Part shown: piece after piece, positions 1-64,000 of the stretch
Layout: each line of letters begins with the position of its first letter
Position numbering within the stretch: position 1 is the first letter of the stretch
From: a virus
Virus record (IMG/VR): IMGVR_UViG_3300042503_001656
Coordinates: 1 to 64,000 of that record
Length of the DNA stretch: 64,000 bases
Direction: 5' to 3' (one strand)
Made by a program: the position numbers and the translations under genes
Notes under the pieces: model-generated
The model's input: only the letters and a program-made list of their open reading frames with translations
Told to the model about the DNA's origin: nothing
Database searches by the model: none

Positions 1-396
1 AATGATAAAGCAAGCATGGTTCTTGACCATTGCCACGAGAGTGGATTGGCACGAGGCTTTCTTTGCAGTCCGTGTAACACAAAAGAGGGAACTAGTTTCA
101 ACGACGTTGAGTGGGAAATCTACAGAAGGTTTCCACCAACTGTTTTGCTTGACTTGAAGTTTTACTACAACGACTTCGGTAGAGCTCCATACCCTGTCCA
201 GGCCGAGATATCTAAAGAAAAAGTGGATACAAAGGTCAAGGCCTGGGACAACGAATTTTGTTATCAGGTCGTAAAAGATTACTGTGGGTATAGGTCGAGC
301 CTTAATTGGATAAGTTCATCAGACATGAGGGAATTAATTCGTAAATCGATAGCATATGTCAGAGAATCATCGGCATATGTAAATAAACAGGTGTAA
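1..396 (+). CDS. Recombination endonuclease VII-like protein (5' partial)
   Basis: The reading frame is open from base 1, so the N-terminus lies outside the window; the first internal ATG is at 16. Residues around DHCHESGLARGFLCSPCN match the zinc/His core of phage endonuclease VII (T4 gp49 family, HNH-like His-Me finger nucleases that cleave branched DNA), where D-H-C-H is followed about 14 residues later by C-x-x-C-N. The C-terminal ~90 residues are not recognisable. Role by family: resolving branched DNA before packaging, or general HNH-type cleavage. Confidence 0.75.
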   Translation, partial: NDKASMVLDHCHESGLARGFLCSPCNTKEGTSFNDVEWEIYRRFPPTVLLDLKFYYNDFGRAPYPVQAEISKEKVDTKVKAWDNEFCYQVVKDYCGYRSSLNWISSSDMRELIRKSIAYVRESSAYVNKQV

Positions 397-401
397 CAAG
401 C

Positions 402-581
402 ATGGACCCAGCAATTATCACAGAAACATGCATTAAGTGCGACAAATTAATGCGGGCAGAAGATGGCAGCAGAATCGGTGGGATAGTTTCAACTCTTTCA
501 TTTCGTAATGAAACAATTTGGAGTATTACTTGCTGGGAGTGTTCGCTATTGCCTAATTCACGAATCTGGGAAGAAGAATAG
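402..581 (+). CDS. 59-aa zinc-ribbon-like small protein
   Basis: Small ORF starting 5 bp after the endonuclease VII-like stop codon. Two C-x-x-C pairs (CIKC near residue 10, CWEC near residue 44) are spaced as in zinc ribbons. No obvious family; position suggests co-transcription with the upstream gene. Confidence 0.6.
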   Translation: MDPAIITETCIKCDKLMRAEDGSRIGGIVSTLSFRNETIWSITCWECSLLPNSRIWEEE

Positions 582-590
582 ATAAACGTC

Positions 591-1304
591 ATGGAAACAA
601 TAAGAATACAAAAAGCTATAGACAAAGCAAGGGTCTCTACCCCGTTAATTATCGCTCAAGCTAATAATAAACATAGGGCAATGCAGGAAATCAGAGAAGA
701 AAAGTTCCAAAAAGAAATATCAAGATTAAAGTCTCTAAAGTTAAAAGCCTCAAGAGAAACTCAATACGATAAAGACTTAAGAATATATGTCCCCAGAGAC
801 AGGATTGTGGGATGTGATGGCGTCGTGAGGACAACCAGGCTTCGCAACGAGCAACCAATGTCTATGCCAGAAGAAAGCGACTACAAAAAACTTTTTAGGG
901 CGTTTTCAGAAATGAGAAGGAAAGGCATTGATGCTAAATGGAACATACTTGCATCTACATACGGAGCCTATTATTGTGAGGTTGTCGAGGATGGAACTCC
1001 AAGGGTTACGCACTATAAACCAGACGGAACCCTAAATTCACCCCTCTCTCGTGGATTAACATGGAATCGCGAATGGGACGCCGTCCAAGACCAGATTGAC
1101 ATAGAGACTTGGTGTGGAGCAAAAGATGAGGCTGTTGAAAGTTTGAAAAAATACGGCCTGAGAACAGAACAAAACCCACATAGCAACGATGAAAATCATC
1201 TTGTTATTTTGTTCAGAGGAGAAGTAAAATCAAATTATTCAATTTGGAATTGGATAGATAACTGCATAAGCGATTCCCCCACGGACCCCCCACCAATCCC
1301 CTAA
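591..1304 (+). CDS. Hypothetical protein, 237 aa
   Basis: Starts 9 bp after the preceding small ORF, so likely the same operon. The N-terminal ~70 residues are highly charged (Lys/Arg/Glu) and helical; the C-terminal half (TWNREW, WNWIDN) is aromatic-rich and looks globular. Ends in a Pro-rich tail. Not recognised. Confidence 0.7.
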   Translation: METIRIQKAIDKARVSTPLIIAQANNKHRAMQEIREEKFQKEISRLKSLKLKASRETQYDKDLRIYVPRDRIVGCDGVVRTTRLRNEQPMSMPEESDYKKLFRAFSEMRRKGIDAKWNILASTYGAYYCEVVEDGTPRVTHYKPDGTLNSPLSRGLTWNREWDAVQDQIDIETWCGAKDEAVESLKKYGLRTEQNPHSNDENHLVILFRGEVKSNYSIWNWIDNCISDSPTDPPPIP

Positions 1305-1331
1305 AAGTTCTCATAAAAGATAAGGAAAACA

Positions 1332-1559
1332 ATGAGTAAAACAAAATCGACCCATACGACTGATTCAATAAAGCAGTACATAGGCAAGTCTGTAGAAATC
1401 AAAACAGATTACTGTCATCTCTATGGCGAGACAGCCGTTCGTATTGAAGGAGATAGTCTTGTTACCGAGTATCATCACTCGCTCAAGACCCCCGAAGATG
1501 GCCTTCTCCGCGAGCATTGGGTAGAAATCTCCCGTATTGAGTCAATCCAAGCGGTTTAG
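1332..1559 (+). CDS. Hypothetical protein, 75 aa
   Basis: Preceded by an AAGGAAAAC ribosome-binding site about 4 nt before the ATG. Alternating polar/hydrophobic pattern (KSVEIKT, VEISRIESI) suggests a small beta-barrel. It ends 14 bp upstream of the tRNA gene. Not recognised. Confidence 0.65.
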   Translation: MSKTKSTHTTDSIKQYIGKSVEIKTDYCHLYGETAVRIEGDSLVTEYHHSLKTPEDGLLREHWVEISRIESIQAV

Positions 1560-1573
1560 CGGTTTTAAAAATC

Positions 1574-1647
1574 GGGCCCTTAGCTCAGTTGGTTAGAGCG
1601 CCGGACTCATAATCCGTTGGTCGTGGGTTCAAGTCCCACAGGGCCCA
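1574..1647 (+). tRNA. tRNA with CAU anticodon (probably Ile2; Met cannot be excluded)
   Basis: Complete cloverleaf: 7-bp acceptor GGGCCCT/AGGGCCC, D-arm AGCTCAGTTGG, anticodon loop CTCATAA with anticodon CAU, T-arm GGGTTCAAGTCCC, discriminator A, no encoded CCA. The TTGGTCG variable region and TTCAAGTCC T-loop resemble bacterial tRNA-Ile2, whose CAU anticodon becomes lysidine-modified to read AUA. An elongator Met identity is the alternative. Confidence 0.9.
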
Positions 1648-1682
1648 CAAGCGTAAAACCTAGTTGACGGGGTTTTATGTCA

Positions 1683-1776
1683 GGAAAACAGCAAGGCAAG
1701 CCTCGCCGAACTTTTCGTTTCTATCAGTGTCAATTGTCAACCTCTTGATAGATAGGCGGGGGCCTTGTTGTTTTCC
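1683..1776 (+). other. Long imperfect inverted repeat, candidate structured RNA
   Basis: A 15-nt arm at 1683-1697 (GGAAAACAGCAAGGC) pairs with 1762-1776 with one mismatch, is extended by CTCGCC/GGCGGG, and encloses a second stem CTATCA/TTGATAG. It fills the gap between the tRNA and the next gene. It could be a processing or leader structure; no known riboswitch recognised. Confidence 0.4.
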
Positions 1777-1802
1777 GAACACCTCTAAACGAAAGAAAAG
1801 TT

Positions 1803-1988
1803 ATGGATAAATTTATTTGCATCTCATTCCCACCATCGCCATTTGATGACGACAATGTTGAATACTGTGACGTTGTAGAGGTCAATGACGACATGACTGG
1901 AACCATCTGGGTACGCAGCGTCGAAAAATCAAAAGGAATGACCATCGCTAAGGCTCTCAATGACGCAAGCAACAACCCAAAGGGGTGA
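1803..1988 (+). CDS. Hypothetical acidic protein, 61 aa
   Basis: ATG preceded by AAAGAAAAG. Acidic (DDDN, NDDM) with no recognisable domain. Overlaps the start of the next ORF by 29 bp, which suggests translational coupling or that the downstream gene starts later than its first ATG. Confidence 0.5.
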   Translation: MDKFICISFPPSPFDDDNVEYCDVVEVNDDMTGTIWVRSVEKSKGMTIAKALNDASNNPKG

Positions 1989-2244
1989 AAATAGGCTCTC
2001 TATCGAGCCTGTCATGGCGATGTTCGCCGAAAAGGACCTCTGCGTCAACGACATAGGCGAGGTGTGTGGGTTTTCTCGCAAGACCTACTACCGCCTACTT
2101 CAAAATGGCGTCCCCTTAACCTGGGCTGAGAAGATAGCCCACAGCTTGGGCCTCCACCCAACGGAGATTTGGGGCAGTGCATACACCATGCTCTGTGCGG
2201 CCGAGGACGAATTCTGTGCCCAGGAATCGCCTTCCGCCAATTAA
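1960..2244 (+). CDS. Putative helix-turn-helix regulator, 94 aa
   Basis: Residues ~25-70 (VNDIGEVCGFSRKTYYRLL, then WAEKIAHSLGLHPTEIWG) look like a short HTH: helix, turn, recognition helix with R-K-T-Y-Y, and a trailing LGLHPTEIW segment typical of Xre-like and small phage HTH proteins. The start is uncertain; an in-frame ATG near 2014 would remove the overlap with the upstream gene. Confidence 0.55.
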   Translation: MTQATTQRGENRLSIEPVMAMFAEKDLCVNDIGEVCGFSRKTYYRLLQNGVPLTWAEKIAHSLGLHPTEIWGSAYTMLCAAEDEFCAQESPSAN

Positions 2245-2432
2245 ACGCCCCACAGGGCTTCCCAGGCCCCAATCCGGGCCCCCACGCCCCCGCCCGACCG
2301 CAACTATCCGGCATCGTTAAGTTGTATTAAAGAATCCAGCGCGCAGCGCTCCGCGAAATTTTTTAGAAAAACCAACAAGATGCAAAAAAGCCCGCTAAAT
2401 TTATCCAAGAAGCACCGAGAAAGTTGAATATT

Positions 2433-2729
2433 ATGACCAACCCTCAACCGTATGTAGCAAAAAACGACGGAGCTACCATGCGTCACCGTCAAATGAGCCT
2501 CCGTTTGGTTAAATTTATCCACGAATACCGTGAAGAAAATGGATTTCCCCCGTCAGTACGAGAAATCTGTGCAGAAATGGGCTACAACTCGACAAGCTCC
2601 GGCAAAACTCTCCTAGAAAACACGCAAAAGCGTGGATGGATTCAGGTCAACACGAAAATTCCACGAGGAATCAAGATTCTGGACGAAGGAATGGCCGTGT
2701 TGCTGCAAGAAATTCAGGAAACTGAATAA
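2433..2729 (+). CDS. LexA-type winged-helix DNA-binding protein
   Basis: Residues ~20-70 (LVKFIHEYREENGFPPSVREICAEMGYNSTSSGKTLLE..RGWI) follow the LexA N-terminal DNA-binding domain, including PPSVREI and the STSS turn. There is no C-terminal S24 peptidase, so it cannot self-cleave like LexA. The ATG at 2433 has GAGAAAG 9 nt upstream and is preferred to an in-frame TTG at 2424. TTGGATAAATYTA motifs flank the gene and are candidate operators. Confidence 0.75.
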   Translation: MTNPQPYVAKNDGATMRHRQMSLRLVKFIHEYREENGFPPSVREICAEMGYNSTSSGKTLLENTQKRGWIQVNTKIPRGIKILDEGMAVLLQEIQETE

Positions 2730-2743
2730 AAAACGCCCCCTTT

Positions 2744-2757
2744 GGATAAATCTATCC
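2744..2757 (+). promoter_or_regulatory. Palindromic GGATAAATCTATCC motif
   Basis: Between the LexA-like gene and the next gene. Related half-copies lie at 2396-2408 (reverse orientation, upstream of the LexA-like gene), 2511-2520 and 3044-3054. Candidate operator for the neighbouring winged-helix protein; inference only. Confidence 0.35.
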
Positions 2758-2817
2758 GAACAGAATCTCACTCCCGTTAGATTTTTAGGGGTACCAGCTC
2801 CTGTAAGGTACAGAATT

Positions 2818-3027
2818 ATGACACTACGTGACAATAACCAGTACATGAGAGAGATTGTCGAACGATTTGAGCGTTACGACCACCCCAAAGCTCGTGCCTA
2901 CGTGCAGTACTACAAAGAGAATGGCCATTTCCCGCCGGGAATTTGGGATGACGTGCAGATACTTGACATGCGATTCAACATGCAGATTGCAATGGGTGAA
3001 CGCCCTGAGGATATTGAAGAAGACTAG
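2818..3027 (+). CDS. Hypothetical protein, 69 aa
   Basis: Helical, with YKENGHFPPGIWDDVQILDMRFNMQIAMGERPEDI. The ENGHFPP segment echoes the ENGFPPSV of the LexA-like neighbour, possibly coincidence. A longer ORF in this frame starts inside the upstream gene; I use the ATG at 2818 because it clears that gene. Confidence 0.6.
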   Translation: MTLRDNNQYMREIVERFERYDHPKARAYVQYYKENGHFPPGIWDDVQILDMRFNMQIAMGERPEDIEED

Positions 3028-3055
3028 TCCTTCTGGGGAGTTTGGATAAATCTAG

Positions 3056-4330
3056 TGGAGATTTTGTGAACTCAAAAATTTGCGATTTTGACCCCCCCAG
3101 CCCGTGACGTCCCCCCGGAAGGTTTCACGGGGCTGCCTAGACCCCTTTCCCCGACCCCATACCCCACTATGTACGGCACACGGCATAGCACACACGCAAT
3201 CACATAGCACATACGCAACGCACACGCAAGCACACAGCACACAGCACACACGCAGTGATACACGCACACGCACACACGCACACAATCGCTTATGGGTTGT
3301 ATGGGTTGTATGGGTTGTACGGGTTACGGGTATCGCACACACACGCACACACGCAGTGTGTATCGCAATCGCACACCACACCACATCACACGCAATCGCA
3401 CACATACGCAAACGAATACACACACATCACATCACACAGTGACGTCACACGACAGTGACGTCACACGCAGTGACGCAACACATCATCACATCACGCCATA
3501 ACACATCATCACATCACATCACATCACAACGCACACATACACATACGCACACACAGTGACACATCACATCATCACGCACGTATCGCATACACACATCACA
3601 CGCACACACACGCACACGCATAGTGTCATCACATCACATCACATCACATAGTGACGCACACATAGTGACGCACACGCACACGCAGTGACACACGCACATC
3701 ACACATCACACACACACACGGTGACGCACGCACGCACGCACACGCATAGGTACGCATAGGTACACACATAGGTACACACGCATACACACACGCACACGCA
3801 CATAGGTCGCTAGGCGTCACGGGTTGCCTTCGGGTTACACACACACATAGGTACATACACATACACACACATAGCGCACGCTATGTCACTCACCTACATA
3901 GGCATACACCACATCACCCCATAGGCATACACCCCTACCCCCTATGCCCCCTACCTACATAGCCCACATACATACACACCCCTACACATCAGCTACCCCT
4001 AGTGAGGTGAGGCGCAAGGTGCTATGGGTAGCCCTACGGGTATCACACACATACCTAGTACCCACCTAGTACCTACCTAGTACCTACCTACATAGGTACA
4101 CATACATACATACCTACATACCTGCCTACCTGCCTACCCTATGTACCTACCTGCCTAGTATCCATAGCCCTATCGCCATTAGCCCCATTAGCCCTATCAC
4201 TATGCCCATACATACCACTGTCGTATCCATACATACACGCTACCCATACACACCCCTACATACCCCATTGCCCAATAGGCGAGGGACACCCCACCTACCC
4301 ACACCCCATACACATACCCCATACACAAAT
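3056..4330. repeat. 1.27-kb low-complexity CA-, CATCA- and CTAC-rich intergenic tract
   Basis: No credible gene. The plus strand is built from short imperfect repeats: CACACGCA from about 3180, CACATCACATCA around 3480-3650, then CCTACCTACATA and CCCCATACACAC to 4330. It includes four consecutive TATGGGTTG-type units near 3290-3325 and two TGACGTCA palindromes near 3440-3470. Strong strand bias (C and A on plus). Could be a replication origin, a replication/transcription barrier or a packaging element; the sequence does not decide. Confidence 0.8.
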
Positions 4331-4332
4331 GC

Positions 4333-4361
4333 TTGACTTTATCCACAAGGGGGATTACTGT
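4333..4361 (+). promoter_or_regulatory. Promoter of the LysM-like membrane protein gene
   Basis: TTGACT, 17-bp spacer, TACTGT, then 7 nt to the ATG at 4369; predicts a leaderless transcript. Confidence 0.55.
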
Positions 4362-4368
4362 AAGAGGT

Positions 4369-4659
4369 ATGGAAAACAGCACCACATACAGCACCTACTA
4401 CAAGAGGCGCATAGCAGTAGCCAGCATCATCACTATCGTAGTGATGGTACTGTCCTACCTGCTAGGCACAGACATTGACAATGGCTATGACTACACCTGC
4501 CCTATGGCGAGCGTGACAGTAGAGCAAGGCGAGACACTTGCCAGCATCACAGAGAGATACTGTGAAGGTCACACACTCCAAGCAAGTTGGGACATAGCAG
4601 AGAAGCGTGGCACTAGCGCAGTGGACATAGGCGACATCATTCATCTAGGGGGCAAGTGA
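4369..4659 (+). CDS. Membrane-anchored LysM-like protein, 96 aa
   Basis: A basic N-terminus is followed by a transmembrane segment (residues ~18-35, VASIITIVVMVLSYLLG) and then a LysM-like region (VTVEQGETLASITERYCEG ... GDIIHLGG). Architecture suggests a type II-anchored protein presenting a peptidoglycan-binding module outside the membrane. I start at 4369 because the upstream TTG start at 4333 coincides with the -35 element. Confidence 0.65.
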   Translation: MENSTTYSTYYKRRIAVASIITIVVMVLSYLLGTDIDNGYDYTCPMASVTVEQGETLASITERYCEGHTLQASWDIAEKRGTSAVDIGDIIHLGGK

Positions 4660-4660
4660 G

Positions 4661-4978
4661 GTGAAGCACATCAGCGAACTACTAACAGAGGTCGTGGCAA
4701 AACTTGTCGGTCAAGAGGGGGAGCAGATAGTATTAGAGGAGAGCGACAAGGAGAACGCAATGTCATTAGACGACAACTCACACACACGAACACACGACAA
4801 GTTCGCACTCTGCCCACGTTGTGAAGGCTTTATCCCAAACAACGACACCCCAGGTGCTTACCCAGGTGCTATCTCACGACTAGACAACAAGACAGAAATC
4901 TGTTCAGAGTGTGGAACGATTGAGGCAATGCTTGATTGGCAAGGTGAACTCACTGATTGGCGTAAGCCACAGGAGTAA
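4661..4978 (+). CDS. Zinc-ribbon phage protein, 105 aa
   Basis: GTG start 1 bp after the upstream stop. The second half has CPRCEGFIPNN ... GAISRLDNKTEICSECG, a two-knuckle (CxxC...CxxC) zinc ribbon of a kind frequent in small actinophage proteins. Function unknown; probably co-transcribed with the LysM-like gene. Confidence 0.65.
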   Translation: MKHISELLTEVVAKLVGQEGEQIVLEESDKENAMSLDDNSHTRTHDKFALCPRCEGFIPNNDTPGAYPGAISRLDNKTEICSECGTIEAMLDWQGELTDWRKPQE

Positions 4979-5007
4979 AAACATCACGTCACCTGTACTA
5001 TTCAGGT

Positions 5008-5286
5008 ATGAATGATGAGCCAAAAGAACTAGCACTCGTAGCCTTCTCAATGGAGGAACTAAACGAACTACGCCGAATACTCAAAGGCCACTGTCGCTCA
5101 CTCGCAAACAGAGAAGCGAGAGGCGACGAAGTCCCGGCAATCAAAGTGGAGCTCGCCAACACAATGCTCCACAATGTAACTGACACGCTGTTAGAGATTG
5201 AGACATACGACATCATTGGTGACGCAATGAGAGACGGCACGTTTGAGGAAGTCGTTAGAAGTTGGCAAGGCGACACGGGTGCTTGA
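5008..5286 (+). CDS. Hypothetical protein, 92 aa
   Basis: Predominantly helical acidic protein (MEELNELRRILKGHCRSL ... IEVELANTML-like helices). Followed closely by a strong bidirectional terminator, so it is the last gene of the 4.4-5.3 kb operon. Not recognised. Confidence 0.65.
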   Translation: MNDEPKELALVAFSMEELNELRRILKGHCRSLANREARGDEVPAIKVELANTMLHNVTDTLLEIETYDIIGDAMRDGTFEEVVRSWQGDTGA

Positions 5287-5316
5287 CGGGTATCCACTAC
5301 ACATAACGCATACATA

Positions 5317-5361
5317 ACAAAAGCCCCCTCTCCTGATTGCTCAGTGCGAGGGGGCTTTTGT
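5317..5361. terminator. Bidirectional intrinsic terminator
   Basis: Perfect 14-bp stem ACAAAAGCCCCCTC/GAGGGGGCTTTTGT with a 17-nt loop and A/T tracts on both sides, between the converging genes at 5286 and 5403. Confidence 0.85.
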
Positions 5362-5402
5362 CTAAGAGGGATTGGAATGGAAACGCTCCCCCTTAGTTCT
5401 TG

Positions 5403-5852
5403 TTAGAACGGCTCGTCATCTGCTCCGACATTAGCGAGTGTGCGCTTTGTGTTGGGGCGTGGGGCATTGGTGCGAGCACCACCCTGACCACCTTCTGAAC
5501 GCTGACGGCGAGTTACCTGCTCAATGGCTGAGGTGTTGATAGCGATTTGCTCTGCTACTACCTCAACTGCTGAACGGGTGTTGCCTTCTTTGTCCTCGTA
5601 GGTGCGCTGTTCCAAGCGACCGATTACTACAACGCCAATTCCTTTTTCCAAAGTCTTTGCTGCGTTTTCTGCTGTGTATCGCCAAGCAACAACATTCACG
5701 AAAGAAGTCTTTTCCTGCTTTTCGTTGTTGGCGTCGTACCAAACATAGTTCACTGCTACTGAGAAGCCAAGTCGTGCTTGACCACTCGTTGTAAAGGTGA
5801 GTTCGGGGTCTTGGGTGATGTTCCCAATTACCGTGATTGGACTGTTATTCAT
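5403..5852 (-). CDS. ssb: Single-stranded DNA-binding protein
   Basis: 149 aa. The N-terminal ~105 residues form a bacterial-type SSB OB-fold: ITVIGNITQDPEL, FSVAVNYVW, SFVNVVAWRYTAENAA, KGIGVVVIGRLEQRTYEDKEG. The linker is Gln/Arg/Gly-rich and the tail ends DDEPF, an acidic tip like the DDDIPF of cellular SSBs that recruits partner proteins. Expected to coat single-stranded DNA during phage replication. The start is preceded by GGAGATGA on the minus strand. Confidence 0.95.
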   Translation of the reverse strand: MNNSPITVIGNITQDPELTFTTSGQARLGFSVAVNYVWYDANNEKQEKTSFVNVVAWRYTAENAAKTLEKGIGVVVIGRLEQRTYEDKEGNTRSAVEVVAEQIAINTSAIEQVTRRQRSEGGQGGARTNAPRPNTKRTLANVGADDEPF

Positions 5853-5958
5853 TTCATCTCCTTGTGGGGCTAGGAGACTTACGATAACAGCTCACTACAC
5901 CTCACGCAACACCGAAACGCCATTTTCTTTTACGACAACATTTTACACAGGGTCGTGG

Positions 5959-5988
5959 TTGTGATAGCCTCTACGGGTGGGCTAGGGT
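5959..5988 (+). promoter_or_regulatory. Cassette-type promoter, divergent member
   Basis: TTGTGA, 18-bp spacer containing CGGGTGGGC, TAGGGT, 6 nt to ATG 5995. Confidence 0.6.
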
Positions 5989-5994
5989 GACCAA

Positions 5995-6336
5995 ATGACA
6001 GACACACCCAAGACCCCCGAACAGAGCGAAGCCTTCATAGCAGTAGTGACAGCAGTCGGAGACGCTCTCTTTCTGCTCCTCTCTGATGAGACATTCACAG
6101 AGGACGAAATAGAAAGTTTTAGTGCTGACACCAATGAGGTAGCCATTCTTGCTCTCGGAGCGTTTGACCCACAGGTGATTGACACAGAAACACTCGGTGA
6201 CGGCTCAAAGAAGTTCACATTCAGTATGACTATCCCGACTACTGACACTTTTGACACATTCTGGAACCACTACAAAGAAGTCCTCGGAGAGTACCCCACA
6301 GATGACGACGATGAAGACGACGAAGACGAAGAATAG
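5995..6336 (+). CDS. Hypothetical acidic protein, 113 aa
   Basis: Globular N-terminal part (EAFIAVVTAVGDALFLLLSD, KFTFSMTIPTTDTF) followed by a run of Asp/Glu at the C-terminus (DDDDEDDEDEE). Monocistronic under the promoter at 5959. Acidic tails of this kind occur in DNA-mimic and chaperone-like phage proteins, but no function can be assigned. Confidence 0.65.
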   Translation: MTDTPKTPEQSEAFIAVVTAVGDALFLLLSDETFTEDEIESFSADTNEVAILALGAFDPQVIDTETLGDGSKKFTFSMTIPTTDTFDTFWNHYKEVLGEYPTDDDDEDDEDEE

Positions 6337-6445
6337 TCAATAAACACAAGTGTCCTAGACACTAAAACACAGGTGTAAAATAGATACACACCAAACGCCC
6401 CCCTACTAACAGGGCAGTCCTATCCCCTTATCAAAGGAAAGACCA

Positions 6446-7552
6446 TTGCCAAATAACCAGCGTTACCTACTGCCCTTTCTCATTGCCTCGCTTTTTACGG
6501 CGAGCACTGCCCACGCTCTAAGCGTAGATAAGGGGGTCGGCTCAACAGCTGGTCAAGAGACCACATCAACACTCGTGGTCTTGGCAAAGCCTCTCTCTGC
6601 TCCTTCACACACAACTCTTGCTTTTGACAAGACCCCCAACGCTCCGGTAGAGTTTTGGGAGAAAATGGCTGTCTGTGAAACCAACAGCAATTGGCAGAAC
6701 ACGGGTCAATGGGCAGGTGGACTAGGTATCTACACAAAGGGCGAGTTCCCTCAGTCAAGTATGGGCACTTGGGAACGCTACGGTGGCGAGGAGTTTGCTC
6801 CCTCTCCCGACAAAGCGACCAAAGAACAGCAAATCATCATTGCTAACCGTATTTCCGTAGAGGGTTGGAAAACCACAGTGACCCGTGACGAAGTGCGAGC
6901 AAAGGCTATGGGTGTCCCACAGGTCTATGAGTGGCATCAAAAACCCGTTGGGTTCACAGGGTGGGGTTGCTACAAATCCAAATCAACAGGCAAGTACCGA
7001 ATGGCGAAGCCTCTGTTGCTCCACTACGACCCAAAGATGGTTCCGATAGTTCAGTACCATTTCAACCAAAGAGGCATCATTGTTCAGGACTTACAGAAAC
7101 TAATCGGCGTTACTCCTGACGGTCACTACGGGGTAAAGACAAGAGAAGCACACATTCGTTACCTCAAAGAACACAAACTATCAACACTTGGAGTTGGTGT
7201 TCTACCGACATTCCTTAGTGGGAACTATCCAAAAGACAAGACAAAGCGTTGTCCACAGTGGGAGGGTCGCCTTCGTTTTCACGGACTACAACCCGTAGAC
7301 CGTTTCTCTTACATAATGTGGAGAGAGAGCCGTTGTCAAGAAAAGATAGTTTCTAAACCAAACTCAAACGGTACAAGAGACTACGGGTTGCTACAAATCA
7401 ACTCATCTTGGGTCACAGTAACAAAGAAACTGTGTGGTGGCAAGGATATGAAAGTCCTACTGAACCACAAGTGTAATCTCAAGGTGGCGAAGTATCTACT
7501 TGACAACGGTGGGCTTGGTCATTGGTCTGCTACATCAGGTTCAGACAAGTAA
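6446..7552 (+). CDS. Secreted peptidoglycan hydrolase with Rpf-like and lysozyme-like domains
   Basis: 368 aa, TTG start with AAAGGA 8 nt upstream. Signal peptide at residues 1-25 (LLPFLIASLFTASTAHA, AxA site). Residues ~68-135 (FWEKMAVCETNSNWQNTG ... GLGIY ... TWERYGGEEFAPSPDKAT) match the resuscitation-promoting-factor lysozyme-like fold: W-x-x-[ML]-A-x-C-E, GGL, T-W-x-x-[YF]-GG. A middle region resembles a peptidoglycan-binding repeat (VQDLQKLIGVTPDGHYGVKT). Residues ~285-345 (YIMWRESRC ... RDYGLLQINSSW) resemble a lytic transglycosylase/lysozyme with catalytic E followed by GLLQIN. Likely exported to remodel host or neighbour cell walls rather than the main endolysin, which is at 56.1-56.6 kb. 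Confidence 0.8.
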   Translation: MPNNQRYLLPFLIASLFTASTAHALSVDKGVGSTAGQETTSTLVVLAKPLSAPSHTTLAFDKTPNAPVEFWEKMAVCETNSNWQNTGQWAGGLGIYTKGEFPQSSMGTWERYGGEEFAPSPDKATKEQQIIIANRISVEGWKTTVTRDEVRAKAMGVPQVYEWHQKPVGFTGWGCYKSKSTGKYRMAKPLLLHYDPKMVPIVQYHFNQRGIIVQDLQKLIGVTPDGHYGVKTREAHIRYLKEHKLSTLGVGVLPTFLSGNYPKDKTKRCPQWEGRLRFHGLQPVDRFSYIMWRESRCQEKIVSKPNSNGTRDYGLLQINSSWVTVTKKLCGGKDMKVLLNHKCNLKVAKYLLDNGGLGHWSATSGSDK

Positions 7553-8263
7553 CTACGGAGAGACTTTTCCGTTAGCAATCCAGCTTTCGTAAGTAATTGG
7601 CATTTCCTTAGAAAACAATGTCTCAACAGCGTTTGCGTATTTGCGAATGTCAAGTTGTGCGTTCTCGTCTGTCCTGAGCGAAAGAAAGTTCATCAAAGCA
7701 CGGGCGTTCACTGTCCAATAGAACTGAGTGAACATTCCCATTGGTAGGACAGTTCTCGCCAACTCCTTAGCAACACCAAGAGCCAGCATCTCAGCGTAAG
7801 CCTCATAGGCGTTACTGTTACTCTCAGTAATTATCTCGGTCGTTCTCAGTGCCGTACTCATATCAGCCTGCTTGAACTTGTAAGCCCCGGGCTTACCTGT
7901 CTGCTCTCGCACCTCAGCAAGCTCAGGCACGAACATCTCATTAGGAACCTCTGAGTAGCGAGCCGAGAACTCATTGAAAGAACCAATACGGTGACGAAAC
8001 CACTCACGGGCTACAAACACAGGGCACTTGATGTGGAAACGAAAAGCGTTATGCTCAAACGGAGTACCGTGACGCTCTCTCATTAGGAAGTTGATTAGTC
8101 CAACTTCTGCGTCTGTCATCTCGACTTCATCTTCCCTATTGCGAGCAAAACTCACACGGGCTGAGTTCACAACAGAATAATCGTCAGCCATACAGTTGTC
8201 AAGCCGAACGAATCCGTTACCAATGTTTAGTGTGTTGCTGTCTATGTTGTTCATAGCGAACAT
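7553..8263 (-). CDS. thyX: Flavin-dependent thymidylate synthase
   Basis: 236 aa, typical for ThyX. The diagnostic motif RHRIGSFNEFSARYSE (RHRx(7)S) lies at ~89-104. Further conserved parts: SARVSFAR, HGTPFEHNAFRFHIKCP, and the C-terminal RTDENAQLDIRKYA. Makes dTMP from dUMP with FAD, NADPH and methylene-tetrahydrofolate. Converges exactly on the secreted hydrolase gene (stops adjacent) and lies 9 bp downstream of tRNA-Arg on the same strand. A second ATG at 8254 is a possible start. Confidence 0.96.
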   Translation of the reverse strand: MFAMNNIDSNTLNIGNGFVRLDNCMADDYSVVNSARVSFARNREDEVEMTDAEVGLINFLMRERHGTPFEHNAFRFHIKCPVFVAREWFRHRIGSFNEFSARYSEVPNEMFVPELAEVREQTGKPGAYKFKQADMSTALRTTEIITESNSNAYEAYAEMLALGVAKELARTVLPMGMFTQFYWTVNARALMNFLSLRTDENAQLDIRKYANAVETLFSKEMPITYESWIANGKVSP

Positions 8264-8272
8264 ACTACTCTG

Positions 8273-8514
<242 letters not shown>

Positions 8515-8517
8515 TAG

Positions 8518-8589
8518 CACCCCCGATAGGAATCGAACCTACGCACATAGTTTAGGAAACTACTGCTCTATCCACTGAGCTACGGGAGT
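8518..8589 (-). tRNA. tRNA-Arg (CCU)
   Basis: Acceptor ACTCCCG/CGGGGGT (one G-U), D-arm TAGCTCAGTGGA, anticodon loop TTCCTAA with anticodon CCU, T-arm GTAGGTTCGATTCCTAT, discriminator G. Reads AGG; with the UCU tRNA it covers both AGR codons. Confidence 0.93.
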
Positions 8590-8595
8590 TTGACA

Positions 8596-8976
8596 CTACG
8601 CCTGCGCTGCTGCGTCAAGGAACCATTGGTTGTGTGGGCAAATGTTCAAAACTGCGTGTCGCACCATAAATCCGATAAGAGCAACATCTCCACCTTGGGG
8701 AACCATTCGTGCCAAATCACTAAGAGACATTCCTTCGTCAATCGCGTCACAAGCAATTTGACCGAACTCCACAATCCACTTGCGACCGTGAATGTTTACT
8801 GCGTCAGGGAAGCCTTCCATCACTGCGTCAAAGTAACCCTCGACACCACCTCTAGACTCAGGTGCTGTCACGGGTGGGTTTGTTGATTCAGGCGTAGTAG
8901 CTTCAACTACAACAGTTCTTGTTCCACACCCGACAAGAGTTACGCTTGCGAGTATTACGAGTATTGCTTTTTTCAT
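8596..8976 (-). CDS. Secreted lipoprotein, DUF732-like
   Basis: 126 aa from the ATG at 8976, which has GGAGAG 4 nt upstream; the longer frame upstream runs through tRNA-Lys and is rejected. Signal peptide with lipobox at ~14-19 (SVTLVGC), Thr/Pro-rich linker, then FGQIACDAIDEGMSLSDLA ... GFMVRHAVLNICP, the paired-Cys helical pattern of DUF732 proteins secreted by actinobacteria. Function unknown; lies between tRNA genes. Confidence 0.7.
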   Translation of the reverse strand: MKKAILVILASVTLVGCGTRTVVVEATTPESTNPPVTAPESRGGVEGYFDAVMEGFPDAVNIHGRKWIVEFGQIACDAIDEGMSLSDLARMVPQGGDVALIGFMVRHAVLNICPHNQWFLDAAAQA

Positions 8977-9008
8977 TTTCTCTCCGTTTGTTAGATACAC
9001 AAGTATCG

Positions 9009-9081
9009 TACCCCTAGCAGGGCTCGAACCTGCGACGCACGGATTAAAAGTCCGACGCTCTACCAACTGAGCTATAGGGGC
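9009..9081 (-). tRNA. tRNA-Lys (UUU)
   Basis: Acceptor GCCCCTA/TAGGGGT, D-arm TAGCTCAGTTGG, anticodon stem-loop CGGACTTTTAATCCG with anticodon UUU, T-arm GCAGGTTCGAGCCCTGC, discriminator A. Confidence 0.95.
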
Positions 9082-9085
9082 GTGA

Positions 9086-9220
9086 TTAATCTAGGTAGTA
9101 ATCGTTTTCTCTCTTTTTACGCCTTGCGTCTCGAGCGTTTCTTTCTGCGTTCTGAGCAAAGAAAACACCAGCGAAAAAGATAGCTGTCGTCTGTATCAGA
9201 AAAATGATTAATTCAACCAT
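9086..9220 (-). CDS. 44-aa membrane microprotein
   Basis: MVELIIFLIQTTAIFFAGVF forms one N-terminal transmembrane helix; the rest is highly basic (RNARDARRKKREN). It has its own promoter and AAGGA immediately before the ATG, which argues that it is real. It ends 4 bp before tRNA-Lys on the same strand. Function unknown. Confidence 0.6.
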   Translation of the reverse strand: MVELIIFLIQTTAIFFAGVFFAQNAERNARDARRKKRENDYYLD

Positions 9221-9226
9221 TCCTTA

Positions 9227-9255
9227 AACCTAACACCTAAAAGCACATAAGTCAA
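9227..9255 (-). promoter_or_regulatory. Promoter of the 44-aa membrane microprotein and tRNA cluster
   Basis: TTGACT, 17-bp spacer, TAGGTT, 6 nt (TAAGGA) to the ATG at 9220. Confidence 0.6.
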
Positions 9256-9290
9256 GCATTTACGCAAGCTCGCCTGCTCCCGGGCCCCGT

Positions 9291-9575
9291 TCACTCGTCA
9301 AGGTCGTCGTCTGGCTCAATCCCTATGGCATAGCCAAAGATAGCGTCCCAACGTTCTTCTTCAGTCATTTGTCGTGCCTTCTCTGTAACCGAGTAAAGCC
9401 ATTGACCGTCATCTGTTATGCCTGTGACGGTGACGAGCCCGAGCGCAACTAGCGTTTCTAGTTCTCGCTCTATTTCCTTACGGGGGTCATCTTCGTCATA
9501 ATCCACAATAAACGAATAATACCACCAGCCCGTGGTCGCAAAATCAGCAAGTAATCGTGGTCTTATCAACAACAA
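9291..9575 (-). CDS. Small winged-helix-like protein, 94 aa
   Basis: EIERELETLVALGLVTVTGITDDGQWLYSVTEKARQMTEEE has the helix-strand-strand pattern of a wing. A related protein is at 27511-27711 (LVKAGLLDVAMREDGEWVY ... LSMTEEE). Overlaps the 3' end of the upstream phosphoesterase gene by 32 bp, so a later start is possible. Confidence 0.6.
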   Translation of the reverse strand: MLLIRPRLLADFATTGWWYYSFIVDYDEDDPRKEIERELETLVALGLVTVTGITDDGQWLYSVTEKARQMTEEERWDAIFGYAIGIEPDDDLDE

Positions 9576-10413
9576 TGTTGTCCGTGCTAACGAACTCCAA
9601 ATCTGCGCTTCTGTCGGTGATGCTCATAAACAATGCGCCGTGATGCTTATTTGACAAGAAAGCAGAGCCCTCTACGGGTGTCCTGACACGACGTAAATCT
9701 TTTCCACCAGTGCCGACAACGAACTGAACAGGCTGTGTGTCAAATCGTTCGTAATGATGGTCGTGTCCACTCAGCAGGACATCAACACCATACTGAGTCA
9801 TCAGGTCAAAAGAGTCCTTCATAAACTTGGAAGAACCGTGAACTCCTGACGAGTATCTAGGGTGATGGGCCATCACAACAACACACCTCGATGCGTTCTT
9901 TTGTAGTTCCGACTCGAGCCATAAGTATTGGTCTGAGCCTTTTCCACAATAAACGAACCGACACTCATCATTCGTGTTCATTACCACGGCAACCCAATCG
10001 CTGTTGATGTCGAAAGAGTAATACCCAGGCTTCGGATACTTCACCCACGTCGCATAGTAACCACGAGCCCCGGCTTCTGCGTACTCGTGGTTGCCAGCAA
10101 CAGGCTTGGCAATAGGTATCAGGTCAGACCAAATGGGCGCAAAGTTCTCTTGGAAGTTCTTGATTGTATGACTTTGGTACTGAATGTCCCCTAGAAGGAA
10201 CAGGTGGTCGGGCTGTCTACTGCGAACGACAGAAGCAACATCTGCGTCTACACAAGGATACTTTCCACTGTTTCGCTGTGTTTTTGAGCAGGAAATGTCA
10301 CCAACAGAAGCAACAATCACGGGTTCAGGCTTTGTCTCAATGGTTGTTGTAGTCGGGGAGTTGTTTGAGCAGGCGTACAGAAAGACGATAAACGCACTCA
10401 TAATCTTTTTCAT
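9544..10413 (-). CDS. Secreted lipoprotein metallophosphoesterase
   Basis: 289 aa from ATG 10413. Signal peptide with a lipobox-like FLYAC (Cys ~15), Thr linker, then calcineurin-like motifs in order: VGDIS, FLLGDIQY, GNHEY, MAHHPRY, SGHDHHYERF. The set matches extracellular purple-acid/alkaline-phosphatase-like phosphoesterases. Expected to hydrolyse phosphate esters at the host surface. The ATG lies 2 bp from the stop of the SGNH hydrolase gene, indicating an operon of secreted enzymes. Confidence 0.8.
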   Translation of the reverse strand: MKKIMSAFIVFLYACSNNSPTTTTIETKPEPVIVASVGDISCSKTQRNSGKYPCVDADVASVVRSRQPDHLFLLGDIQYQSHTIKNFQENFAPIWSDLIPIAKPVAGNHEYAEAGARGYYATWVKYPKPGYYSFDINSDWVAVVMNTNDECRFVYCGKGSDQYLWLESELQKNASRCVVVMAHHPRYSSGVHGSSKFMKDSFDLMTQYGVDVLLSGHDHHYERFDTQPVQFVVGTGGKDLRRVRTPVEGSAFLSNKHHGALFMSITDRSADLEFVSTDNIVVDKTTITC

Positions 10414-10414
10414 T

Positions 10415-11023
10415 TCAGAACCAAGCCTTCTTGATAGTACGGGCAATGTATTTTGCTCTTAGTTTTGACCCAGTGCTACCGTAGTGAACTCCGTCAGGAT
10501 TTAGCAACTCTCTGTGCTTTGTGATAACTTTGTCCCAGTAGATAATAGAAAAACCGTATTTATCCGACTTTTTCTCCAACATTGCGTTCCAGTTACGGGC
10601 TGACGGGTTGTTTTTCTTGCCCTTCCACACTGTCACCCAAGCAACTCTCATTCCTTTGAGTTCCCTCATTACGGAAGCAACACGAGTTCCGACATCTTGA
10701 TACTTCCAAGCAGGGCTGTCGTTTGTCCCCAATGCGATTACCCAGCAAGTATTTTGGTCAGACCTTTTCTTCCAATACTTCACAGCCTCTAAGCCAGTGT
10801 GCCTATCGTTAGGCAACTTACTCAACACTGAGCGACTGCCGTGAGCAGAGATAACAGCGTTCGGGTATCCGAGTTTCTTGTATTCCTTTTGTTGGAACTC
10901 TCGGGAATGGACACTGAGCGAGTCTCCAATGTGGACAATGTTTGAGCAACCCTCTGTGGCTCTTGCTTGCTGAGGGATAGCGATAGCAGTGACGATAAGT
11001 GCTGGCAGTAGAAGCTTCTTCAT
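10415..11023 (-). CDS. Secreted SGNH/GDSL hydrolase
   Basis: 202 aa from ATG 11023. Signal peptide LLLPALIVTAIAIPQQARA, then block I IVHIGDSLSVHS (catalytic Ser), block III-like ALGTNDS, and block V DGVHYG (Asp-x-x-His). Members are esterases or acetyl-esterases acting on lipids or cell-wall glycans. The substrate cannot be read from sequence. The upstream extension of the ORF to 11356 lacks support and overlaps another gene. Confidence 0.82.
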   Translation of the reverse strand: MKKLLLPALIVTAIAIPQQARATEGCSNIVHIGDSLSVHSREFQQKEYKKLGYPNAVISAHGSRSVLSKLPNDRHTGLEAVKYWKKRSDQNTCWVIALGTNDSPAWKYQDVGTRVASVMRELKGMRVAWVTVWKGKKNNPSARNWNAMLEKKSDKYGFSIIYWDKVITKHRELLNPDGVHYGSTGSKLRAKYIARTIKKAWF

Positions 11024-11129
11024 TCCGGGCCCCGTTCCTAGTAGATAAGACGGCAGAGCCCTAGTCCGAACACAGGCTCTACCGTCTTGATGTGACAGGC
11101 TACTAAAGGAAGGCTGGTCTGCCAACCCC

Positions 11130-11333
11130 TTAGAAGTTGGCTCGTGGGACTTCTGCGCCACACGGGTACTCAGCAACACGACCCCACGGACGGCAGTCAC
11201 AATGGACACAACGGTCAAACTGAGGGTCAAAGTAGTGGGTGTTGTAATTTTCCGACTTTTCTGCGTCCGACCCCGAAAAAGGGACAGGGGCATTGACGGT
11301 GAATGGGGCAAGGATTTCGCTGTTTGTTTCCAT
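11130..11333 (-). CDS. Small protein with METNSEI start, 67 aa
   Basis: Leaderless-type start directly after a cassette promoter. The N-terminus METNSEI recurs in the genes at 13285 (minus) and 30999 (plus). The C-terminal part CVHCDCRPWGRVAEYPCG is Cys-rich (probable metal site). Function unknown. Confidence 0.65.
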   Translation of the reverse strand: METNSEILAPFTVNAPVPFSGSDAEKSENYNTHYFDPQFDRCVHCDCRPWGRVAEYPCGAEVPRANF

Positions 11334-11339
11334 ACCCAA

Positions 11340-11369
11340 ATCTTAGACAAACCCACCCATACCCGACAA
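11340..11369 (-). promoter_or_regulatory. Cassette promoter
   Basis: TTGTCG, 18-bp spacer with ATGGGTGGG, TAAGAT, 6 nt to ATG 11333. Confidence 0.75.
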
Positions 11370-11448
11370 GTTTCACTACGGGCAGGTAGTTGGGACTATG
11401 ATGAGTTCAGATAAATCTATCCATACGGGTAGGAAGGACACACGGAAA

Positions 11449-12474
11449 ATGGCACACGAACTAGAGTTTGACCGTAAGGGCTTGGCGAAAATGGCTTACG
11501 CCGACCGAGAAGTGCCGTGGCACAGGCTAGGAACGCCTATGAAGGGCTTACAGACGGCTGAGGCGATGCTGGCAGCAGCACAGGCTGACTATGACGTAGT
11601 TCTTGCCAAAGTTGCCGTAGTGGACGACGAAGGCAACTTCATCACCAACCCTGACGGGACTCCGGTGCTGGTGGACGACAGCCGTGCCACAGTCCGAGTG
11701 AACCCTGACGGCTCATTTGACGGATTGTCCACAGTTGGGACAAGGTATGTAGTCCAACAGAACCGTGAGTGTCTTGAGTACGCCCTCGCCATTGTGGGTG
11801 CGTCTAAGGGTGACGCAGTTGTGGACACTTGTGGAGTTCTCCACGGTGGGCGTGAGTTCTTTTCATCTATTGACTTGGGTGGTCTAATCATTGACCCAAA
11901 GGGAGTGAATGACAAGATTGAGCGTTACCTGCTTGTTCGCAATGGTCACGATGGCAAGACAGCGATTACTTTCGCAAACACAAGCATTCGTGCCGTTTGT
12001 AAAAATACCGTTATCGCTGGAATGAACAATGCTCAACGGGTATTCACGGCTCGCCATACAAGAAATGTGGAAACTGCTCTCGCAGAGGCTCAAAGCATTC
12101 TCAACATCTCAACCGAGTGGGCTAAGTCGTTCAGCGCAACAGCCGAGAAAATGTTGTCAATACCAATGAGTTTGAGTTCAGCAAGAATGGACACGCTTAT
12201 CGGTGCTCTCTATCCCGAAAAGCCCCAAGAAACCGACAGACAAAAGCGCAATAGAGACAACATAACTATGACCATTCGTGCTCTCTATCAGACAGAAAGA
12301 AACTCTGCTGGATACGGAGACAACGGCTGGTCTGCTTACAACGCTGTCGTGGAATACCTTGACCACTACCGAGACGGTGGAATTACGGAACGGGCGATTG
12401 CGTCTATGGACGCAAACTCATCAGTCACACACAAGAAGATAAAAGCCCAAGAAGTTATCTTGTCATTCGCTTGA
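11449..12474 (+). CDS. TIGR03299/DUF932 family phage-plasmid protein
   Basis: 341 aa. Starts MAHELEFDRKGLAKMAYADREVPWHRLG and contains RYVVQQNRECLEYALAIV, RYLLVRNGHDGK, FANTSIRAVCKNT and NAVVEYLDH, the order typical of this family, which is widespread on phages and plasmids and sometimes called phage-plasmid-like or DUF932. The molecular function is unknown. The region just upstream contains GATAAATCTATCC. Confidence 0.85.
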   Translation: MAHELEFDRKGLAKMAYADREVPWHRLGTPMKGLQTAEAMLAAAQADYDVVLAKVAVVDDEGNFITNPDGTPVLVDDSRATVRVNPDGSFDGLSTVGTRYVVQQNRECLEYALAIVGASKGDAVVDTCGVLHGGREFFSSIDLGGLIIDPKGVNDKIERYLLVRNGHDGKTAITFANTSIRAVCKNTVIAGMNNAQRVFTARHTRNVETALAEAQSILNISTEWAKSFSATAEKMLSIPMSLSSARMDTLIGALYPEKPQETDRQKRNRDNITMTIRALYQTERNSAGYGDNGWSAYNAVVEYLDHYRDGGITERAIASMDANSSVTHKKIKAQEVILSFA

Positions 12475-12520
12475 CACACCCACGGGTTATCATTGTTGTA
12501 CGGACTGAAGGGACGGAACA

Positions 12521-13006
12521 ATGGATTTCTTTGATGAAGAAGACGACGAAACGTTCGCAAGCCCCGAGGAGCTCGCTGTCTGGCTGAGCGAGTTTATGGC
12601 TCAAACATCAGACGCAGAAGTAATGTACCGAAACCACTTCTGTACGATGATTGCCAACCGTGTCTATGACGAGTTCGGACACGAAGGCCTGTGCGAACTA
12701 ATGATAGCAATGGACAAGAAGGCTGGCTGGATTTCGGACATCATCATTGAGAACAATGACCTCGATGAAATACTGTTCAAGAAGTACGGCGTGTATGACC
12801 ACAACATTGTCTCGAAAGCTCGCAAAACAGAAGCCGTTCAGGAAATGAACACAAAGATTTGGAAGTTACGCCGTAAGTACGCCAAAGCAATAGTGGACGA
12901 GCTGATGGTAGCCCCGTCTGACCCCACCCCGATTGACCCACTGCTAGAAGAACAAGAGACGCAAAAGCCCACCGACAGCGACAACGGTGGGACTTCTACG
13001 GAGTAG
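12521..13006 (+). CDS. Hypothetical protein, 161 aa
   Basis: Starts with an acidic block (DFFDEEDDE), has a helical middle (MYRNHFCTMIANRVYDEFG) and a Pro/Thr/Glu-rich tail. RBS GAAGGGACGG precedes the ATG. Not recognised. Confidence 0.65.
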   Translation: MDFFDEEDDETFASPEELAVWLSEFMAQTSDAEVMYRNHFCTMIANRVYDEFGHEGLCELMIAMDKKAGWISDIIIENNDLDEILFKKYGVYDHNIVSKARKTEAVQEMNTKIWKLRRKYAKAIVDELMVAPSDPTPIDPLLEEQETQKPTDSDNGGTSTE

Positions 13007-13051
13007 ACAACGGGGGGCGTTGCCTGCTCAGATTTGTGAGGTTGCGACTAT

Positions 13052-13285
13052 TTAGTAGTCCTCGTCATCACCCCAGCCGATACCAGCAAGGGCGTTAGAG
13101 TCAGCCCAGCCGTCAGTTTCGTACGGCTCCGTACTGTCATCACGGACAACGCAGTCGCAGTCATCTTCACATTCGCAGTCTTGCTCCCACTCACAAGCAC
13201 CCTCGTGCTCAAACTCCAAGTCGCAATTTACGCAATACGACATAATGTAAGGGGCAGTTTCGGCAATTTCGCTGTTCATTTCCAT
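13052..13285 (-). CDS. Acidic Cys-rich small protein, 77 aa
   Basis: Leaderless-type start (MEMNSEIAETAP). Contains CVNCDLEFEH and a dense Cys/Asp/Glu stretch (CECEDDCDC), and ends WADSNALAGIGWGDDEDY. The same tail pattern (WADxxALxxIGWGDDEDY) ends the gene at 30999-31271, so these are paralogues. Possibly metal-binding. Confidence 0.7.
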   Translation of the reverse strand: MEMNSEIAETAPYIMSYCVNCDLEFEHEGACEWEQDCECEDDCDCVVRDDSTEPYETDGWADSNALAGIGWGDDEDY

Positions 13286-13291
13286 ACACAC

Positions 13292-13321
13292 AGATTAGCA
13301 AGACCCACCCCAGCCCGACAA
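13292..13321 (-). promoter_or_regulatory. Cassette promoter
   Basis: TTGTCG, 18-bp spacer, TAATCT, 6 nt to ATG 13285. Confidence 0.75.
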
Positions 13322-13325
13322 GTTT

Positions 13326-15236
13326 CTACATTCCCATCAGGTCAAACAGCAGTTGTGCTGTATCTACATCATCTACGGGTGAACCACCGTCTACAGCCCT
13401 ATTGACCACGCTTCTCTTGCGTTCTATGAGGGAATAGATTTCCTCATCTATCGTGCCGTCTGTGAGTAGATAGGTAGCCACCACGCTTCCCTTCTGCCCT
13501 AGTCTGTGGCATCGTGAGTATGTTTGGTCTACATCAGCAGGCGTCCACGGTAGTTCCACGAATAAGACATCTTGCGCCGATGTCAGCGTGTGACCCGTCT
13601 TGGCTGCCTGAATGGACAGCACGATGACCGGGGCTTCATCTACCGGCAGCGTTTGGAACTTCTTCTTCTGTTCCTCTACTTCCTCAACGCTCATTCCACC
13701 CTGAATACGCAGGTTGCCGAACTTCATTGCTAACTCATCAACAATGTCTCTGTGATGGGCAGCAATTACAACTTTCTTTCCATCTTCTATTCGCTGCTTT
13801 ACCCATTCTTCTACTACGGGCATCTTTGCTCTTGCTGACAGCCTTCGCAGCACAGACAAGCGAACTAAATGTTCGTTGCTTTCTGCTTTGATACGAGCAA
13901 CAACGGCAGCAGACCCTACGGGTTCTCCAAGTTCTCTCGCTATTTCCTTTGCTCTGTCAATGAGATACTGAATAATGTCTACTTCTGCTTTTTTGTATTC
14001 CTTCATCGCAGCAGCACTTCCCTCAACCAATACGGGGCTGTGGATGACGGGGGGCAGTTCCGATAGCACTTGGTCTTTTGTTCTCCTGATGTAGCAAACA
14101 CCACGAAGCCGTTCGTTTAGTTCGTCAAGGTGTGAATGTCCACTGATGTTCCATTGACCGAAACTATCCTGAAAAGCATTACAGTAACGCCGATAAAAGC
14201 CCCACAAACCACCGAATTCTTTCAGTTTCCCAAGAATGTCGAGTTGTGATGCGTACTCTGACGGGCGATTAGTAACGGGCGTTCCTGTTAGACAAAGAAC
14301 AATTCCGTCTTTTGGTGCGCTTTTAGCAACCTTTTGTGCGCTTTTAGTTCTCTGTGCTGTAACAGTTTTACAGTAATGGCTTTCGTCAAAAACATAGGAA
14401 CGGTGTTTAGACAACTCTTTTTCCCATTTAGTGATGTTGCTGTATCCAACAACAACGACATCATAAGTTCCACTTTCGGGGAATTCTTTTCTGTTCGTTA
14501 CAACAGAAACTCTGCGACTAGGAAGCCAACGGGCGTATTCAGCTTGCCAATTGAGAACAAGAGAAGGTGGGCAAACAACGACTGCTGGGTAACTGTCCAT
14601 AACATACTCAACGGTGGCAATGGCTTGGAGAGTTTTGCCTAGACCCATTTCGTCAGCAATAAAAGTTCTGCGAGCATTAGAAGCGTAAGCAACGCCTGCT
14701 CTCTGATAGGGAAGAAGTTCTGCCGTTAGTGACGGAATAGAAATCTCAGCATCTACTGAGCGAGAAGCCTCAATGAGGGCATTTAGATTATTTGTGACAT
14801 TCTCTGAACACGACCTTAGTTCATCGGACACCTCAATGTCAAAGTATTCAGCCCACCTGATGACATCGTTCGCCGATGTGAGCGGGGCCCTCCACGCCTT
14901 CTTGGTTGCGTTCCAAGTGATAGACGGTATTTTCTTGACGCTGTTGATGACTACCTTCTCATACGGGAATGTAATAAAAATCCAATCGCCTTCTAGCCAA
15001 ATGGAATTGACAGCTTTCCTAACCGGTGGGGTGATTAGCAGTATCTCTGTATCAACCTCTATGTCGTGCTTTATTGCGAAAGCTCTTGCTTCGGACATAG
15101 AGGTAACCGGAACTCTCCATACCTTTGAGACCTTGTCCCATTTAGCCCCTGCGATTTTTTTGACCTCATCAACTTGGTCTTTGTCGTAGGGAAAATCGAG
15201 AATTATTTGGTCGTCTACAAGTCTTGCCGTGCTCAT
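13326..15236 (-). CDS. SNF2-family DNA helicase/translocase
   Basis: 636 aa. Two N-terminal repeats (IILDFPYDKDQVDEVKKI ... WRVPV and IFITFPYEKVVINSVKKI ... WRAPL) resemble HARP-like modules of SMARCAL1-type proteins. Helicase motifs: Q/I LLPYQRAGV and DEMGLGKT (Walker A), II DESHYCK, III LTGTPV, then the C-terminal RecA lobe with IAAHHRDIV, LSIQAAKTGHTLT and QTYSRCHRLGQ (motif VI). Probably an ATP-dependent translocase that remodels or anneals DNA in phage replication/recombination. Confidence 0.93.
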   Translation of the reverse strand: MSTARLVDDQIILDFPYDKDQVDEVKKIAGAKWDKVSKVWRVPVTSMSEARAFAIKHDIEVDTEILLITPPVRKAVNSIWLEGDWIFITFPYEKVVINSVKKIPSITWNATKKAWRAPLTSANDVIRWAEYFDIEVSDELRSCSENVTNNLNALIEASRSVDAEISIPSLTAELLPYQRAGVAYASNARRTFIADEMGLGKTLQAIATVEYVMDSYPAVVVCPPSLVLNWQAEYARWLPSRRVSVVTNRKEFPESGTYDVVVVGYSNITKWEKELSKHRSYVFDESHYCKTVTAQRTKSAQKVAKSAPKDGIVLCLTGTPVTNRPSEYASQLDILGKLKEFGGLWGFYRRYCNAFQDSFGQWNISGHSHLDELNERLRGVCYIRRTKDQVLSELPPVIHSPVLVEGSAAAMKEYKKAEVDIIQYLIDRAKEIARELGEPVGSAAVVARIKAESNEHLVRLSVLRRLSARAKMPVVEEWVKQRIEDGKKVVIAAHHRDIVDELAMKFGNLRIQGGMSVEEVEEQKKKFQTLPVDEAPVIVLSIQAAKTGHTLTSAQDVLFVELPWTPADVDQTYSRCHRLGQKGSVVATYLLTDGTIDEEIYSLIERKRSVVNRAVDGGSPVDDVDTAQLLFDLMGM

Positions 15237-15272
15237 TGCTATTATTCTACTCTCTGAAACAAAGGAGAGCGA

Positions 15273-15521
15273 ATGCCCTTAGAACAAGAACCAACGGTAG
15301 AAAGTCTCAGCAAGAGAATTGACGAGCTCGAGCAAATCGTCAAGCAACTCAAGACAACTATCGAGAGAATGGAAAGCTCTACAAAGAAGCTTCCGGTAAT
15401 TCCACAAATTTCTATTCCCGGCTCACTTGGTGACAACACTCTGTCTATTGGCAAAAGACAAGCGACACTCCACGAGAACGAGCAACGCCTAGCGTGGGAA
15501 CGAGCAACCGGGGCTCAGTAG
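15273..15521 (+). CDS. Coiled-coil protein, 82 aa
   Basis: Residues 8-42 form a heptad coiled coil (VESLSKRIDELEQIVKQL...TTIERME), followed by an IPQISIPGSLGDNTLSIG stretch. Strong RBS AAAGGAGAG. Divergent from the SNF2 gene. Function unknown. Confidence 0.65.
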   Translation: MPLEQEPTVESLSKRIDELEQIVKQLKTTIERMESSTKKLPVIPQISIPGSLGDNTLSIGKRQATLHENEQRLAWERATGAQ

Positions 15522-15530
15522 AAAGTAGAG

Positions 15531-15577
15531 TGCCACAGAACTAGGGGAACAGCGACGAAAACCCTAGCCCTGTGGCA
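15531..15577. terminator. Stem-loop terminator between converging genes
   Basis: TGCCACAG..CTAGGG pairs with CCCTAG..CTGTGGCA around a ~16-nt loop. Confidence 0.55.
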
Positions 15578-15592
15578 GACCGAACTCTATCA

Positions 15593-16108
15593 TTAGCAGA
15601 TAGAGAAACCCCCACACTCTGAGAGAAACTCAGCAAACTGCGAGACATTCTCAACATTGAACGGATAGTGCGAAGCCCACGATTCTTTTGTGCCCACTCC
15701 GTCACAAGCGTTACACCAACCGTGTGTGCGACCTGTAAGAATCTGAACCTCTACCGATAGTTCACGCTCAGGATGTCCAGACTCAATGCCTAGTGCGTCT
15801 CTGCGTATTCCAGTCGCTTCACACAAAGCGCAATCCTCACGGGGAAGGTTTGCTATGTATTCGTAGTAAGACTGCTGATGAGCAAGAGCACCACCATTTT
15901 CTATTTCCTCACGGAGAATGTTTGCCAACTCCAATGAGCCTTCCTCATCTAGTCCTTCTCCGTCATTGGTATGACCACTCACTTCACTACATAGGTGAGG
16001 TGCGACTATTTCGCAATAATCCCACAGTGGTCGCCACCACCAAACATTGTTACGAAAATACTCACCCTTCTCGCTTGAAGGATTCTGTCCGTAAACATCC
16101 ATACCCAT
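15593..16108 (-). CDS. Conserved phage protein MGMDVYG family, 171 aa
   Basis: MGMDVYGQNPSSEKGEYFRNN-type opening with WWWRPLWDY is a form I have seen in many actinophage hypothetical proteins. A later CxxC..CNAC arrangement (CALCEAT, GWCNACDGVG) resembles a DnaJ-type zinc knuckle. The start at 16108 is preceded by GAGAGGAAAAG; upstream ATGs overlap the promoter -10. Function unknown. Confidence 0.75.
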   Translation of the reverse strand: MGMDVYGQNPSSEKGEYFRNNVWWWRPLWDYCEIVAPHLCSEVSGHTNDGEGLDEEGSLELANILREEIENGGALAHQQSYYEYIANLPREDCALCEATGIRRDALGIESGHPERELSVEVQILTGRTHGWCNACDGVGTKESWASHYPFNVENVSQFAEFLSECGGFSIC

Positions 16109-16143
16109 AGTCGCTTTTCCTCTCGGCTCGCTTGTTTCTCTCA

Positions 16144-16173
16144 ACATTATCTCAACCCACCCTCAACCGACAA
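16144..16173 (-). promoter_or_regulatory. Cassette promoter (leadered gene)
   Basis: TTGTCG, 18-bp spacer GTTGAGGGTGGGTTGAGA, TAATGT; a ~30-nt leader with RBS follows before ATG 16108. Confidence 0.75.
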
Positions 16174-16194
16174 GTTTTTACCTGTGAGGCAAAT

Positions 16195-16226
16195 CTTTAT
16201 CTGTGAGGCGGGGCTCACAGATAAAG
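16195..16226. terminator. Palindrome with CCCCGC/GCGGGG loop
   Basis: 13-bp perfect stem CTTTATCTGTGAG/CTCACAGATAAAG, 6-nt loop. Confidence 0.7.
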
Positions 16227-16261
16227 AAGCACCCAGTGTCGGGGGGTGACACTGGGTGCTT
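16227..16261 (-). terminator. Terminator of the 50-aa minus-strand gene
   Basis: AAGCACCCAGTGTC/GACACTGGGTGCTT perfect stem, followed on the minus strand by CTTTAT. Confidence 0.7.
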
Positions 16262-16281
16262 ACTGGAGAGAATTGCTGGGG

Positions 16282-16434
16282 CTAAACACCCTTGGCGATG
16301 AGCAGGTCTATCAAGACGACGAGACGCTGGGCGTCCATCTCGCTCTTTGTGATTCTGCCACGCTTGAGCTGGTCGTCCAACTTCTCCAACTGGAGAAGGG
16401 CTTGTTCTATTGGGGATGTCGCTGTTGTTTCCAT
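16282..16434 (-). CDS. 50-aa helical protein with METTATS start
   Basis: Leaderless-type gene. METTATSPIEQALLQLEKLD ... KSEMDAQRLVVLIDLLIAKGV is a helical hairpin-like small protein. Placed exactly 6 nt from a cassette promoter and followed by its own terminator, so real despite its size. Function unknown. Confidence 0.7.
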   Translation of the reverse strand: METTATSPIEQALLQLEKLDDQLKRGRITKSEMDAQRLVVLIDLLIAKGV

Positions 16435-16440
16435 AAGAAC

Positions 16441-16470
16441 AGCCTAGCATCACCCACCCCAGGCCGACAA
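16441..16470 (-). promoter_or_regulatory. Cassette promoter, abutting parS
   Basis: TTGTCG, 18-bp spacer GCCTGGGGTGGGTGATGC, TAGGCT, 6 nt to ATG 16434. The -35 touches the parS site at 16471. Confidence 0.75.
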
Positions 16471-16486
16471 TGTTTCACGTGAAACA
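16471..16486. promoter_or_regulatory. parS site (exact consensus)
   Basis: TGTTTCACGTGAAACA, the 16-bp chromosomal ParB-binding palindrome conserved across bacteria. It sits between two divergent cassette promoters. Confidence 0.9.
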
Positions 16487-16516
16487 TTTTGCCCGACAAG
16501 AGCCCCGATGGCTAAC

Positions 16517-16546
16517 TTGTCGGGCAAGGGTGGGTCGTGATAATGT
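16517..16546 (+). promoter_or_regulatory. Cassette promoter
   Basis: TTGTCG, 18-bp spacer GGCAAGGGTGGGTCGTGA, TAATGT, 7 nt to ATG 16554. Confidence 0.8.
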
Positions 16547-16553
16547 GATGTGT

Positions 16554-16784
16554 ATGGAAACAGCGACAACACTCACCAACATTCAGATGCTCCTTATGAT
16601 TGAGCGCATAATGAACGCCTGCGAGCAACGCACGGAATGGGACGACACGACAAAGAAAGTGTTCCTCTCAATGCACACTGCGTGGCACGCGCTCGTGGAC
16701 GCAAACACGCTCTCGGTGTTCAAGGAAGAAACCCAAGCGTCCTACACGCACCCAGACAGCAACGCATTCATCACTTGGGATTAG
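16554..16784 (+). CDS. Small helical protein with METATT start, 76 aa
   Basis: METATTLTNIQMLLMIERIM ... WHALVDANTLSVFKEE; two helices, unknown. Start set by promoter spacing; the longer ORF would begin inside parS. Confidence 0.7.
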   Translation: METATTLTNIQMLLMIERIMNACEQRTEWDDTTKKVFLSMHTAWHALVDANTLSVFKEETQASYTHPDSNAFITWD

Positions 16785-16851
16785 GAGCCCAACACGAAGC
16801 ACCCACGGGTGTTTCGTGAACAAAAGCCCCGTTCCCGTGAGTTCGGCTGAT

Positions 16852-16881
16852 TTGTCGGCTAAGGGTGGGTCGGTGTAAGGT
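16852..16881 (+). promoter_or_regulatory. Cassette promoter
   Basis: TTGTCG, 18-bp spacer GCTAAGGGTGGGTCGGTG, TAAGGT, 6 nt to ATG 16888. Confidence 0.8.
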
Positions 16882-16887
16882 TTGGGT

Positions 16888-17196
16888 ATGGAAACAACAG
16901 CGACAACAAAAGCAGCAATCATCGCAGAATGGTACGACAACCGTTTTGGTGCAGAAGTGTTCGGAGCACTCATCAACATTCTCCGTCTCGCAGGAGCAAC
17001 GGAGTTCACAATCCCAACTGCTTGGCTTGACTTTCAGCCCAACGGTCAGGAAGGCGAGATTGCTTTCCGCTTCGCTCACACGCTCTCTTGGGAGAACGGT
17101 GAGACAGCACCAGTCATCAAGGCTCTCCGTGAAGTAGCCCGTATCAAGTCGGTGGACTGGGACACAGACGCTCCGAGAGATTGGGACTACGACTAG
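16888..17196 (+). CDS. Hypothetical protein, 102 aa
   Basis: METTATTKAAIIAEWYDNRF opening shares the repeated METTATT start. The rest (FRFAHTLSWENGETAPVIKAL ... WDTDAPRDWDYD) is globular with an acidic tail. Monocistronic. Confidence 0.7.
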   Translation: METTATTKAAIIAEWYDNRFGAEVFGALINILRLAGATEFTIPTAWLDFQPNGQEGEIAFRFAHTLSWENGETAPVIKALREVARIKSVDWDTDAPRDWDYD

Positions 17197-17203
17197 TCCC
17201 AAC

Positions 17204-17233
17204 TTGTCGGCTAAGGGTGGGGTGAACTAAGGT
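17204..17233 (+). promoter_or_regulatory. Cassette promoter
   Basis: TTGTCG, 18-bp spacer, TAAGGT, 6 nt to ATG 17240. Confidence 0.8.
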
Positions 17234-17239
17234 ATGGGT

Positions 17240-17437
17240 ATGACATCAACAGCGAAATGGATTAGCGAACTCCCAACAGTAGAGGAGTGCGACAAGGAGA
17301 TTGCTCGCCTCTCTCACTGGCTGGAAACAAAGCGATACGAGATGAGCGCACGAGAGGCAGTTGCCCTCGCTGACCGTATTCGCACTTGGGAGAAAAAGCG
17401 CATTTGGGCGAGACGCTACGGAAAGTGTGACTACTGA
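17240..17437 (+). CDS. Hypothetical helical protein, 65 aa
   Basis: MTSTAKWISELPTVEECDKE ... ADRIRTWEKKRIWARRYGK; strongly helical with a basic C-terminus. Coupled to the next gene by a TGATG overlap. Confidence 0.65.
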   Translation: MTSTAKWISELPTVEECDKEIARLSHWLETKRYEMSAREAVALADRIRTWEKKRIWARRYGKCDY

Positions 17438-17613
17438 TGAAGAAGTACAGCGCAACAATCTCTCTGTTCATTGACGAGTTTGAGGCAGAGGACAGGGAGA
17501 GTGCTAGGGCGATTGTCGGCAAATACATTGACCACCTCATTGACATTTGTGAGGTCAATGAGGGCGAACTCACTTGGGGTGGGGTAGACGAGTCAATAGA
17601 AGAAGAACAGTAA
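17437..17613 (+). CDS. Hypothetical protein, 58 aa
   Basis: MKKYSATISLFIDEFEAEDR, with the beta-strand-then-helix pattern F-x-[AE]-E-[DN]-x-x-x-A shared with genes at 40004 and 40392, typical of the small family of phage proteins that begin with a Y/V-x-A-T-I-x-[LV] strand. Start overlaps the upstream stop. Confidence 0.65.
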   Translation: MKKYSATISLFIDEFEAEDRESARAIVGKYIDHLIDICEVNEGELTWGGVDESIEEEQ

Positions 17614-17629
17614 GAGAGACGGGGCTCTC

Positions 17630-17776
17630 TTACTTCTTTTTCTTTATCGTGTAGCCGTTTGCTTTGAGGTCTTTGACTATCCGTTCTGGAATGCCACCCC
17701 AAATGGGGATACCAGAAGAGGCCAGTGAGCGAGCGATAATGTCAAGCTTTTTCTTACGGTGGAGTTGTCTGAACAT
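17630..17776 (-). CDS. Possible 48-aa basic protein
   Basis: MFRQLHRKKKLDIIARSLAS ... IPERIVKDLKANGYTIKKKK. Converges on the upstream plus gene and ends in a GAGAGCCCCGTCTCTC hairpin. No clear promoter or RBS, so support is moderate. Confidence 0.45.
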   Translation of the reverse strand: MFRQLHRKKKLDIIARSLASSGIPIWGGIPERIVKDLKANGYTIKKKK

Positions 17777-17795
17777 TCTGAAAGCATACAACGAT

Positions 17796-17825
17796 TTGTC
17801 GGCCTGGGGTGGGGTGGGCTAAGAT
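17796..17825 (+). promoter_or_regulatory. Cassette promoter
   Basis: TTGTCG, 18-bp spacer, TAAGAT, 6 nt to ATG 17832. Confidence 0.8.
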
Positions 17826-17831
17826 TTAGGT

Positions 17832-18011
17832 ATGGACAGCGACAAAGACCTGATGGAAATACTGGAACAGATAGAGAAGATTATGCGCCCACTGGCCGAG
17901 TGCTGTGGGAAAATCCCACAAGGCGTATGGTTAGAGCGCACCTACTGCGTTTACTGCGAGATGAGTGCCGAGTGGTGCCAGTGTGATGTGTCCGACTTCT
18001 GCGACTGCTAG
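17832..18011 (+). CDS. Cys-rich small protein, 59 aa
   Basis: MDSDKDLMEILEQIEKIMRP then AECCGK, YCVYCEM, WCQCDVSDFCDC: eight cysteines in the C-terminal half, probably a zinc or Fe-S site. Monocistronic and leaderless-type. Confidence 0.7.
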   Translation: MDSDKDLMEILEQIEKIMRPLAECCGKIPQGVWLERTYCVYCEMSAEWCQCDVSDFCDC

Positions 18012-18077
18012 CAATCGGCCAGACATCTGACGGCCTTGCTACGCAGGCACGAGGCCGGGGCTACGTGCCTGCGTGAT

Positions 18078-18107
18078 TTGTCGGTCGAGGGTGGGTCGGA
18101 GTAATGT
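18078..18107 (+). promoter_or_regulatory. Cassette promoter
   Basis: TTGTCG, 18-bp spacer GTCGAGGGTGGGTCGGAG, TAATGT, 6 nt to ATG 18114. Confidence 0.8.
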
Positions 18108-18113
18108 GTGTGT

Positions 18114-18431
18114 ATGGAAACAAACAGCACATACCCAACACCCGAAGCCCAAGCAGTAGCCGAAGGCACAACCGTTCACGAGAGTGGAGCAATCTCTCTC
18201 GACAACCCAGCAAGCATTGAGCACTTGCGTTTCGTGAGCGCAATCAGCGCACTCTCACTCGAAGCAAAGACGGGAATGAAAATGACCCGAGTCCCAATGA
18301 CACGCTTTTGCCGTGAGAACTACGGAACAACGAAGCGCACCCTGAAGGGTTGCTTGCGTGAGATGCTCGACCTCTACAAAGAGGTGTACGGGCGTGAGAG
18401 CGAGTTTGAGAAGTCCTACAGCCAACTGTAG
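18114..18431 (+). CDS. Hypothetical protein, 105 aa
   Basis: METNSTYPTPEAQAVAEGTT opening. The second half (LEAKTGMKMTRVPMTRFCRE ... TTKRTLKGCLREMLDLYKEV) is helical and basic and could bind nucleic acid. Followed by a clear terminator. Confidence 0.7.
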   Translation: METNSTYPTPEAQAVAEGTTVHESGAISLDNPASIEHLRFVSAISALSLEAKTGMKMTRVPMTRFCRENYGTTKRTLKGCLREMLDLYKEVYGRESEFEKSYSQL

Positions 18432-18436
18432 GACTC

Positions 18437-18466
18437 TCGACCACAGGAACGGCAGCCTGTGGTCGA
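18437..18466 (+). terminator. Terminator hairpin
   Basis: TCGACCACAGG/CCTGTGGTCGA, 8-nt loop, directly after the 18431 stop. Confidence 0.65.
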
Positions 18467-18501
18467 CAAACCCCCCTGAGCCCCGGCTATTGGGGGTTTG
18501 T
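18466..18501. terminator. GAGCCCCG-loop palindrome merging into the next promoter
   Basis: ACAAACCCCC pairs with GGGGGTTTGT; the right arm contains the first bases of the next -35 (TTGTCG). Confidence 0.55.
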
Positions 18502-18527
18502 CGGTTTGGGGTGGGTACTGATAAAGT
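18498..18527 (+). promoter_or_regulatory. Cassette promoter
   Basis: TTGTCG, 18-bp spacer, TAAAGT, 6 nt to a GTG start at 18534. Confidence 0.8.
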
Positions 18528-18533
18528 GGAATC

Positions 18534-18773
18534 GTGAACAGCAAGCCAAACTCAATTTTTGACATTTTCGTAGACGGTTGCGAATGCGACAACTGCCAAG
18601 AGAAAGTGTCAAAGCCAGACCTATTCGCCAACATCATCACGGTCAATGGAAAAAGCTCCATTCAGGTGTTCAACAGCGATTACAAGCATTTAGAAGCAGT
18701 CAAGTACTCAAGTATCTTTGATGCTATGGCAGTCATCAGAGAGAACGGTCTAACGCTCCTAGCGTCCATCTGA
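18534..18773 (+). CDS. Hypothetical protein, 79 aa
   Basis: GTG start fixed by promoter spacing. MNSKPNSIFDIFVDGCECDN with a CxC..C pair, then strand-rich segments (SSIQVFNSDYKHLEAVKYSS). Coupled by ATG overlap to the next gene. Confidence 0.7.
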   Translation: MNSKPNSIFDIFVDGCECDNCQEKVSKPDLFANIITVNGKSSIQVFNSDYKHLEAVKYSSIFDAMAVIRENGLTLLASI

Positions 18774-18985
18774 TGACATACAACGAGTTTCTATTCCAAT
18801 TCATCAAGAGCCTTCCCAATGACGGAGAGACACGCATTGGACAGCATTACTTCAACACGCTCAACGAAGTACGGCCAGAAATAGCCAAGAGAATAAGAGC
18901 GATGAAGATTGACCCGTTCTATTTGAACTCAGTCCCCGAAGAAACGGAAAAGGTCGTACGGGGCTTATGGGAGCAGAAGCTGTGA
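18773..18985 (+). CDS. Hypothetical protein, 70 aa
   Basis: TGATG overlap with the upstream stop. LFQFIKSLPNDGETRIGQHYFNTL ... ERGLWEQKL-like helical end. Resembles short helical phage proteins with conserved R-x-G-Q-x-x-F; not identified. Confidence 0.65.
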   Translation: MTYNEFLFQFIKSLPNDGETRIGQHYFNTLNEVRPEIAKRIRAMKIDPFYLNSVPEETEKVVRGLWEQKL

Positions 18986-18987
18986 AC

Positions 18988-19017
18988 TTGTCGGTTTGGG
19001 GTGGGGTGAACTAATCT
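18988..19017 (+). promoter_or_regulatory. Cassette promoter
   Basis: TTGTCG, 18-bp spacer GTTTGGGGTGGGGTGAAC, TAATCT, 6 nt to ATG 19024. Confidence 0.8.
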
Positions 19018-19023
19018 GTGTGT

Positions 19024-19152
19024 ATGGACAGCGATTACCAAAACGAATACCAAGACCATTGCGAAGACCTCGCAAACTCTTTCCTCTGTGACACGGCAGA
19101 ACCAAAAGAACAGCCCGATTACGGAGACATTGAGAGCGATGGAGTTTTCTAA
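19024..19152 (+). CDS. 42-aa acidic protein
   Basis: MDSDYQNEYQDHCEDLANSF ... GDIESDGVF, acidic; leaderless-type start and TAATG coupling to the next gene. Confidence 0.6.
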   Translation: MDSDYQNEYQDHCEDLANSFLCDTAEPKEQPDYGDIESDGVF

Positions 19153-19505
19153 TGGGAGCATTTGAGCAAGCACAAGAAGAGATGTGGAGAAACGCCGTGA
19201 GCGTTCGCATCTCACCGATTGACCTTCCCGATGAACCAATGAGCGAATGGATGTGGGATGTTGAGATTGTCGTTCCAAATAATCAGTGGGAGAACTCTGA
19301 TGAAGATGGGAACTTCACGATTGAGCAATGTGGCATTGACTCTTTTCATTCGCTTGAGTCAGCTTTTGAGTGGGCGTACAAGTGGCTCAAGGGTCGTGGC
19401 TATGATGTCTCCAACATTGAACTTTCATTGACCTCAATGGTGGGCAGTGGGATTACTCACAACAACGATTTACAAAAAGTTATGGAAGCGAGAACAAATG
19501 CTTGA
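19152..19505 (+). CDS. Hypothetical protein, 117 aa
   Basis: MGAFEQAQEEMWRNAVSVRI; contains DSFHSLESAFEWAYKWLKGRG, an amphipathic helix bearing paired aromatics. Coupled to both neighbours by start/stop overlaps, giving a four-gene operon 19024-20031. Not recognised. Confidence 0.7.
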   Translation: MGAFEQAQEEMWRNAVSVRISPIDLPDEPMSEWMWDVEIVVPNNQWENSDEDGNFTIEQCGIDSFHSLESAFEWAYKWLKGRGYDVSNIELSLTSMVGSGITHNNDLQKVMEARTNA

Positions 19506-19878
19506 GGCATTGCCAAAGGAATGTAGTGAGTGCGGGGCTCACTACCCATCACACCAGCAAGAAGGTCGCTTTATTGACTACGGGTGGTCTTTCAACTACC
19601 TCACTCTCGGTCACTACGGAGGATTTACCGATTGCGTTCCCGACAGGGGAGATGATTGGGATGATGAGAAATACATTGTCCACCTTTGCCACGATTGCTG
19701 TCTGAAACTAATACGGGCATTGCCTAGTGTCTTTAGAAAAGCTCTCGGTGACTTAGGTTGTCATCCAGGCAATGTCGGACAGCCAGCGTGCTGTGAGTAT
19801 GCGTGGACAACAGACAATTCAGGCTTTCACTACAGAGGGTCGGCTGATGGCTCTTGGACTTTGGTTGGTAAGGACTGA
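19498..19878 (+). CDS. Cys/His-rich protein, 126 aa
   Basis: ATG 19498 overlaps the upstream stop (ATGCTTGA). CSECGAHYPSH, HLCHDCCLKL and GCHPG...CCEYAW give several zinc-type ligand pairs. A perfect 8-bp hairpin with the GGGGCT loop sits inside the coding sequence at 19523-19545. Function unknown. Confidence 0.75.
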   Translation: MLEALPKECSECGAHYPSHQQEGRFIDYGWSFNYLTLGHYGGFTDCVPDRGDDWDDEKYIVHLCHDCCLKLIRALPSVFRKALGDLGCHPGNVGQPACCEYAWTTDNSGFHYRGSADGSWTLVGKD

Positions 19879-19893
19879 TGTACCATTGAGTAC

Positions 19894-20031
19894 ATGAGTG
19901 AAGAGCAACAGCCAAAAGAACAGCCACAAAAAGCTGAGAAAAAAGTTACCGAGGTGAACATCACCAAGCCCCGTCCCGGGAAGCTAAGGACAACAGTTAT
20001 TCGGAAGGTTTGTTGCCGTCGCGGAAGATAA
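19894..20031 (+). CDS. 45-aa basic protein
   Basis: MSEEQQPKEQPQKAEKKVTE followed by a basic tail (KLRTTVIRKVCCRRGR). Its last 35 bp overlap the converging membrane-protein gene, so it is only moderately supported. Confidence 0.45.
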   Translation: MSEEQQPKEQPQKAEKKVTEVNITKPRPGKLRTTVIRKVCCRRGR

Positions 20032-20218
20032 GCCACTGTCCGTAGCAAGAGTTGAGAACAGCGCACAAAATAAGAATTATCGCTAATACTGTCCCTACAA
20101 AGAAAGACATGTAAGCGATAACAAGACTCAATCCAATGTGAAGCAACCCCTTCATGACGGGGTCTTCAGGAATCCATCTATCAATAACTGAAATCAGCTT
20201 TTCCAATGGTTTCTCCAC
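19997..20218 (-). CDS. Small two-helix membrane protein, 73 aa
   Basis: Amphipathic N-terminus (MEKPLEKLISVIDRWIPED), then hydrophobic stretches GLLHIGLSLVIAYMSFFVGT and VLAIILILCAVLNSCYG, a holin-like layout; the true holin candidate is at 54.8 kb. Last gene of a minus-strand trio. Confidence 0.65.
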   Translation of the reverse strand: MEKPLEKLISVIDRWIPEDPVMKGLLHIGLSLVIAYMSFFVGTVLAIILILCAVLNSCYGQWLIFRDGNKPSE

Positions 20219-20433
20219 TGACTAGGTGAATGACCTTCCTCAGCCTCTGCTTTATCTTCCGGAGATTCATAAAGACGAATGGCGTGGATACATGGGTCTC
20301 CACCTTCTTCCCACATTTCTTCTTCTGCTTTTGTCTGTGGCAATCCGTCATGGGTTTCGCAAAGAGGTGGTGAACACCAACCTTGTTGCATGCCATAGGT
20401 AATCCATTCGTCAAAGTTGTTTATCTCGGCCAT
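20194..20433 (-). CDS. Conserved small phage protein, 79 aa
   Basis: MAEINNFDEWITYGMQQGWC ... PPLCETHDGLP ... EGGDPCIHAIRLY. The W-C-[ST]-x-P-x-C-x-T-H-D-G signature recurs in actinophage hypothetical proteins and is probably a metal site. Overlaps the downstream membrane-protein start. Confidence 0.75.
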   Translation of the reverse strand: MAEINNFDEWITYGMQQGWCSPPLCETHDGLPQTKAEEEMWEEGGDPCIHAIRLYESPEDKAEAEEGHSPSQWRNHWKS

Positions 20434-20442
20434 GTCTAATCC

Positions 20443-20649
20443 TTAGAAAAGTGTTGGGTCATTGTCTACGCCGTCTTTGACGCAGTACTCATGAATGTAT
20501 CGGAAATCTTCTGTAATTATTGAATGGACGCTTCTGCCTTTTCCCTTCAACCAAACCGTAGCTTGCCGGACGACAGTGCTCGAGTTTCTATCTAAGGGAT
20601 GGCCACACTTCTCACAATAATAAAGCGATGGCATTTTCATGGTTCGCAT
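20443..20649 (-). CDS. Zinc-finger small protein, 68 aa
   Basis: MPSLYYCEKCGHPLDRNSST with CxxC near the start and HEYC later as likely second ligand pair. First gene of the minus-strand trio; no cassette promoter seen. Confidence 0.65.
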   Translation of the reverse strand: MRTMKMPSLYYCEKCGHPLDRNSSTVVRQATVWLKGKGRSVHSIITEDFRYIHEYCVKDGVDNDPTLF

Positions 20650-20653
20650 CTTA

Positions 20654-20676
20654 TAGGAATAGCCCCGCTATTCCTA
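20654..20676. terminator. CCCCG-loop palindrome
   Basis: TAGGAATAG/CTATTCCTA, 9-bp perfect stem, loop CCCCG. Confidence 0.6.
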
Positions 20677-20698
20677 CACACAGGGAGAAGGGCGAAAC

Positions 20699-20729
20699 TT
20701 GTCGGCTAAGGGTGGGGTCTTGCTAAACT
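20699..20729 (+). promoter_or_regulatory. Cassette promoter (leadered gene)
   Basis: TTGTCG, 19-bp spacer, TAAACT; a ~40-nt leader with AGCGAAAGGAAAAGCA precedes GTG 20776. Confidence 0.75.
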
Positions 20730-20775
20730 GGCAAAGCCGAAAGGCACACAGCGAAAAACAGCGAAAGGAAAAGCA

Positions 20776-21129
20776 GTGGCACTTACAGCACAGGAACTTG
20801 CGAAGCTCCCGATTTGGGAAGCAGAAGCGTTCGGGCGTTGGCTCGCAGGCGAAGCGTTTGATGACGGTTCTGACGATTATTACGATTCTTCCGAGGGAGA
20901 ACTTTACGCCGAGTTCGTCTCATCTTGGGTTTCGGGTGGAGGTCTTTACTCTGACGCCTCTCGGGCGTGGAATTCAGGTATCGCTCACCGTAACGGTTAC
21001 GCTTCAGCTCCCGAGGGAGATTACGAGGAACGCCCTGATTGGCTTCCTCGTTACGGCACCCCTGAATGGGAAGCTTACGAGCTTGCGATGGACGCACGAG
21101 ATTACATGGAAGAAATGCGAGGTTATTAG
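20776..21129 (+). CDS. Hypothetical protein, 117 aa
   Basis: GTG start with AAAGGAAAAG upstream. MALTAQELAKLPIWEAEAFG; rich in Asp/Glu, Tyr and Trp, with RPDWLPRYGTPEWEAYELAM. Not recognised. Confidence 0.7.
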   Translation: MALTAQELAKLPIWEAEAFGRWLAGEAFDDGSDDYYDSSEGELYAEFVSSWVSGGGLYSDASRAWNSGIAHRNGYASAPEGDYEERPDWLPRYGTPEWEAYELAMDARDYMEEMRGY

Positions 21130-21130
21130 G

Positions 21131-21313
21131 ATGCGAGCGATTCACAACACACCAATTCCCGACGAGCAAGAGTTCCCTATCCCCGACGATTGCGTTTGCG
21201 ACGGTGACGAGCTTTGCGAAGCTTGTCAGCGTGTCATCGCCGACGACCTGCGTCAGCAGGAGGAAGAGGAGGCGGGGCTCCTCTTGTACTTGTCGGTTGA
21301 GGGTGGGGACTAA
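21131..21313 (+). CDS. Acidic Cys-containing protein, 60 aa
   Basis: CVCDGDELCEACQR gives a CxC..CxxC set. The last 17 codons are written by the GGGGCT palindrome and the next promoter (ending LYLSVEGGD), so this gene's 3' end doubles as the intergenic regulatory unit. Confidence 0.65.
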   Translation: MRAIHNTPIPDEQEFPIPDDCVCDGDELCEACQRVIADDLRQQEEEEAGLLLYLSVEGGD

Positions 21314-21319
21314 TAAAAT
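21290..21319 (+). promoter_or_regulatory. Cassette promoter inside the upstream gene
   Basis: TTGTCG, 18-bp spacer, TAAAAT, 6 nt to ATG 21326. Confidence 0.8.
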
Positions 21320-21325
21320 TAGGTC

Positions 21326-21529
21326 ATGCTGATAACGACATATTGCAAAAACGAAAAGTGCGCTGAATTTGAGAACGACTTTGACGACCAAGAAGTTGAT
21401 TTAGACGGCGATTACACACTCAAGGATTGGGTTGAGTACGAATGGGATTGCCCAGAGTGTGGAGAGACCAGCACCCACTATGAGCAAGCGAAAGACCTGC
21501 ATCATGGTTATTGGTCAGATGACTACTAA
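21326..21529 (+). CDS. Zinc-ribbon protein, 67 aa
   Basis: MLITTYCKNEKCAEFENDFD ... WDCPECGETSTHYE; CxxxxC and CxxC pairs form a rubredoxin/zinc-ribbon knuckle around an acidic strand. Function unknown. Confidence 0.7.
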   Translation: MLITTYCKNEKCAEFENDFDDQEVDLDGDYTLKDWVEYEWDCPECGETSTHYEQAKDLHHGYWSDDY

Positions 21530-21552
21530 CCGATAGCGCAATGCTTGTTGCG

Positions 21553-21590
21553 CTATCTAAAGGTATAGACGGGGCTATACCTTTAGATAG
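21553..21590. terminator. 16-bp palindrome with ACGGGG loop, bidirectional
   Basis: CTATCTAAAGGTATAG/CTATACCTTTAGATAG perfect, between converging genes. Confidence 0.75.
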
Positions 21591-21591
21591 A

Positions 21592-21903
21592 TTATCGCAG
21601 AGCTTCTTTTCCTTCTTCAGTGATTTCGCAAACCTGCATCGCCGAACCGGCCGAAGAAGGTCGAGTTTCACCGGTGGGAACAATCAAGCCGTTAGCACGA
21701 AGTTCTGAGCACCTCTTCCAATAGCAACACTTTGGCTTCGAAGCAAGTCCAGTGGCTATGCCAGCTTCCTCATCAGTTAGACCACCGTGTAAATATTCAG
21801 CAAGTAACAGCATCGCTTGTGAGCGTTTACGAGGCTTGACATCTTCAGCACCCATCGCCGAAGTGGCCGGGTCTGCACTACGAAACATTGGTAAGTCGTT
21901 CAT
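21592..21903 (-). CDS. Winged-helix regulator-like protein, 103 aa
   Basis: LLAEYLHGGLTDEEAGIATGL (helix 2-3) ... CSELRANGLIVPTGETRPSS ... QVCEITEEGKEALR, the pattern of small phage winged-helix proteins in which the wing follows LRxxGLI. Probably DNA binding. Confidence 0.7.
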   Translation of the reverse strand: MNDLPMFRSADPATSAMGAEDVKPRKRSQAMLLLAEYLHGGLTDEEAGIATGLASKPKCCYWKRCSELRANGLIVPTGETRPSSAGSAMQVCEITEEGKEALR

Positions 21904-21965
21904 AAGTTTCCTTCATCTATTTGTTTTCAAGTCTAAACATTATGCCAAGCGTTTGAACATCTGTC

Positions 21966-22008
21966 AATCTCACCACTACGGGAGCCCCGCCCCCGTAGTG
22001 GTGAGATT
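21966..22008. terminator. 17-bp palindrome with AGCCCCGCC loop
   Basis: AATCTCACCACTACGGG/CCCGTAGTGGTGAGATT; the last stem base is the first base of the next -35. Confidence 0.7.
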
Positions 22009-22037
22009 TGTCGGCTAGGGGTGGGTCGTGATAAGTT
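22008..22037 (+). promoter_or_regulatory. Cassette promoter (long leader)
   Basis: TTGTCG, 18-bp spacer, TAAGTT; about 127 nt of leader before ATG 22171. Confidence 0.75.
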
Positions 22038-22170
22038 ATTTACAGACAAGGAAGTAAGCCAAGTCGGTGGGGAAGCCTAGAAAGCACCACATTGTTGAAG
22101 CCGAGAGGTGGAGATGTGAATGACGGTGTAGCCCACATAAAAACCACCCAACAACAGCGAAAGAGAAAAA

Positions 22171-22287
22171 ATGGGATACGACTACGATTACGACTGGGAC
22201 GACCGAGACGAACTCGCAGGTCATCACGCCGCAGGCGCAGCCGAGGCACGAGCTGAGGACGAGCTGGACTGGGAAGAGGAGGAATAA
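22171..22287 (+). CDS. 38-aa acidic protein
   Basis: MGYDYDYDWDDRDELAGHHA, Asp/Tyr-rich, acidic. RBS AAAGAG upstream and AACAGCGA in the leader. Its long untranslated leader (22044-22170) is unusual for this array. Confidence 0.55.
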   Translation: MGYDYDYDWDDRDELAGHHAAGAAEARAEDELDWEEEE

Positions 22288-22292
22288 CCAGT

Positions 22293-22328
22293 CCCCTACG
22301 GGCGTAGCCCCGGCTTACCCCGTAGGGG
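22293..22328. terminator. GCCCCG-containing palindrome
   Basis: CCCCTACG/CGTAGGGG with GG/CC extension around GCGTAGCCCCGGCTTA. Confidence 0.6.
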
Positions 22329-22332
22329 TGAT

Positions 22333-22362
22333 TTGTCGGCTAGGGGTTGTCTTTGCGAGAAT
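22333..22362 (+). promoter_or_regulatory. Cassette promoter, weak -10
   Basis: TTGTCG, 18-bp spacer GCTAGGGGTTGTCTTTGC, GAGAAT; leadered gene starts at 22407. Confidence 0.55.
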
Positions 22363-22406
22363 GCAGGAGTGAACTCCATTGGGGGGTTCAGGAAGGAACA
22401 GCGATT

Positions 22407-22670
22407 ATGTGTCAATGTGAAGACCGACCCTGTTGTGGTCACCCAGCAGAGGAACTTGCTGATGCTCGTTATTGGGCAGAGCGTGAGTATTACGGCGATG
22501 ATTATGACCGTGATTACGACGAATACGACGGAAGCGACGAACGCTGTGAGGGCTGTGGGGGAACATTTGATGACCCTGAAGACGACGAAGCGTGTCTCTG
22601 TCGTGGCACCGATGGCTCTTGGGGGCGTGAAGATTCTGCTCTTGAGTCGTCGCTTTTTGGAGATTGCTAG
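22407..22670 (+). CDS. Acidic zinc-binding-like protein, 87 aa
   Basis: MCQCEDRPCCGHPAEELADA ... RCEGCGGTFDDPED ... CLCRG. The MCQCxxRPCCGC-type opening and CxxC knuckle recur in actinophage proteins. ATG 22407 has AGGAAGGA upstream; an overlapping frame starting at 22333 is rejected. Confidence 0.75.
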   Translation: MCQCEDRPCCGHPAEELADARYWAEREYYGDDYDRDYDEYDGSDERCEGCGGTFDDPEDDEACLCRGTDGSWGREDSALESSLFGDC

Positions 22671-22684
22671 ATAACCTCTAGGTA

Positions 22685-22730
22685 GTTGTAGGGGGTGGGT
22701 GTCCTGGATATTTGCCCACCCCCTAACAAC
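22685..22730 (+). terminator. Strong GC hairpin after 22670
   Basis: GTTG..AGGGGGTGGG pairs with CCCACCCCCT..CAAC; the 22671-22884 gap otherwise holds only this and a small CAGCAG/CTGCTG hairpin with the GGGGCT loop at 22791-22809. Confidence 0.65.
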
Positions 22731-22884
22731 CTCTCACCATTTGCGGTGGGGCGATGCGGTCTTTGGGGCAACCACATAGTCAAGACCCTAACAGCAGCGG
22801 GGCTGCTGTAGTGAAAGAATCAGAGCTGATAAATAATTCTGATTAGTTCTGACATTGTTTGACGCAAGGTCACTTCTATTAGGT

Positions 22885-23184
22885 ATGACAGCACTTATCC
22901 CTTCACCATCTGCTTACCATTCCAAGTCCCCTGATGAGTGGACACCACGAGACCTCTTTGAGCGTGAGGTGGATTGGTATTGTCAAGGCCATAGCCGTGT
23001 TCGCTACCGTTCTAAGGAGTGGATTGAGTTCACAGAACGCTTTGTACCGTACTGCGAAGATTGGAACGGCTGTTGGGTTGCTGAGGAAGCGTGGCGTGAG
23101 TTCACGCTTTATCTAACGCTCCCTGAGGGCGAGTATTACCCCGATGAATACCCTGAGGGGTGGCACTTCAGACGAGGCTATTAG
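22885..23184 (+). CDS. Hypothetical protein, 99 aa
   Basis: MTALIPSPSAYHSKSPDEWT ... LFEREVDWYCQGHSRVRYRS ... YCEDWNGCWV. Aromatic- and Glu-rich. No TTGTCG promoter, unlike its neighbours; TTGTTT/TTGACG and GATAAATA lie upstream. Its last 17 bp overlap the converging gene. Confidence 0.65.
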   Translation: MTALIPSPSAYHSKSPDEWTPRDLFEREVDWYCQGHSRVRYRSKEWIEFTERFVPYCEDWNGCWVAEEAWREFTLYLTLPEGEYYPDEYPEGWHFRRGY

Positions 23185-23599
23185 AGTCTGAATCTACCCA
23201 CACATACGGAAGGTCGTCAGGTACGCCTTCCCAAATGCCACCGTAGAACTCAGGTGCTTTACGAATGAGATTACTTCTATGGGAATCAACAATGTCCATA
23301 CGACCCCACCATTCAGGAAGGTCTGTTTCATCGGGCTTTACTAACTCAACAATTTTGTCCATTGTTGTGTCTTTGTAGCCTCTTGACTTCCACTCAAGAC
23401 ACATAGCAACTCCGTAGGCAGATAGCCCCGGCAAGTTGTCTGCCCACATACGAGAAGCTGGGTGATTCCTCCAACCGTTTGTCATTCCTAGATTCGCACG
23501 AAGAATCTGAAATGTCTCGACCCGTTGCTTTCCTAGTCTCCGATAGTCGAGAACCTTTGCGATACTTTGGAAATCTAATTCGGGAACAAATACTTGCAT
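23168..23599 (-). CDS. MSMEG_6728-like / pyrimidine-dimer glycosylase-type protein
   Basis: 143 aa from ATG 23599 (RBS AAAGAGA). MQVFVPELDFQSIAKVLDYR, RRLGKQRVETFQILRA, GWRNHPASRMW, AYGVAMCLEWKSRGYKDT and HRSNLIRKAPEFY follow a family common in actinobacteria and related to T4 endonuclease V-type proteins (PF03013). A DNA-repair N-glycosylase role is plausible but not shown. Confidence 0.8.
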   Translation of the reverse strand: MQVFVPELDFQSIAKVLDYRRLGKQRVETFQILRANLGMTNGWRNHPASRMWADNLPGLSAYGVAMCLEWKSRGYKDTTMDKIVELVKPDETDLPEWWGRMDIVDSHRSNLIRKAPEFYGGIWEGVPDDLPYVWVDSDSNSLV

Positions 23600-23688
23600 A
23601 ACATCTCTTTTCAGTAGACAGCCAACGATAGTCATACTTCTACTGATTAGCAACACAAGTACGGGGCTCAGCCCTTGATGGCTGAGAT

Positions 23689-23718
23689 TTGTCGGCTAGG
23701 GGTGGGCGTTGTTAGATT
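23689..23718 (+). promoter_or_regulatory. Cassette promoter
   Basis: TTGTCG, 18-bp spacer, TAGATT, 6 nt to ATG 23725. Confidence 0.8.
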
Positions 23719-23724
23719 GTTCGT

Positions 23725-23946
23725 ATGGAAACAGCAACACAAACAGACCACCCGTACCTAGTCCAATTGCGTGACGAAGACGGCGCACCTATCGGTGCTC
23801 TTTACTTTCGCAACCTTGCGAACGCACAGGGCTACGCATTCACAATGCTCGGACATGAAAAGAGCACAGGGCTCGTTTGCTCGGCAGAGATTATGACGAA
23901 GCAAGCAGATGGTTGTTACATCGTCACAGAAGAAATGGAGTACTAG
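23725..23946 (+). CDS. Hypothetical protein, 73 aa
   Basis: METATQTDHPYLVQLRDEDG ... ALYFRNLANAQGYAFTMLGH: beta hairpin then helix. First gene of a two-gene unit. Confidence 0.7.
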   Translation: METATQTDHPYLVQLRDEDGAPIGALYFRNLANAQGYAFTMLGHEKSTGLVCSAEIMTKQADGCYIVTEEMEY

Positions 23947-23948
23947 AA

Positions 23949-24347
23949 ATGGGCGACAGAGCAGTAACAGGATTTAGGGAAACACCCGAATCACCAACGA
24001 TTTTCATTTACCAACATTGGGTAAATGGTGACCAGTGTGACGTTCTAGCAAGCGCATTAGAAGCGTCACGCCCTAGATGGAAAGACGATTCATACGCCAC
24101 CCGTATCTGTCTCTCTCAAATTATTGGAGAGAGTTGGAGTGGCGAATTGGGCTACGGCATTTACGCAAGTGGCACATCACACGGTGCCGACTACGATTAC
24201 ATTTTGGTAGTTGATTGGTCTCGTATGGTTGTGATGGTTTGTCGCAATGATGATTCGGATTCCGTAATTGGAGAATTGTCTTTTGACGATTTTCTTCTAC
24301 ACCCACAAACAGCAGTATCCGACATTCTTGACAGCGTGAGGAGTTGA
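23949..24347 (+). CDS. Conserved phage protein, 132 aa
   Basis: ATG 23949 follows the upstream stop by 2 bp. FIYQHWVNGDQCDVLASALE ... RWKDDSYATRICLSQIIGE ... GYGIYASGTSHGADYDYILV resembles a hypothetical family found in several actinophages. No function assigned. Confidence 0.75.
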   Translation: MGDRAVTGFRETPESPTIFIYQHWVNGDQCDVLASALEASRPRWKDDSYATRICLSQIIGESWSGELGYGIYASGTSHGADYDYILVVDWSRMVVMVCRNDDSDSVIGELSFDDFLLHPQTAVSDILDSVRS

Positions 24348-24348
24348 T

Positions 24349-24376
24349 AACAGGGGGAGCCCCGTCTCCCCCTGTT
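24349..24376. terminator. CCCCGT-loop palindrome
   Basis: AACAGGGGGAG/CTCCCCCTGTT, perfect. Confidence 0.7.
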
Positions 24377-24383
24377 ATTGGAT

Positions 24384-24413
24384 TTGTCGGTTGAGGGTGG
24401 GTCTTGCTAATCT
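24384..24413 (+). promoter_or_regulatory. Cassette promoter
   Basis: TTGTCG, 18-bp spacer, TAATCT, 6 nt to ATG 24420. Confidence 0.8.
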
Positions 24414-24419
24414 GATTAC

Positions 24420-24620
24420 ATGAACACAGCGACAGACATTCAGTTAGCAGAAGCACTACTCACGAGCCTTGCCCGTGTGATTGTGCGAAACTCAAAAGAC
24501 CACGATGAAATGGTTTCACAGTTCATCACCACTTGCACCACCTATCGCATTGAGTTGATGACCAACATGGCAGAGAACCTTTGGCAGAAGGTTCTCACCG
24601 TTCAGGAAGGAAACAAGTAA
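24420..24620 (+). CDS. Helical protein, 66 aa
   Basis: MNTATDIQLAEALLTSLARV ... MAENLWQKVLTVQEGNK, all-helical. TAATG overlap with the next gene. Confidence 0.65.
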   Translation: MNTATDIQLAEALLTSLARVIVRNSKDHDEMVSQFITTCTTYRIELMTNMAENLWQKVLTVQEGNK

Positions 24621-24796
24621 TGGCTTGCCGATGCGACTCACTTGGGTATCAGTGCCCTGATTGCGACAGGTTCTACACCAACAGCGAACGCTACGCACAC
24701 ATTCACGATGCGAAGTTTGACCGTAATGGCAACTTCACAGGGCGTGACAGTTGGAAAGACAACGATGAGTTTTTTGATGGGGACTGGGACGACTAA
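24620..24796 (+). CDS. Zinc-finger protein, 58 aa
   Basis: MACRCDSLGYQCPDCDRFYT has CxC and CxxC pairs, with a His pair (AHIH) nearby: a plausible C2H2/C4 zinc site. Coupled on both sides by TAATG. Confidence 0.65.
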   Translation: MACRCDSLGYQCPDCDRFYTNSERYAHIHDAKFDRNGNFTGRDSWKDNDEFFDGDWDD

Positions 24797-24972
24797 TGGG
24801 ATTATTTACTTCCTACGTTTTTTATCGTGTTGGCAAGAGTCGTGGCGAGCGAAAAGCGAGACAACGAGACCACGGGGCTCCGGCTTGTTATGACGAGCGG
24901 TGCGATGATTACTACTACTGCAAAGCAAGTGAGAACTGCAACGGTCAATGCACTTACGAGAATCAAGAGTAG
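24796..24972 (+). CDS. Cys-rich basic protein, 58 aa
   Basis: MGLFTSYVFYRVGKSRGERK then CYDERCDDYYYCKASENCNGQC with five to six Cys. The N-terminus of this class (G-L-x-x-S-x-x-x-Y-[RK]) precedes small metal-binding phage proteins. Third gene of the unit. Confidence 0.65.
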   Translation: MGLFTSYVFYRVGKSRGERKARQRDHGAPACYDERCDDYYYCKASENCNGQCTYENQE

Positions 24973-24979
24973 CTCTCGC

Positions 24980-25000
24980 TTGCGTAGCCCCGCTACGCAA
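24980..25000. terminator. CCCCG-loop palindrome
   Basis: TTGCGTAG/CTACGCAA. Confidence 0.65.
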
Positions 25001-25020
25001 TAAGCACGGCCATTCTCGAT

Positions 25021-25050
25021 TTGTCGGTTAGGGGTTGACGTTGCTAATCT
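25021..25050 (+). promoter_or_regulatory. Cassette promoter
   Basis: TTGTCG, 18-bp spacer GTTAGGGGTTGACGTTGC, TAATCT, 6 nt to ATG 25057. Confidence 0.8.
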
Positions 25051-25056
25051 TTGAGC

Positions 25057-25494
25057 ATGGAAACAGCAACACACGCCGAGCAGATTCTGCAGGCAGACCG
25101 TACTATCAGAGACCGCAAGGTTACTTATGTCTGGAAGAATCAGACTCTCGATAAGGATTGGGACGGCACGCCTGCAGGCGAACAGGTCGAGATAGAACTA
25201 CGTCACGACACCAAGCGCAAGCAATACACCGCAACTATTCGACTTGTTTGGTGGCAACCTAATGACCGTGGGTTTACCGTCACCATGTACGCACCATTCG
25301 ACAACGTGACTTATCCGTCTTCACGCTTTCATAGTCAAGGCGTGAACCGATACAGCGATAAGTCGTTTGCGCAATTCGAGACAGATTCTCTTTCTATTGT
25401 TTCTGAAGTTCTGCATGAACTCGAGAACTCCGATAGAGACAAGTCGACAGACACAGTCCTTGTTCGACTACTCGATAAAGTTCTAACTTTCTAA
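25057..25494 (+). CDS. Hypothetical beta-rich protein, 145 aa
   Basis: METATHAEQILQADRTIRDR ... QVEIELRHDTKRKQYTATIR ... RGFTVTMYAPFDNVTYPSSR. Mostly beta strands, with a helical C-terminus. Not recognised. Followed by a long palindrome. Confidence 0.7.
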   Translation: METATHAEQILQADRTIRDRKVTYVWKNQTLDKDWDGTPAGEQVEIELRHDTKRKQYTATIRLVWWQPNDRGFTVTMYAPFDNVTYPSSRFHSQGVNRYSDKSFAQFETDSLSIVSEVLHELENSDRDKSTDTVLVRLLDKVLTF

Positions 25495-25530
25495 TCGAGA
25501 GAGGCCAAGCATCTTATGGTGCTTGTGTCT

Positions 25531-25562
25531 CTCCCTACGGGAGACGGGGCTCCCGTAGGGAG
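25531..25562. terminator. 13-bp palindrome with ACGGGG loop
   Basis: CTCCCTACGGGAG/CTCCCGTAGGGAG. Confidence 0.75.
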
Positions 25563-25572
25563 ATTGTCCGGT

Positions 25573-25602
25573 TTGTCGGTTAGGGGGTGGGCATACTAAG
25601 GT
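25573..25602 (+). promoter_or_regulatory. Cassette promoter
   Basis: TTGTCG, 18-bp spacer, TAAGGT, 6 nt to ATG 25609. Confidence 0.8.
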
Positions 25603-25608
25603 GGGTGC

Positions 25609-25887
25609 ATGGAAACAGCGACAACATACACGGTAACCATTTCAGACAATGTGTTCTGCGATTGGAGAACGCGCGGCCTTATTGACAACATCAACGAGGA
25701 CACCGAGCGTTGCGTAATCGTAAAGAGAACGAAAACACTCTGCACACTGACAATGGATAAAGAAGCACTGAACTACCTCATCAGTGACTTGGAATACCAA
25801 ATAGAAATCATTCAACAGAACGGCGACGGAGATAGTCCGGCAATGTTCAAGAGGGCACTAGCAAAACTCAACGCAGCGAAAGGATAA
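25609..25887 (+). CDS. Hypothetical protein, 92 aa
   Basis: METATTYTVTISDNVFCDWR ... MDKEALNYLISDLEYQIEII. The helix at ~48-66 resembles the DKEALxELxSDAxYY helix of small actinophage proteins. Unknown function. Confidence 0.7.
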   Translation: METATTYTVTISDNVFCDWRTRGLIDNINEDTERCVIVKRTKTLCTLTMDKEALNYLISDLEYQIEIIQQNGDGDSPAMFKRALAKLNAAKG

Positions 25888-25891
25888 AGCA

Positions 25892-26002
25892 ATGCGTAAC
25901 CCATTCATCATCAAGACCGGCCCAAACGAGGGCTACACCTACTTCCGTCTCATCAAGGCGAAGGCGTATCTTCGCTACTTGCGTATTCGCTACGCAAGGT
26001 AG
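25892..26002 (+). CDS. 36-aa basic peptide
   Basis: MRNPFIIKTGPNEGYTYFRL then a basic helix (KAKAYLRYLRIRYAR). RBS AAAGGA 8 nt before the ATG supports translation. Confidence 0.5.
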   Translation: MRNPFIIKTGPNEGYTYFRLIKAKAYLRYLRIRYAR

Positions 26003-26007
26003 TCGAG

Positions 26008-26080
26008 AAGTATCCGGATGCTCACCGGCTGAGTATCCGGATACTTTACCGGCTGCGTGTCCGGCTATTCTTCCCGGTTG
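26008..26080 (+). repeat. Three tandem ~24-bp repeats
   Basis: Units start at 26008, 26032 and 26056: AGTATCCGGATRCTYWCCGG-like, the third diverged. Noncoding, just upstream of the next palindrome/promoter. Confidence 0.65.
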
Positions 26081-26081
26081 C

Positions 26082-26109
26082 AAATCAGCAGCGGGGCTTC
26101 TGCTGATTT
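26082..26109. terminator. GGGGCT-loop palindrome
   Basis: AAATCAGCAG/CTGCTGATTT; overlaps the next -35 by two bases. Confidence 0.65.
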
Positions 26110-26137
26110 GTCGGTCGAGGGGTGGCGTTGCTAAGGT
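26108..26137 (+). promoter_or_regulatory. Cassette promoter (leadered gene)
   Basis: TTGTCG, 18-bp spacer, TAAGGT; AACAGCGA-like leader and AAAGGGG RBS precede ATG 26166. Confidence 0.75.
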
Positions 26138-26165
26138 GATTACGTCTACAGCGAAAGGGGACACT

Positions 26166-26459
26166 ATGCCGAACACGGCTATCAAAATCCGCAAAACCAA
26201 AAGTGGTAGAGGCGTTATCTACAAGCTCGAACCAGCACTGGTTACTGAGTCGGGCCCAGTCGAGTATGTCATTTACGAGTGCATCTCGAACCCACAAACA
26301 TACGGTGGAATGATTTCGCCAGTGAAGGTCACAACTCTCGTGGCCTGCGTACCTTCAGAGAATGGTTACGACACAAAGAGAGCACTTTTCTCTCGCCGAT
26401 ATGACGGCAAGAGACTGTCGGTACAGAAGGCCTTCGAGCAGATTGGATACTCAGCATGA
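26166..26459 (+). CDS. Hypothetical protein, 97 aa
   Basis: MPNTAIKIRKTKSGRGVIYK, beta-rich (VEYVIYECISNPQTYGGMIS). The longer GTG-started ORF overlaps the -10 and is rejected. ATGA-coupled to the next gene. Confidence 0.7.
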   Translation: MPNTAIKIRKTKSGRGVIYKLEPALVTESGPVEYVIYECISNPQTYGGMISPVKVTTLVACVPSENGYDTKRALFSRRYDGKRLSVQKAFEQIGYSA

Positions 26460-26689
26460 AACACTATTTCATTGTTTGCTTCGACGCAGAGTCGAACACT
26501 TGGGATTGGGATACGGAGCAAGAGGAGGCCTCACTCACTGACGGCACTTGCTTCGATGAGAAATCTGGAGAATGGGTTTACGCCTATCTCGGTGATGGTG
26601 AGTACATCGACGACGAAGACCTACTGTCAGAACAACTGTGCAGCCATCTCAGAATGATGAACAACGAAAGGAAAGCTGCTGCCGAATAG
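26456..26689 (+). CDS. Acidic protein, 77 aa
   Basis: MKHYFIVCFDAESNTWDWDT ... YLGDGEYIDDEDLLSEQLCS. Acidic, unknown. Confidence 0.7.
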   Translation: MKHYFIVCFDAESNTWDWDTEQEEASLTDGTCFDEKSGEWVYAYLGDGEYIDDEDLLSEQLCSHLRMMNNERKAAAE

Positions 26690-26706
26690 CGCAGCAAAAT
26701 TCCGGT

Positions 26707-26731
26707 GCAGCAAGCAAGCGGGGCTTGCTGC
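26707..26731. terminator. GGGG-loop palindrome
   Basis: GCAGCAAG/CTTGCTGC around CAAGCGGGG. Confidence 0.5.
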
Positions 26732-26745
26732 AGGTCGTCAAGAGT

Positions 26746-26775
26746 TTGTCGGCTTGGGGTAGGGCCAACTAAGAT
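26746..26775 (+). promoter_or_regulatory. Cassette promoter
   Basis: TTGTCG, 18-bp spacer GCTTGGGGTAGGGCCAAC, TAAGAT, 6 nt to ATG 26782. Confidence 0.8.
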
Positions 26776-26781
26776 AAAGAC

Positions 26782-26994
26782 ATGGAAACAGCGATGAACA
26801 TTCAGGTAACAACGGAACACGAAAATTGCGAATACTGCAATAACTTCATTGACGGAAGTGTTGAGCAATTTCTCTCCGATGACAGGTACAACGTTGCTAG
26901 CGGTTACGGGCACATCACTTCTGCTGGTGGCTACGGTGGCACAACGGCAGACGGCGTAACTCACTCCGCTATGGTGCGTTGGGCTACGGCCTAA
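26782..26994 (+). CDS. Hypothetical protein, 70 aa
   Basis: METAMNIQVTTEHENCEYCN with a CxxC, then a Gly/Thr-rich segment (SGYGHITSAGGYGGTTADGV). The 202-nt gap after it holds GCAGCACAA-type repeats and the next palindrome. Confidence 0.65.
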   Translation: METAMNIQVTTEHENCEYCNNFIDGSVEQFLSDDRYNVASGYGHITSAGGYGGTTADGVTHSAMVRWATA

Positions 26995-27123
26995 CAAAAA
27001 TTCCGGCAGCGGAAAACACGCAGCAGCGCAGCACAAGCAACGAGCTGCACGCAGCACAAGTAACGGCAGCAGTTATTACGGCAGCACAAAACACTGCGGC
27101 ACAAACCAGGCAGCAATGCGGCC

Positions 27124-27160
27124 ATACATAGGTGCATAGCCCCGCTATGCACCTATGTAT
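27124..27160. terminator. 16-bp palindrome with CCCCG loop
   Basis: ATACATAGGTGCATAG/CTATGCACCTATGTAT, perfect; directly abuts the next -35. Confidence 0.75.
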
Positions 27161-27190
27161 TTGTCGGCTTGGGGTGGGTAGTGCTAAGGT
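27161..27190 (+). promoter_or_regulatory. Cassette promoter
   Basis: TTGTCG, 18-bp spacer, TAAGGT, 6 nt to ATG 27197. Confidence 0.8.
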
Positions 27191-27196
27191 AAAGAC

Positions 27197-27409
27197 ATGG
27201 CAACAGCGAAAACAAAAAAACTCAAAGTTCAAGATGTAGTTGGCAACGAAGTGCGTTTGCACTCTCAGCTGTGGATACAGGGATACTGTGACGGTATCTG
27301 CACTGGCTACGACAGCAAGCGTGGAGTGTTCTTCTTCCGTCGTCATGGCCAGCAACTTGATGAGGGTACTTACGAAGTACGCAACATCTCACAGTTTGAA
27401 TTGCTGTAA
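27197..27409 (+). CDS. Small beta-barrel-like protein, 70 aa
   Basis: MATAKTKKLKVQDVVGNEVR ... GYCDGICTGYDSKRGVFFFR: basic start followed by SH3-like strands. Unknown. Confidence 0.65.
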   Translation: MATAKTKKLKVQDVVGNEVRLHSQLWIQGYCDGICTGYDSKRGVFFFRRHGQQLDEGTYEVRNISQFELL

Positions 27410-27510
27410 GGGAATGAGGGAACCGAAAGGTTCCCTTTACCCGTATTGAGCCCCGGTATTGGCTGCATCGATTGCGCAGCAGAAATCACTGCGGCACAAA
27501 AGTACTGCTG

Positions 27511-27711
27511 CTAGTCTTCCGGCAAATCGTCGTATTCGTCGAGCCTGGAGATAAGGTCAGCTTTCTCTTCTTCGGTCATCGACAGTGCAGCTTCGCTTGG
27601 CCGGTACACCCACTCCCCATCTTCTCTCATTGCTACATCGAGCAGCCCGGCTTTCACCATCAGGTATAAGTCGCGGGCCAGGTCATCAGTTGTGTATTCG
27701 CTATTTGCCAT
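27511..27711 (-). CDS. Small winged-helix-like protein, 66 aa
   Basis: DDLARDLYLMVKAGLLDVAM ... DGEWVYRPSEAALSMTEEEK; shares the LxxxGLL..DGxW.Y..MTEEE pattern with 9291-9575. Isolated minus gene in the plus-strand array. Confidence 0.6.
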   Translation of the reverse strand: MANSEYTTDDLARDLYLMVKAGLLDVAMREDGEWVYRPSEAALSMTEEEKADLISRLDEYDDLPED

Positions 27712-27761
27712 CCAGGCAGCATAGACCGGATGGCAGCAAAAACACGGGGCTCAAAACAGAT

Positions 27762-27791
27762 TTGTCGGTTAGGGGTGGGGGGTAGTAAGGT
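27762..27791 (+). promoter_or_regulatory. Cassette promoter driving structured RNA A
   Basis: TTGTCG, 18-bp spacer GTTAGGGGTGGGGGGTAG, TAAGGT; no protein gene follows. Confidence 0.75.
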
Positions 27792-27798
27792 GGTTCTT

Positions 27799-28006
27799 GT
27801 GAGGGAGACCCACCGCCTCTCCTCCGATACAACCGAATCGCACCAGTCCCTCCGCAGGATAAGGCTCTGGACAGCAAGCCTCTGATGGGCGTACGACCAT
27901 CAAGCATCCGCCACAGTCCACCCGTCCTCCCTCTCGCGCGATAACTGCTCTAGGCTCGGGGGTGCTAGCCCCAGTATCGGAGGTGGGGCGGGGGGTCTTT
28001 TTCTTT
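27799..28006 (+). ncRNA. Structured RNA A (novel family, paralogue of RNA B)
   Basis: About 208 nt from the predicted start of transcription to a T-run. The ends pair: GACCCACCGCC (27806-27816) with GGCGGGGGGTC before TTTTTCTTT, and CTCCGATAC (27822-27830) with GTATCGGAG. Internally it contains GGATAAGGCTCTGG, CCGTCCTCC and GGGGGTGCTAGCCCC. RNA B at 29433 keeps these blocks and the closing helices but with different paired bases, and the shared GGATAAGGCTCT lies in different frames in the two, which argues against coding. Not a family I recognise. Confidence 0.7.
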
Positions 28007-28036
28007 GTGCCAAAAGCGGGGCTTGGCACAAAGAAA
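28000..28036. terminator. GGGGCT-loop palindrome after RNA A
   Basis: TTTCTTTGTGCCA/TGGCACAAAGAAA. Confidence 0.7.
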
Positions 28037-28038
28037 GT

Positions 28039-28068
28039 TTGTCGGTCGTGGGTGGCCTGTTCTAAGAT
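28039..28068 (+). promoter_or_regulatory. Cassette promoter
   Basis: TTGTCG, 18-bp spacer GTCGTGGGTGGCCTGTTC, TAAGAT, 6 nt to ATG 28075. Confidence 0.8.
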
Positions 28069-28074
28069 TGTCTT

Positions 28075-28377
28075 ATGAAAACAACAGCGAACAACGAAAC
28101 AAGGGCAGCAATGAACGCTGCGTATCTAAACCCATTCGTCACGACATTGACTCTTGACGAAGTGCCGCACAAACGCAAATACACAAAAGAGCTGCGGGCT
28201 GGAGATTTCGTGGCCGTGTTTGTCAGCACCTCTCAGAAAGTTTGGGAAGGCTATTTTTCTTGGAAAGAAATCCGGACGATTGCTGCGACCCCCCAGGCCT
28301 ATGTCCTGAAGTTCACAGACGGAACAGACGAACGACACCCAAAGTTCTCAGCAGGTAAATGGGAAGTGATGAAATAA
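28075..28377 (+). CDS. Hypothetical protein, 100 aa
   Basis: MKTTANNETRAAMNAAYLNP ... LRAGDFVAVFVSTSQKVWEG: helix then SH3-like beta strands. Unknown. Confidence 0.7.
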   Translation: MKTTANNETRAAMNAAYLNPFVTTLTLDEVPHKRKYTKELRAGDFVAVFVSTSQKVWEGYFSWKEIRTIAATPQAYVLKFTDGTDERHPKFSAGKWEVMK

Positions 28378-28408
28378 CCCGCCGGAAATTCCGGCAGCCG
28401 CACGCACG

Positions 28409-28431
28409 AGTGGCTAGCCCCGCTAGCCACT
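28409..28431. terminator. CCCCG-loop palindrome
   Basis: AGTGGCTAG/CTAGCCACT. Confidence 0.7.
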
Positions 28432-28458
28432 AATACGTGAGTGCTCCTCTTTCGTAAA

Positions 28459-28488
28459 TTGTCGGTTAGGGGTGGGTGGGTGTAATGT
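28459..28488 (+). promoter_or_regulatory. Cassette promoter
   Basis: TTGTCG, 18-bp spacer, TAATGT, 7 nt to ATG 28496. Confidence 0.8.
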
Positions 28489-28495
28489 TGGAGAC

Positions 28496-28792
28496 ATGAA
28501 CACAACAGCAACAACACACACACAGTCAGCCCAACTAATTGACGATGCAACCCGTGAGGGTCGCCTCTATCACTTCAACGGTGGGCAGGCATACATCAAA
28601 GCAAGTGAGGACGATGTTCTCCTAATCATTGACATGACACAGGAAACACCCGACTTCACTTACCACTATGGTGAGTTTGCCTCTAACTACTTCCGTAACA
28701 ACCACCCACAGCCCACAGACAGGGAACCACTTGTTCCGTTCTACGCAGAAGTGGACAAAAGAAAATTGTCGGTTCAGGGTGGGAAGAACTAA
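28496..28792 (+). CDS. Hypothetical protein, 98 aa
   Basis: MNTTATTHTQSAQLIDDATR ... HYGEFASNYFRNNHPQP. Its 3' codons (LSVQGGKN) are formed by the next gene's promoter. Confidence 0.7.
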   Translation: MNTTATTHTQSAQLIDDATREGRLYHFNGGQAYIKASEDDVLLIIDMTQETPDFTYHYGEFASNYFRNNHPQPTDREPLVPFYAEVDKRKLSVQGGKN

Positions 28793-28795
28793 GAT
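28766..28795 (+). promoter_or_regulatory. Cassette promoter inside the upstream gene
   Basis: TTGTCG, 18-bp spacer, TAAGAT, 6 nt to ATG 28802. Confidence 0.8.
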
Positions 28796-28801
28796 AGAGA
28801 C

Positions 28802-28984
28802 ATGGAAACAGCACAAGCATTCATCATCGTCACTTGGTTCTTGGTCAAGTGTGCAGGACTCGCAATCTTTGCAGTCGGCGCATACACCACTATCCAATGG
28901 ATTAGGAAAAATGTCTCATTCTTCACTTACGAAGATGTAGACCCATCAGAAGACCCCGACTGGGTTCGGGAAAACTACGGATAA
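28802..28984 (+). CDS. Small membrane protein, 60 aa
   Basis: METAQAFIIVTWFLVKCAGL AIFAVGAYT forms one or two transmembrane helices; acidic cytoplasmic tail (EDVDPSEDPDW). Unknown. Confidence 0.65.
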   Translation: METAQAFIIVTWFLVKCAGLAIFAVGAYTTIQWIRKNVSFFTYEDVDPSEDPDWVRENYG

Positions 28985-29051
28985 CAATCCGTAGACAGCG
29001 ACAGCGAGAAAGTTCTTGCTCCCAGTTTGTCGCTGTACTGGTTGAGCAGAA

Positions 29052-29085
29052 AGAGAAAGAGTCACTTTCGGGTGGCTCTTTCTCT
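29052..29085 (+). terminator. Intrinsic terminator
   Basis: AGAGAAAGAGTCAC pairs with GTGGCTCTTTCTCT. Confidence 0.75.
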
Positions 29086-29109
29086 ATGTGGAGCCCCGGT
29101 TCTCCGGAC

Positions 29110-29313
29110 AAAAAGAAAGAGCCCCAGCAATAAAGCTGAAGCTCTTCTCTCCTTGTGACTCACCATTAGAGCTCTCAAGGAAGAGCTTATGTCTGGTCGT
29201 GAGCCAATCCAGCAAGGGGGACTTCCTTACCCGATAGTTGGTATCTGCCGATGTCCCTAACCCAATCGAGCTAAGTACGGTTTCGTTCCTCAACAGCAGT
29301 GTCCCTGACTGAT
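29110..29313 (-). ncRNA. Candidate minus-strand small RNA
   Basis: Bounded by a consensus promoter at 29320-29348 and an imperfect 10-bp hairpin (GAGCTTCAGC/GCTGGGGCTC) followed by TTTCTTTTT. Any ORF here would start upstream of the predicted transcription start, so noncoding is more likely. Lies between structured RNAs A and B. Confidence 0.4.
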
Positions 29314-29319
29314 AGGTAA

Positions 29320-29348
29320 ACATTACCAGCATTTCTCCAGCTTGTCAA
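29320..29348 (-). promoter_or_regulatory. Consensus sigma-A-type promoter
   Basis: TTGACA, 17-bp spacer, TAATGT on the minus strand; unlike the cassette type. Confidence 0.5.
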
Positions 29349-29396
29349 CTCAAATAGTCACGGCCTCAATCTAGGCAACGGGGCTCATTTCCCGAT

Positions 29397-29426
29397 TTGT
29401 CGGGTCAGGGGGGGTGGTGATAAATT
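29397..29426 (+). promoter_or_regulatory. Cassette promoter driving structured RNA B
   Basis: TTGTCG, 18-bp spacer GGTCAGGGGGGGTGGTGA, TAAATT. Confidence 0.75.
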
Positions 29427-29432
29427 GGTCTT

Positions 29433-29641
29433 GTGAGCGAGGCTCTTCGCCTCTCCCACACACAACATAAGTGCATAGTCTCCCTTCTGGATAAGGCTCT
29501 TGTCACTGCGATAGTCCCTCCACTCTCCGGAAGTGCGATACTCCCTCCAGTCAGACAATCCGTCCTCCTCTGAATAGACCTCTCCTTATGGGGGTGACGA
29601 CCTCGTGTGTGGGTGGGGCGAAGGGGCTCGCTCTTTCTTTT
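29433..29641 (+). ncRNA. Structured RNA B (paralogue of RNA A)
   Basis: About 209 nt. Closing helix GAGCGAGGCTCTTCGCC pairs with GGCGAAGGGGCTCGCTC, followed by TTTCTTTTA; the inner helix CCACACAC/GTGTGTGG replaces the CTCCGATAC/GTATCGGAG of RNA A, i.e. compensatory change. Shared unpaired or junction blocks: CGCCTCTCC, GGATAAGGCTCT, CCGTCCTCC, GGGGGTG, GGTGGGGCG. Same promoter type and same length as RNA A. Confidence 0.7.
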
Positions 29642-29674
29642 ACATAGGGGCAAGCCCCGTCTTGCCCCTATGTA
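29641..29674. terminator. 14-bp palindrome with CCCCGT loop
   Basis: TACATAGGGGCAAG/CTTGCCCCTATGTA; directly followed by a parS-like site. Confidence 0.75.
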
Positions 29675-29690
29675 TATTTCACGTGAAACA
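29675..29690. promoter_or_regulatory. parS-like site (one mismatch)
   Basis: TATTTCACGTGAAACA versus TGTTTCACGTGAAACA; lies 6 bp before the next -35. Confidence 0.75.
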
Positions 29691-29696
29691 TTGGAC

Positions 29697-29726
29697 TTGT
29701 CGGTCAGGGGTGGGTGCGACTAAGGT
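29697..29726 (+). promoter_or_regulatory. Cassette promoter
   Basis: TTGTCG, 18-bp spacer GTCAGGGGTGGGTGCGAC, TAAGGT, 6 nt to ATG 29733. Confidence 0.8.
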
Positions 29727-29732
29727 GGGGGT

Positions 29733-30035
29733 ATGGAAACAGCAACAACATTGGAAACATCAGTCGGCAACCAACTCCCAAAGGGAAACGGCTCATTCTC
29801 GGTCACTACGATTGTCAATGGACTGATTATCACGCCAAGCAACTCATCAGCGATTAGTCAAATCAACTACCTCGCTGATGACAGCGTTCTTGTCGTGACA
29901 TACAGCAACGGTGGTATGTACCACTACAAAGAAGTCCCAGCAACGGTGGTATTCCACTTATTGGTTGCCGAGAGTTTTGGAAAGTTCATCAACGCACACA
30001 TCAAGCCACACTACGAGTTTCGCAAAATCTGGTAA
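29733..30035 (+). CDS. KTSC-domain protein, copy 1
   Basis: 100 aa. METATTLETSVGNQLPKGNG leader region, then SSAISQINYLADDSVLVVTY ... MYHYKEVPATVVFHLLVAES ... GKFINAHIKPHY, matching the KTSC domain (PF13619; short domain found in phage and lysyl-tRNA-synthetase-associated proteins, function unknown). About 70% identical by eye to copy 2 at 30565. Confidence 0.8.
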   Translation: METATTLETSVGNQLPKGNGSFSVTTIVNGLIITPSNSSAISQINYLADDSVLVVTYSNGGMYHYKEVPATVVFHLLVAESFGKFINAHIKPHYEFRKIW

Positions 30036-30050
30036 CAAGTCCCCCCAATA

Positions 30051-30087
30051 GATAGCCCCACCTGATACCCCGTCAGGTGGGGCTATC
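30051..30087 (+). terminator. Intrinsic terminator
   Basis: GATAGCCCCACCTGA/TCAGGTGGGGCTATC followed by GCTTTATT. Confidence 0.8.
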
Positions 30088-30088
30088 G

Positions 30089-30125
30089 CTTTATTACGGG
30101 GAAGCCCCGTTTCCCCGTAATAAAG
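30089..30125. terminator. GCCCCG-loop palindrome
   Basis: CTTTATTACGGGGAA/TTCCCCGTAATAAAG. Confidence 0.75.
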
Positions 30126-30127
30126 AT

Positions 30128-30157
30128 TTGTCGGTCAGGGGTGGGCCGCGATACAGT
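30128..30157 (+). promoter_or_regulatory. Cassette promoter
   Basis: TTGTCG, 18-bp spacer, TACAGT, 6 nt to ATG 30164. Confidence 0.8.
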
Positions 30158-30163
30158 GGAGAC

Positions 30164-30379
30164 ATGAGCAGCGACACAACATACACAGAACAGCAGTACG
30201 GAACCATTGAGGAAGTTTGCATAGAACACGCCGTGTTTGGTTTCATTGAGGAGTACGGCCTGGTGGAGTCAGACTTCATCAAATGGGCTTCCGACAACGG
30301 CGTGAGCTATGAGGACTTACTGGACAACATGTACGACCACATCGACGACTTTGTGAAGGACTTGTCCACTTCTCGATAA
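30164..30379 (+). CDS. Hypothetical acidic helical protein, 71 aa
   Basis: MSSDTTYTEQQYGTIEEVCI ... GFIEEYGLVESDFIKWASDN. Acidic, helical; start set by promoter spacing. Confidence 0.7.
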   Translation: MSSDTTYTEQQYGTIEEVCIEHAVFGFIEEYGLVESDFIKWASDNGVSYEDLLDNMYDHIDDFVKDLSTSR

Positions 30380-30386
30380 GGCCGCC

Positions 30387-30425
30387 AGCCCTGACCGATT
30401 CCTCCTGGTCGGTCAGGGCTTTATT
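30387..30425 (+). terminator. Intrinsic terminator
   Basis: AGCCCTGACCGA/TCGGTCAGGGCT then TTATTC. Confidence 0.8.
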
Positions 30426-30506
30426 CTCTCCTGAGCCCCGATTGTCCTGGTAAGAGAGTTCCATAACGAGACTGTACGAACGTACGTACGGGGCTCCCGT
30501 AGGGAG

Positions 30507-30522
30507 TGTTTCCCGTGAAACA
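30507..30522. promoter_or_regulatory. parS-like site (one mismatch)
   Basis: TGTTTCCCGTGAAACA, 6 bp before the next -35, the same placement as at 29675. Confidence 0.75.
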
Positions 30523-30528
30523 TTGGAT

Positions 30529-30558
30529 TTGTCGGTTAGGGGTGGGTTGTAATAAAGT
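30529..30558 (+). promoter_or_regulatory. Cassette promoter
   Basis: TTGTCG, 18-bp spacer GTTAGGGGTGGGTTGTAA, TAAAGT, 6 nt to ATG 30565. Confidence 0.8.
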
Positions 30559-30564
30559 GGGGGT

Positions 30565-30861
30565 ATGGAAACAGCAACAACATTAGAAACATCACTCGGC
30601 AACCAACTTCCTTCGGGCAACGGTACTTTCACTGTCCTTGACAGTGGAAACCTCATCATCAGACCAACCTCATCAGCAATCAGCAAAGTCAATTACCTCA
30701 TTGACTCGCAAGTACTTGTTGTGAAATACAACGGCAGTGAGACCAAATACTTCTATCGGAATGTTCCCGTAGCAGTGGCGTTCCACCTGCTAATCGCTGA
30801 CAGTTTCGGCAAGTTCATCAACGCTCACATCAAGCCCAACTACGAGTTCTGGACAAGTTAG
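30565..30861 (+). CDS. KTSC-domain protein, copy 2
   Basis: 98 aa. METATTLETSLGNQLPSGNG, then SSAISKVNYLIDSQVLVVKY ... KYFYRNVPVAVAFHLLIADS ... GKFINAHIKPNYEF. The whole unit (parS-like site, promoter, N-terminus, KTSC, terminator) repeats that of copy 1, so it arose by duplication of the cassette. Confidence 0.8.
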   Translation: METATTLETSLGNQLPSGNGTFTVLDSGNLIIRPTSSAISKVNYLIDSQVLVVKYNGSETKYFYRNVPVAVAFHLLIADSFGKFINAHIKPNYEFWTS

Positions 30862-30880
30862 CCCCACCAGTCCCCCAACA

Positions 30881-30919
30881 GATAGCCCTACCCGATACTC
30901 CTAGTCGGGTAGGGCTATC
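30881..30919 (+). terminator. Intrinsic terminator
   Basis: GATAGCCCTACCCGA/TCGGGTAGGGCTATC then GCTTTT; homologous to that after KTSC copy 1. Confidence 0.8.
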
Positions 30920-30925
30920 GCTTTT

Positions 30926-30955
30926 CCCATAGGGAAGCCCCGCTGCCCCTATGGG
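30926..30955. terminator. GCCCCG-loop palindrome
   Basis: CCCATAGGG/CCCTATGGG. Confidence 0.65.
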
Positions 30956-30962
30956 AGTGGAC

Positions 30963-30992
30963 TTGTCGGCTTGGGGTGGGTGCTGCTAAATT
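30963..30992 (+). promoter_or_regulatory. Cassette promoter
   Basis: TTGTCG, 18-bp spacer, TAAATT, 6 nt to ATG 30999. Confidence 0.8.
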
Positions 30993-30998
30993 GGAGTT

Positions 30999-31271
30999 AT
31001 GGAAACAAACAGCGAAATCAGCACCGCCCACCTTCCCCACTTCTGTGGTGAAACTTGTATGTTGGAAGCCGAGCAAGTTGGCTACTTCACGGGTGACGAT
31101 TGGGTAAATACCGAGCAAGAGTTCACCCACGAGAATCCCCATTGCGATTGGTGTGGCGAGTCTGATGATGACGGTGATGAAGATTCAGCGTGGGCAGACG
31201 CAGACGCATTACGCTCTATCGGTTGGGGTGATGACGAGGATTATGGATACTGTGGTGGTGACGACTACTAA
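30999..31271 (+). CDS. Acidic Cys-rich protein, 90 aa
   Basis: METNSEISTAHLPHFCGETC ... HCDWCGESDDDGDE ... WADADALRSIGWGDDEDYGY. Shares both its N-terminal NSEI and its WADxxALxxIGWGDDEDY tail with 13052-13285. Probable metal site; function unknown. Confidence 0.7.
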   Translation: METNSEISTAHLPHFCGETCMLEAEQVGYFTGDDWVNTEQEFTHENPHCDWCGESDDDGDEDSAWADADALRSIGWGDDEDYGYCGGDDY

Positions 31272-31383
31272 GTAACAGGGGAAGGTTAGCCTTCCCCTTA
31301 TTCTCTGCCTGAGTCCCGTTTGCTGCTGTGACTAAGTCTCTTTACAGAACTGTACGAACATACGTACGGGGCTCCGGATGAAC

Positions 31384-31413
31384 TTGTCGGCCTGGGGTTG
31401 GCCCTGGTAGTGT
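31384..31413 (+). promoter_or_regulatory. Cassette promoter, diverged spacer
   Basis: TTGTCG, 18-bp spacer GCCTGGGGTTGGCCCTGG, TAGTGT, 6 nt to ATG 31420. Confidence 0.7.
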
Positions 31414-31419
31414 CTGGGT

Positions 31420-31596
31420 ATGGAAAAAACAGTGACTATCCCGTACGCGCTACTACTCGAACTCTATGAGTCCCAGGTGTACGATGCGTACTACAACCCC
31501 CAGACAATCTACGGCCCTGGGCGACCAGAAGCCCTGGAGTTCATTGCCAAGATGAATGAGTTCGTGGCCGAGCAAGACCAATACGAAGAAGAGTAA
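31420..31596 (+). CDS. Hypothetical protein, 58 aa
   Basis: MEKTVTIPYALLLELYESQV ... RPEALEFIAKMNEFVAEQDQ. Helical. Followed by AAAGCCC/GGGCTTT and the 31627 palindrome. Confidence 0.65.
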   Translation: MEKTVTIPYALLLELYESQVYDAYYNPQTIYGPGRPEALEFIAKMNEFVAEQDQYEEE

Positions 31597-31626
31597 CCAA
31601 AGCCCTGGCCTAGCAGCTGGGGCTTT

Positions 31627-31658
31627 ATCTCTATTGGAGCCCCGTCTCCAATAGAGAT
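31627..31658. terminator. 13-bp palindrome with CCCCGT loop
   Basis: ATCTCTATTGGAG/CTCCAATAGAGAT. Confidence 0.75.
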
Positions 31659-31672
31659 ACCCCCGACAAGAT

Positions 31673-31702
31673 TTGTCGGGCAGGGGTGGGTCGGTCTAAG
31701 AT
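31673..31702 (+). promoter_or_regulatory. Cassette promoter
   Basis: TTGTCG, 18-bp spacer, TAAGAT, 6 nt to ATG 31709. Confidence 0.8.
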
Positions 31703-31708
31703 GGAGGC

Positions 31709-32017
31709 ATGACATCAACAGCGATTCAGTATCAAACAGCACAACACGACCTTCCAATGCCAAAGGGCAACGGAACATTTATTGTCTTTGCAGACGGAAC
31801 CCTAATGGGTCACCCCGAATCATCGGCAGTAGCAGAATGGAACTACCTTGTCCACACGGCAACGCTTGTAGTGGAATACAAGGGAAGCCCCAAGCAATAC
31901 TTCTACGAAGAAGTACCTTCCTACAAGGTCTTCCAAATGCTCGCCAGCGAAAGCATTGGGGCTTTCATCGCCAAGGCAATCAAGCCACACCATCAAGTGT
32001 GGTCGCCCGAGCGCTAA
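31709..32017 (+). CDS. KTSC-domain protein, copy 3 (diverged)
   Basis: 102 aa. LPMPKGNGTFIVFADGTLMG, SSAVAEWNYLVHTATLVVEY, QYFYEEVPSYKVFQMLASES, GAFIAKAIKPHH. Same layout as copies 1 and 2 but a different N-terminus (MTSTAIQYQTAQHD). Confidence 0.8.
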   Translation: MTSTAIQYQTAQHDLPMPKGNGTFIVFADGTLMGHPESSAVAEWNYLVHTATLVVEYKGSPKQYFYEEVPSYKVFQMLASESIGAFIAKAIKPHHQVWSPER

Positions 32018-32041
32018 TCCCAACAGTTCCCCCCAAGAACG

Positions 32042-32076
32042 GAGAGCCCACCCACCCCCATTTGGGTGGGCTTCTC
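32042..32076 (+). terminator. Intrinsic terminator
   Basis: AGCCCACCCA/TGGGTGGGCT within GAGA/TCTC. Confidence 0.65.
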
Positions 32077-32157
32077 TGCTTGTGAGCCCCGTTGCAGCCA
32101 GGGAGACCGCTGCACCCCCGGACACGAAGCAGCAGCTGCGGGGCTATAAATCACGAT

Positions 32158-32187
32158 TTGTCGGGCAGGGGTGGGGGTTGCTAAGGT
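32158..32187 (+). promoter_or_regulatory. Cassette promoter
   Basis: TTGTCG, 18-bp spacer, TAAGGT, 6 nt to ATG 32194. Confidence 0.8.
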
Positions 32188-32193
32188 GGAGGT

Positions 32194-32502
32194 ATGACAA
32201 CAGCGAAGAGCACGCAGAATGTTTCACGTGAAACATTTGAGCGAATCAGTGAAGCGGCCGAAGAATTGCGTAAAGCACTCAAGGCCTTGAACCCAGAGAC
32301 AGGGCAACTGCCCTCCTACAGCAATCCTCACCCACGAGGATGGACATCGTCTTGGGATGTCGCCCGACCTTGGGATGACACGACAATCTCCAATGCAGTC
32401 CACTACGCATTCGCCCTCATCCTTGACGAGGGCTGGGAAGACGAGATGGCCGAGAAGCAGGCCGAACTTGACGAGTTCAACAAGGAAGACGAGGAGGGAT
32501 GA
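32194..32502 (+). CDS. Hypothetical protein with parS in its 5' end, 102 aa
   Basis: MTTAKSTQNVSRETFERISE: the NVSRETF codons are the parS palindrome. Helical C-terminus (DEMAEKQAELDEFNKEDEEG). ATGA-coupled to the next gene. Confidence 0.7.
   Translation: MTTAKSTQNVSRETFERISEAAEELRKALKALNPETGQLPSYSNPHPRGWTSSWDVARPWDDTTISNAVHYAFALILDEGWEDEMAEKQAELDEFNKEDEEG
32220..32235. promoter_or_regulatory. parS site (exact consensus) inside a gene
   Basis: TGTTTCACGTGAAACA, starting 26 bp into the coding sequence, about 2.3 kb before the ParA-like gene. Confidence 0.9.
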
Positions 32503-32786
32503 TGGACTTCATTCAGGAACCGAAACTGATGACCAGAGTCAAGAAGGAGAAGACCAAGGAGAAGACCAAGTACAAGGTCAGAGGATGGGTCGAGGACTTG
32601 ATGGAGAACCCGAACCGATGGGCAATCTATTCACGCCGACCGCTAGACCGACAGGGCATGGTCATGGCCTACAGTTCAATGGATGGATACAGGAAGCGTT
32701 ACCCACACATTGAATGGGCAATCTCAAAAGAAGATGACGCTTACGCAGTGTGCGGCCGATACACACCACCGACCGAGGAAGGGTAA
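32499..32786 (+). CDS. Basic protein, 95 aa
   Basis: MMDFIQEPKLMTRVKKEKTK ... WVEDLMENPNRWAIYSRRPL. Lys-rich N-terminus; NPNRWA resembles the NPGxWA motif of small phage proteins. Unknown. Confidence 0.65.
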   Translation: MMDFIQEPKLMTRVKKEKTKEKTKYKVRGWVEDLMENPNRWAIYSRRPLDRQGMVMAYSSMDGYRKRYPHIEWAISKEDDAYAVCGRYTPPTEEG

Positions 32787-32827
32787 TCAGGGGAGCGGGG
32801 CTTACCTGATTACCGGCAGCTGAAAAC

Positions 32828-32857
32828 TTGTCGGTCAGGGGTTGTTTCAACTAAGGT
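32828..32857 (+). promoter_or_regulatory. Cassette promoter
   Basis: TTGTCG, 18-bp spacer GTCAGGGGTTGTTTCAAC, TAAGGT, 6 nt to ATG 32864. Confidence 0.75.
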
Positions 32858-32863
32858 TTATTT

Positions 32864-32896
32864 ATGAAAACATTTGCTGAGAGGGCAGAGAAATGA
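32864..32896 (+). CDS. 10-codon leader peptide
   Basis: MKTFAERAEK begins at the exact leaderless position; its TGA overlaps the start of 32893 (ATGATGA) and its codons contain GAGAGGG as an RBS for that gene. Confidence 0.45.
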   Translation: MKTFAERAEK

Positions 32897-33321
32897 TGAG
32901 AACGCCAGAACTGATTGCACAAGACCATCTTCAATGGTGCGTGGACAACCAAGACGACTGTTTCTTCAAGCCAGAAGCAGAGTTGTACGGTGTCACAGAT
33001 AAAGAGCAGTTTGTAAAGATTGCATCTGCAAAAGATGTCTATGCCCTGCTGGAAATCACTTACTCACTTCCACACAACAAGTACATCGCTCTCGCTATCC
33101 ATGTGACAGGGTTAGCGTCTCCCTTTGATGAAGATGACCCAACTCCACCATCAGAGAGAGAGGACAGCAGGCGAGTCTCTCTCGTCACTATCACCACAGA
33201 AGAGGGCATGGGGTCAGCACTAGCCTTTTCAGATACAGAAGAGATAATCACAGATGAAGGTGAAGCGTCTGGGGGTCTAGCAGAAGCCCTGCTCGATTGT
33301 TGGTTCAGGTCAGCATCATGA
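32893..33321 (+). CDS. Hypothetical protein, 142 aa (paralogue of 35699)
   Basis: MMRTPELIAQDHLQWCVDNQ ... SRRVSLVTITTEEGMGSALA FSDTEEIITDEGEASGGLAE. The C-terminal half aligns with 35699-36172 (RRVRLMSCVRRS ... FGDTDEVTTDEGSATGALAEA). Unknown function. Confidence 0.7.
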   Translation: MMRTPELIAQDHLQWCVDNQDDCFFKPEAELYGVTDKEQFVKIASAKDVYALLEITYSLPHNKYIALAIHVTGLASPFDEDDPTPPSEREDSRRVSLVTITTEEGMGSALAFSDTEEIITDEGEASGGLAEALLDCWFRSAS

Positions 33322-33404
33322 AAAACCTGATGCTCTTCATAGTCACCGTCAGCTCGCTGGCGACCATCTTCTACATCACGCAACTCATCACTCGCCTTTT
33401 CTAA
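33318..33404 (+). CDS. 28-aa membrane peptide
   Basis: MKNLMLFIVTVSSLATIFYI is a single transmembrane helix; ATGA overlap with the upstream stop. Confidence 0.5.
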   Translation: MKNLMLFIVTVSSLATIFYITQLITRLF

Positions 33405-33410
33405 CACCTG

Positions 33411-33441
33411 AGCCCCGCGTGCCTTGTTGGGCAACGGGGCT
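33411..33441. terminator. AGCCCCG/CGGGGCT stem-loop
   Basis: Here the conserved GCCCCG motif itself forms the stem arms, with TGCC/GGCA inside. Confidence 0.5.
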
Positions 33442-33450
33442 GCCCAGATA

Positions 33451-33515
33451 GATAGTTGCGCCCACAACTATCTAGTTGCGCACTCAACTAATAAAGATAG
33501 TTGCGCCCACAACTA
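33451..33515. repeat. Three TAGTTG-N6-CAACTA inverted repeats
   Basis: Copies start at 33453, 33473 and 33498, spacers CGCCCA, CGCACT, CGCCCA; candidate operator array. Confidence 0.65.
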
Positions 33516-33560
33516 ATAAATTCCGTTTGTCGGGGAAACGACCAGAGTGTCCGTACTTCA

Positions 33561-33576
33561 TGACGGTGGTGGATGA
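33561..33576 (+). repeat. 16-bp repeat TGACGGTGGTGGATGA, copy 1
   Basis: Noncoding; ends 8 bp before the next -35. Confidence 0.7.
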
Positions 33577-33584
33577 GTCTGAAT

Positions 33585-33614
33585 TTGTCGGTTAGGGGTG
33601 GGTGCTACTAAGTT
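33585..33614 (+). promoter_or_regulatory. Cassette promoter
   Basis: TTGTCG, 18-bp spacer, TAAGTT, 6 nt to ATG 33621. Confidence 0.8.
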
Positions 33615-33620
33615 GGTGGC

Positions 33621-34067
33621 ATGACGAAAGCACTTTTCATCCCAGCGACAGGCGAACCACGCACCATCATTCTCCCAAAGGAGAACGCACATAAGACAAT
33701 CCACGAACTAATCGGTGGATGGTTTGACTGTGTGTCCCTATCTGACGAAGTTGTCATGTATGTCCATGACGAAGGTCTGCTCATCGGGCTTGACCCCAAT
33801 GTCACTGCCAGCACCCTGTACGGCAACCCCATCGCTGGCGATGTTCTCTTGGTCGGCACACTCAACGCACAAGGCGAGCGTGACGGTTACGACTACGACT
33901 TGCCCGAGTTCATGTTTGAGCCAACCTTTGTGGCACGAGTGAACGAAGTGAACAGCAACCCGATTCACCGAGAAATAATCTCTCTCTACATGGCACAGAT
34001 GGACTTGACTCCACGCATTACAACCCTGACAGATGACGAGTTCAACGAGTGGTTGGGGGCTAAGTGA
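33621..34067 (+). CDS. DUF3846 protein, 148 aa
   Basis: MTKALFIPATGEPRTIILPK ... IHELIGGWFDCVSLSDEVVM YVHDEGLLIG ... NPIAGDVLLVG follows the DUF3846 layout (start strand, LQ/IHELVGG, DE-G-L, GDVVVVG), common in actinophages. Function unknown. ATGA-coupled to the next gene. Confidence 0.8.
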   Translation: MTKALFIPATGEPRTIILPKENAHKTIHELIGGWFDCVSLSDEVVMYVHDEGLLIGLDPNVTASTLYGNPIAGDVLLVGTLNAQGERDGYDYDLPEFMFEPTFVARVNEVNSNPIHREIISLYMAQMDLTPRITTLTDDEFNEWLGAK

Positions 34068-34411
34068 TGTTTGACGAAGAACCAATCGCACAACTTGAAC
34101 GAGAGTTCACCAAACTTGAATTGTCGGTCATCATTGAAGCACTAATCAACTATCGCAGTGGTGGTGTAAGACCTGACTTTGACTCAGTAGACCCTGAGAC
34201 AGTCACTATGGAGAACATTGACAGAATTGAAATTCCTGTCAAAGAGATGACCGAAGAAGATGAAGAAACAATCACAGAAATGATGATGTTGTTCATCGCT
34301 GGATTTACTCAGGTTCTCAGCGCAGAAGCTGAGATGATGGAAGAAGCAGTCACCAAAGGCACAAAGACGCTCATGGGTGAAATTACGGAATTCCTGAAAG
34401 AGCAGAAGTAA
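34064..34411 (+). CDS. Hypothetical helical acidic protein, 115 aa
   Basis: LELSVIIEALINYRSGGVRP ... EEDEETITEMMMLFIAGFTQ VLSAEAEMMEEAV. Helical, Met/Glu-rich. Second gene of the DUF3846 unit. Confidence 0.7.
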   Translation: MMFDEEPIAQLEREFTKLELSVIIEALINYRSGGVRPDFDSVDPETVTMENIDRIEIPVKEMTEEDEETITEMMMLFIAGFTQVLSAEAEMMEEAVTKGTKTLMGEITEFLKEQK

Positions 34412-34419
34412 TCCCCCGG

Positions 34420-34452
34420 CTAGATACAGGGGGCGGGGCTCCCTGTATCTAG
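34420..34452. terminator. 12-bp palindrome with GGCGGGGCT loop
   Basis: CTAGATACAGGG/CCCTGTATCTAG. Confidence 0.75.
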
Positions 34453-34454
34453 AT

Positions 34455-34484
34455 TTGTCGGTCAAGGGTGGGTAGAAATAAGAT
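34455..34484 (+). promoter_or_regulatory. Cassette promoter
   Basis: TTGTCG, 18-bp spacer, TAAGAT, 7 nt to ATG 34492. Confidence 0.8.
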
Positions 34485-34491
34485 GGAGAAC

Positions 34492-35064
34492 ATGAACAAG
34501 ATACAAGTATCAGCACGCAAGGGTGGCCTAGGGACAACAACAGTCGCTTGCGCTATCGCACTCACCTATTCACGCAATCACCCAACACTCAAAGTTGGGC
34601 TAGTTGATGGGTCTAGGTTCAACGACTGTCTATCAGTAATGGGGCTCAACCCTCAATCGCCAAGTATTGACGGAGTTACCGTTATCGGCAAAGAGACAGA
34701 CGGCTATGACGTTCTTGTCATTGACGCTGGAGTTACTGACCGACTAGACCCTGACGCAATCATTGTCAATGTCGTTCGCAATGAATACCTGCCTCTCAGA
34801 GCAGAGACATTCGCACGCTTGAAAAGTGACTACACAGTCGCTCTCATTCACGAGGACAACGCTCTCACTGCCAAAGATGTCGCTAATGTTCTTGGGGCAA
34901 AGATTATGAACTTCCCTATCTCATCACAGATGAGCAGAGCCATTGACGCTGGACTGTTCACTTCACGATTTGAGCAACTAGGTAACGAGTGGGCTACCGA
35001 GTTGGTGGAGAGCCTTGCGTTTAGGAACGGCCACGAACTTTTGTCGGTCAAGGGTGGGGAGTAG
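34492..35064 (+). CDS. ParA/MinD-like ATPase with altered P-loop
   Basis: 190 aa. KIQVSARKGGLGTTTVACAI is a deviant Walker A of the ParA/MinD class (KGGxGKTT), but the P-loop lysine is Thr15; the signature lysine (K10) is kept. VGLVDGSRFNDCLSVMGL matches the region after Walker A, YDVLVIDAG the Walker A'/B strand, and QMSRAIDAGLF the C-terminal signature of actinobacterial ParA/VirC1-like proteins. No parB follows. Likely binds nucleotide poorly or not at all; could compete with host ParA. Four parS-type sites occur in the window, three within 5 kb upstream. Confidence 0.8.
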   Translation: MNKIQVSARKGGLGTTTVACAIALTYSRNHPTLKVGLVDGSRFNDCLSVMGLNPQSPSIDGVTVIGKETDGYDVLVIDAGVTDRLDPDAIIVNVVRNEYLPLRAETFARLKSDYTVALIHEDNALTAKDVANVLGAKIMNFPISSQMSRAIDAGLFTSRFEQLGNEWATELVESLAFRNGHELLSVKGGE

Positions 35065-35070
35065 TAAGGT
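35041..35070 (+). promoter_or_regulatory. Cassette promoter inside the ParA-like gene
   Basis: TTGTCG, 18-bp spacer, TAAGGT, 6 nt to ATG 35077; encodes the ParA-like C-terminus LSVKGGE. Confidence 0.8.
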
Positions 35071-35076
35071 AGAGAC

Positions 35077-35361
35077 ATGGAAACGAACACACTCAACGAA
35101 TACAACGAACTACGAATTGGCGACAAGGTTGGCAGTGGTGGCGAACGAATGGTTATCGCCCACACGAAGCGCAACGAACGCATTGTTGGCGAACTCTACG
35201 CAACTTGGATTGCCATTTGCGTAGACGAGACAGCGTTCCACCCTTACGCCGTTTGGACAGTCGTGGCTCGCCCTAACGGCTGGCACGCCGAGAGTGGCGA
35301 CTACTGCAAGACGCTTGATGAAGCGTTGGTCGCCTACAGGGAGCGAGGTGGAGAGGCGTGA
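35077..35361 (+). CDS. Hypothetical protein, 94 aa
   Basis: METNTLNEYNELRIGDKVGS ... YATWIAICVDETAFHPYAVW: strand-rich with an aromatic core. Overlaps the next gene by 4 bp. Confidence 0.7.
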   Translation: METNTLNEYNELRIGDKVGSGGERMVIAHTKRNERIVGELYATWIAICVDETAFHPYAVWTVVARPNGWHAESGDYCKTLDEALVAYRERGGEA

Positions 35362-35540
35362 GAGTAGACCTCTCTACTTCCATTGAGCAATTGGATTTTG
35401 TGCACAGTCTCTTTCAAGAACTGGAGACACAGAATGTCGAGTTGCCAATGGGGGACTATCACCTCATTTATCACTATCTCGAGAACGCTCGAGAGGCACT
35501 CATTGAGTTTGAGGAAGAATTGGAAAGCCAGCTCGAGTAG
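35358..35540 (+). CDS. Helical protein, 60 aa
   Basis: GTG start in a GTGA overlap. MRVDLSTSIEQLDFVHSLFQ ... ALIEFEEELESQLE, two helices. Confidence 0.65.
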   Translation: MRVDLSTSIEQLDFVHSLFQELETQNVELPMGDYHLIYHYLENAREALIEFEEELESQLE

Positions 35541-35630
35541 TTGGTTTTCTTTTTCCTGAGCCCCGATTTATTGCTGCATCCACCGGGAGCAACGGGGCCC
35601 CCGATGCCACCACTCCACTACCTACGAAAC

Positions 35631-35660
35631 TTGTCGGTTAGGGGTGGGTCTTACTAATGT
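35631..35660 (+). promoter_or_regulatory. Cassette promoter (leadered gene)
   Basis: TTGTCG, 18-bp spacer, TAATGT; leader with ACAGCAAC and AAAGGGG before ATG 35699. Confidence 0.75.
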
Positions 35661-35698
35661 GGTACTCGCAACAGCAACTCCCACGAAAGGGGAACACA

Positions 35699-36172
35699 AT
35701 GTCCACCACACTCACCGAAATCGCCACCGAAGCAGAACTCTTTGTTCATGACTTCTTGGGTGCTTTCACCAACGAACAGGACAGTCTCTACATGAGCAAC
35801 GCCCACCTTCTTGTTGTCAAGGCAACTGATGACGGCGTAATCGTTGAGCCTGTCACTTCTGGCGAAGATGTGTACGAACTCATTGACGAAGTAATCGCTG
35901 AAACTCCGTTTCCTGTTCGTGCTTCTGACATTCTCGCCATTGTCACAACAGGGTGGGCTGCCCCACTCAACGCACAAGGCGAAGTAGATGGGCGACCTTC
36001 TGAACACGCACAACGCCGTCGTGTCCGTCTTATGTCATGCGTTCGCCGTAGTGACCTTCGTGTAGCAAGCGTTCTCCGTTTTGGAGATACTGACGAAGTA
36101 ACTACTGACGAAGGAAGCGCAACGGGCGCACTTGCCGAAGCCATGCTGGCTCTTGGTAACGCTGGCAAGTAA
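35699..36172 (+). CDS. Hypothetical protein, 157 aa (paralogue of 32893)
   Basis: MSTTLTEIATEAELFVHDFL ... LLVVKATDDGVIVEPVTSGE ... ILAIVTTGWAAPLN. The C-terminal TDEVTTDEGSATGALAEAML matches 32893-33321. Unknown function. ATG overlap with the next gene. Confidence 0.7.
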   Translation: MSTTLTEIATEAELFVHDFLGAFTNEQDSLYMSNAHLLVVKATDDGVIVEPVTSGEDVYELIDEVIAETPFPVRASDILAIVTTGWAAPLNAQGEVDGRPSEHAQRRRVRLMSCVRRSDLRVASVLRFGDTDEVTTDEGSATGALAEAMLALGNAGK

Positions 36173-36405
36173 TGAACAACTACTACCGTTTCTATCGGGC
36201 AGTTTGGGTGGGGAGAGTTACGGCTCTCCCCACTACCGAGCTGTACGGTGCTGTTGTTGGCACTTACTACCCAACTGACGACACCGACCTTTCTACTGCC
36301 ATTGCCGACCTTGCTTATGAAGAACTATCTAGGCGTGGCGAAATGAGACCCCGGGGCTCAGCCACGCCTACTGTCGCAAAACTTGTCGGTTTGGGGTGGG
36401 CGTGA
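36172..36405 (+). CDS. Hypothetical protein, 77 aa
   Basis: MNNYYRFYRAVWVGRVTALP. The C-terminus (KLVGLGWA) is written by the next promoter. Confidence 0.6.
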   Translation: MNNYYRFYRAVWVGRVTALPTTELYGAVVGTYYPTDDTDLSTAIADLAYEELSRRGEMRPRGSATPTVAKLVGLGWA

Positions 36406-36412
36406 CTAAGGT
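36383..36412 (+). promoter_or_regulatory. Cassette promoter inside the upstream gene
   Basis: TTGTCG, 18-bp spacer, TAAGGT, 6 nt to ATG 36419. Confidence 0.8.
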
Positions 36413-36418
36413 TGAGCC

Positions 36419-36556
36419 ATGACCAATAAACAAGAACAAGAAATGTGTGAGCGCAACTACTGTGACGAAGTAGCCGTGAACACTTGCCCTAACGGTTTCC
36501 TGGTGTGCCAAGCGCACGCTGAAGAGGCATGGGAGAAAGACGGTATCCACTCATGA
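36419..36556 (+). CDS. Small Cys/His protein, 45 aa
   Basis: MTNKQEQEMCERNYCDEVAV NTCPNG ... CQAHAEEAW; C-x4-C and C..C-x-x-H suggest a zinc site. ATGA overlap with the next gene. Confidence 0.65.
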   Translation: MTNKQEQEMCERNYCDEVAVNTCPNGFLVCQAHAEEAWEKDGIHS

Positions 36557-36975
36557 GCGAGACAGTTATCGCCACTGGCGAAATCACCAATACCTGCACC
36601 TGTCTTCTTTATGAGGAAGACGGTGAAACAAAGTCAATTGACGAAAAATACGGTTCTTCCTGTTTCGGAGACTGTTGGGAGTTCGCCGTTGAGGACTTTG
36701 CAATGATTACTGAGGAACTTCGCAACTCAAATGAGACCGACTGGTGGAAGGTTGAGGACTTGCGCTTATGGAGTGGCAATGTCTCAGGCTACTTTCACGG
36801 AAAGACCGTCTCAGCCATTATTGAGGGAATGACAGTCCGTAGCGAGTGGAACATGACCTACAAGGTATTCAGTGACCGTATTGAGTATTCACTCAGCCAC
36901 CATGACGCAATGGGTAGCGCAAGCACGCTACGCCCTGTCTCTGATGATGAGCGTGAAGAAATGGGGCTCTACTGA
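36553..36975 (+). CDS. Hypothetical protein, 140 aa
   Basis: MSETVIATGEITNTCTCLLY ... CFGDCWEFAVEDFAMITEEL ... YKVFSDRIEYSLSHHDAMGS. Strand-rich with a C-x-C pair. Between two Cys-rich genes in a three-gene unit ending with WhiB. Confidence 0.7.
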   Translation: MSETVIATGEITNTCTCLLYEEDGETKSIDEKYGSSCFGDCWEFAVEDFAMITEELRNSNETDWWKVEDLRLWSGNVSGYFHGKTVSAIIEGMTVRSEWNMTYKVFSDRIEYSLSHHDAMGSASTLRPVSDDEREEMGLY

Positions 36976-37223
36976 TGAGCATGGAACTTGACGAACGTAA
37001 CTGGACAGAACTGGCGAACTGTAAAGACATGGACAAGTCCGTGTTCTTCCCTAGCACTGTTACTGGCATAAAGGTTGCTAAGAAAGTGTGCTCCACCTGT
37101 CCTGTATCTGCCGAGTGTCTGCAGTACGCAACCGACAACGGGCTTGAGTACGGAGTGTGGGGAGGACTTGGAGAGAGTGACCGACTTCGGTTGGCGAGGG
37201 ACGCTAGGCGTGCCGGGCTCTAA
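36975..37223 (+). CDS. whiB: WhiB-family Fe-S transcription regulator
   Basis: 82 aa. NCKDMDKSVFFP (first Cys), VCSTCPVSAECLQYA (CxxCx5C), YGVWGGLGESDRLRL (G[VI]WGG turn) and a basic C-terminus: the full Wbl signature. Expected to hold a 4Fe-4S cluster and bind the host primary sigma factor region 4. Phage WhiB proteins such as TM4 WhiBTM4 repress host whiB2 and cell division. ATG overlaps the upstream stop. Confidence 0.92.
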   Translation: MSMELDERNWTELANCKDMDKSVFFPSTVTGIKVAKKVCSTCPVSAECLQYATDNGLEYGVWGGLGESDRLRLARDARRAGL

Positions 37224-37326
37224 CCAAGCTCCGGAGCCCCGGGCTTGCGTGGGGACAGCAAGTCTCCCCACGCAACTCACTTTCGTGCCGGTGCGCTAGG
37301 GCTGGCCATGAAGGGGCTCCCTTACT

Positions 37327-37342
37327 TGACGGTGGTGGAAGA
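37327..37342 (+). repeat. 16-bp repeat TGACGGTGGTGGAAGA, copy 2
   Basis: Noncoding; ends 5 bp before the next -35. Confidence 0.7.
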
Positions 37343-37347
37343 GAAAC

Positions 37348-37377
37348 TTGTCGGTCAAGGGTGGGTTCTACTAAGGT
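37348..37377 (+). promoter_or_regulatory. Cassette promoter
   Basis: TTGTCG, 18-bp spacer, TAAGGT, 7 nt to ATG 37385. Confidence 0.8.
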
Positions 37378-37384
37378 GGCAGAC

Positions 37385-37852
37385 ATGGGATTAGACCAAT
37401 ATTTATACGCAAAGAACTACCTCTCACCAATGGAGTGGCGAGGTGAAGAAATGAAAGACAAGTTCAACGCTGTTGCTGACGCAATCGGAGTTAGGGACTT
37501 CATGGACAAGGAAATGCCTTCTATCCAATGCCAAGTGAAGATTGGCTATTGGCGAAAGGCTAATGCCATTCATGATTGGTTCGTACAGAACTGCCAAGAC
37601 GGAAACGACGATTGCCGTGAGAGTTATGTCTCTGTTGAGCAACTAGAGGAACTTCGCAAAGTCTGCAAAATGGTCTTAGAGAACCATGCACTAGCAAGCG
37701 AGTACCTGCCTACTACCACAGGTTTCTTCTTTGGCTCAACCGAATATGACGAATGGTACTTCCGAGACCTTGAAAGCACCGTTGAAATCATTGACAACGC
37801 TCTCTCAAAGATTTCGGACGATTGGTCTTTCTGCTATCAGAGTTCGTGGTAA
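37385..37852 (+). CDS. Conserved phage protein MGLDxYLYA family, 155 aa
   Basis: MGLDQYLYAKNYLS opening, then IGYWRKANAIHDWFVQNCQD ... YVSVEQLEELRKVCKMVL ... TTGFFFGSTEYDEWYFRDLE. This combination defines a hypothetical family seen widely in phages; function unknown. Confidence 0.85.
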   Translation: MGLDQYLYAKNYLSPMEWRGEEMKDKFNAVADAIGVRDFMDKEMPSIQCQVKIGYWRKANAIHDWFVQNCQDGNDDCRESYVSVEQLEELRKVCKMVLENHALASEYLPTTTGFFFGSTEYDEWYFRDLESTVEIIDNALSKISDDWSFCYQSSW

Positions 37853-37855
37853 GTC

Positions 37856-38059
37856 ATGGCTCTCAACGCAAAGGAAAGTAGCTTTGATTGGCTTGTCTGT
37901 GATTGTGGAAATAATCCACATTCCGACGGGTTTGACACATGCCTCAAAGACGGAACGATTGTCTATCCAACGCCCGATGAGTGGGACGGAATTCATTACA
38001 TTTGTTATCGCTGTAACAAGGTTTACAACGTGGACACAATGGAAGAGGTCACCGGGTAA
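37856..38059 (+). CDS. Zinc-ribbon-like protein, 67 aa
   Basis: WLVCDCGNNPHSDGF ... HYICYRCNKVYN: CxC and CxxC pairs. Follows the MGLD gene by 3 bp. Confidence 0.7.
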   Translation: MALNAKESSFDWLVCDCGNNPHSDGFDTCLKDGTIVYPTPDEWDGIHYICYRCNKVYNVDTMEEVTG

Positions 38060-38096
38060 GTCCGGATACGGGGCTCCCTCACCGACATACGGAAAA

Positions 38097-38126
38097 TTGT
38101 CGGTTAGGGGTGGGCTCTACTAAGGT
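38097..38126 (+). promoter_or_regulatory. Cassette promoter (leadered gene)
   Basis: TTGTCG, 18-bp spacer, TAAGGT; the leader contains CTACTAGAAAAAAGGAACAG before ATG 38170. Confidence 0.75.
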
Positions 38127-38169
38127 GGGTATTACCAGCCCACCACTACTAGAAAAAAGGAACAGGGAA

Positions 38170-38586
38170 ATGGCACAGAAATCCATAAATGTAAAGGTCA
38201 GTACGGCAAAAGTCGTAAAGGCTTTGGAAACAGCACTCGCTAATCGCAAGAAGCAAATTGCCGATTACGAAAAGTCAGTAGAGAACCACAAAAAGGTTGT
38301 CGCTGATTGGGAAAAGTCAATCATTGAGCACATCAAGTCGGGCAAGGCAAAAGTTTCAGATGTTTCTGAAAACTCAAATTGGCGTACCGATACAAAGGAA
38401 GCCCGTGTGACCATCACACTCCCAGCAAGCCTTGTCTGCCCTCAGTCCCCCGACAAGCCCTCAGAAATGTGGAACATCAACAATGACATTGAGGAATTGG
38501 AGAACGCTATCGCTCTACTCAAAATGACAGACGAGGAGTATGTCTCCACAAGCACCTACAAGGGTGTCGCACGACTTATCAAGTAA
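38170..38586 (+). CDS. Coiled-coil protein, 138 aa
   Basis: MAQKSINVKVSTAKVVKALE; long helix ~12-60 (ALANRKKQIADYEKSVENHK...), then VTITLPASLVCPQSP and a second helical segment. Unknown. Followed by a strong terminator. Confidence 0.7.
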   Translation: MAQKSINVKVSTAKVVKALETALANRKKQIADYEKSVENHKKVVADWEKSIIEHIKSGKAKVSDVSENSNWRTDTKEARVTITLPASLVCPQSPDKPSEMWNINNDIEELENAIALLKMTDEEYVSTSTYKGVARLIK

Positions 38587-38607
38587 GAGGTCGTTTCCAT
38601 AACGGAG

Positions 38608-38636
38608 AAAGGGTAGGAGAAATCCTGCCCTTTCTT
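38608..38636 (+). terminator. Intrinsic terminator
   Basis: AAAGGGTAGGA/TCCTGCCCTTT, GAAA loop, then CTTTAT. Confidence 0.85.
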
Positions 38637-38682
38637 TATGCCCGAGCCCCGGCTTGGGCAGCTTTGCCGGTTGAGGGAAAAT

Positions 38683-38712
38683 TTGTCGGTTAGGGGTGGG
38701 TAGAAATAGGAT
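38683..38712 (+). promoter_or_regulatory. Cassette promoter
   Basis: TTGTCG, 18-bp spacer, TAGGAT, 7 nt to ATG 38720. Confidence 0.75.
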
Positions 38713-38719
38713 TGACGAC

Positions 38720-39058
38720 ATGAACACAAACAAGACACAAAACCAATTGGAGTCACTGATGCAACTCCATTGGGATGTCATCAAATCATTTGGGCCGACA
38801 ACAGCAATAGAGATTCGCTTTCACGCAAATCGCTCACTGAAGTCATACCAACTACTAGCAACATGCTCAGAAGCGGGCTCTGTTTATTACACGCTCCACT
38901 ACAACCCACGAGGGAACTACCCAATGTCACTGAGTTACATCAGTGGTCATGACAGCACAGACGTCACTCTGCCAATGAAAGCCTATTCAGGCTGGCAGTC
39001 TGATGTGCTTGCGTGGATTATCAGTAACCCTGCCTACACAGTAGACGAGGTCTACTGA
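38720..39058 (+). CDS. Hypothetical protein, 112 aa
   Basis: MNTNKTQNQLESLMQLHWDV ... YQLLATCSEAGSVYYTLHYN. First of a four-gene coupled operon (38720-39878). Unknown. Confidence 0.7.
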   Translation: MNTNKTQNQLESLMQLHWDVIKSFGPTTAIEIRFHANRSLKSYQLLATCSEAGSVYYTLHYNPRGNYPMSLSYISGHDSTDVTLPMKAYSGWQSDVLAWIISNPAYTVDEVY

Positions 39059-39378
39059 TGAGAGAGGTAGACGAGACACTGATTGATGCTTGGATTGAGC
39101 AATATAAGCCCATCCCCAATCACATTGGAGAGGGTGGCTGGATTATCAATGAAGTCCCCATCATGTTTGAGACATACGGTGATGAACTTGAATTCGTATT
39201 CAATCAGCCTGCGCACAATGTGTGGACTTGGGTTGATGGAGATGAAGGAAGTTTCATTGTTGCTGGGTTCAGTTATGTGAACAGAATCGGCTATTTCGTC
39301 ACCAAAGAACCATGGGCCCAATTTGAAGAGATTCAGGTTGATTACTACGAGGAAGAGGACGACGATGAAGACCTCTGA
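39058..39378 (+). CDS. Acidic protein, 106 aa
   Basis: MREVDETLIDAWIEQYKPIP ... VWTWVDGDEGSFIVAGFSYV NRIGYFVTKEPW; beta-rich with an acidic tail. TGATG overlap upstream. Confidence 0.7.
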   Translation: MREVDETLIDAWIEQYKPIPNHIGEGGWIINEVPIMFETYGDELEFVFNQPAHNVWTWVDGDEGSFIVAGFSYVNRIGYFVTKEPWAQFEEIQVDYYEEEDDDEDL

Positions 39379-39625
39379 TGTAATCAAAGAACTGTCAAAT
39401 ATTGACAAAGACGAAGAAGTCATCTGCGTCTGGTTCAAAAAAGAAGACTTTCCCCTCGGAATCAATGACGATTACGAGTACGAGACCCTTCCCAACACTC
39501 AGTGGAATGAGGTAGTCTCTAGGTTTGAGAGCACTAAATGGGACAACCCCACAAGCAGCTCGTGGACGGAAGTCCATAAAGATATCTATCAACTCGTGGG
39601 AGAAAAAGTAAATGCAGGCGTCTGA
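39365..39625 (+). CDS. Hypothetical protein, 86 aa
   Basis: MKTSDVIKELSNIDKDEEVI CVWFKKEDFPL. The VIKELSxIDKDEEV..VWF pattern also opens the gene at 41604 (VIDMLSRYSPEDELCILWWD), so the two are related. Overlaps its neighbours. Confidence 0.7.
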   Translation: MKTSDVIKELSNIDKDEEVICVWFKKEDFPLGINDDYEYETLPNTQWNEVVSRFESTKWDNPTSSSWTEVHKDIYQLVGEKVNAGV

Positions 39626-39878
39626 GGAAGCAAAGAGAGCATTCATGACAAACGCTGTTTCGTTTGTGTTATCTGAATATCCACGCGATGTAGACATCAT
39701 GGATATCCCGACTCTCGTTGAGTATGTCGACAAGCGCGTCCTTGTGTGGGAACCATTCTCGAGACGCTCCGGCATCGAACTGGCAGACATCATCGACCAA
39801 TTGTTCGAGATGAATCTGCAGACACACATGCAGCTGATGGAGGGCGGGGCTCCCGAGCCAGCCAACCACCCCGAGTGA
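39612..39878 (+). CDS. Hypothetical helical protein, 88 aa
   Basis: MQASEEAKRAFMTNAVSFVL ... LADIIDQLFEMNLQTHMQLM. Helical; ends in the GGGGCTC motif region. Confidence 0.7.
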   Translation: MQASEEAKRAFMTNAVSFVLSEYPRDVDIMDIPTLVEYVDKRVLVWEPFSRRSGIELADIIDQLFEMNLQTHMQLMEGGAPEPANHPE

Positions 39879-39947
39879 TGATAACCACGCTGCGTGGTTA
39901 TTCAGAAATCCGATAATTCAACAGACTCACCCCAGACAATTTCTACA

Positions 39948-39963
39948 TGACGGTGGTGGAAGA
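39948..39963 (+). repeat. 16-bp repeat TGACGGTGGTGGAAGA, copy 3
   Basis: Noncoding; ends 4 bp before the next -35. Confidence 0.7.
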
Positions 39964-39967
39964 GAAT

Positions 39968-39997
39968 TTGTCGGGTTGGGGTGGGTAGTTGTAAAGT
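39968..39997 (+). promoter_or_regulatory. Cassette promoter
   Basis: TTGTCG, 18-bp spacer, TAAAGT, 6 nt to ATG 40004. Confidence 0.8.
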
Positions 39998-40003
39998 GTT
40001 GTT

Positions 40004-40192
40004 ATGAAGAAATTCCTAATCCGAGTAACAGAATCAATCAATCACGATTACGAGATTGAGGCAGAGACCGAAGAAGAGGCTTTGGCTATCTATTACTCGT
40101 ACGACAACGACGAACTGAAAGAACATGACCTTGACGGTCAGGGTGAATGGGATTCACATCCTTGGGACATTGAGGAAATCAAGGAAGACTGA
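40004..40192 (+). CDS. Hypothetical protein, 62 aa
   Basis: MKKFLIRVTESINHDYEIEA ETEEEAL: beta strand followed by an [EA]-E-[TN]-E-E-x-A helix, the fold class also seen at 17437 and 40392. Acidic tail. Confidence 0.7.
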   Translation: MKKFLIRVTESINHDYEIEAETEEEALAIYYSYDNDELKEHDLDGQGEWDSHPWDIEEIKED

Positions 40193-40395
40193 TGAGTGAA
40201 GAAAGAGAAAGCGAGTTGATGGATGACCTCTTTGAGACCATCACCAACATCGTTCACTATTACAACGGCATTCTTGACGAGATGAAGGCTGGCAAGTACA
40301 CGCCCGAAAAGGCATACCAAGACCACCAGCAACTCATGTTCAACGAAGGAAACGACATCATGCACATTCTTGAAGAACTGGCAGAACTATCATGA
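40192..40395 (+). CDS. Helical protein, 67 aa
   Basis: MSEERESELMDDLFETITNI ... MHILEELAELS. Coupled on both sides by TGATG/ATGA overlaps. Confidence 0.65.
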   Translation: MSEERESELMDDLFETITNIVHYYNGILDEMKAGKYTPEKAYQDHQQLMFNEGNDIMHILEELAELS

Positions 40396-40556
40396 CCGTC
40401 TACCGAGTAAGCGTTTGGGCTTCCATTGAGGTTGAGGCAGAGAACGAACGAGATGCTGAAGAGAAGGCTCACGATGCCGTTCTCAACGGCGAGATACGGA
40501 TGCGTGACTACGAGTTCACGGCTGAGGAAACTAACCATGAATCGCCAGAACTGTAA
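40392..40556 (+). CDS. Hypothetical protein, 54 aa
   Basis: MTVYRVSVWASIEVEAENER DAEEKAHDAV: same strand/AExExxAE helix design as 40004; probably duplicated from it. Confidence 0.65.
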   Translation: MTVYRVSVWASIEVEAENERDAEEKAHDAVLNGEIRMRDYEFTAEETNHESPEL

Positions 40557-40557
40557 T

Positions 40558-40587
40558 TTGTCGGTCAAGGGTGGGTCTAACTAAAGT
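40558..40587 (+). promoter_or_regulatory. Cassette promoter
   Basis: TTGTCG, 18-bp spacer, TAAAGT, 6 nt to ATG 40594. Confidence 0.8.
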
Positions 40588-40593
40588 ATGTCT

Positions 40594-40923
40594 ATGACCT
40601 TTCATCACTACATCAGAGTTCTTACGGAAGTTGTTTATCCAGAAGACGGCCCGTATTTCCATAAATGGGATTATTTCTCAATTTCCGACGAAGAGCTTCC
40701 CGAACGCTTTCGCCCCACACCAAACAAGGTTGGGTCGGCTAGCGACAACAACATGAAGTATCTTCACCCTTTGTCATCAGAACTGTACGACTGGCTCAAC
40801 GAGGGTGGCTATTGGATAAAGGGCTGGCAAGAGATTAGCCAAGACCAAGAGAAGTGGCTTGACGAGAATGACATTCTCGCAGGTCAGCAAACAGAGACGA
40901 CTCTGGAAGCAGAGTTCATCTAA
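40594..40923 (+). CDS. Hypothetical protein, 109 aa
   Basis: MTFHHYIRVLTEVVYPEDGP ... LSSELYDWLNEGGYWIKGWQ. Aromatic-rich. Unknown. Confidence 0.7.
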   Translation: MTFHHYIRVLTEVVYPEDGPYFHKWDYFSISDEELPERFRPTPNKVGSASDNNMKYLHPLSSELYDWLNEGGYWIKGWQEISQDQEKWLDENDILAGQQTETTLEAEFI

Positions 40924-40925
40924 AT

Positions 40926-40955
40926 TTGTCGGTCAGGGGTGGGTAGAACTAAACT
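40926..40955 (+). promoter_or_regulatory. Cassette promoter (leadered gene)
   Basis: TTGTCG, 18-bp spacer, TAAACT; leader CTACTAGAAGGAACAG precedes ATG 40990. Confidence 0.75.
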
Positions 40956-40989
40956 GACTGATGTCCCCAACTACTAGAAGGAACAGAAA

Positions 40990-41607
40990 ATGCCAAATTG
41001 GGTATCAACCACACTGAGCGTAAAAGGCTCAAAAGAAGAAGTACAGCGATTCCTTGATGGAATCACCGAGAATCAGATTCTCAGGTCCTATGTCCCCTGC
41101 CCAGCAGAACTGACAGACACGGTCTCGGGATTCTTGTCGGACGAAGAGCAAATGGCTGAATTGCGCAAGAAGCAAGAAGCGAACAGAGCCAAGTACGGAT
41201 ACACGGACTGGTACGAGTGGTCTTACGAAGAGTGGGGTACCAAGTGGGGCGATTGCGATACTCACTTTGAGCCACTGACCGAACTTGCTGACGGCTCAGC
41301 AGAAGTACAGGGCTGCTTCCAAACAGCGTGGGGTCCAGCCGATACTGGATTCCGTAAAGTCTCAGCACTCTTCCCAACGCTGACATTCCTCTTTGACTAC
41401 GACGAAGAGGCTGGGTTCTTTGCTGGTCTCCACGCAATGAAAGACGGCGAGATTGTCTTTGAGTCAATGTTTGAGCCTTGTAACTACGAGGGAGAAGTTG
41501 ATTGGGACGACGACGAGTCCATTGACAAGTATGAGGCTTGGAAGACTGAGAACAACGACAGAATCTTTGATGAGTATCAGTTGTTCTTGGGTGGTGTTCC
41601 CCAGTGA
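40990..41607 (+). CDS. Api92/YubB-like ferredoxin-fold phage protein
   Basis: 205 aa. MPNWVSTTLSVKGSKEEVQR FLD, then WYEWSYEEWGTKWGDCD and FQTAWGPADTGFRKVSALFP, the order of the Api92-like/DUF1281 family (MPNW...NWGTKW...TAWSPP). Such proteins are widespread on plasmids and phages; function unknown. Confidence 0.85.
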   Translation: MPNWVSTTLSVKGSKEEVQRFLDGITENQILRSYVPCPAELTDTVSGFLSDEEQMAELRKKQEANRAKYGYTDWYEWSYEEWGTKWGDCDTHFEPLTELADGSAEVQGCFQTAWGPADTGFRKVSALFPTLTFLFDYDEEAGFFAGLHAMKDGEIVFESMFEPCNYEGEVDWDDDESIDKYEAWKTENNDRIFDEYQLFLGGVPQ

Positions 41608-41915
41608 AAATCAAGCAGGTCATAGACATGCTGAGTCGCTACTCACCAGAGGATGAACTGTGCATCCTCTGGTGGGACAAGCCTCAGTTTGACAACCTAG
41701 ACGGACTAGTCCTTGACGATGAGGCGTGGGCTCGCATCTGTAAGGAGTTTGACGAATGGGACGATGCTGGAGCAGACGTGAATCAATGGATTCTTGATGC
41801 CAGTATTGATTACGCAGAATTAGTGAAAGAAGAAGGCATTACTAAATCTGAATACGCAAGTAAGATGGGACTTGCAGAAGAAGCAGTAGACAATTGGAAG
41901 GACCCAGATGCCTGA
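41604..41915 (+). CDS. Hypothetical protein, 103 aa
   Basis: GTG start in a GTGA overlap. VIDMLSRYSPEDELCILWWD resembles 39365-39625. The C-terminal part is helical, with an HTH-like ITKSEYASKMGLAEEAVDNW. Confidence 0.7.
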   Translation: MKIKQVIDMLSRYSPEDELCILWWDKPQFDNLDGLVLDDEAWARICKEFDEWDDAGADVNQWILDASIDYAELVKEEGITKSEYASKMGLAEEAVDNWKDPDA

Positions 41916-42186
41916 TAAGAAAATCAAGAAACACGAATTGATGAATATTCTCGAGGAGAATTACTACACGCTCTCCACAACTGGCTCTGAAGCAGTGGCT
42001 TCAATCTTTGACGATTACTCAAAGGGACTGTTTGAGCCGAACCTCGTAGAATGGGGCATAACCGATGAGCGTCTACTTCAAGTCATCAACAGCATGGTTG
42101 ACGACTGGTGCAGGACCGGGAAGATGGACACGCCTGCATCTGAATTCTACAAGCGCAAGGGATACTTCTTCTCTGACAAGAGGTGA
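41908..42186 (+). CDS. Hypothetical protein, 92 aa
   Basis: MPDKKIKKHELMNILEENYY ... LLQVINSMVDDWCRTGKMDT. Helical, unknown; last gene of the Api92 unit. The 270-nt gap after it holds only a GC-rich stretch, 16-bp repeat copy 4 and the next promoter. Confidence 0.7.
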   Translation: MPDKKIKKHELMNILEENYYTLSTTGSEAVASIFDDYSKGLFEPNLVEWGITDERLLQVINSMVDDWCRTGKMDTPASEFYKRKGYFFSDKR

Positions 42187-42329
42187 GCCATGGAGCCCCG
42201 GCGGGTCGCGAAGGCGAAGGGCCCGGGGGAGTTATCGTCTAGACGGCAGCAGACAACTCCGGAGCTCGCGGCGGCATGCGGCAGAAAATCAAAAAATCGT
42301 ATTTAATTCTGGACCGAGTCAAAATTATC

Positions 42330-42345
42330 TGACGGTGGTGGATGA
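42330..42345 (+). repeat. 16-bp repeat TGACGGTGGTGGATGA, copy 4
   Basis: Noncoding; 51 bp before the next -35. Confidence 0.7.
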
Positions 42346-42396
42346 CCCCAGAAACTATGACACACCCCCTGAAAAAATTCATTTTCTGAATAACTT

Positions 42397-42426
42397 TTGT
42401 CGGTTAGGGGTGGGTCCCAGTAGAAT
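42397..42426 (+). promoter_or_regulatory. Cassette promoter (leadered gene)
   Basis: TTGTCG, 18-bp spacer GTTAGGGGTGGGTCCCAG, TAGAAT; leader CAACTAATAGAAAGCAGG before GTG 42458. Confidence 0.75.
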
Positions 42427-42457
42427 CCGAAAAACCAACTAATAGAAAGCAGGCCCA

Positions 42458-42961
42458 GTGTCTACAGGATTTATTACAGATGATTTGATTAATTCGAATC
42501 ATAAGAAATTGTGGGGGAAAGCTATCGATGAATACGGAGACGCATTCAGAGTTCCACAAGATGTGGCCACAAAAATAAATGAAACAACTCGTGCTCTTTA
42601 CACTCTTCAAGTGTGGCAAAGAAGCGGGGCTGCGGGGAACCCAGCAAAGTTCCTATCGGCCTACTCCATATATCCCGATGTGTTGATGGAAGTAGTGCGG
42701 GACTTCTGTTCTATGGAAATCGATTCTATGGAAGAAGTGATTGTCAAGACCGAGAAGCGTTCAGATAAATACGATGCTTTCATTGATTGGACAAAGGCCC
42801 ATACATTCGAGCAGTACACCACTGAGCAATTGGTAGAAATAGCTGGATTCTCATATCCCACTACTCTGAAGTTCATCCAGGAGTCACCGGTATTTCGCAA
42901 AATAAAGAAGGGATTGTGGGAAATCCGTGACCCCAAGGCCGATAGAGAGGCCGATAAATAA
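42458..42961 (+). CDS. Hypothetical protein with C-terminal winged-helix-like region, 167 aa
   Basis: GTG start. Helical N-terminal two thirds; residues ~115-160 (YTTEQLVEIAGFSYPTTLKF ... FRKIKKGLWEIRDP) read as an HTH followed by a wing. May be a regulator. Confidence 0.7.
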   Translation: MSTGFITDDLINSNHKKLWGKAIDEYGDAFRVPQDVATKINETTRALYTLQVWQRSGAAGNPAKFLSAYSIYPDVLMEVVRDFCSMEIDSMEEVIVKTEKRSDKYDAFIDWTKAHTFEQYTTEQLVEIAGFSYPTTLKFIQESPVFRKIKKGLWEIRDPKADREADK

Positions 42962-42964
42962 AAA

Positions 42965-42994
42965 TTGTCGACCAGGGGTGGGTCCATATAATCT
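42965..42994 (+). promoter_or_regulatory. Orphan cassette promoter
   Basis: TTGTCG, 18-bp spacer ACCAGGGGTGGGTCCATA, TAATCT; no start codon at the expected distance, tandem with the next promoter. Confidence 0.65.
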
Positions 42995-43043
42995 GTCCCT
43001 TGTCAACCCGACAACATTCCCCATATAGGCCATCAGACAAAAT

Positions 43044-43073
43044 TTGTCGGTCAAGGGGGGGTGCTGTTAGTTT
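43044..43073 (+). promoter_or_regulatory. Cassette promoter of the MoxR-VWA operon
   Basis: TTGTCG, 18-bp spacer GTCAAGGGGGGGTGCTGT, TAGTTT; leader CTACTAGAAAAGGAACTAG before ATG 43110. Confidence 0.7.
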
Positions 43074-43109
43074 GTTCAATGTCAACCGCTACTAGAAAAG
43101 GAACTAGAC

Positions 43110-43841
43110 ATGACAGCAACACCCGATTCAACAACCACACTCCCTGAGTGTTGGCAGATGTTTGAGGACGCAATCACAAACGGCATTGACCGTGTTGTGC
43201 TTTACGGACCATCAGGCATTGGCAAGACCTATGCAGGTCTCAACATGGGCAACACCGATGGTGGAGCCTTCCGTCTCGTTTGCACCGAGGACATGACCAA
43301 CATGGATGTGACTGGTGCATTCATGCCAAGTTCAGACAAAGGCTTTCAGTGGGTCAATGGCTCCGCTATCAAGGCTTGGGAAGGCAACGGCATCGTTGGT
43401 GGTCGTCTCATCGTTGATGAAGTGGACAAGGCATCAGGCGATGTGTTCGCAACGCTTCTCGCAATGCTTGATTCTCCTGAATCTGCAACTTGGGAACACC
43501 CTGAGACTGGTCGCATCGTTCGTCCTCGTGAAGGCTTTACAGCAATCATGACCACCAATGTGGAGAACATGGATGAATTGCCAACAGCATTGGCTGACCG
43601 ATTCCCTGTTCGCATTCGCATCAATGCGCCACACCCAACTGCACTGCTCGCACTGTCTCCTGACTTGCGCAACTTCGCAGTCCGTATGGCTGATGCTGGT
43701 GAACGCCGAATCTCGCTTCGTGCATTCGCATCGTTTGACAAACTTCGCAAGGGTCTTGGCGATGCTCGTGCATCACAGATTGTCTTTGGCTCACGCTCAG
43801 AATCAATCCTTGACGCAATCGCAATTGACAAGGTTTCCTGA
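43110..43841 (+). CDS. MoxR/CobS-like AAA+ ATPase
   Basis: 243 aa. Walker A GPSGIGKTYA (~35), Walker B GRLIVDEVDKASGDV (~100), sensor 1 FTAIMTTN (~150), and Arg-rich ALADRFPVRIRI. Layout fits the MoxR/CobS group that partners with VWA proteins; CobS-like genes are also known in marine T4-like phages. Predicted to act as a remodelling ATPase together with the downstream VWA protein. 1 bp from the next gene. Confidence 0.9.
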   Translation: MTATPDSTTTLPECWQMFEDAITNGIDRVVLYGPSGIGKTYAGLNMGNTDGGAFRLVCTEDMTNMDVTGAFMPSSDKGFQWVNGSAIKAWEGNGIVGGRLIVDEVDKASGDVFATLLAMLDSPESATWEHPETGRIVRPREGFTAIMTTNVENMDELPTALADRFPVRIRINAPHPTALLALSPDLRNFAVRMADAGERRISLRAFASFDKLRKGLGDARASQIVFGSRSESILDAIAIDKVS

Positions 43842-43842
43842 G

Positions 43843-45339
43843 ATGAATCATCAGACAGCAATTTACGCCGAGCCTGAATGGCTTGGACGCAATGACGCCG
43901 ATAACGGAAGGTGGGTTGTATCGGAGTGCAACCCACGCCGTGGCGAACCAATGACTGCAATCGCAGAACGCATCATGCGTGTGCCGGTGATGAACACCGA
44001 ACTCGCTCGTGTGATTCGTGCGCACGAGATGATGCATGCAAAAGTTTCTCCACTTGGTGATTCGTTTCAACAATGGATTCAACGAGGCATCGCAACTGAA
44101 AAAGCGATGACAGTCGTTGAGGAATTGCGTGTGAACTTTCTGATTCAACAACGTGGATTCGATGCAAAGGCCCATCTTGCAGACGGTGGAGAAACTGCAG
44201 ACGGTGAACGCTTTGCGAACACCAACGACTGGCAGGGTGCTGTTCACATGGCAATCGCAACTGCTGGCACTGCAAGTAACAAACTGTTCTTGAACGGTGT
44301 ACGCCGACACAATCGCATGTGGGGTGAATCGCTTGCCGATATCTCCAAGCGAGCAGTGAAAGAAATGCAGAAGGCGTATAAGACTGGAACGCTTGCATCA
44401 ACTGCTGTTGATACTCGCACTGGTTTGTTCCCATACGGATTCTCTCACACCGAGCGCATCGCTGAATGGATTGACCGTCTCGCTTCAATCTCTCCTGAGG
44501 AACTTCACGAGGGTGAAGAAGGCGAATCGCAAGAAGGTGCAGAAGGCGAGAGCAACGAGGGTGCAGAAGGCGAACCTGCAAAGGCATCACACTCCAACAA
44601 GGGTCGTGGTCGTCCTAAGAAAGGCACTGGCAAGCGTCTCACTGGAATCACGCCGAGCGAATACACTCGCAACATTCCAATGTGGGGTGAACTGAATATC
44701 GGAAAACTTTCAATGCCACTCGCAACGAAAGGCAACATCGGCAAGAAGCGCACTGCATCAAACATCGGTCGCTCTCCACGCCGTATGCACCGAATCATGA
44801 CCGACCCACAAATGCGTGTCTTTGACAAAGTGACACGAGGCAGTGGTGGCGTTGTCGTGATTGATGCATCAGGTTCAATGAACTTCACGCACGAGCAGAT
44901 TCGCAAGATTGTTGAGAACGCACCCGGTGCAACTGTCATCTCTTACTCAGAGATGGGTGGCAAGGAAACTCCCAACGCTTACATTCTCGCTGATAAGGGT
45001 CGAATGGTCAAAGACTTGCCGACACAAGGTTCAGGCAACGGTGTTGACTTCCCTGCACTTGAATGGGCAGTCAAGAATCGCCAACGCTCAAACTCTCCAA
45101 TCATTTGGGTTACCGATGGTGGCGTGTGCGGAACGAACAGTGGATTCCACAATTCACTTGCGATGCAGTGCATCAACTTCTGCAAGAAGCACAACATCGT
45201 TGTCGTGCCATTCGTTGATGAGGCAATCGCTGAACTTCGCAAAATGAAGAACGGTGGAAAGCCCGAATCTCGCTATCCCGAGATGCTTCGCATGGCGTGG
45301 AAAGAATCAATCGGAACAGAACTCCCAATCAAGGGATAA
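43843..45339 (+). CDS. HExxH + VWA-domain protein (CobT/DUF2201-like)
   Basis: 498 aa from ATG 43843. N-terminal helical domain with HEMMH (~65), an HExxH zinc-peptidase-like motif as in DUF2201 metallopeptidase-VWA proteins; acidic low-complexity linker (~225-250, EGEEGESQEGAEGESNEGAE); basic segment; C-terminal VWA domain with MIDAS VVIDASGSMNFT and IIWVTDGG. MoxR-VWA pairs act as metal-insertion or protein-remodelling machines. Whether the zinc motif is catalytic is untested. Upstream extension to 43558 overlaps the ATPase and is rejected. Confidence 0.85.
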   Translation: MNHQTAIYAEPEWLGRNDADNGRWVVSECNPRRGEPMTAIAERIMRVPVMNTELARVIRAHEMMHAKVSPLGDSFQQWIQRGIATEKAMTVVEELRVNFLIQQRGFDAKAHLADGGETADGERFANTNDWQGAVHMAIATAGTASNKLFLNGVRRHNRMWGESLADISKRAVKEMQKAYKTGTLASTAVDTRTGLFPYGFSHTERIAEWIDRLASISPEELHEGEEGESQEGAEGESNEGAEGEPAKASHSNKGRGRPKKGTGKRLTGITPSEYTRNIPMWGELNIGKLSMPLATKGNIGKKRTASNIGRSPRRMHRIMTDPQMRVFDKVTRGSGGVVVIDASGSMNFTHEQIRKIVENAPGATVISYSEMGGKETPNAYILADKGRMVKDLPTQGSGNGVDFPALEWAVKNRQRSNSPIIWVTDGGVCGTNSGFHNSLAMQCINFCKKHNIVVVPFVDEAIAELRKMKNGGKPESRYPEMLRMAWKESIGTELPIKG

Positions 45340-45344
45340 GGATT

Positions 45345-45378
45345 CATGGGCCAGTGAGGAAAGCTTCACTGGCCCATG
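45345..45378 (+). terminator. Terminator of the MoxR-VWA operon
   Basis: CATGGGCCAGTGA/TCACTGGCCCATG, 8-nt loop. Confidence 0.7.
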
Positions 45379-45493
45379 ACACCGCACACAGTGGGTCTCT
45401 TTGACCCATGGGTGTTGTTCCTTTCCCATAGAGGTTGGAGACTCACTGTTGTGTCGGTAACATCACAATCAATTACTAGAAACGGAAAAACAA

Positions 45494-45763
45494 ATGGAAA
45501 AGATTTATTCTTTCATCGGAGATGCGACTCACGAGGATTCGCTTGATGGTCTCAACTACTGCATCGTTCTTTGCGATGATGCACCCGGGGACATCGTTGA
45601 TGAGGTAATGGAAGAATCTGAAGATGCAATCTTCTACAAGATAGACAGAGCACAGATGGATTCACTCGCCAAGAGCATTGAGATGGACGTAGACCGTCAT
45701 GCAATGGGTGACGGGTACCTGTTAGACCTCACAGAGCCTTACATCCTCGCTACGGCTGATTAG
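45494..45763 (+). CDS. Hypothetical protein, 89 aa
   Basis: MEKIYSFIGDATHEDSLDGL NYCIVLCDD ... GDGYLLDLTEPYILATAD. Leader carries ATTACTAGAAACGG like other leadered genes. Unknown. Confidence 0.7.
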   Translation: MEKIYSFIGDATHEDSLDGLNYCIVLCDDAPGDIVDEVMEESEDAIFYKIDRAQMDSLAKSIEMDVDRHAMGDGYLLDLTEPYILATAD

Positions 45764-46089
45764 GACCGCTTGGGCCCACTGTCCCTCATGGTCCTAGCCC
45801 ACGAGCGACAGAAGATAATTACTCCAGCGACTAGCACGCAGTTAGTCCAGGAGATATCCCAGCCGAACATCTGTGACGGCTCGAGAAGCTTGAAGATAAT
45901 CCAGGCACCGGTGCCGTACAGAACCGACGTCAACATGAACCCAACAATGAGACCAAAGAAAATCATTCCGACAAAACCTATTACAGCTTTTTCTTCGAGG
46001 ACTTCGTCCGAAGGTATGGGCCGGTGCTTATTAATCGACGGTGGTGGAAGAAACAGTTCCGACCTTCTTAGTCGGTCATCCTTGCGCAT
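45760..46089 (-). CDS. Membrane protein, ~109 aa
   Basis: Two transmembrane segments (AVIGFVGMIFFGLIVGFMLT and VLVAGVIIFC) with a basic C-terminus. Start uncertain (46089 or 46104). Its codons for PPPSI are the antisense of 16-bp repeat copy 5. Confidence 0.55.
   Translation of the reverse strand: MRKDDRLRRSELFLPPPSINKHRPIPSDEVLEEKAVIGFVGMIFFGLIVGFMLTSVLYGTGAWIIFKLLEPSQMFGWDISWTNCVLVAGVIIFCRSWARTMRDSGPKRS
46036..46051 (+). repeat. 16-bp repeat CGACGGTGGTGGAAGA, copy 5
   Basis: Antisense to the membrane-protein gene; first base differs. Confidence 0.65.
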
Positions 46090-46462
46090 CGATGTCTCGC
46101 ACAATCTGATGTACCCGCTGGCGACTCAAATCAAATTCGTCGGCAATCTGGCGGAGCGATTTTCCGGCCGCACGCATTTCGAGAATTCTATTATTTCGAT
46201 TAATGTCCGTCGCAGGCCCTGGACGAAGAGGTCCCCATACCCATCCCGCGATACTCGAGAGCTCTTTAACTCTTTCTTCAGAAAGTTGATTTTTTCTGTA
46301 ACGTTGCCTGGCGTAACCAACCCAAGCTCCCAGATTAATTTCAGATTCTTCGATTTTTTCGACATGCGCGGCCGGTACGTGAGTGTGCCCTTCTCGTTCG
46401 GCGAACTGCTTAAGCGCTTTGATGTAAATATTGAAACGTGTGGTGTTGTCCATAGTCGTCAT
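46076..46462 (-). CDS. Helicase-associated-domain plus HTH protein, 128 aa
   Basis: N-terminal FAEREGHTHVPAAHVE ... LGAWVGYARQRYRKNQLSEE matches the helicase-associated domain (PF03457: W..ALxxF.xxxGHxxVP ... LGxWVxxQR..YR.G.L..ER). The C-terminal NNRILEMRAAGKSLRQIADE FDLSRQRVHQI is a sigma-70 region 4/invertase-like HTH. Likely a DNA-binding regulator; first gene of a minus pair. Confidence 0.8.
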   Translation of the reverse strand: MTTMDNTTRFNIYIKALKQFAEREGHTHVPAAHVEKIEESEINLGAWVGYARQRYRKNQLSEERVKELSSIAGWVWGPLRPGPATDINRNNRILEMRAAGKSLRQIADEFDLSRQRVHQIVRDIDAQG

Positions 46463-46503
46463 AGTAATACATTAACAAGTCAAAGGATGAGAGCACATTG
46501 GAC

Positions 46504-47025
46504 ATGAGCCCAGAACCCGTATACAATCCCATAAACAGATATTGCCGGTTTGGCAGGAAGACAGAGGCCCCCGTGGAGGATGAGGATTACAAGAAAATCT
46601 TCAATTTCGAAGAAAGCGAAGAATTGCTGAGTGAGCTCAACGGCTTTAAAGACCTTTCTCCAGAATTAGCAAACAATATGCGGCGAGAATTGGCCCAGGT
46701 TATGGAAAACCCGGAGAATGTTCTCATCGTAGGTACCGATGGGGACAAAACAATAACAATTGTTACCGCCCCAGAGGAAGTGGTTGGAGGCCATGGCCCA
46801 GTACTCATCCCAACTTTAGATAAAAACCGAATTCTTTCAATGGTCTCTTCGGAATTTATTACAGAAATGGCCGAAAATTGCCGAGAAATGGAAGACCAAG
46901 ACGGGGCTCAGGATTTCTGGAGCTTGCTTCTGGAGAACTTTTTCGAAAAAACGTTAGAATTGTCCGAACGTGGCGGCGGAGCTCTACTGGAAATTCCAGA
47001 TTTTATCCCCGAGGAGGGTTTTTAA
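46504..47025 (+). CDS. Hypothetical protein, 173 aa
   Basis: MSPEPVYNPINRYCRFGRKT ... ENVLIVGTDGDKTITIVTAP. Acidic, mostly helical. An in-frame TTG at 46498 is the alternative start (AAAGGA 10 nt upstream). Confidence 0.65.
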   Translation: MSPEPVYNPINRYCRFGRKTEAPVEDEDYKKIFNFEESEELLSELNGFKDLSPELANNMRRELAQVMENPENVLIVGTDGDKTITIVTAPEEVVGGHGPVLIPTLDKNRILSMVSSEFITEMAENCREMEDQDGAQDFWSLLLENFFEKTLELSERGGGALLEIPDFIPEEGF

Positions 47026-47026
47026 G

Positions 47027-47590
47027 ATGACGGTGGTGGAAGACCTTGGTTACGAAGAGCCAGCTACCTGGGATGACGCAGCGGAGCTGACAGTTTCTCA
47101 GATTTTCAGATTTAATCTGGTGGCCCTTAATCGCCTGGACGATATGCGTGCGCAGCTGGATTATATGATTTCTAAAAATGTAGGAATTCTCCCAGTGGCC
47201 TGGATGTCTTCCGACGAGATGTCTGATTTTTGGAAAATACTCGGAGCTATTACACGTGCCGCAGCTGCGGAATCAAAAATTGAGTTTTTCGGAATTAATC
47301 CAGAACGTGCTGCGGCGGACGAAAATCTCGAAAAAATGATTAAAGACATTGCCGGGCTCATAATTCGCAAACAAAGAGATTACGGCAGCGACAATATTCT
47401 TCGATTTGGAAGATTAGGTCTCCTGGTCCGGGTTCATGACAAAATCGCGAGATTAGAGAATTTAACAGCTCGCGGCACTGAACCCAGTAATGAATCAATT
47501 TCGGATAATTACATGGATGTAATTGGTTACTGCACGGTAGCCATGATGTTCGAACGCGGTTGGTTTACGCTGCCGCTGCAGGAAAAGTAA
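47027..47590 (+). CDS. DUF1599 / nucleotide-modification-associated domain 1 protein
   Basis: 187 aa; RBS GAGGAGG. Residues ~105-185: IRKQRDYGSDNILRFGRLGL LVRVHDKIARLENL ... SISDNYMDVIGYCTVAMM, the Nmad1/DUF1599 pattern (K.xDYG..N...FG..G.L.R..DK..R..NL....E...D...D..GY). The family is linked by context to nucleotide metabolism or DNA modification and resembles MazG-like all-alpha NTP hydrolases. The start is embedded in 16-bp repeat copy 6. Confidence 0.85.
   Translation: MTVVEDLGYEEPATWDDAAELTVSQIFRFNLVALNRLDDMRAQLDYMISKNVGILPVAWMSSDEMSDFWKILGAITRAAAAESKIEFFGINPERAAADENLEKMIKDIAGLIIRKQRDYGSDNILRFGRLGLLVRVHDKIARLENLTARGTEPSNESISDNYMDVIGYCTVAMMFERGWFTLPLQEK
47028..47043 (+). repeat. 16-bp repeat TGACGGTGGTGGAAGA, copy 6
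   Basis: Overlaps the DUF1599 start codon (MTVVED). Confidence 0.7.
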
Positions 47591-47595
47591 AAAAG

Positions 47596-47811
47596 ATGGA
47601 AAATGCGAAAGCCCCCAGAGGAACGACGAGAGTCCGCCACCTACAAACCCGTTACAGAAAAGCAACTTCGCTCAACTCTGGGGAGCTTCGCAATGCCGCG
47701 CCAGCAACTGAAAGGGAAATTGCTATGCGGCTCATAGACGATAGCACATCCATGGCCTGTGGAAAAGAAACTCAAAGAAATTCTTGTTTCCAGGTTGACG
47801 GTGGTGGATGA
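47596..47811 (+). CDS. Doubtful basic protein, 71 aa
   Basis: MENAKAPRGTTRVRHLQTRY; basic, low complexity, no good RBS; ends in repeat copy 7 (QVDGGG). An alternative 43-codon frame starts at 47604. Either could be spurious. Confidence 0.35.
   Translation: MENAKAPRGTTRVRHLQTRYRKATSLNSGELRNAAPATEREIAMRLIDDSTSMACGKETQRNSCFQVDGGG
47796..47811 (+). repeat. 16-bp repeat TGACGGTGGTGGATGA, copy 7
   Basis: TTGACG here is 17 bp from TATCGT, a possible -35/-10 pair. Confidence 0.65.
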
Positions 47812-48050
47812 GCCTGCTATCGTGTCCCACTACTCGGCCTTAGGGCCACATAAGAGTGACGTCACATCTACAGCCACCTGATTGAAGTTCGCGGAGAATT
47901 CCGAGGGCCTACTTTGAGTTTGCCAAAAACTGGTTTTCAAAAAGTAAAGGTTCCCCCGGACCCCCTCCAAAGTTCATCAACTGACTGACTATTACAACTC
48001 ACTCTTAGTTACATTGCTAATTAACTACTATCACTACAACTTGAGAATTT
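47812..48050. other. Intergenic region upstream of the replication-type operon
   Basis: No gene. Contains AGTGACGTCACA near 47847, GGTTTTCAAAAAG and an A+T-rich stretch 47960-48060. Candidate origin or control region by position only. Confidence 0.4.
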
Positions 48051-48067
48051 AAGTCTCGATGAGACTT
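48051..48067. promoter_or_regulatory. Operator-like inverted repeat on the -35
   Basis: AAGTCTCGATGAGACTT, perfect 7-bp arms; its end overlaps the TTGACA hexamer. Confidence 0.55.
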
Positions 48068-48095
48068 GACAAAACCTTCTCACGGGGATTAAACT
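48066..48095 (+). promoter_or_regulatory. Promoter of the replication-type operon
   Basis: TTGACA, 18-bp spacer, TAAACT, 6 nt to ATG 48102: same geometry as the cassette promoters but a consensus -35. Confidence 0.7.
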
Positions 48096-48101
48096 AAGAA
48101 A

Positions 48102-48458
48102 ATGACCGAGAAACCGAAACGAATTACTAAAAAAGTTCTCGAAAGAAATTCCGCCGCAGCAAAAATCCCAGAAGACCAAATTCTGGAAGTTTTTGAATTC
48201 TGGAAAATGACGTTTAAAAAGCGCAGCTCTGTAGCTCTGGACCATGGTCGAAGAGTTCTTATTGGCAGCGCTATTTACCACTACGGAATAGACGGCGCAA
48301 AAGATGCAATTATCGGCTGCACCAGGTCAGATTTCTGGATGGGTCGCAACAAGCGCAATAAAGCGTATACAGGCATAGAGCACATCTTCAAAGACAACGC
48401 ACGCATCGAGTCGATGTTGGAATTACTACCGGAGGACGGCAATGAAGCAAATTGGTAA
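48102..48458 (+). CDS. Phage replication-type protein, 118 aa
   Basis: ILEVFEFWKMTFKKRSSVAL DHGRRVLIGSAI ... SDFWMGRNKRNKAYTGIEHI FKDNARIESML. The FWMGRNKRxKxY...LE.I..D...IE..L block is characteristic of the C-terminal part of phage replication organiser/initiator proteins. Probably helps load replication proteins; exact role inferred. Confidence 0.7.
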   Translation: MTEKPKRITKKVLERNSAAAKIPEDQILEVFEFWKMTFKKRSSVALDHGRRVLIGSAIYHYGIDGAKDAIIGCTRSDFWMGRNKRNKAYTGIEHIFKDNARIESMLELLPEDGNEANW

Positions 48459-48981
48459 AAAAGCAAAAAAGTCCGCCGCAGCTGCGGCCGGAAACAAAAC
48501 GGCAGAAAAGCGATTTTCTCCCCAGGCTTACCCGCTGTACGTGTGGGGGCTATGGGCGGAAACAGTTCGGAGTACTAACCCAGCAACTGGGTTCAAGCTT
48601 CTGGGGTACAAGTACCACACTGACCGGTTAACCATCGTCGGCTGGATGCAGATGAGTGACACCCGTGTCGAGCCAATGGTGTTTACGTCTGAGTGGGGAG
48701 TAGTGCCCATCTACGAGCTGGCGGGCTCCTGGCCTGCAGAGTACGGCCAGCTGCCGGATTATTACGAATTAATCCAGGACCGCGATGGAGCTCCAATGGT
48801 TGTCCCCCATGAAGACTTCGTCCTGGTAGATATAGCAATGTCACAGCCAGACAGGGAGATGTTCGAGGCAACCAAGCAGCAGCACCTGACGAACTGCTCG
48901 CTATATGCAGGAACAGAGGATGGCGAGTTAAAAGACCTAAGTTCCTCGACGGTGGTGGAAGAGAATAAAGATGGCAAGTGA
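48442..48981 (+). CDS. Hypothetical protein, 179 aa
   Basis: Basic N-terminus (MKQIGKKAKKSAAAAA), then YPLYVWGLWAETVRSTNPAT ... VFTSEWGVVPIYELAGSWPA. Overlaps both neighbours. C-terminal STVVEENK is repeat copy 8. Unknown. Confidence 0.7.
   Translation: MKQIGKKAKKSAAAAAGNKTAEKRFSPQAYPLYVWGLWAETVRSTNPATGFKLLGYKYHTDRLTIVGWMQMSDTRVEPMVFTSEWGVVPIYELAGSWPAEYGQLPDYYELIQDRDGAPMVVPHEDFVLVDIAMSQPDREMFEATKQQHLTNCSLYAGTEDGELKDLSSSTVVEENKDGK
48947..48962 (+). repeat. 16-bp repeat CGACGGTGGTGGAAGA, copy 8
   Basis: In frame as TVVEE; 8 bp before the ATG at 48971. Confidence 0.65.
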
Positions 48982-49225
48982 AGACCGGTACGTAGCTAGC
49001 AAAATCGAAAATTCGGATTTTCCAGGGATAGTTCAGATAAATCTAGCCGAAAATCTTGAGGACGTCGCGCTCTTATTGCTTGTGTCATTAATGGCCGCGC
49101 AAAAATATCCAGATTCAATAAGCGAAGCTGAAGTCCACAGGGAGATTACTGACCTAGCAGATGCTGGTAAGTGGGATGAGCTGGCATTCAAAGGCCTAAA
49201 GTGGATTCAGGAGATTGGGCAATGA
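48971..49225 (+). CDS. Hypothetical protein, 84 aa
   Basis: MASEDRYVASKIENSDFPGI ... LEDVALLLLVSLMAAQKYPD. Hydrophobic helix in the middle. Unknown; coupled by ATGA to the next gene. Confidence 0.65.
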   Translation: MASEDRYVASKIENSDFPGIVQINLAENLEDVALLLLVSLMAAQKYPDSISEAEVHREITDLADAGKWDELAFKGLKWIQEIGQ

Positions 49226-49710
49226 AAAAAATCGAATGCGAGGAATTGGTTCGTATTGCCTACGCAACGTATAACCTCCAGATTCTCATCGCCGACGAAA
49301 AACATATTTTCCGAGCATGGTACGCGCTACTGGGAGACCTGGAGTATGAAGACGTGCGCGACGCATTTACCGAATTAGCAACTTATGCGGATTTTATGCC
49401 TCGACCAGGGGAGGTCCGCCGAAGGACGATAGACAACCTGAGTGGCGGCTCAAACCATCCAGATGCTGCAACGGCCTGGGGAATGCTCCAATCGATGCGT
49501 AAAGCAACTGAGGGAGGACAGTTCTACGAGGGGGAGAGACCAGAAGCTCTCATCGAGACGCTCTCTCTCCTGGGTGCATCAGCCTATGACCTCCACACCA
49601 ACGGAGATAGGGAAACTTTTATACGGGTATATAACAAGACCATAGAAAAGTTTGAAAAAAAGAAGTACAAGAAGACTTCCAGTCTGACGGTGGTGGATGA
49701 AGATGCCTAA
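49222..49710 (+). CDS. Helicase-loader-like phage protein, 162 aa
   Basis: MKKIECEELVRIAYATYNLQ ... IFRAWYALLGDLEYEDVRDA FTELATYADFMPRPGEVRRR. The WYxxLGDLxYxxVxxAxxxL...xFxPxxxEIRR pattern is that of phage replicative-helicase loader/inhibitor proteins (G39P-like). Fits the replication operon. C-terminal TVVDEDA is repeat copy 9. Confidence 0.7.
   Translation: MKKIECEELVRIAYATYNLQILIADEKHIFRAWYALLGDLEYEDVRDAFTELATYADFMPRPGEVRRRTIDNLSGGSNHPDAATAWGMLQSMRKATEGGQFYEGERPEALIETLSLLGASAYDLHTNGDRETFIRVYNKTIEKFEKKKYKKTSSLTVVDEDA
49685..49700 (+). repeat. 16-bp repeat TGACGGTGGTGGATGA, copy 9
   Basis: In frame as TVVDE at the end of the helicase-loader-like gene. Confidence 0.65.
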
Positions 49711-49743
49711 ACTGGGATACCCAAACAAAAAGAGGGAAACTAA

Positions 49744-49863
49744 ATGAAGTACATTATTGGTTCGGTACTTATTTACCTCACTTTTAAATCCCCACGAATC
49801 GACCCATTATCGAAGATAACGCTCTACGCCGCGATTGCTGGCGTGGTGTACTATCTTCCCTGA
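49744..49863 (+). CDS. 39-aa membrane peptide
   Basis: MKYIIGSVLIYLTFKSPRID ... YAAIAGVVYYLP, two short hydrophobic segments. RBS AGAGGGAAAC; TGATG overlap with the next gene. Confidence 0.55.
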   Translation: MKYIIGSVLIYLTFKSPRIDPLSKITLYAAIAGVVYYLP

Positions 49864-50030
49864 TGAAGCGAAACCCTGGACGACCAACAGTAAAACCAAC
49901 TAAGCCTTATACGACGGTAACAATCCGCGTAAGTAAAGAGTTTAAAGAAAAATTAATTCAACAAGCAGAAGCTGTTGATTTAACCCTGACCGACTATCTC
50001 ATCGCTCTCGTCGAACGAGATAGTGCGTAA
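49863..50030 (+). CDS. Ribbon-helix-helix protein 1, 55 aa
   Basis: Basic arm (MKRNPGRPTVKPTKPY), strand TTVTIRVSKEFKEKLIQQAE, then VDLTLTDYLIALVERD: strand-helix-helix of Arc/CopG-type DNA-binding proteins. Confidence 0.7.
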   Translation: MKRNPGRPTVKPTKPYTTVTIRVSKEFKEKLIQQAEAVDLTLTDYLIALVERDSA

Positions 50031-50364
50031 GCCTCAGAAGTCCCGTCACCCCGACAAGTGGTCAGAGATACACGTACGGCTGAAGGGGTCGCTCAAGAAT
50101 GAGCTGATTGACTATGCACGCCGCCACGACCTGTCCGTCGGCCAGATAGTAAATTACGCAATATTCCTATTACTCCAGGAGGAGAAGGGAATCCCTGCCC
50201 CCGGTTCTCCCCAGTACTCTCTCCCCACGATGGAGGAGTCTATTGTCGCCTACATGAAGGGCGAGACACTCTTGCAACCCTGTGGGCAAGTTAGTTGCGA
50301 TATGAAACTGACCCAGTTAGATGGCCTGAGTTTCTGTGATACCTGCAATCTTCGCATTTTGTAA
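50023..50364 (+). CDS. Ribbon-helix-helix protein 2 with C-terminal Cys pairs, 113 aa
   Basis: GTG start overlapping the upstream gene. WSEIHVRLKGSLKNELIDYA RRHDLSVGQIVNYAIFLLL is another RHH unit; the tail has CGQVSC and FCDTC, a possible zinc site. Paralogous in arrangement to the preceding RHH gene. Confidence 0.7.
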   Translation: MRKPQKSRHPDKWSEIHVRLKGSLKNELIDYARRHDLSVGQIVNYAIFLLLQEEKGIPAPGSPQYSLPTMEESIVAYMKGETLLQPCGQVSCDMKLTQLDGLSFCDTCNLRIL

Positions 50365-50498
50365 TTTGCTTTTGTAATTTTGAAAATTGAAAATGGGCTG
50401 GAAAAGTAAGTTTTTCCGACTTCTTTTTGAAGCTGTTAAGGGCAGAAACTTCTTTCTGCTGGTTGCAATCCCAGAATCACCCCCGTACAATTCTCTGT

Positions 50499-50571
50499 AC
50501 CCATCCAGTAGGTATTAAGTTCACCAGAGAAAAGGCTGAACTGCTAACGGCTATCTACTGGGTGGGTTTTT
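50499..50571 (+). terminator. Structured terminator
   Basis: ACCCATCCAGTAG pairs with CTACTGGGTGGGT followed by TTTTT; the 43-nt loop has an inner AGTTCA/TGAACT hairpin. Confidence 0.65.
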
Positions 50572-50577
50572 ACATTC

Positions 50578-50649
50578 TCAGTATTTAGTAATCATGAACA
50601 GAATGCCGATAATACAGCTAATCATGATGATGACTAATGCGCCTTCCAT
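50578..50649 (-). CDS. 23-aa membrane peptide
   Basis: MEGALVIIMISCIIGILFMI is one transmembrane helix; its ATG overlaps the stop of the WhiB gene (TAATG). Confidence 0.5.
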   Translation of the reverse strand: MEGALVIIMISCIIGILFMITKY

Positions 50650-50981
50650 TACACCCCCCACATCTGAGCAAGAGTCGGCCTTATCGGCTTTATCCCTCTT
50701 CTTCTCTGTTCAGCAGCTAACTGTCTACTAGTCAATCCGGCCCATACTCCATGCATATCCGCTGCCGGAAACTCAAGTGCATACTCTAAGCACGGTTCCT
50801 TAACAGGACAGTTACTGCATATCCTTCTAGCCTCCGCTATATAAGTAATATCCTTATGTTCTTTAGGGAACATTAGATTGGTCAATCCCTTACAAGCAGC
50901 GTGTTCAAACCAGTCCTTTCTGCCAATATACAATCCATTTAATGGTTGACTATTATTATTGGTAGATTTTTCTTTGGTCAC
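50649..50981 (-). CDS. whiB: WhiB-family regulator 2
   Basis: 110 aa from GTG 50981 (AAGAAAGG upstream). WFEHAACKGLTNLMFP, RRICSNCPVKEPCLEYA (CxxCx5C), MHGVWAGLTSRQLAAEQRRRG (G-V-W-A-G turn, basic tail). Divergent in sequence from the WhiB at 36975. The longer ORF start at 51131 overlaps the divergent gene and is not used. Confidence 0.9.
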   Translation of the reverse strand: MTKEKSTNNNSQPLNGLYIGRKDWFEHAACKGLTNLMFPKEHKDITYIAEARRICSNCPVKEPCLEYALEFPAADMHGVWAGLTSRQLAAEQRRRGIKPIRPTLAQMWGV

Positions 50982-51062
50982 TATAGTGAGCCTTTCTTGA
51001 TAGGTTTCATTAATTACAGCACACAAAAATAGGCAACCGTGATACCGTTTTAGTAAACTCGA

Positions 51063-51326
51063 ATGTGTAATAATTGCTGTATGCCAGTTACCTATGGACA
51101 CCCACAAGACATGCCGTTTAACCAGTCTCACGACATAGACCAGTACACAAAGTGGTTTAATCTCATGAATATGGACTTCGAACTACGCCATATCGGTAAT
51201 AGCTGGATATGTAACGCTTGGTCTAGAGAAGCAGATTCGGTGCTAACGAGCAGTTCGGGGACTAAGCAGACAATCTCTGAAGCACTACAGCAGTGTTACT
51301 CAGACATACGTGCTCTTACTAGGTAA
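51063..51326 (+). CDS. Hypothetical protein, 87 aa
   Basis: MCNNCCMPVTYGHPQDMPFN ... FNLMNMDFELRHIGNSWICN AWSREADSVLT. Start may be the ATG at 51081. Divergent from WhiB 2. Unknown. Confidence 0.6.
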   Translation: MCNNCCMPVTYGHPQDMPFNQSHDIDQYTKWFNLMNMDFELRHIGNSWICNAWSREADSVLTSSSGTKQTISEALQQCYSDIRALTR

Positions 51327-51405
51327 GTTGTTTCTCCCCTATGGGGATTCCTAAGCTTTTCGAAACTACATGGCACCTTAAAGAAGGCGGCCTTTGTTAT
51401 CAGGC

Positions 51406-52038
51406 TTATTTCTCTGAGGTTTTACGGTATGGGGCCTCTTGGACAAAAGTCTGGAAAGGCGAACCCGTATAAGGGTCAAACTTAGAAGCGACGGTAAGTG
51501 CTTTTGTGCAGATAGACCTAGCTTGGGTCAGTGTTGGACGCTTATTCCCTACCAGAGAGTACAAAGCTCCTAAGGCATAGGAAGAACCAGTACCCGTAGA
51601 GTAGAGATAATTTGCCTCTGTTGTCCAGCTGTAATCGGACTCAATAATGTAGATTGCGCCGTTTACTACGACTACTACAGAAGAACCCTGTTCAGCACGA
51701 TGCTCTTTGGAATCCCCGGAATCTGGAGGAGAATAACCTTGAGAATCAAAGCAAGCTCTTAAACTTGGGATAAATTTACCCGTAATAAAGGCATCGAGCT
51801 TCTTTCCCCTTAGTCCTGGGGTTATAGGAGGAGGTTGGAATACATGGTGCAATATGTTAATTGCACGCATTTCGCCAGCCGCACCGAGCAAATATTTTCC
51901 ATTTGCGGCGATTTTGGACGAGCCATTGCCTAGTGTCGATACCTGATAGGCGCTTCCGTCGTCGCCAAAGGATGAGATACGAGTATCGCACCCCACCACG
52001 GCAAAGCCGTCCCCCTGGATTCCGACGATAGTTGTCAT
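51406..52038 (-). CDS. Proteasome beta/HslV-like Ntn hydrolase
   Basis: 210 aa. MTTIVGIQGDGFAVVGCDTR: Thr2 would become the N-terminal nucleophile after Met removal, with Asp18 and Lys42 (SSKIAANG) in the positions of the HslV/proteasome catalytic Asp and Lys. YLLGAAGEMRAINILHH and GTGSSYALGALYSL...A match later conserved blocks. Proteasome-like proteins are reported in several large phages; they may act in head maturation or host-protein degradation. Coupled to the phosphoesterase gene by a 1-bp overlap. Confidence 0.8.
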   Translation of the reverse strand: MTTIVGIQGDGFAVVGCDTRISSFGDDGSAYQVSTLGNGSSKIAANGKYLLGAAGEMRAINILHHVFQPPPITPGLRGKKLDAFITGKFIPSLRACFDSQGYSPPDSGDSKEHRAEQGSSVVVVVNGAIYIIESDYSWTTEANYLYSTGTGSSYALGALYSLVGNKRPTLTQARSICTKALTVASKFDPYTGSPFQTFVQEAPYRKTSEK

Positions 52039-53228
52039 TATTCCGCTATGTACTCAACTCCACGGAACATGCACCAGCCGTTGTATATCGGTGCCACTTC
52101 ATAGGAGAACTTGTGCTTGCCAGTATCTTCGTAGGTGACTACGCCAATACCCTGTTGCCAGTTTTCGTGTCTTGTGAGCGGGCGACCATCAAGGTCTACG
52201 CCACCACGGGTCGATGGGATGGCCCCATCTATACGGCAAAGGCATCCTGGGGACGCAGCCATGATAGTGCGAGCACCGTCAAAGTCTTCACGGGTCTTGA
52301 ATGCTGTCTCGATACGGTGAATATGGCCGTAAATGACAGAATGCTTCTCGTTATTTAGATATACATGGGCAGTTGAGCCGGAAGACTTAACGCGGTCTCC
52401 GTGAATAATGCGCAATTTCTTATTTATCCACAAGTCTGCTGCCGGATATCCGGGCTTGTACTCAATTCCATAATCGTCCATTCGGCACAAATAGGGAACC
52501 GACAGTACGGGCCATGAGTCTGGGGTGTTACCTTTTCTGAGTCCATATGCCGCTCCGGCATTCTGGACAAGATACTTAGGCATCCTTTCCTCATGGTTTC
52601 CTGCCAACCATACGATTCTGGCATGGGGAGCAGCCGACCGCATTTGAGCGCAGAACATTGCGGCCCTATCAATAGAAGCCTGGGTGGTCTGGGCGTATGC
52701 TGGGTAGGTGACGTACTTACCCATCTCTGGAAGGTCAAGATTGTCTCCAACACAGGCAATTAGCTCTGGTTGAAGCTTCTTTATCATTGCCAGCACGATG
52801 TCTAGGGCCTTATCATCATGTGATGGCTCTAATTCGCCTTCCTTGTTACGGAAGAAACCTATCTGTATATCAGGCACCACAACGCAGGTTTTGAAGGTGG
52901 TTGGGGCTTTCGGTTTTGTCGTTGTCTTTTGTAGTTGTATTGGCTTGCTTTGCTGGACAATTGGCCACTCTGGGCCGGTATCCCACTTGGGTGAAAACTG
53001 AATAGCGACCCTGCTTGAATCCCTTGTTTCTAAAGGATTGTCTGGGTTCTGAGTAGAAGACTGATTAATTGAGATTTTTTTGATTTCGCCTACATCGTCT
53101 AAGCTGATATCCTTAAGACGGAGCATCTCTGCAATTGAGTCAAGAACCTTTTTGTTTTGCTCAGACTGCTTTTTGTCCTTCGTAATAGAACTAAGGGCTG
53201 AAGATAGTGGTTGTTTTTTAGCGGTCAT
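52038..53228 (-). CDS. Metallophosphoesterase (Mre11/calcineurin-like)
   Basis: 396 aa. N-terminal ~120 residues Lys/Gln-rich and probably flexible; then VVVPDIQIGF, ELIACVGDNLDLPEM, VWLAGNHEERM, RIIHGDRVK and VIYGHIHRIE, the five metallophosphatase motifs. No signal peptide, so intracellular; likely a nuclease or phosphatase used in phage DNA metabolism. Middle gene of a minus trio. Confidence 0.88.
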   Translation of the reverse strand: MTAKKQPLSSALSSITKDKKQSEQNKKVLDSIAEMLRLKDISLDDVGEIKKISINQSSTQNPDNPLETRDSSRVAIQFSPKWDTGPEWPIVQQSKPIQLQKTTTKPKAPTTFKTCVVVPDIQIGFFRNKEGELEPSHDDKALDIVLAMIKKLQPELIACVGDNLDLPEMGKYVTYPAYAQTTQASIDRAAMFCAQMRSAAPHARIVWLAGNHEERMPKYLVQNAGAAYGLRKGNTPDSWPVLSVPYLCRMDDYGIEYKPGYPAADLWINKKLRIIHGDRVKSSGSTAHVYLNNEKHSVIYGHIHRIETAFKTREDFDGARTIMAASPGCLCRIDGAIPSTRGGVDLDGRPLTRHENWQQGIGVVTYEDTGKHKFSYEVAPIYNGWCMFRGVEYIAE

Positions 53229-53512
53229 TATTTGCCCTCATTCTTTGCTAGACATGAATCTATTGTTTCTCGGATGCAGCAGTTAAAAGAAGGGTCTTTG
53301 AAACACGCTCTTTTTGTTCCTACAACATCTCTTCCGATAGAGTGACCATCAGCACATAGTGCTCTTGTGATGTCCATTGTTGATGCTTCACTAGCCATAG
53401 CTACTATTAGTGCATCTTTTGTTTCACTATCTAAAGAGTTTGTTATTGAGCCAAACTTGCATATCTTTTTGCTTTCGCCATTGGCTACAGCTTTTAACGC
53501 ATCTTTTAACAC
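53228..53512 (-). CDS. Hypothetical protein, 94 aa
   Basis: GTG start with GGAGGAAAC upstream. MLKDALKAVANGESKKICKF ... MDITRALCADGHSIGRDVVG TKRACF: helical, HTH-like in the middle with S-x-G-R-D-x-V, similar to small terminase-type or resolvase-like HTHs. Unknown. Confidence 0.65.
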   Translation of the reverse strand: MLKDALKAVANGESKKICKFGSITNSLDSETKDALIVAMASEASTMDITRALCADGHSIGRDVVGTKRACFKDPSFNCCIRETIDSCLAKNEGK

Positions 53513-53563
53513 GTTTCCTCCACGGCAATAACGACACCTACGGCATCACTTCTGTCAACATGA

Positions 53564-53596
53564 ATACTACACTATTGCCACAGGGTGATGTAGTAT
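53564..53596. promoter_or_regulatory. Operator-like inverted repeat
   Basis: ATACTACA/TGTAGTAT arms 17 bp apart in the divergent control region; candidate binding site for the winged-helix protein next to it. Confidence 0.5.
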
Positions 53597-53602
53597 GAGC
53601 GC

Positions 53603-54058
53603 ATGAAGGTCGACAAATCTGCAGAAGTAAAGAGGGCCCTAGAGGAAGCGCTGAGTTCTTCTGTATCTAGCGACTCCGGTGACATCGTTGATGCTGTTCT
53701 TAAAACACTTGACAAACAGAAGGTTTTCAGGTATCACAACGAAAATTCAATAAATCTCATATCTACGTCCGGGCGAGTGTTGATTGCCTTGATGGAAGAC
53801 CCGACAATGACTCAGCGTGCTCTTTCTGTTTATTTAGATTTAAGCGAAACAATGATTGACAAAACGGTCAAATTGCTCATACAAAATAAGCTCATTACAA
53901 AGACAAAAACACAACGACAAAATATTTACAAAGTAAATTTAGAAGAAGTGAAAAAACACCCTGATATACAGCACCTAAAAGAAGCTATAGCAGGAATATT
54001 CGATGCAAAAACTATGCCGAATAAGAATAAAAACGGGTTTGAAGAGTCTGTTTTCTAA
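53603..54058 (+). CDS. Winged-helix (MarR-like) regulator, 151 aa
   Basis: Residues ~55-120: GRVLIALMEDPTMTQRALSV YLDLSETMIDKTVKLLIQNK LITKTKTQRQNIYKVN, a clear helix-turn-helix plus wing. N- and C-terminal extensions are Lys/Glu-rich. Divergent from the minus trio and probably regulates it. Confidence 0.8.
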   Translation: MKVDKSAEVKRALEEALSSSVSSDSGDIVDAVLKTLDKQKVFRYHNENSINLISTSGRVLIALMEDPTMTQRALSVYLDLSETMIDKTVKLLIQNKLITKTKTQRQNIYKVNLEEVKKHPDIQHLKEAIAGIFDAKTMPNKNKNGFEESVF

Positions 54059-54071
54059 GTAAACTGTCGTT

Positions 54072-54365
54072 ATGAAAATTCGTGACGACCTAAGTGTCAT
54101 CTTCAAAGAGAACTCGTGCTCTCATTATGTGTTGAAGTACGTAAAGTTCAAGGGTGGCAAAGCAGACGTAACAGAGTCTTCATCACTGTTTAAAGGAAAA
54201 GTACAGGATAAGAACAAGGCTAGGAAATCTGCCCAGGTTCTAGTGAAGGATGGATGCCTTCTTTGTATATCAGGTGATACCCATCAAATAACCGCAAAAG
54301 GTTTAGACGTTATTATGTCTATTGGTCGGAGGAACTCTCACCTAAAGCCAGACCCCCGAGACTGA
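54072..54365 (+). CDS. Hypothetical protein, 97 aa
   Basis: MKIRDDLSVIFKENSCSHYV ... AQVLVKDGCLLCISGDTHQI TAKGLDVIMSIG. Strand-helix pattern. Overlaps the converging gene by 47 bp. Confidence 0.65.
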   Translation: MKIRDDLSVIFKENSCSHYVLKYVKFKGGKADVTESSSLFKGKVQDKNKARKSAQVLVKDGCLLCISGDTHQITAKGLDVIMSIGRRNSHLKPDPRD

Positions 54366-54672
54366 CTAGCCAAGCGCTAAACACTTCGTCAGCTATTGGC
54401 ATGAACCATACTTGACAGGATTCAATGTCTCTAGGATTTCCAGATAGCGTCCAGCATATATCCAAAGATTTATCTGCATAACAGGAGCCAACATTGCATT
54501 CCATGCCAAACCTGTTGGCAAACCATTTGACCGCACACCCATAGTCTTCCACGAAACATGCGCCCTCGTTACCGTGAGGACAGTAAACAGATTCTATTTC
54601 TATTTCGGATTTAACGATTTTAAGAATTAGCTTGTGACCATCGTTGTGCCACATCATCTCGTCGATTGCCAT
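54319..54672 (-). CDS. Hypothetical Cys-rich protein, 117 aa
   Basis: MAIDEMMWHNDGHKLILKIV ... CFVEDYGCAVKWFANRFGME CNVGSCYADK ... VWFMPIADEVFSAWLVSLGG. Six Cys. The C-terminus overlaps the converging gene. Unknown. Confidence 0.65.
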   Translation of the reverse strand: MAIDEMMWHNDGHKLILKIVKSEIEIESVYCPHGNEGACFVEDYGCAVKWFANRFGMECNVGSCYADKSLDICWTLSGNPRDIESCQVWFMPIADEVFSAWLVSLGGLALGESSSDQ

Positions 54673-54704
54673 CTATAACTCTCGTTTGGATAAATTTGAA
54701 AAAA

Positions 54705-54737
54705 TTAGCTCAGCTCTTAACAGCAGCACTGAGCTAA
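54705..54737 (-). terminator. Stem-loop
   Basis: TTAGCTCAG/CTGAGCTAA, 15-nt loop. Confidence 0.5.
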
Positions 54738-54746
54738 CTACAAAAT

Positions 54747-54792
54747 AGCACTACACCTAGGCTCTCAGGCGCTAGGTGTAGGTGCTTTTTTT
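54747..54792. terminator. Strong intrinsic terminator
   Basis: AGCACTACACCTAG/CTAGGTGTAGGTGCT with a T7 run on plus and ATTTTG on minus; contains the stop codon of the holin-like gene. Confidence 0.7.
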
Positions 54793-55070
54793 CTAGGTGT
54801 TTTCTGTGCTGTTTCAGAGTCTGCAACTGCTCCTTTTTTGTCGAATCTAGAAAACACTGTGTTTATTTCACTGACAGTAAGTTTTCCGTCATCAAGGAAT
54901 GCACGGGAGAGGCCCTCGATAACAGTGGCAACTCCTGCTATACCAGCCATCATTATGGCTTTAGTCATGCTGACGCCAGCGATTGCGCCAGCACCTACAA
55001 CTCCGAGACCGGAGGCTGCAAATGTTGCAAATATTCGAAGAAGAACGTTAAGAAACAGTTCTTTCTTCAT
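54765..55070 (-). CDS. Holin-like membrane protein, 101 aa
   Basis: Residues ~5-55 hold two hydrophobic segments (LLRIFATFAASGLGVVGAGA, TKAIMMAGIAGVATVIEGLS), then DDGKLTVSEINTVF, a tail type common in actinophage holins, and a basic end. Last gene of the lysis cassette. Confidence 0.65.
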   Translation of the reverse strand: MKKELFLNVLLRIFATFAASGLGVVGAGAIAGVSMTKAIMMAGIAGVATVIEGLSRAFLDDGKLTVSEINTVFSRFDKKGAVADSETAQKTPRKKAPTPSA

Positions 55071-55318
55071 TACGACTCAGGTGTCTCTTCGGCCTTCTCT
55101 GCTTCAGGTTCTGCGACAACTTCTGCTTCTGCAGGTGCTTCTTCTACCTTTGGCTCTTCGGCAACTGGCTCTTCAGCTTTCACTTCTTCGACAACTGGGG
55201 CCTCTTCCTGCTTCTTCTTCTTTGCAGGCTTTTCTTTGATTTCAACAGGCTGAGAGACAGGAGCTACTGCTTCTGCTGCCTTCTTTGCTGCTCTTTCTTC
55301 GGGGGTAAGTTTTCTCAC
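55070..55318 (-). CDS. Low-complexity Glu/Ala/Pro/Lys protein, 82 aa
   Basis: EEAPVVEEVKAEEPVAEEPK-type repeats; disordered, coiled-coil-prone. Position between lysis and structural genes. Unknown. Confidence 0.6.
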   Translation of the reverse strand: MRKLTPEERAAKKAAEAVAPVSQPVEIKEKPAKKKKQEEAPVVEEVKAEEPVAEEPKVEEAPAEAEVVAEPEAEKAEETPES

Positions 55319-55611
55319 AGTATTTCCTCGTCTTCGTGTGTGGTTTCTTTTACTTCTTCTGGCTGAATTGCCTTGTTTTCAAGAACAGGAGGGAAAGATT
55401 CTTTCACTGGTTCAGGCTGAACTTCTGGCTGTACTGGCGCTTCGACCTCTACTTCAGCTTCTACTTCAGCCTTTTTCTTGGACTTTGCTTTTGATTGCTC
55501 TTTTTCTTCCTCGAGCGAATCATTTTTTTCAGCAACAAAAGAAGGGGTAACGCCCTTGTTTTTTTTCACCAGTTGAGCCTGGCGTGCCCTGTAAATTGGA
55601 CTATCGTTCAT
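55315..55611 (-). CDS. Low-complexity charged protein, 98 aa
   Basis: Start at 55611 (MNDSPIYRARQAQLVKKNKG); the rest is Glu/Val/Pro-rich (KKAEVEAEVEVEAPVQPEVQ). ATGA overlap with the next gene; probably related to it in composition. Confidence 0.6.
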   Translation of the reverse strand: MNDSPIYRARQAQLVKKNKGVTPSFVAEKNDSLEEEKEQSKAKSKKKAEVEAEVEVEAPVQPEVQPEPVKESFPPVLENKAIQPEEVKETTHEDEEIL

Positions 55612-55858
55612 CTTTTTCTTCTCCTGAATCTGTTTGGACCATTTTAAACGATTGTTCAGCACATCTGATTGAACAAAAGCTTTCTTCTCCTCTAATCCTT
55701 ATCATTCCTCGGACGGACTGCCTTGAGCAGTACGAACAGACGGAAGGGGAGTTCTTGGTTCCAAAAACTTTGAACAGTGTTCCATAGATAGAGGGGTCGA
55801 GAATCTGTTGGACCTTAGACTGGCCCGCTACTGGTTTTGCTGGTTTCTTGCCTGCCAT
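55601..55858 (-). CDS. Zinc-finger protein, 85 aa
   Basis: VCSYCSRQSVRGMIRIRGEE SFCSIRCAEQ: C-x-x-C ... C-x-x-x-C zinc motif. Unknown role within the cassette. Confidence 0.65.
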   Translation of the reverse strand: MAGKKPAKPVAGQSKVQQILDPSIYGTLFKVFGTKNSPSVCSYCSRQSVRGMIRIRGEESFCSIRCAEQSFKMVQTDSGEEKDER

Positions 55859-56106
55859 TAGAGGTCTCCTTTTGCATGGTCACGAATGTGCTCGTCAATT
55901 TTTGCTTCTGTACGCTCTACGCCTTTTTCAACTCTGTCAATTGATATTCCAAGAGTTTTGCCCATTGTGTCGATTTTGTCCACGACAAAGTTATGGTCAG
56001 CCTTGTTTTCTTCCCAGCGGCTTTTGTCTGAACGTCTTCCGTGCTCCATAAAGCCAACAATGACCATTCCAATCATGCTGATTAAAGCAATGATTATCTC
56101 GTTCAT
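55858..56106 (-). CDS. Membrane-anchored coiled-coil protein, 82 aa
   Basis: N-terminal transmembrane helix (IIIALISMIGMVIVGF) followed by a heptad helix with VDKIDTMGKTLGISIDRVEK. This layout (as in DUF2746 or spanin-like proteins) next to an endolysin fits a lysis accessory role. Confidence 0.6.
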   Translation of the reverse strand: MNEIIIALISMIGMVIVGFMEHGRRSDKSRWEENKADHNFVVDKIDTMGKTLGISIDRVEKGVERTEAKIDEHIRDHAKGDL

Positions 56107-56639
56107 TATGCAGCGCCAGGCTTAGGAATGGACCTCCACGCTGCTTCCATTTTTGCAGCGTCTTTTGCAAATTCAGGCTCGAGTTCTATGTGTATCCACT
56201 TCCCTCCGAATGAGCCAGCATTATCTTTTTCGTTATAAATTTTCACCCCTGCAGCGCCCTCGCCGCGCGAGCACCTGAAACCGCGACCGAAGCCGGGCTT
56301 CTTGTCTGTTGCGTTTGCATCGAATGCGTAGTCGTGAATTTCCACAATGCCAAGAGCTTCTGCGTTTGCAAGGAACCAATCCCACATTGCTACGCCGATT
56401 TTGCGGTCTGTGTAGCCGATGTCTGCTGCTGCGCCAGTTGCATGGACGCTCAGAAACTTCTCCATGCCTGGGTCGCCAATTTTCTTGCCAGCAGTCTTCG
56501 AATTTCTCATCAATCGATTGGAATAGATTCCCATGTTCGTCGTTTTCCATCTTCTGGAACAAGCATTAACAAACCAGACAGTTCCGTCTCCAGCCTTTTT
56601 TCCGTCAAAAGCGGGGAAATATGGGTACTTTCTTGTCAT
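56106..56639 (-). CDS. Endolysin, M15-type peptidase
   Basis: 177 aa. MTRKYPYFPAFDGKKAGDGT opening; SVHATGAAADIGY supplies the zinc His and Asp (H-x6-D), WIHIEL the second zinc His, in the D-Ala-D-Ala carboxypeptidase/L-Ala-D-Glu peptidase fold. No signal peptide, consistent with holin-dependent export. First gene of the lysis cassette. Confidence 0.82.
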   Translation of the reverse strand: MTRKYPYFPAFDGKKAGDGTVWFVNACSRRWKTTNMGIYSNRLMRNSKTAGKKIGDPGMEKFLSVHATGAAADIGYTDRKIGVAMWDWFLANAEALGIVEIHDYAFDANATDKKPGFGRGFRCSRGEGAAGVKIYNEKDNAGSFGGKWIHIELEPEFAKDAAKMEAAWRSIPKPGAA

Positions 56640-56753
56640 TTTGGTCCTCCATAAATAGGTTGTGGGGCGTGCAAAACTATGGCAAGTTAAAACACACCAA
56701 TATTATACCTCATCAAAAATGATGGGTAATAAAGGAGCTATGCGGCAGTTGGT

Positions 56754-58190
56754 TTATTTTTGTTTTGCTTTTTTGAAAATTATCAAAAAGAAGCCAAAGC
56801 AAATTGCATAAACACTTAACAGCACCCTGTACAGGAATTGAGCACCAGTTTGTGGAAGATTTGGTTCGTGGCTATGAGAACTATGGTCATGAACTGTGGT
56901 TGTAGTGATAGGTGCTTCAACAACAACGCTAGTAGTGCTTGATTGTTCCGTGCTCGGCACTGGGGGTTGTGTTGTTGTTATAACTGGCTCAACAGTTGTA
57001 CTAGGAGCAATAGTCGTAGTTGGAGCAACTGTAGTAGTTGTAGGGGGAACAGTGGTTGTAGGAGGATTCCACGTTACGGTTGCAGAAACTGTCTTAGAAA
57101 CACCACTAACAACAGCCGTAGCTGTATATACGGCTGAACCTGTTGAGCTTGTGCGTACAACTATTGTTGCCACACCGGAAGCGTTAGTCACGGCAGTGAG
57201 TGTTTGACCAGCATCTGGCCCACTGCTAACCGTAACTGTAACTGTAACTCCAGGCTGGGCAACGCCAGAAATAGTCTGTGCCGTTGCCGTGATTGTGAGG
57301 TCCTCACCTGCGTTTGGGTTCTGGGGAGAAACAGCAAGAGTAAATGAGCTAGGCAAAGAGACAGAGCCTCCACCGATAGATACAGCTTTTCTTGTGCTAG
57401 ATGCTGATGGGTACGGATAATCGGCCAAAACTTTTAGCGTTCCCACATTCCCAGTAAAGTATCCGTGCCAGCAGGCGGCAACCATTGTGTTTGATAAACC
57501 GAAATCCGAAATTCCATCTGCTGCCGCATCTGGTCCACCATTGCATCCGCCATCGTTGAATGTTGCAGTTGGAAGAAGAGCCGTTAACCAGCCGTATGGG
57601 TTGTAGCTAGAAAAAAGTCCACCTCCAGAGTTAACAAAGTCTGCAATTTTTTCAGCATTTGTTGTAAACAATCCATTTATGGCAGAAGACCGACTCCAGT
57701 CGTCTGGTATCCAAATCATTTTTGGAGGATTTGATGTTATCCCAGAAGAAAAAAATGTGTTTAATTGCGCTGATGTCGATATAAATTCAACGCTTGGTTG
57801 AAGACTGGAAGACGCATTACCAAATTGTGTTAAAAATTTTGTAGAAAGAAGAGTGTTCCAGTTATTGCCACAACCGCCAGCACTGTTTGCATTATCTATG
57901 CCAAGAATTGCAATTTTTCCATTATTTCCAGGAATTATGGATTGGTCGTAAACGCTTTTAACAACCTTGGCAATGTATTGGTCTGTATTCTCGCCCATTG
58001 CAGCGTGACAAACTGGGTCCATGCCGTCAAGAACAATAGGTCCTCCGCCAGTATTTGCACTTGCTGGATTTCCCCACGTTAAAGAATTTTGATTCTTGGA
58101 ATAATCAAGGGGAAAGATGCTAATTCCCAAAACAACACAAGCAACAGCAATTACTTGAACAATCCTGTAGTTAAATTTATCTAAATACAT
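56754..58190 (-). CDS. LPXTG-anchored surface protein with Ig-like domain
   Basis: 478 aa. N-terminal hydrophobic export signal (VIAVACVVLGISIF). Residues ~50-270 form a globular domain with MDPVCHAAMGENTDQYIA, FVNSGGGLFSSYNPYGWL, resembling a Rossmann/glutamine-amidotransferase-like surface fold. Residues ~285-370 are an invasin-like Ig repeat (LAVSPQNPNAGEDLTITATA ... VTVTVSSGPDAG ... VATIVVRTSS). Then a Thr/Pro stalk and LPQTG + hydrophobic helix + KKAKQK, a complete sortase cell-wall sorting signal. Implies covalent attachment to the host wall. Confidence 0.85.
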   Translation of the reverse strand: MYLDKFNYRIVQVIAVACVVLGISIFPLDYSKNQNSLTWGNPASANTGGGPIVLDGMDPVCHAAMGENTDQYIAKVVKSVYDQSIIPGNNGKIAILGIDNANSAGGCGNNWNTLLSTKFLTQFGNASSSLQPSVEFISTSAQLNTFFSSGITSNPPKMIWIPDDWSRSSAINGLFTTNAEKIADFVNSGGGLFSSYNPYGWLTALLPTATFNDGGCNGGPDAAADGISDFGLSNTMVAACWHGYFTGNVGTLKVLADYPYPSASSTRKAVSIGGGSVSLPSSFTLAVSPQNPNAGEDLTITATAQTISGVAQPGVTVTVTVSSGPDAGQTLTAVTNASGVATIVVRTSSTGSAVYTATAVVSGVSKTVSATVTWNPPTTTVPPTTTTVAPTTTIAPSTTVEPVITTTQPPVPSTEQSSTTSVVVEAPITTTTVHDHSSHSHEPNLPQTGAQFLYRVLLSVYAICFGFFLIIFKKAKQK

Positions 58191-58191
58191 T

Positions 58192-58365
58192 TTAGTCTTC
58201 TTTCTTTATTACTATTCCAGTGAGATGAACCAATAGGGCAATGCCGGAAATCCACATGCCCATTGTTCTTGTTTCTCCGGAAAGGGTTATTAATACGGTC
58301 ACCGCTCCGGCGAGAGTCCATGCAAGAGCATGGAATTCTTTGATTACTTTTTTAAAAGCTTTCAA
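58192..58365 (-). CDS. 57-aa two-helix membrane protein
   Basis: TTG start with AGAAGGAG upstream. MKAFKKVIKEFHALAWTLAG AVTVLITLSG and MGMWISGIALLVHLTGIVI are membrane helices, ending KKED. Between two surface-protein genes, 1 bp from the LPXTG gene. Holin- or anchor-like; unknown. Confidence 0.6.
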   Translation of the reverse strand: MKAFKKVIKEFHALAWTLAGAVTVLITLSGETRTMGMWISGIALLVHLTGIVIKKED

Positions 58366-60272
58366 TTTATTCTCCTTCTATTAGAAGTGTTTTTGTTTTC
58401 AGATGGGCCTGCACCGCCGCCGCCACCGCCACTATTCCCACTCGGAGAAGATGGAGAAGATGGGGCACCGGCCGACATGGTTATGCTTGTTGCGGCAATG
58501 GCAGCTGCGACAACGACTCTTCTTGTTCCAACATCCACGGCAGAGCCAAGCGGAACATATGTGTCGATTGCTCCGTCAAATACGTTGATTTCAGATTCCA
58601 TTGCTTCTCTGACTTCAGTTGGGGCGTCTTGGGCAGCTTCAACCAGCTCTGCTGCTTCTTCCGCTGTTACGTTTGAAATGTCAACCGCGTCAAAGATTTC
58701 TGTTGCCTGTTCGCCGTCAATGCTCTGCAAAACCTTTTCACTTGTAGCAAGTTCGGTAGCTTGGTCCTCGTTTACACCAGCTTCCAGAACAGAATCAACT
58801 GCGCTCGCAACCTGCTCTTCTGTGACGCTGTCGTTTTCAAGGACGTCCACCACTGCAGAAAACTGTTCATCAGTTAGTGGTTGGTCTAAAACTTGAGAAA
58901 TAACTTCGTCAAACTTTTCATCAGACAAAGGCTCATCAAACACGGCTTCAAGAACATTCGTTAATTCGTCTGTTGAAAGAGGTCGTGAAAAAACTTCATC
59001 AATAACAGCAGAAAACTGTTCTTCGGTCAGCGGTTTATCAAGAATGTCGTTTACGGCCTCACCCAAAGCGTCCGGATTTGTAATTTCGTCAATAATTTCA
59101 GAAACTGCATTTGACAAAGCTGTAGTAGATATGTTTTCAGTATCCAGATTGTCAATTTCGTCTTGTTTTTCTTCTTCTAATTCTGGCGCATCCGGCGTTG
59201 TTGGCGTTTGTTCTTCGGCATATTGTGGTATCTCGGGGGCGGGTTCATCGCTTTCGGGATTACTCGTGCTCGGGGGTGTCTCAAGTGGTACCTCTGTTTC
59301 TGGGGCGACCGTTATTACGGTAGGAACATCGATTTCTTCTGGAACGGTTGTAGTGGTTGTACTAGTTGTGGTTGCGCTGGTTGTAGTAGTAGGTAGTGTT
59401 ACGCCGTTAACTTCATTACTCCAGCTGGAGTAAACGGGAATTGAGTCGTTATCTGCCCTCACTTTGAACTGACAAGACTGTTCAGGCTCAAAATTTTCAA
59501 TTACAGCAGAAGTTATTGGCGAAGCTATGGCAAATCCAGAAGCCCAATTATCACAAGACCAAAAAACCGCATATCTTTCGACACTGGCATTTGACTCTTC
59601 TGGGGCATCCCAAGATAAATAGACCTTACTTTCATTGGTTGAAGTCACCATAAGGTTTTGCGGACTGTTTAGATATGGAGCAATTGTTGTAGTCGTAGTA
59701 GGTGCTACTTGTTGAGTAAATGCACTGTCTGGGACCACGGCCCAACCTGAACCAATGTCCCAATAAAGCGTGGTCCACGCACCTCCACCGTTTTCGTAGA
59801 ACCACATTTCAAATTTCTTAGATACGCCAGCCTCAAAATCAACATAACTTGACAGTGTTCCACCGCCACCTTTGTCTCGCCAGTCGTCTTGTATGCGTAC
59901 ATCGTCTACATAGAGCTGTGTTCCGTCATCAGCCTGAGGCCAAAATCTAAAAGAACCAGAAACAGGAGAGGTTATGAAACCCTCATATCGGACAATAAAG
60001 TCTTCATACATCCCAAATGGCGGACTTTGGTCAAAGTTTTGCTCCACCCTTGACACCGTTGTTTGACCCACGGACGGTCTGCCAGAAACTGTAGGAAGCG
60101 GCGGATTGGAGTTGTAGCCAAAATTGTTATAAACGGTCATTAATAAACCGGGGTCAACATCAGCTCTAGCGAAGCCAGAAAATGTGCTAACTATTGACAA
60201 TATTGCTACAGGGAGGGTCAACCATGCTGAACGTCTAAATTTAAACCTAGTGTTCCCAAAAAATGACACCAT
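58362..60272 (-). CDS. PA14/fibronectin-III surface protein with 22-aa repeats
   Basis: About 636 aa from ATG 60272 (signal peptide SAWLTLPVAILSIVSTFSGF ARA; the ORF opens earlier). PA14-like domain ~45-170 (YNNFGYNSNPPLP, YEDFIVRYEGFITSPVSGSF, DDGTQLYVDD, MWFYENGGGA). FN3 domain ~210-295 (SPQNLMVTSTNESKVYLSWD). Thr/Pro stalk, then five to six 22-residue units of the type PLTDEQFSAVIDEVFSRPLS. The C-terminus has a hydrophobic stretch and GNSGGGGGGAG. Likely a surface or virion-associated adhesin. Confidence 0.75.
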   Translation of the reverse strand: MVSFFGNTRFKFRRSAWLTLPVAILSIVSTFSGFARADVDPGLLMTVYNNFGYNSNPPLPTVSGRPSVGQTTVSRVEQNFDQSPPFGMYEDFIVRYEGFITSPVSGSFRFWPQADDGTQLYVDDVRIQDDWRDKGGGGTLSSYVDFEAGVSKKFEMWFYENGGGAWTTLYWDIGSGWAVVPDSAFTQQVAPTTTTTIAPYLNSPQNLMVTSTNESKVYLSWDAPEESNASVERYAVFWSCDNWASGFAIASPITSAVIENFEPEQSCQFKVRADNDSIPVYSSWSNEVNGVTLPTTTTSATTTSTTTTTVPEEIDVPTVITVAPETEVPLETPPSTSNPESDEPAPEIPQYAEEQTPTTPDAPELEEEKQDEIDNLDTENISTTALSNAVSEIIDEITNPDALGEAVNDILDKPLTEEQFSAVIDEVFSRPLSTDELTNVLEAVFDEPLSDEKFDEVISQVLDQPLTDEQFSAVVDVLENDSVTEEQVASAVDSVLEAGVNEDQATELATSEKVLQSIDGEQATEIFDAVDISNVTAEEAAELVEAAQDAPTEVREAMESEINVFDGAIDTYVPLGSAVDVGTRRVVVAAAIAATSITMSAGAPSSPSSPSGNSGGGGGGAGPSENKNTSNRRRIN

Positions 60273-60421
60273 TTCCCCAAATGTGATAGTCGATTGCCCC
60301 AAAGACAAAACAATTTTACCATTTTTACAAACATTAAAAATCACGGACATTAATATTGTTAGCGCCAAATTAACAAAAGCACTGTGACTTACTTGCTACT
60401 CAGGTGTTTTCTCTCAACTAC

Positions 60422-60429
60422 AATAAATA
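60422..60429 (+). promoter_or_regulatory. Possible late-promoter-like AATAAATA
   Basis: Resembles the TATAAATA/NATAAATA late element of T4-like phages, 25 bp before the first tail gene; weak evidence. Confidence 0.3.
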
Positions 60430-60453
60430 CTGGAGAATCTCTAGGAGTTGGCC

Positions 60454-60819
60454 ATGATTGCAGGCATTTACAACATATTTTGTCAGCAGGGTGCTACCTT
60501 TACGCGAATCATCGACCTCCAGTATCCCGACGCCGTTGACCCCACAATTTTTTACCCGTACGACCTTGAAGGTTTTACTGCGAGGATGCAAGTAAGAAGA
60601 ACTATTTCTTCTACAACAAAAATAGTTGAGCTAACTACTGAAAACGGAAGAATAGAAATAGTTCCAGAAGACGGAAGAATTATTCTGAATATGCCACCAT
60701 CAGTGACCGCGGCGATAACAAGCAGCGGAGTCTATGACCTAGAAATTCAAAGCACTGAAGGGGTCGTGTCAAGAGTTGTTCAAGGAAGCTTTACTCTTTC
60801 CGAGGAAGTAACAAGATGA
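60454..60819 (+). CDS. Structural protein (neck/tail type), 121 aa
   Basis: AGGAG 7 nt before ATG 60454. QQGATFTRIIDLQYPD ... YDLEGFTARMQVRRTISS ... DGRIILNMPPSVTAAITSSG VYDLEIQ resembles the conserved G-A-T-F..DLTGYTA.MQ.R..Y.LE protein upstream of fibre genes in many marine and T4-like phages. ATGA overlap with the next gene. Confidence 0.7.
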   Translation: MIAGIYNIFCQQGATFTRIIDLQYPDAVDPTIFYPYDLEGFTARMQVRRTISSTTKIVELTTENGRIEIVPEDGRIILNMPPSVTAAITSSGVYDLEIQSTEGVVSRVVQGSFTLSEEVTR

Positions 60820-61133
60820 GCAATGTTCCGAACCAGGTAAATATTCATGAGGACACTCCAAACCAAGTAATAATTAATCAGGATTCACCGAATCAAGTAA
60901 TTGTTAGAGGTGGGGGTATCGGAGGAAACTCCGCCAATACGAGTAGACACGTACATGCTCAGAGTGTTGCTTCAGACGAATGGGTAATTACTCACACTCT
61001 TGGTGGCTACCCTTCCGTATCCATTGTTGATTCTGCAAAAACAGCAGTCTTTGGTGAAGTACAATATGACAGTACGACACAAGTGACAGTGTACTTCACC
61101 GTGCCGTTCTCTGGATTCGCATACCTAACATAA
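60816..61133 (+). CDS. Tail-associated protein, 105 aa
   Basis: Opens with three PNQVxIxxD repeats (VPNQVNIHED, TPNQVIINQD, SPNQVIVRG), then HVHAQSVASDEWVITHTLGG YPSVSIVDS, a C-terminal beta domain typical of small phage tail/fibre proteins (W.I.H.L...P.V.I.D). Confidence 0.75.
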   Translation: MSNVPNQVNIHEDTPNQVIINQDSPNQVIVRGGGIGGNSANTSRHVHAQSVASDEWVITHTLGGYPSVSIVDSAKTAVFGEVQYDSTTQVTVYFTVPFSGFAYLT

Positions 61134-61146
61134 GGACAAAGGGCTG

Positions 61147-62451
61147 ATGGCAACTAAATTTCTTACAAATATTGACCTAAATCAAAACCAACTGGTCAAT
61201 GCCACCTTTGAGGTAGTCGGCACAGACCCTAACTCCGGCAACTTTGAAGGCCGGATGATTTACAACAGTACCACAGACTCAATCAAAGTCTACGGCAATG
61301 GTGCGTGGCGTTCATTTGTAAATGGCATATCTTCTGGTGGCGGAGCAGGAATTTCTGAAGCCCTTACTGTTTCTGAATCAAACGGCGTCGTAACCCTTAC
61401 GCTAAATGTTGCCGATGTTGATTCTGCTGGTTTACTTTCTTCAACATTTTGGGGATTGCTTAACGGTGCAACTTCTGATGCGACAGTTTCCACTCTTGTA
61501 AAAAGAGATAGCAGCGGCAATATTAAGGTTGCCACTCCTACCGACGCTGCTCATGCTGCCACCAAGGGGTATGTAGATGCAGCTCGTCAGGGCCTCGATG
61601 TTAAGCAGTCAGTTCGTGCTGCTACTACTGGTCCAGTCAACCTTTCAAATGAACTTGAGGCTGGAGACACGATTGACGGCACGGTAACCCTCGTTGCTGG
61701 TGACCGCGTTCTCGTTAAAAACCAAGGAACAGCATCACAAAACGGTATTTATGTTGTTCAAGAGACTGGTGCACCAGTTCGTGCAACTGACGCAAATGGC
61801 ACTGCCGATACGGGAACAGTATCTGGTGGAACATTTACCTTCGTTGAAGAAGGTACTGCAAACGCCGACTCTGGTTGGGTGGTTTCAAGCAACGGAGTCA
61901 TCACTGTTGGCACCGATGCAATGAACTGGGTTCAGTTCTCTGGTGCTGGTGCAGTAGTTGCTGGTGACGGTCTTACAAAAGATGGTGCAACAATCAATGC
62001 TGTCGGAACAACCGACCGTATCTCAGTTTCTGCTAATGCTATTGACATTGCTTCCACGTATGCTGGTCAAGCAAGCATTACAACTCTTGGCACAATTACC
62101 ACAGGTACATGGAATGGCGTAGACATTGCAGTTGCTGACGGTGGTACCGGTGCTTCAACAGCAGCAGATGCTCGTACAAACCTTGCAAGCACTTCAACTT
62201 CTGGTCAGACAACTTCTACTGCAGTTCTTGCAAGAGTTGTACATCAGGCTTGTGCCGCTTCTTCGGTTGGCGTTTCGACCACAACAGTTACGCACAACTT
62301 TGGCACAAAGAATGTGACTGTTCAGGTTTACCAAGTATCAACTGGTGAAACAGTAAACTGCGATGTTGTTCGTTCAAGCAATGACTCAGTTGTTGTTACA
62401 ATGAACGGAACAATCTCGTCTGACGATTTCCATATCGTAGTAACAGGCTGA
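61147..62451 (+). CDS. Tail fibre protein, 434 aa
   Basis: MATKFLTNIDLNQNQLVNAT opening and EGRMIYNSTTDSIKVYGNGA W are typical of phage fibres. Contains TPTDAAHAATKGYVDA and DGTVTLVAGDRVLVKNQGTA ... NGIYVV (the fibre repeat of T4-like cyanophages), GGTGASTAADARTNL, and a C-terminal beta domain like that of the preceding gene (TVTHNFGTKNVTVQVYQV). Confidence 0.88.
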   Translation: MATKFLTNIDLNQNQLVNATFEVVGTDPNSGNFEGRMIYNSTTDSIKVYGNGAWRSFVNGISSGGGAGISEALTVSESNGVVTLTLNVADVDSAGLLSSTFWGLLNGATSDATVSTLVKRDSSGNIKVATPTDAAHAATKGYVDAARQGLDVKQSVRAATTGPVNLSNELEAGDTIDGTVTLVAGDRVLVKNQGTASQNGIYVVQETGAPVRATDANGTADTGTVSGGTFTFVEEGTANADSGWVVSSNGVITVGTDAMNWVQFSGAGAVVAGDGLTKDGATINAVGTTDRISVSANAIDIASTYAGQASITTLGTITTGTWNGVDIAVADGGTGASTAADARTNLASTSTSGQTTSTAVLARVVHQACAASSVGVSTTTVTHNFGTKNVTVQVYQVSTGETVNCDVVRSSNDSVVVTMNGTISSDDFHIVVTG

Positions 62452-62494
62452 TAGTCCGCCCTGAGGGGCAAAAATGTAGGAAGCGATTGAGGTC

Positions 62495-64000
62495 GTGGCA
62501 CAAAAATTTATAACCCCAATTACAATCAAGCAGCTGTCATCTGCTGGCTCTGATGGGTTGACAATTTTTGTAGACGGCGACACCTACGCAAGACTTCAAG
62601 TTCAAGGTGGTGGTCGCCTTGTTTGGGGTGACGGAACTGCAGTCGGAGATGTAAATCTCTACCGTGACGAAGCAAATGTTCTCAAGACTGACGACACCCT
62701 AAAAGTACCTGCTCTCTATATTGACGGAATTGAAGTTGACACTTCAGGTGCTTCATCAGGTCAGATTCTTCGTTTTGATGGTGCCAAGTTTGTTCCCTAT
62801 ACGGGTGATGCTGGTCCAACTGGTCCTACGGGTCCGACTGGACCTACTGGACCACAAGGTGCAGATGGTTATGTAGGTTCAGACGGCGCTACTGGGGCAA
62901 CAGGTCCTGCAGGCCCAACTGGGCCAGGTTACGATGTTTACTCCACTACCGAGCATTATCCCGGCCCGTCCGGCCCGACTGGTACTGGATGGTTTCATTT
63001 TGCAGTAGAAGAAAGTGGGGCATACACACCAGGACAATATGTCCGTGTTGCCAGTATCTCTTCTCCGAATAGCCGATACATAGAAGGCACTATTGCAGAA
63101 GTAGTAACAGACACTGAAATTGTTGTTGCTCCTGCTCAATATATTCCCTCTGGACCTACGGGCCCAGAATATTTAGTTGACGACTGGCGTTTTACCTTAA
63201 TCGGTCGCCCAGGACCGACTGGTGCAACTGGTGCAAGTGGTGTTGCAGGGCCCACGGGAGCAACTGGACCAGAAGGGGCTACAGGTCCGACTGGTAACAA
63301 CGGTTCGGATGGTCTTTCCGTAAGAGTTAAATCTCCTGTAGCAACATATGAAGACCTAGAGTTGCTGGGACCTAGTGGAACAAGTATTGGAGACCTCCGC
63401 TATGTGATTGACGAAGGAAACTTGTATTCTTTCGGACCTACTGGTGCTGGTTATGGGTGGGTTGATAGTGGTCACATAGAAGGACCAACGGGTCCGACAG
63501 GTGCTACTGGACCGACAGGGCCTCAAAGCGCTAACTACTTAGGCAACTATGACGATGAGTATCCATACGTACTTAAAGACGTGGTTACATATCAAGGTTC
63601 ACTTTGGGGGAGGGCTACTAACCCAGGCGTGGCAGGCGTTGAGCCACCAACAGATTGGGTTCTTTTGGTCTCTGTTGGCGCAACCGGTGCAACCGGTGCA
63701 ACCGGACCCACAGGCTCAACCGGCGCTACGGGAGCAACCGGCGATACTGGCTCAGTAGGTGCAACTGGCCCAACAGGCCCTGCTGGTCCGCTCGATGAAT
63801 TAACTGATGTCATTATTACTACCCCAGGAGAATTTCAGTCTCTTCAATACGACGGAACAAACTGGGTAAATACATATGCATCAACTGCTACCTATGTAAG
63901 AAATGCAGAATCAACAACATTAACTACTGGAACCGTTGTTTATCTTTATGGCGCAACCGGTGACCATGCTTCTGTAAAAAGAGCAGACAATAGTTCTGAT
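62495..64000 (+). CDS. Collagen-like tail fibre (3' partial)
   Basis: GTG start with GAGG upstream; open to the window end (502 codons). N-terminal ~110 residues are beta-rich (YARLQVQGGGRLVWGDGTAV GDVNLYRD), followed by repeated collagen-like Gly-x-Thr/Pro triplets (GPTGPTGPTGPTGP, GATGATGPAGPT) interrupted by small beta modules such as SLWGRATNPGVAGVEPPTDW (carbohydrate-binding-like) near 63590. A receptor-binding role is likely. Confidence 0.85.
   Translation, partial: MAQKFITPITIKQLSSAGSDGLTIFVDGDTYARLQVQGGGRLVWGDGTAVGDVNLYRDEANVLKTDDTLKVPALYIDGIEVDTSGASSGQILRFDGAKFVPYTGDAGPTGPTGPTGPTGPQGADGYVGSDGATGATGPAGPTGPGYDVYSTTEHYPGPSGPTGTGWFHFAVEESGAYTPGQYVRVASISSPNSRYIEGTIAEVVTDTEIVVAPAQYIPSGPTGPEYLVDDWRFTLIGRPGPTGATGASGVAGPTGATGPEGATGPTGNNGSDGLSVRVKSPVATYEDLELLGPSGTSIGDLRYVIDEGNLYSFGPTGAGYGWVDSGHIEGPTGPTGATGPTGPQSANYLGNYDDEYPYVLKDVVTYQGSLWGRATNPGVAGVEPPTDWVLLVSVGATGATGATGPTGSTGATGATGDTGSVGATGPTGPAGPLDELTDVIITTPGEFQSLQYDGTNWVNTYASTATYVRNAESTTLTTGTVVYLYGATGDHASVKRADNSSD

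Follow-up and report, generated by a model that had tools for sequence, protein, structure and literature searches.

Predicted rod-shaped RNAs with self-complementary tips in viruses of freshwater actinobacteria

The rod RNAs described here are, judged by comparison of their sequences, a previously unclassified family in viruses of freshwater actinobacteria, about 200–250 bases long and with no database entry. Two of them, RNA A and RNA B, lie in a stretch of 64,000 nucleotides (hereafter the window, meaning the whole of the DNA analyzed) that belongs to a virus record of 118 kb, in which a myophage tail sheath and a terminase are encoded. Comparison with homologues from other phages demonstrates a phage-restricted family with a common predicted structure, a defined strand, no apparent coding capacity, and a palindromic tip. 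We propose, the case standing in even balance, that RNAs A and B represent a new family of self-dimerizing rods, which phages encode and which would serve as a trans-acting scaffold or decoy early in infection. Freshwater actinobacteria are among the most abundant bacteria of lakes, and their phages have barely been explored. Known non-coding RNAs of phages are few, with 21 described by 2021 (PMC8545117).

Two cassettes carry an RNA in place of a gene

The early-type region of the window contains more than 40 cassettes whose promoter consists of TTGTCG, an 18-nt spacer, and TANNNT, with an ATG 6 or 7 bases past the promoter in most cases (leaderless genes). Two gene-less cassettes instead carry an RNA, at 27799 (RNA A, 208 nt) and at 29433 (RNA B, 209 nt). 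The 5′ end of RNA B falls at the exact place of the cassette ATG, 6 nt past the −10 box, and that of RNA A 1 nt later, while each RNA ends at its own terminator, composed of the closing stem and a U-tract. The two RNAs, 64% identical, are homologues and make up putative non-coding transcription units; their folding energies give z values of −2.95 (RNA A) and −5.94 (RNA B) against dinucleotide shuffles. The initial annotation had placed both RNAs behind a cassette promoter in lieu of a gene; this was verified, as were the coordinates, homology, end-to-end helix, and T-run that it gave for them. Among the homologues no open frame is conserved, and stops occur at differing places. A short leaderless peptide starting at the GTG was considered and rejected, as stops and frames differ and the GTG is absent in three members. 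The features of the two units are as follows (window positions).

27762..27791, + strand: RNA A promoter, TTGTCG, 18-nt spacer, TAAGGT; one of the >40 cassette promoters, spacer identical
27799..28006, + strand: RNA A, whole
27801..27830, + strand: RNA A closing stem, 5′ strand (helix 1; 16 of 25 pairs change on both sides in 9 sequences)
27834..27839, + strand: RNA A helix P2, 5′ strand (covarying helix 2; partner at 27953–27958)
27844..27855, + strand: RNA A module M, CAGU-CCC-UC-CGC (partner GCG-C-GA-UA-ACUG at 27936–27947)
27857..27867, + strand: RNA A module X strand 1, GGAUAAGGCUC (partner CCGUCCUCC at 27922–27930)
27883..27902, + strand: RNA A apical hairpin, UGAUGG-GCGUACGA-CCAUCA (palindrome CGUACG at 27890–27895)
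27959..27972, + strand: RNA A 3′-side hairpin, GGGGU-GCUA-GCCCC
27974..28003, + strand: RNA A closing stem, 3′ strand, followed by the U-rich tail (own terminator)
29397..29426, + strand: RNA B promoter, TTGTCG, 18-nt spacer, TAAATT
29433..29641, + strand: RNA B, whole
29435..29463, + strand: RNA B closing stem, 5′ strand
29466..29471, + strand: RNA B helix P2, 5′ strand, CAUAAG (partner CUUAUG at 29585–29590)
29489..29499, + strand: RNA B module X strand 1 (partner CCGUCCUCC at 29560–29568)
29505..29551, + strand: RNA B, two back-to-back M modules, CUG-C-GA-U-AGU-CCC-UC-CACU ... AGUG-C-GA-U-ACU-CCC-UC-CAGU
29521..29535, + strand: RNA B apical hairpin, CACU-CUCCGGA-AGUG (palindrome UCCGGA at 29526–29531)
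29591..29604, + strand: RNA B 3′-side hairpin, GGGGU-GACG-ACCUC
29605..29633, + strand: RNA B closing stem, 3′ strand, followed by UUUCUUUU

Close relatives and covariation

Relatives were sought in IMG/VR by means of degenerate DNA patterns and covariance models, and all of them are IMG/VR contigs. The close relatives, of about 208 nt, come from a near-identical phage (L001/L002), L097, L094/L095, L099, L121 with a second copy (L251), and L207. These nine close relatives represent one WhiB-bearing myophage family: WhiB, a mark of actinophages, is encoded on all seven of their contigs, and the seven have early genes or terminase in common with the window's phage.

In the alignment of nine sequences, which was fitted to the structure, 95.2% of pair cells hold standard pairs, as against 46–54% when the pairing is slid by one to three columns; both partners change in 28 of the 44 pairs, and not one of these measures was attained in 500 shuffles. 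A plain MAFFT alignment of seven sequences leaves the picture unchanged, with 95.1% paired and 16 pairs changing on both sides. The compensatory helices that had been claimed from the A–B pair were borne out with seven and then with nine homologues; covariation and further homologues, which the initial annotation had named as the support to look for, were both obtained. L251 and L207, left out of the covariance model R2, still match at an E value of about 1e-25, and covariance model scores are about 200 bits on the + strand and at most about 31 on the − strand. When long-armed rods were sought by structure only, the scan recovered the known RNAs; its sole other returns were three isolated hits and one region of simple sequence. 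The − strand of the window at 3188–3987 is simple-sequence and GTGTGATGTG-like, and scores as self-complementary over long spans.

One family member, H1, has no U-tract past its stem. Rfam searches with RNAs A and B, at the gathering threshold and at E up to 10, returned no 6S, GOLLD, ROOL, or other family, in agreement with the earlier failure to recognize one. The comparisons support the assignment of the RNAs as putative structured non-coding RNAs of no known family.

Architecture of the rod

The predicted fold is composed, in order, of a closing stem of ~28 bp, an invariant CAAC, helix P2, a 3′-side hairpin, and a rod of recurring internal loops. The closing stem contains an invariant CGCCU opposite GGGCG, and the loop of the 3′-side hairpin is situated 38–41 nt from the 3′ end. 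Module X is defined by GGAU-AA-GG-CUC opposite CC-GUCC, with GATAAGGCTC invariant in 9/9 sequences, and is duplicated in L121 and L251. Module M (C-GA-Y-stem opposite stem-CCC-UC) occurs once in RNA A and twice, back to back, in RNA B, L099, and L207; its loop letters are constant and its flanking helices vary. A pattern search for a palindromic double M module produced no new member.

This fold alters the reading of several conserved blocks that had been described as single-stranded. The closing stem has CGCCTC on one strand and GGGGCG on the other, and GGGGGTG comprises the 5′ strand and the start of the loop of the 3′-side hairpin; GGATAAGGCTC is opposite CCGTCCTCC in an internal-loop module. 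Absent from the initial annotation are the two features that say most about the RNAs, namely the recurrence of internal-loop modules and the self-complementarity of the apical loop.

A self-complementary loop at the tip

The apical loops of the close relatives all contain a six-base palindrome (9/9), located at nt 92–94, and six different ones occur among them (CGUACG, UCCGGA, ACUAGU, UCUAGA, GCUAGC, and CCUAGG). The probability of this pattern by chance is about 3e-7 for random loops and 1e-5 for shuffled loop letters, values that pertain to an observation first made after the fact in 9 RNAs with 6 distinct loops; an independent set was then tested. Each of nine further distinct loops, collected blind to palindromes, is also palindromic. 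All 15 distinct apical segments thus far compared have a 6-nt palindrome at the center of the rod (shuffle mean 1.96, maximum 7 in 4000), and nine different palindromes are distributed over these 15 tips. Across ACUAGU, UCUAGA, GCUAGC, and CCUAGG, the outer pair is found in all four Watson-Crick forms. The usual tip is a 7-nt loop consisting of one base and the palindrome, out of register with the stem, so the palindrome is not merely the middle of a longer inverted repeat.

Variation of the loop sequence with retention of its self-complementarity is as expected for kissing-loop pairing between two identical RNAs, and formation of a kissing-loop homodimer through the palindromic tips is predicted with considerable confidence; the palindromes could alternatively serve something other than dimerization. 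Copies within one phage differ in their palindrome in the case of A and B and of L121 and L251. The two copies on one contig have the same palindrome in L352 (CCCGGG) and in L357/L370 (CCATGG), and avoidance of mixed dimers is therefore not a general rule. The dimer-initiation hairpin of retroviruses likewise forms a kissing loop through a six-base palindrome, the sequence of which may change while it remains self-complementary. That hairpin is located within genome RNA and has a 9-nt loop with flanking purines, whereas the phage tip, usually a 7-nt loop of one base plus palindrome, is at the end of a free-standing RNA.

A second group of longer RNAs

A pattern scan with module X only, in which hits were selected for closing stem and module with no regard to palindromes, extended the family to a second set in other phages (L302, L349, L352, L388, L333, L319/L345/L376, L372, L305, L307, and L357). 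The RNAs of this set are mostly about 230–250 nt, and a central apical palindrome is present in every one; L305, L307, and L357 have less certain full-length folds than the rest. In this wider family the internal-loop modules, GAUAAGGCUC/CCGYCCUC, occur in tandem. Module X, the side hairpin, and the tip are common to both groups, and an extra CGACGG hairpin and ACATAG above the stem are confined to the second. Common descent of the two groups appears probable from these shared features, rather than from an overall alignment. The second subfamily has no match in Rfam at the gathering threshold. WhiB is encoded on 14 of the 15 further contigs searched and on 21 of the 22 RNA-bearing contigs searched overall.

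A TATAAT-like box lies just upstream of several second-set RNAs. More generally, a promoter-like box precedes the RNA in each case looked at (L121, L099, L302, and L307), and the phage groups seem to have their own cassette promoter sequence, quite different between groups.

Distribution

BLAST of 50,697 phage records gave no distant DNA match, and a model search of six cultured phages, including Gordonia, Brevibacterium, and Dishui Lake relatives, gave no homologue. The 296 genomes of the presumed host order (freshwater actinobacterium), searched with stricter filters and with no cellular positive control, contained no homologue. A pattern search over 84,980 species returned 72 hits and no homologue; the best of these hits, in Methylobacterium indicum (L144), scored 18 bits with model R1, was missed by R2, and was taken as chance. 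L144, L152, and L165, all from M. indicum, carry an element with CGCCTCTCC and GGATAAGGCT at the same spacing, the resemblance of which to the phage RNAs is probably fortuitous.

In the structure-only scan, no convincing rod was detected in a 160-kb relative or in two 80-kb relatives. The rod RNA is not universal among relatives and is accessory. Comparison of neighboring genes revealed no protein linked to all RNA copies. Paralogous small KTSC-domain proteins are encoded immediately after RNA B, at 29733–30035 and 30565–30861 of the window, and similar proteins are found near the RNAs in several relatives, not all.

Comparison with 6S RNA and Ms1

The suggestion that the RNAs are 6S-like holds for their length, closing stem, small 3′-side hairpin, and apical rod, and fails for the central bubble. 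Like the rods, 6S RNA (RF00013) is about 180–210 nt long and forms an end-to-end rod with a long closing stem, and its order of closing stem, 3′-side hairpin, and apical stem is present in the rods; the hairpin is 38–41 nt from the 3′ end here and 43 nt in folded E. coli 6S. What defines 6S, a large central bubble that is unpaired and mimics an open promoter, is nevertheless absent, because the region is closed by P2, the pairs of which covary: 92.5% of the cells of helix 2 are paired and 4 of its 6 pairs change on both sides (9 sequences). Unlike folded E. coli 6S, the rods have no long unpaired stretch opposite the side hairpin. 6S RNA itself binds the RNA polymerase holoenzyme and is a template for pRNA. 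The rods are further set apart from it by their repeated loop modules, palindromic tip, and phage encoding; no report of a phage-encoded 6S was found in the open-licence literature. To our knowledge, neither palindromic tips nor repeated modules are known for 6S or Ms1.

RF00013 gave no hit to RNAs A and B at the gathering threshold or at E up to 10, which is weak evidence, since it also found none in five actinobacterial genomes. The latter result is in line with the use by actinobacteria of Ms1 instead of a canonical 6S (PMC9130861). Ms1, which binds the RNA polymerase core, is a structured actinobacterial RNA of 6S-like layout, and it differs from the rods in its length of about 230–300 nt, central bubble, extra hairpins at the 5′ and 3′ ends, and origin in a host gene (PMC9130861). 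Set beside this description, RNAs A and B are ~208 nt and without end hairpins.

It is unlikely, on these grounds, that the rods are 6S- or Ms1-like decoys of host RNA polymerase that would mimic promoter DNA, hold the polymerase, and be released by copying from the junction CAAC. Their length, long closing stem, apical rod, and position of the 3′-side hairpin would suit such a decoy, as would the invariant CAAC directly above the closing stem and the replacement of canonical 6S by Ms1 in actinobacteria (PMC9130861), but the large unpaired bubble is missing from a region in which the pairs covary, 6S goes unmatched even at E up to 10 (with the reservation about RF00013 given above), and neither of the two RNAs is known for palindromic tips or repeated modules.

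Proposed role and remaining alternatives

The RNAs have their own promoter and terminator, small takeover-type genes as neighbors, and an accessory distribution, which together make a trans-acting scaffold or decoy our best guess; we hold this role to be equally balanced between right and wrong, and expression is presumably early. According to this proposal, the phage's strong cassette promoter would make each RNA, among small leaderless genes that are usually expressed early. The RNA would fold end to end into a rod, with the U-rich tail of the ~28-bp closing stem also terminating transcription, and would include a three-way junction with the small 3′-side hairpin and then an arm of conserved internal-loop modules. 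The variable loop at the tip of the arm, always self-complementary over six bases, would allow two copies to pair, giving a two-fold symmetrical double rod in which each module is present twice. The dimer would act in trans, binding a host (or phage) protein or machine through the modules during takeover. More tentatively, the rods may be a widespread self-assembling family of phage RNAs, with one or more rods in each phage, the symmetrical dimers of which form a bridge that unites or captures two copies of a host machine as infection begins. If true, this would constitute a takeover device made of RNA rather than protein. The conserved self-complementary tip provides a direct prediction that is testable in vitro without phage culture.

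A second use of the tip would be as a seed: the hairpins could be a kinetic trap that opens from the palindrome into a long double-stranded dimer occupying a factor that binds double strands, for example RNase III or a defense sensor. Near end-to-end self-complementarity combined with a palindromic tip is the usual design for such a conversion, known from retroviral dimer sites, but the conserved internal loops and side hairpin imply selection for the folded rod, and we consider the extended duplex quite unlikely.

Also improbable is a structural or packaging RNA that oligomerizes in the manner of phi29 pRNA or the ROOL/GOLLD cages. The self-complementary loops could serve such assembly, and in phi29 pRNA, also a small RNA of a phage, self-association likewise proceeds through pairing of loops; those loops are non-palindromic, however, and pRNA forms rings on the packaging motor, whereas a palindromic loop by itself gives dimers and not rings. 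GOLLD and ROOL are phage-associated, structured homo-oligomers of unknown function (PMC12286853), but at >600 nt they are three to four times longer and have far more complex folds. Further against packaging, the rods have no link to a virion gene, and none was recovered from relatives whose terminase is closely similar, although most of these records are fragments.

The locus might instead act as DNA, in the form of a cruciform or a recombination or replication site, given that its long inverted repeat, though imperfect, is centered on a palindrome. We judge this highly improbable: G-U pairs are kept, the covariance model is strongly strand-specific, a promoter precedes and a T-run follows most of the first nine copies, and the palindrome of the tip does not usually line up with the stem. 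A sponge for Shine-Dalgarno sequences, acting through CCUCC stretches and sparing the leaderless genes of the phage, is scarcely credible and was rejected as a general role, because CCUCC, somewhat over-represented in some members, is absent from H1 and H2, and its stretches lie inside the conserved modules.

Other features of the early-type region

Two cassette promoters at 22008–22420 of the window have no start codon at the usual place. One is followed by a leader of ~130 nt that precedes ATGGGATACGAC, and near 22333 there is a shorter leader of structured appearance; an Rfam search of these leaders gave no match. Between 16100 and 43100 of the window, RGGGTGGG is conserved within the promoter spacer, invariably 18 nt long, of the >40 leaderless cassettes. 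In the same interval, at least 19 hairpins have a GCCCCG or CGGGGC loop, and these may represent a uniform set of terminators.
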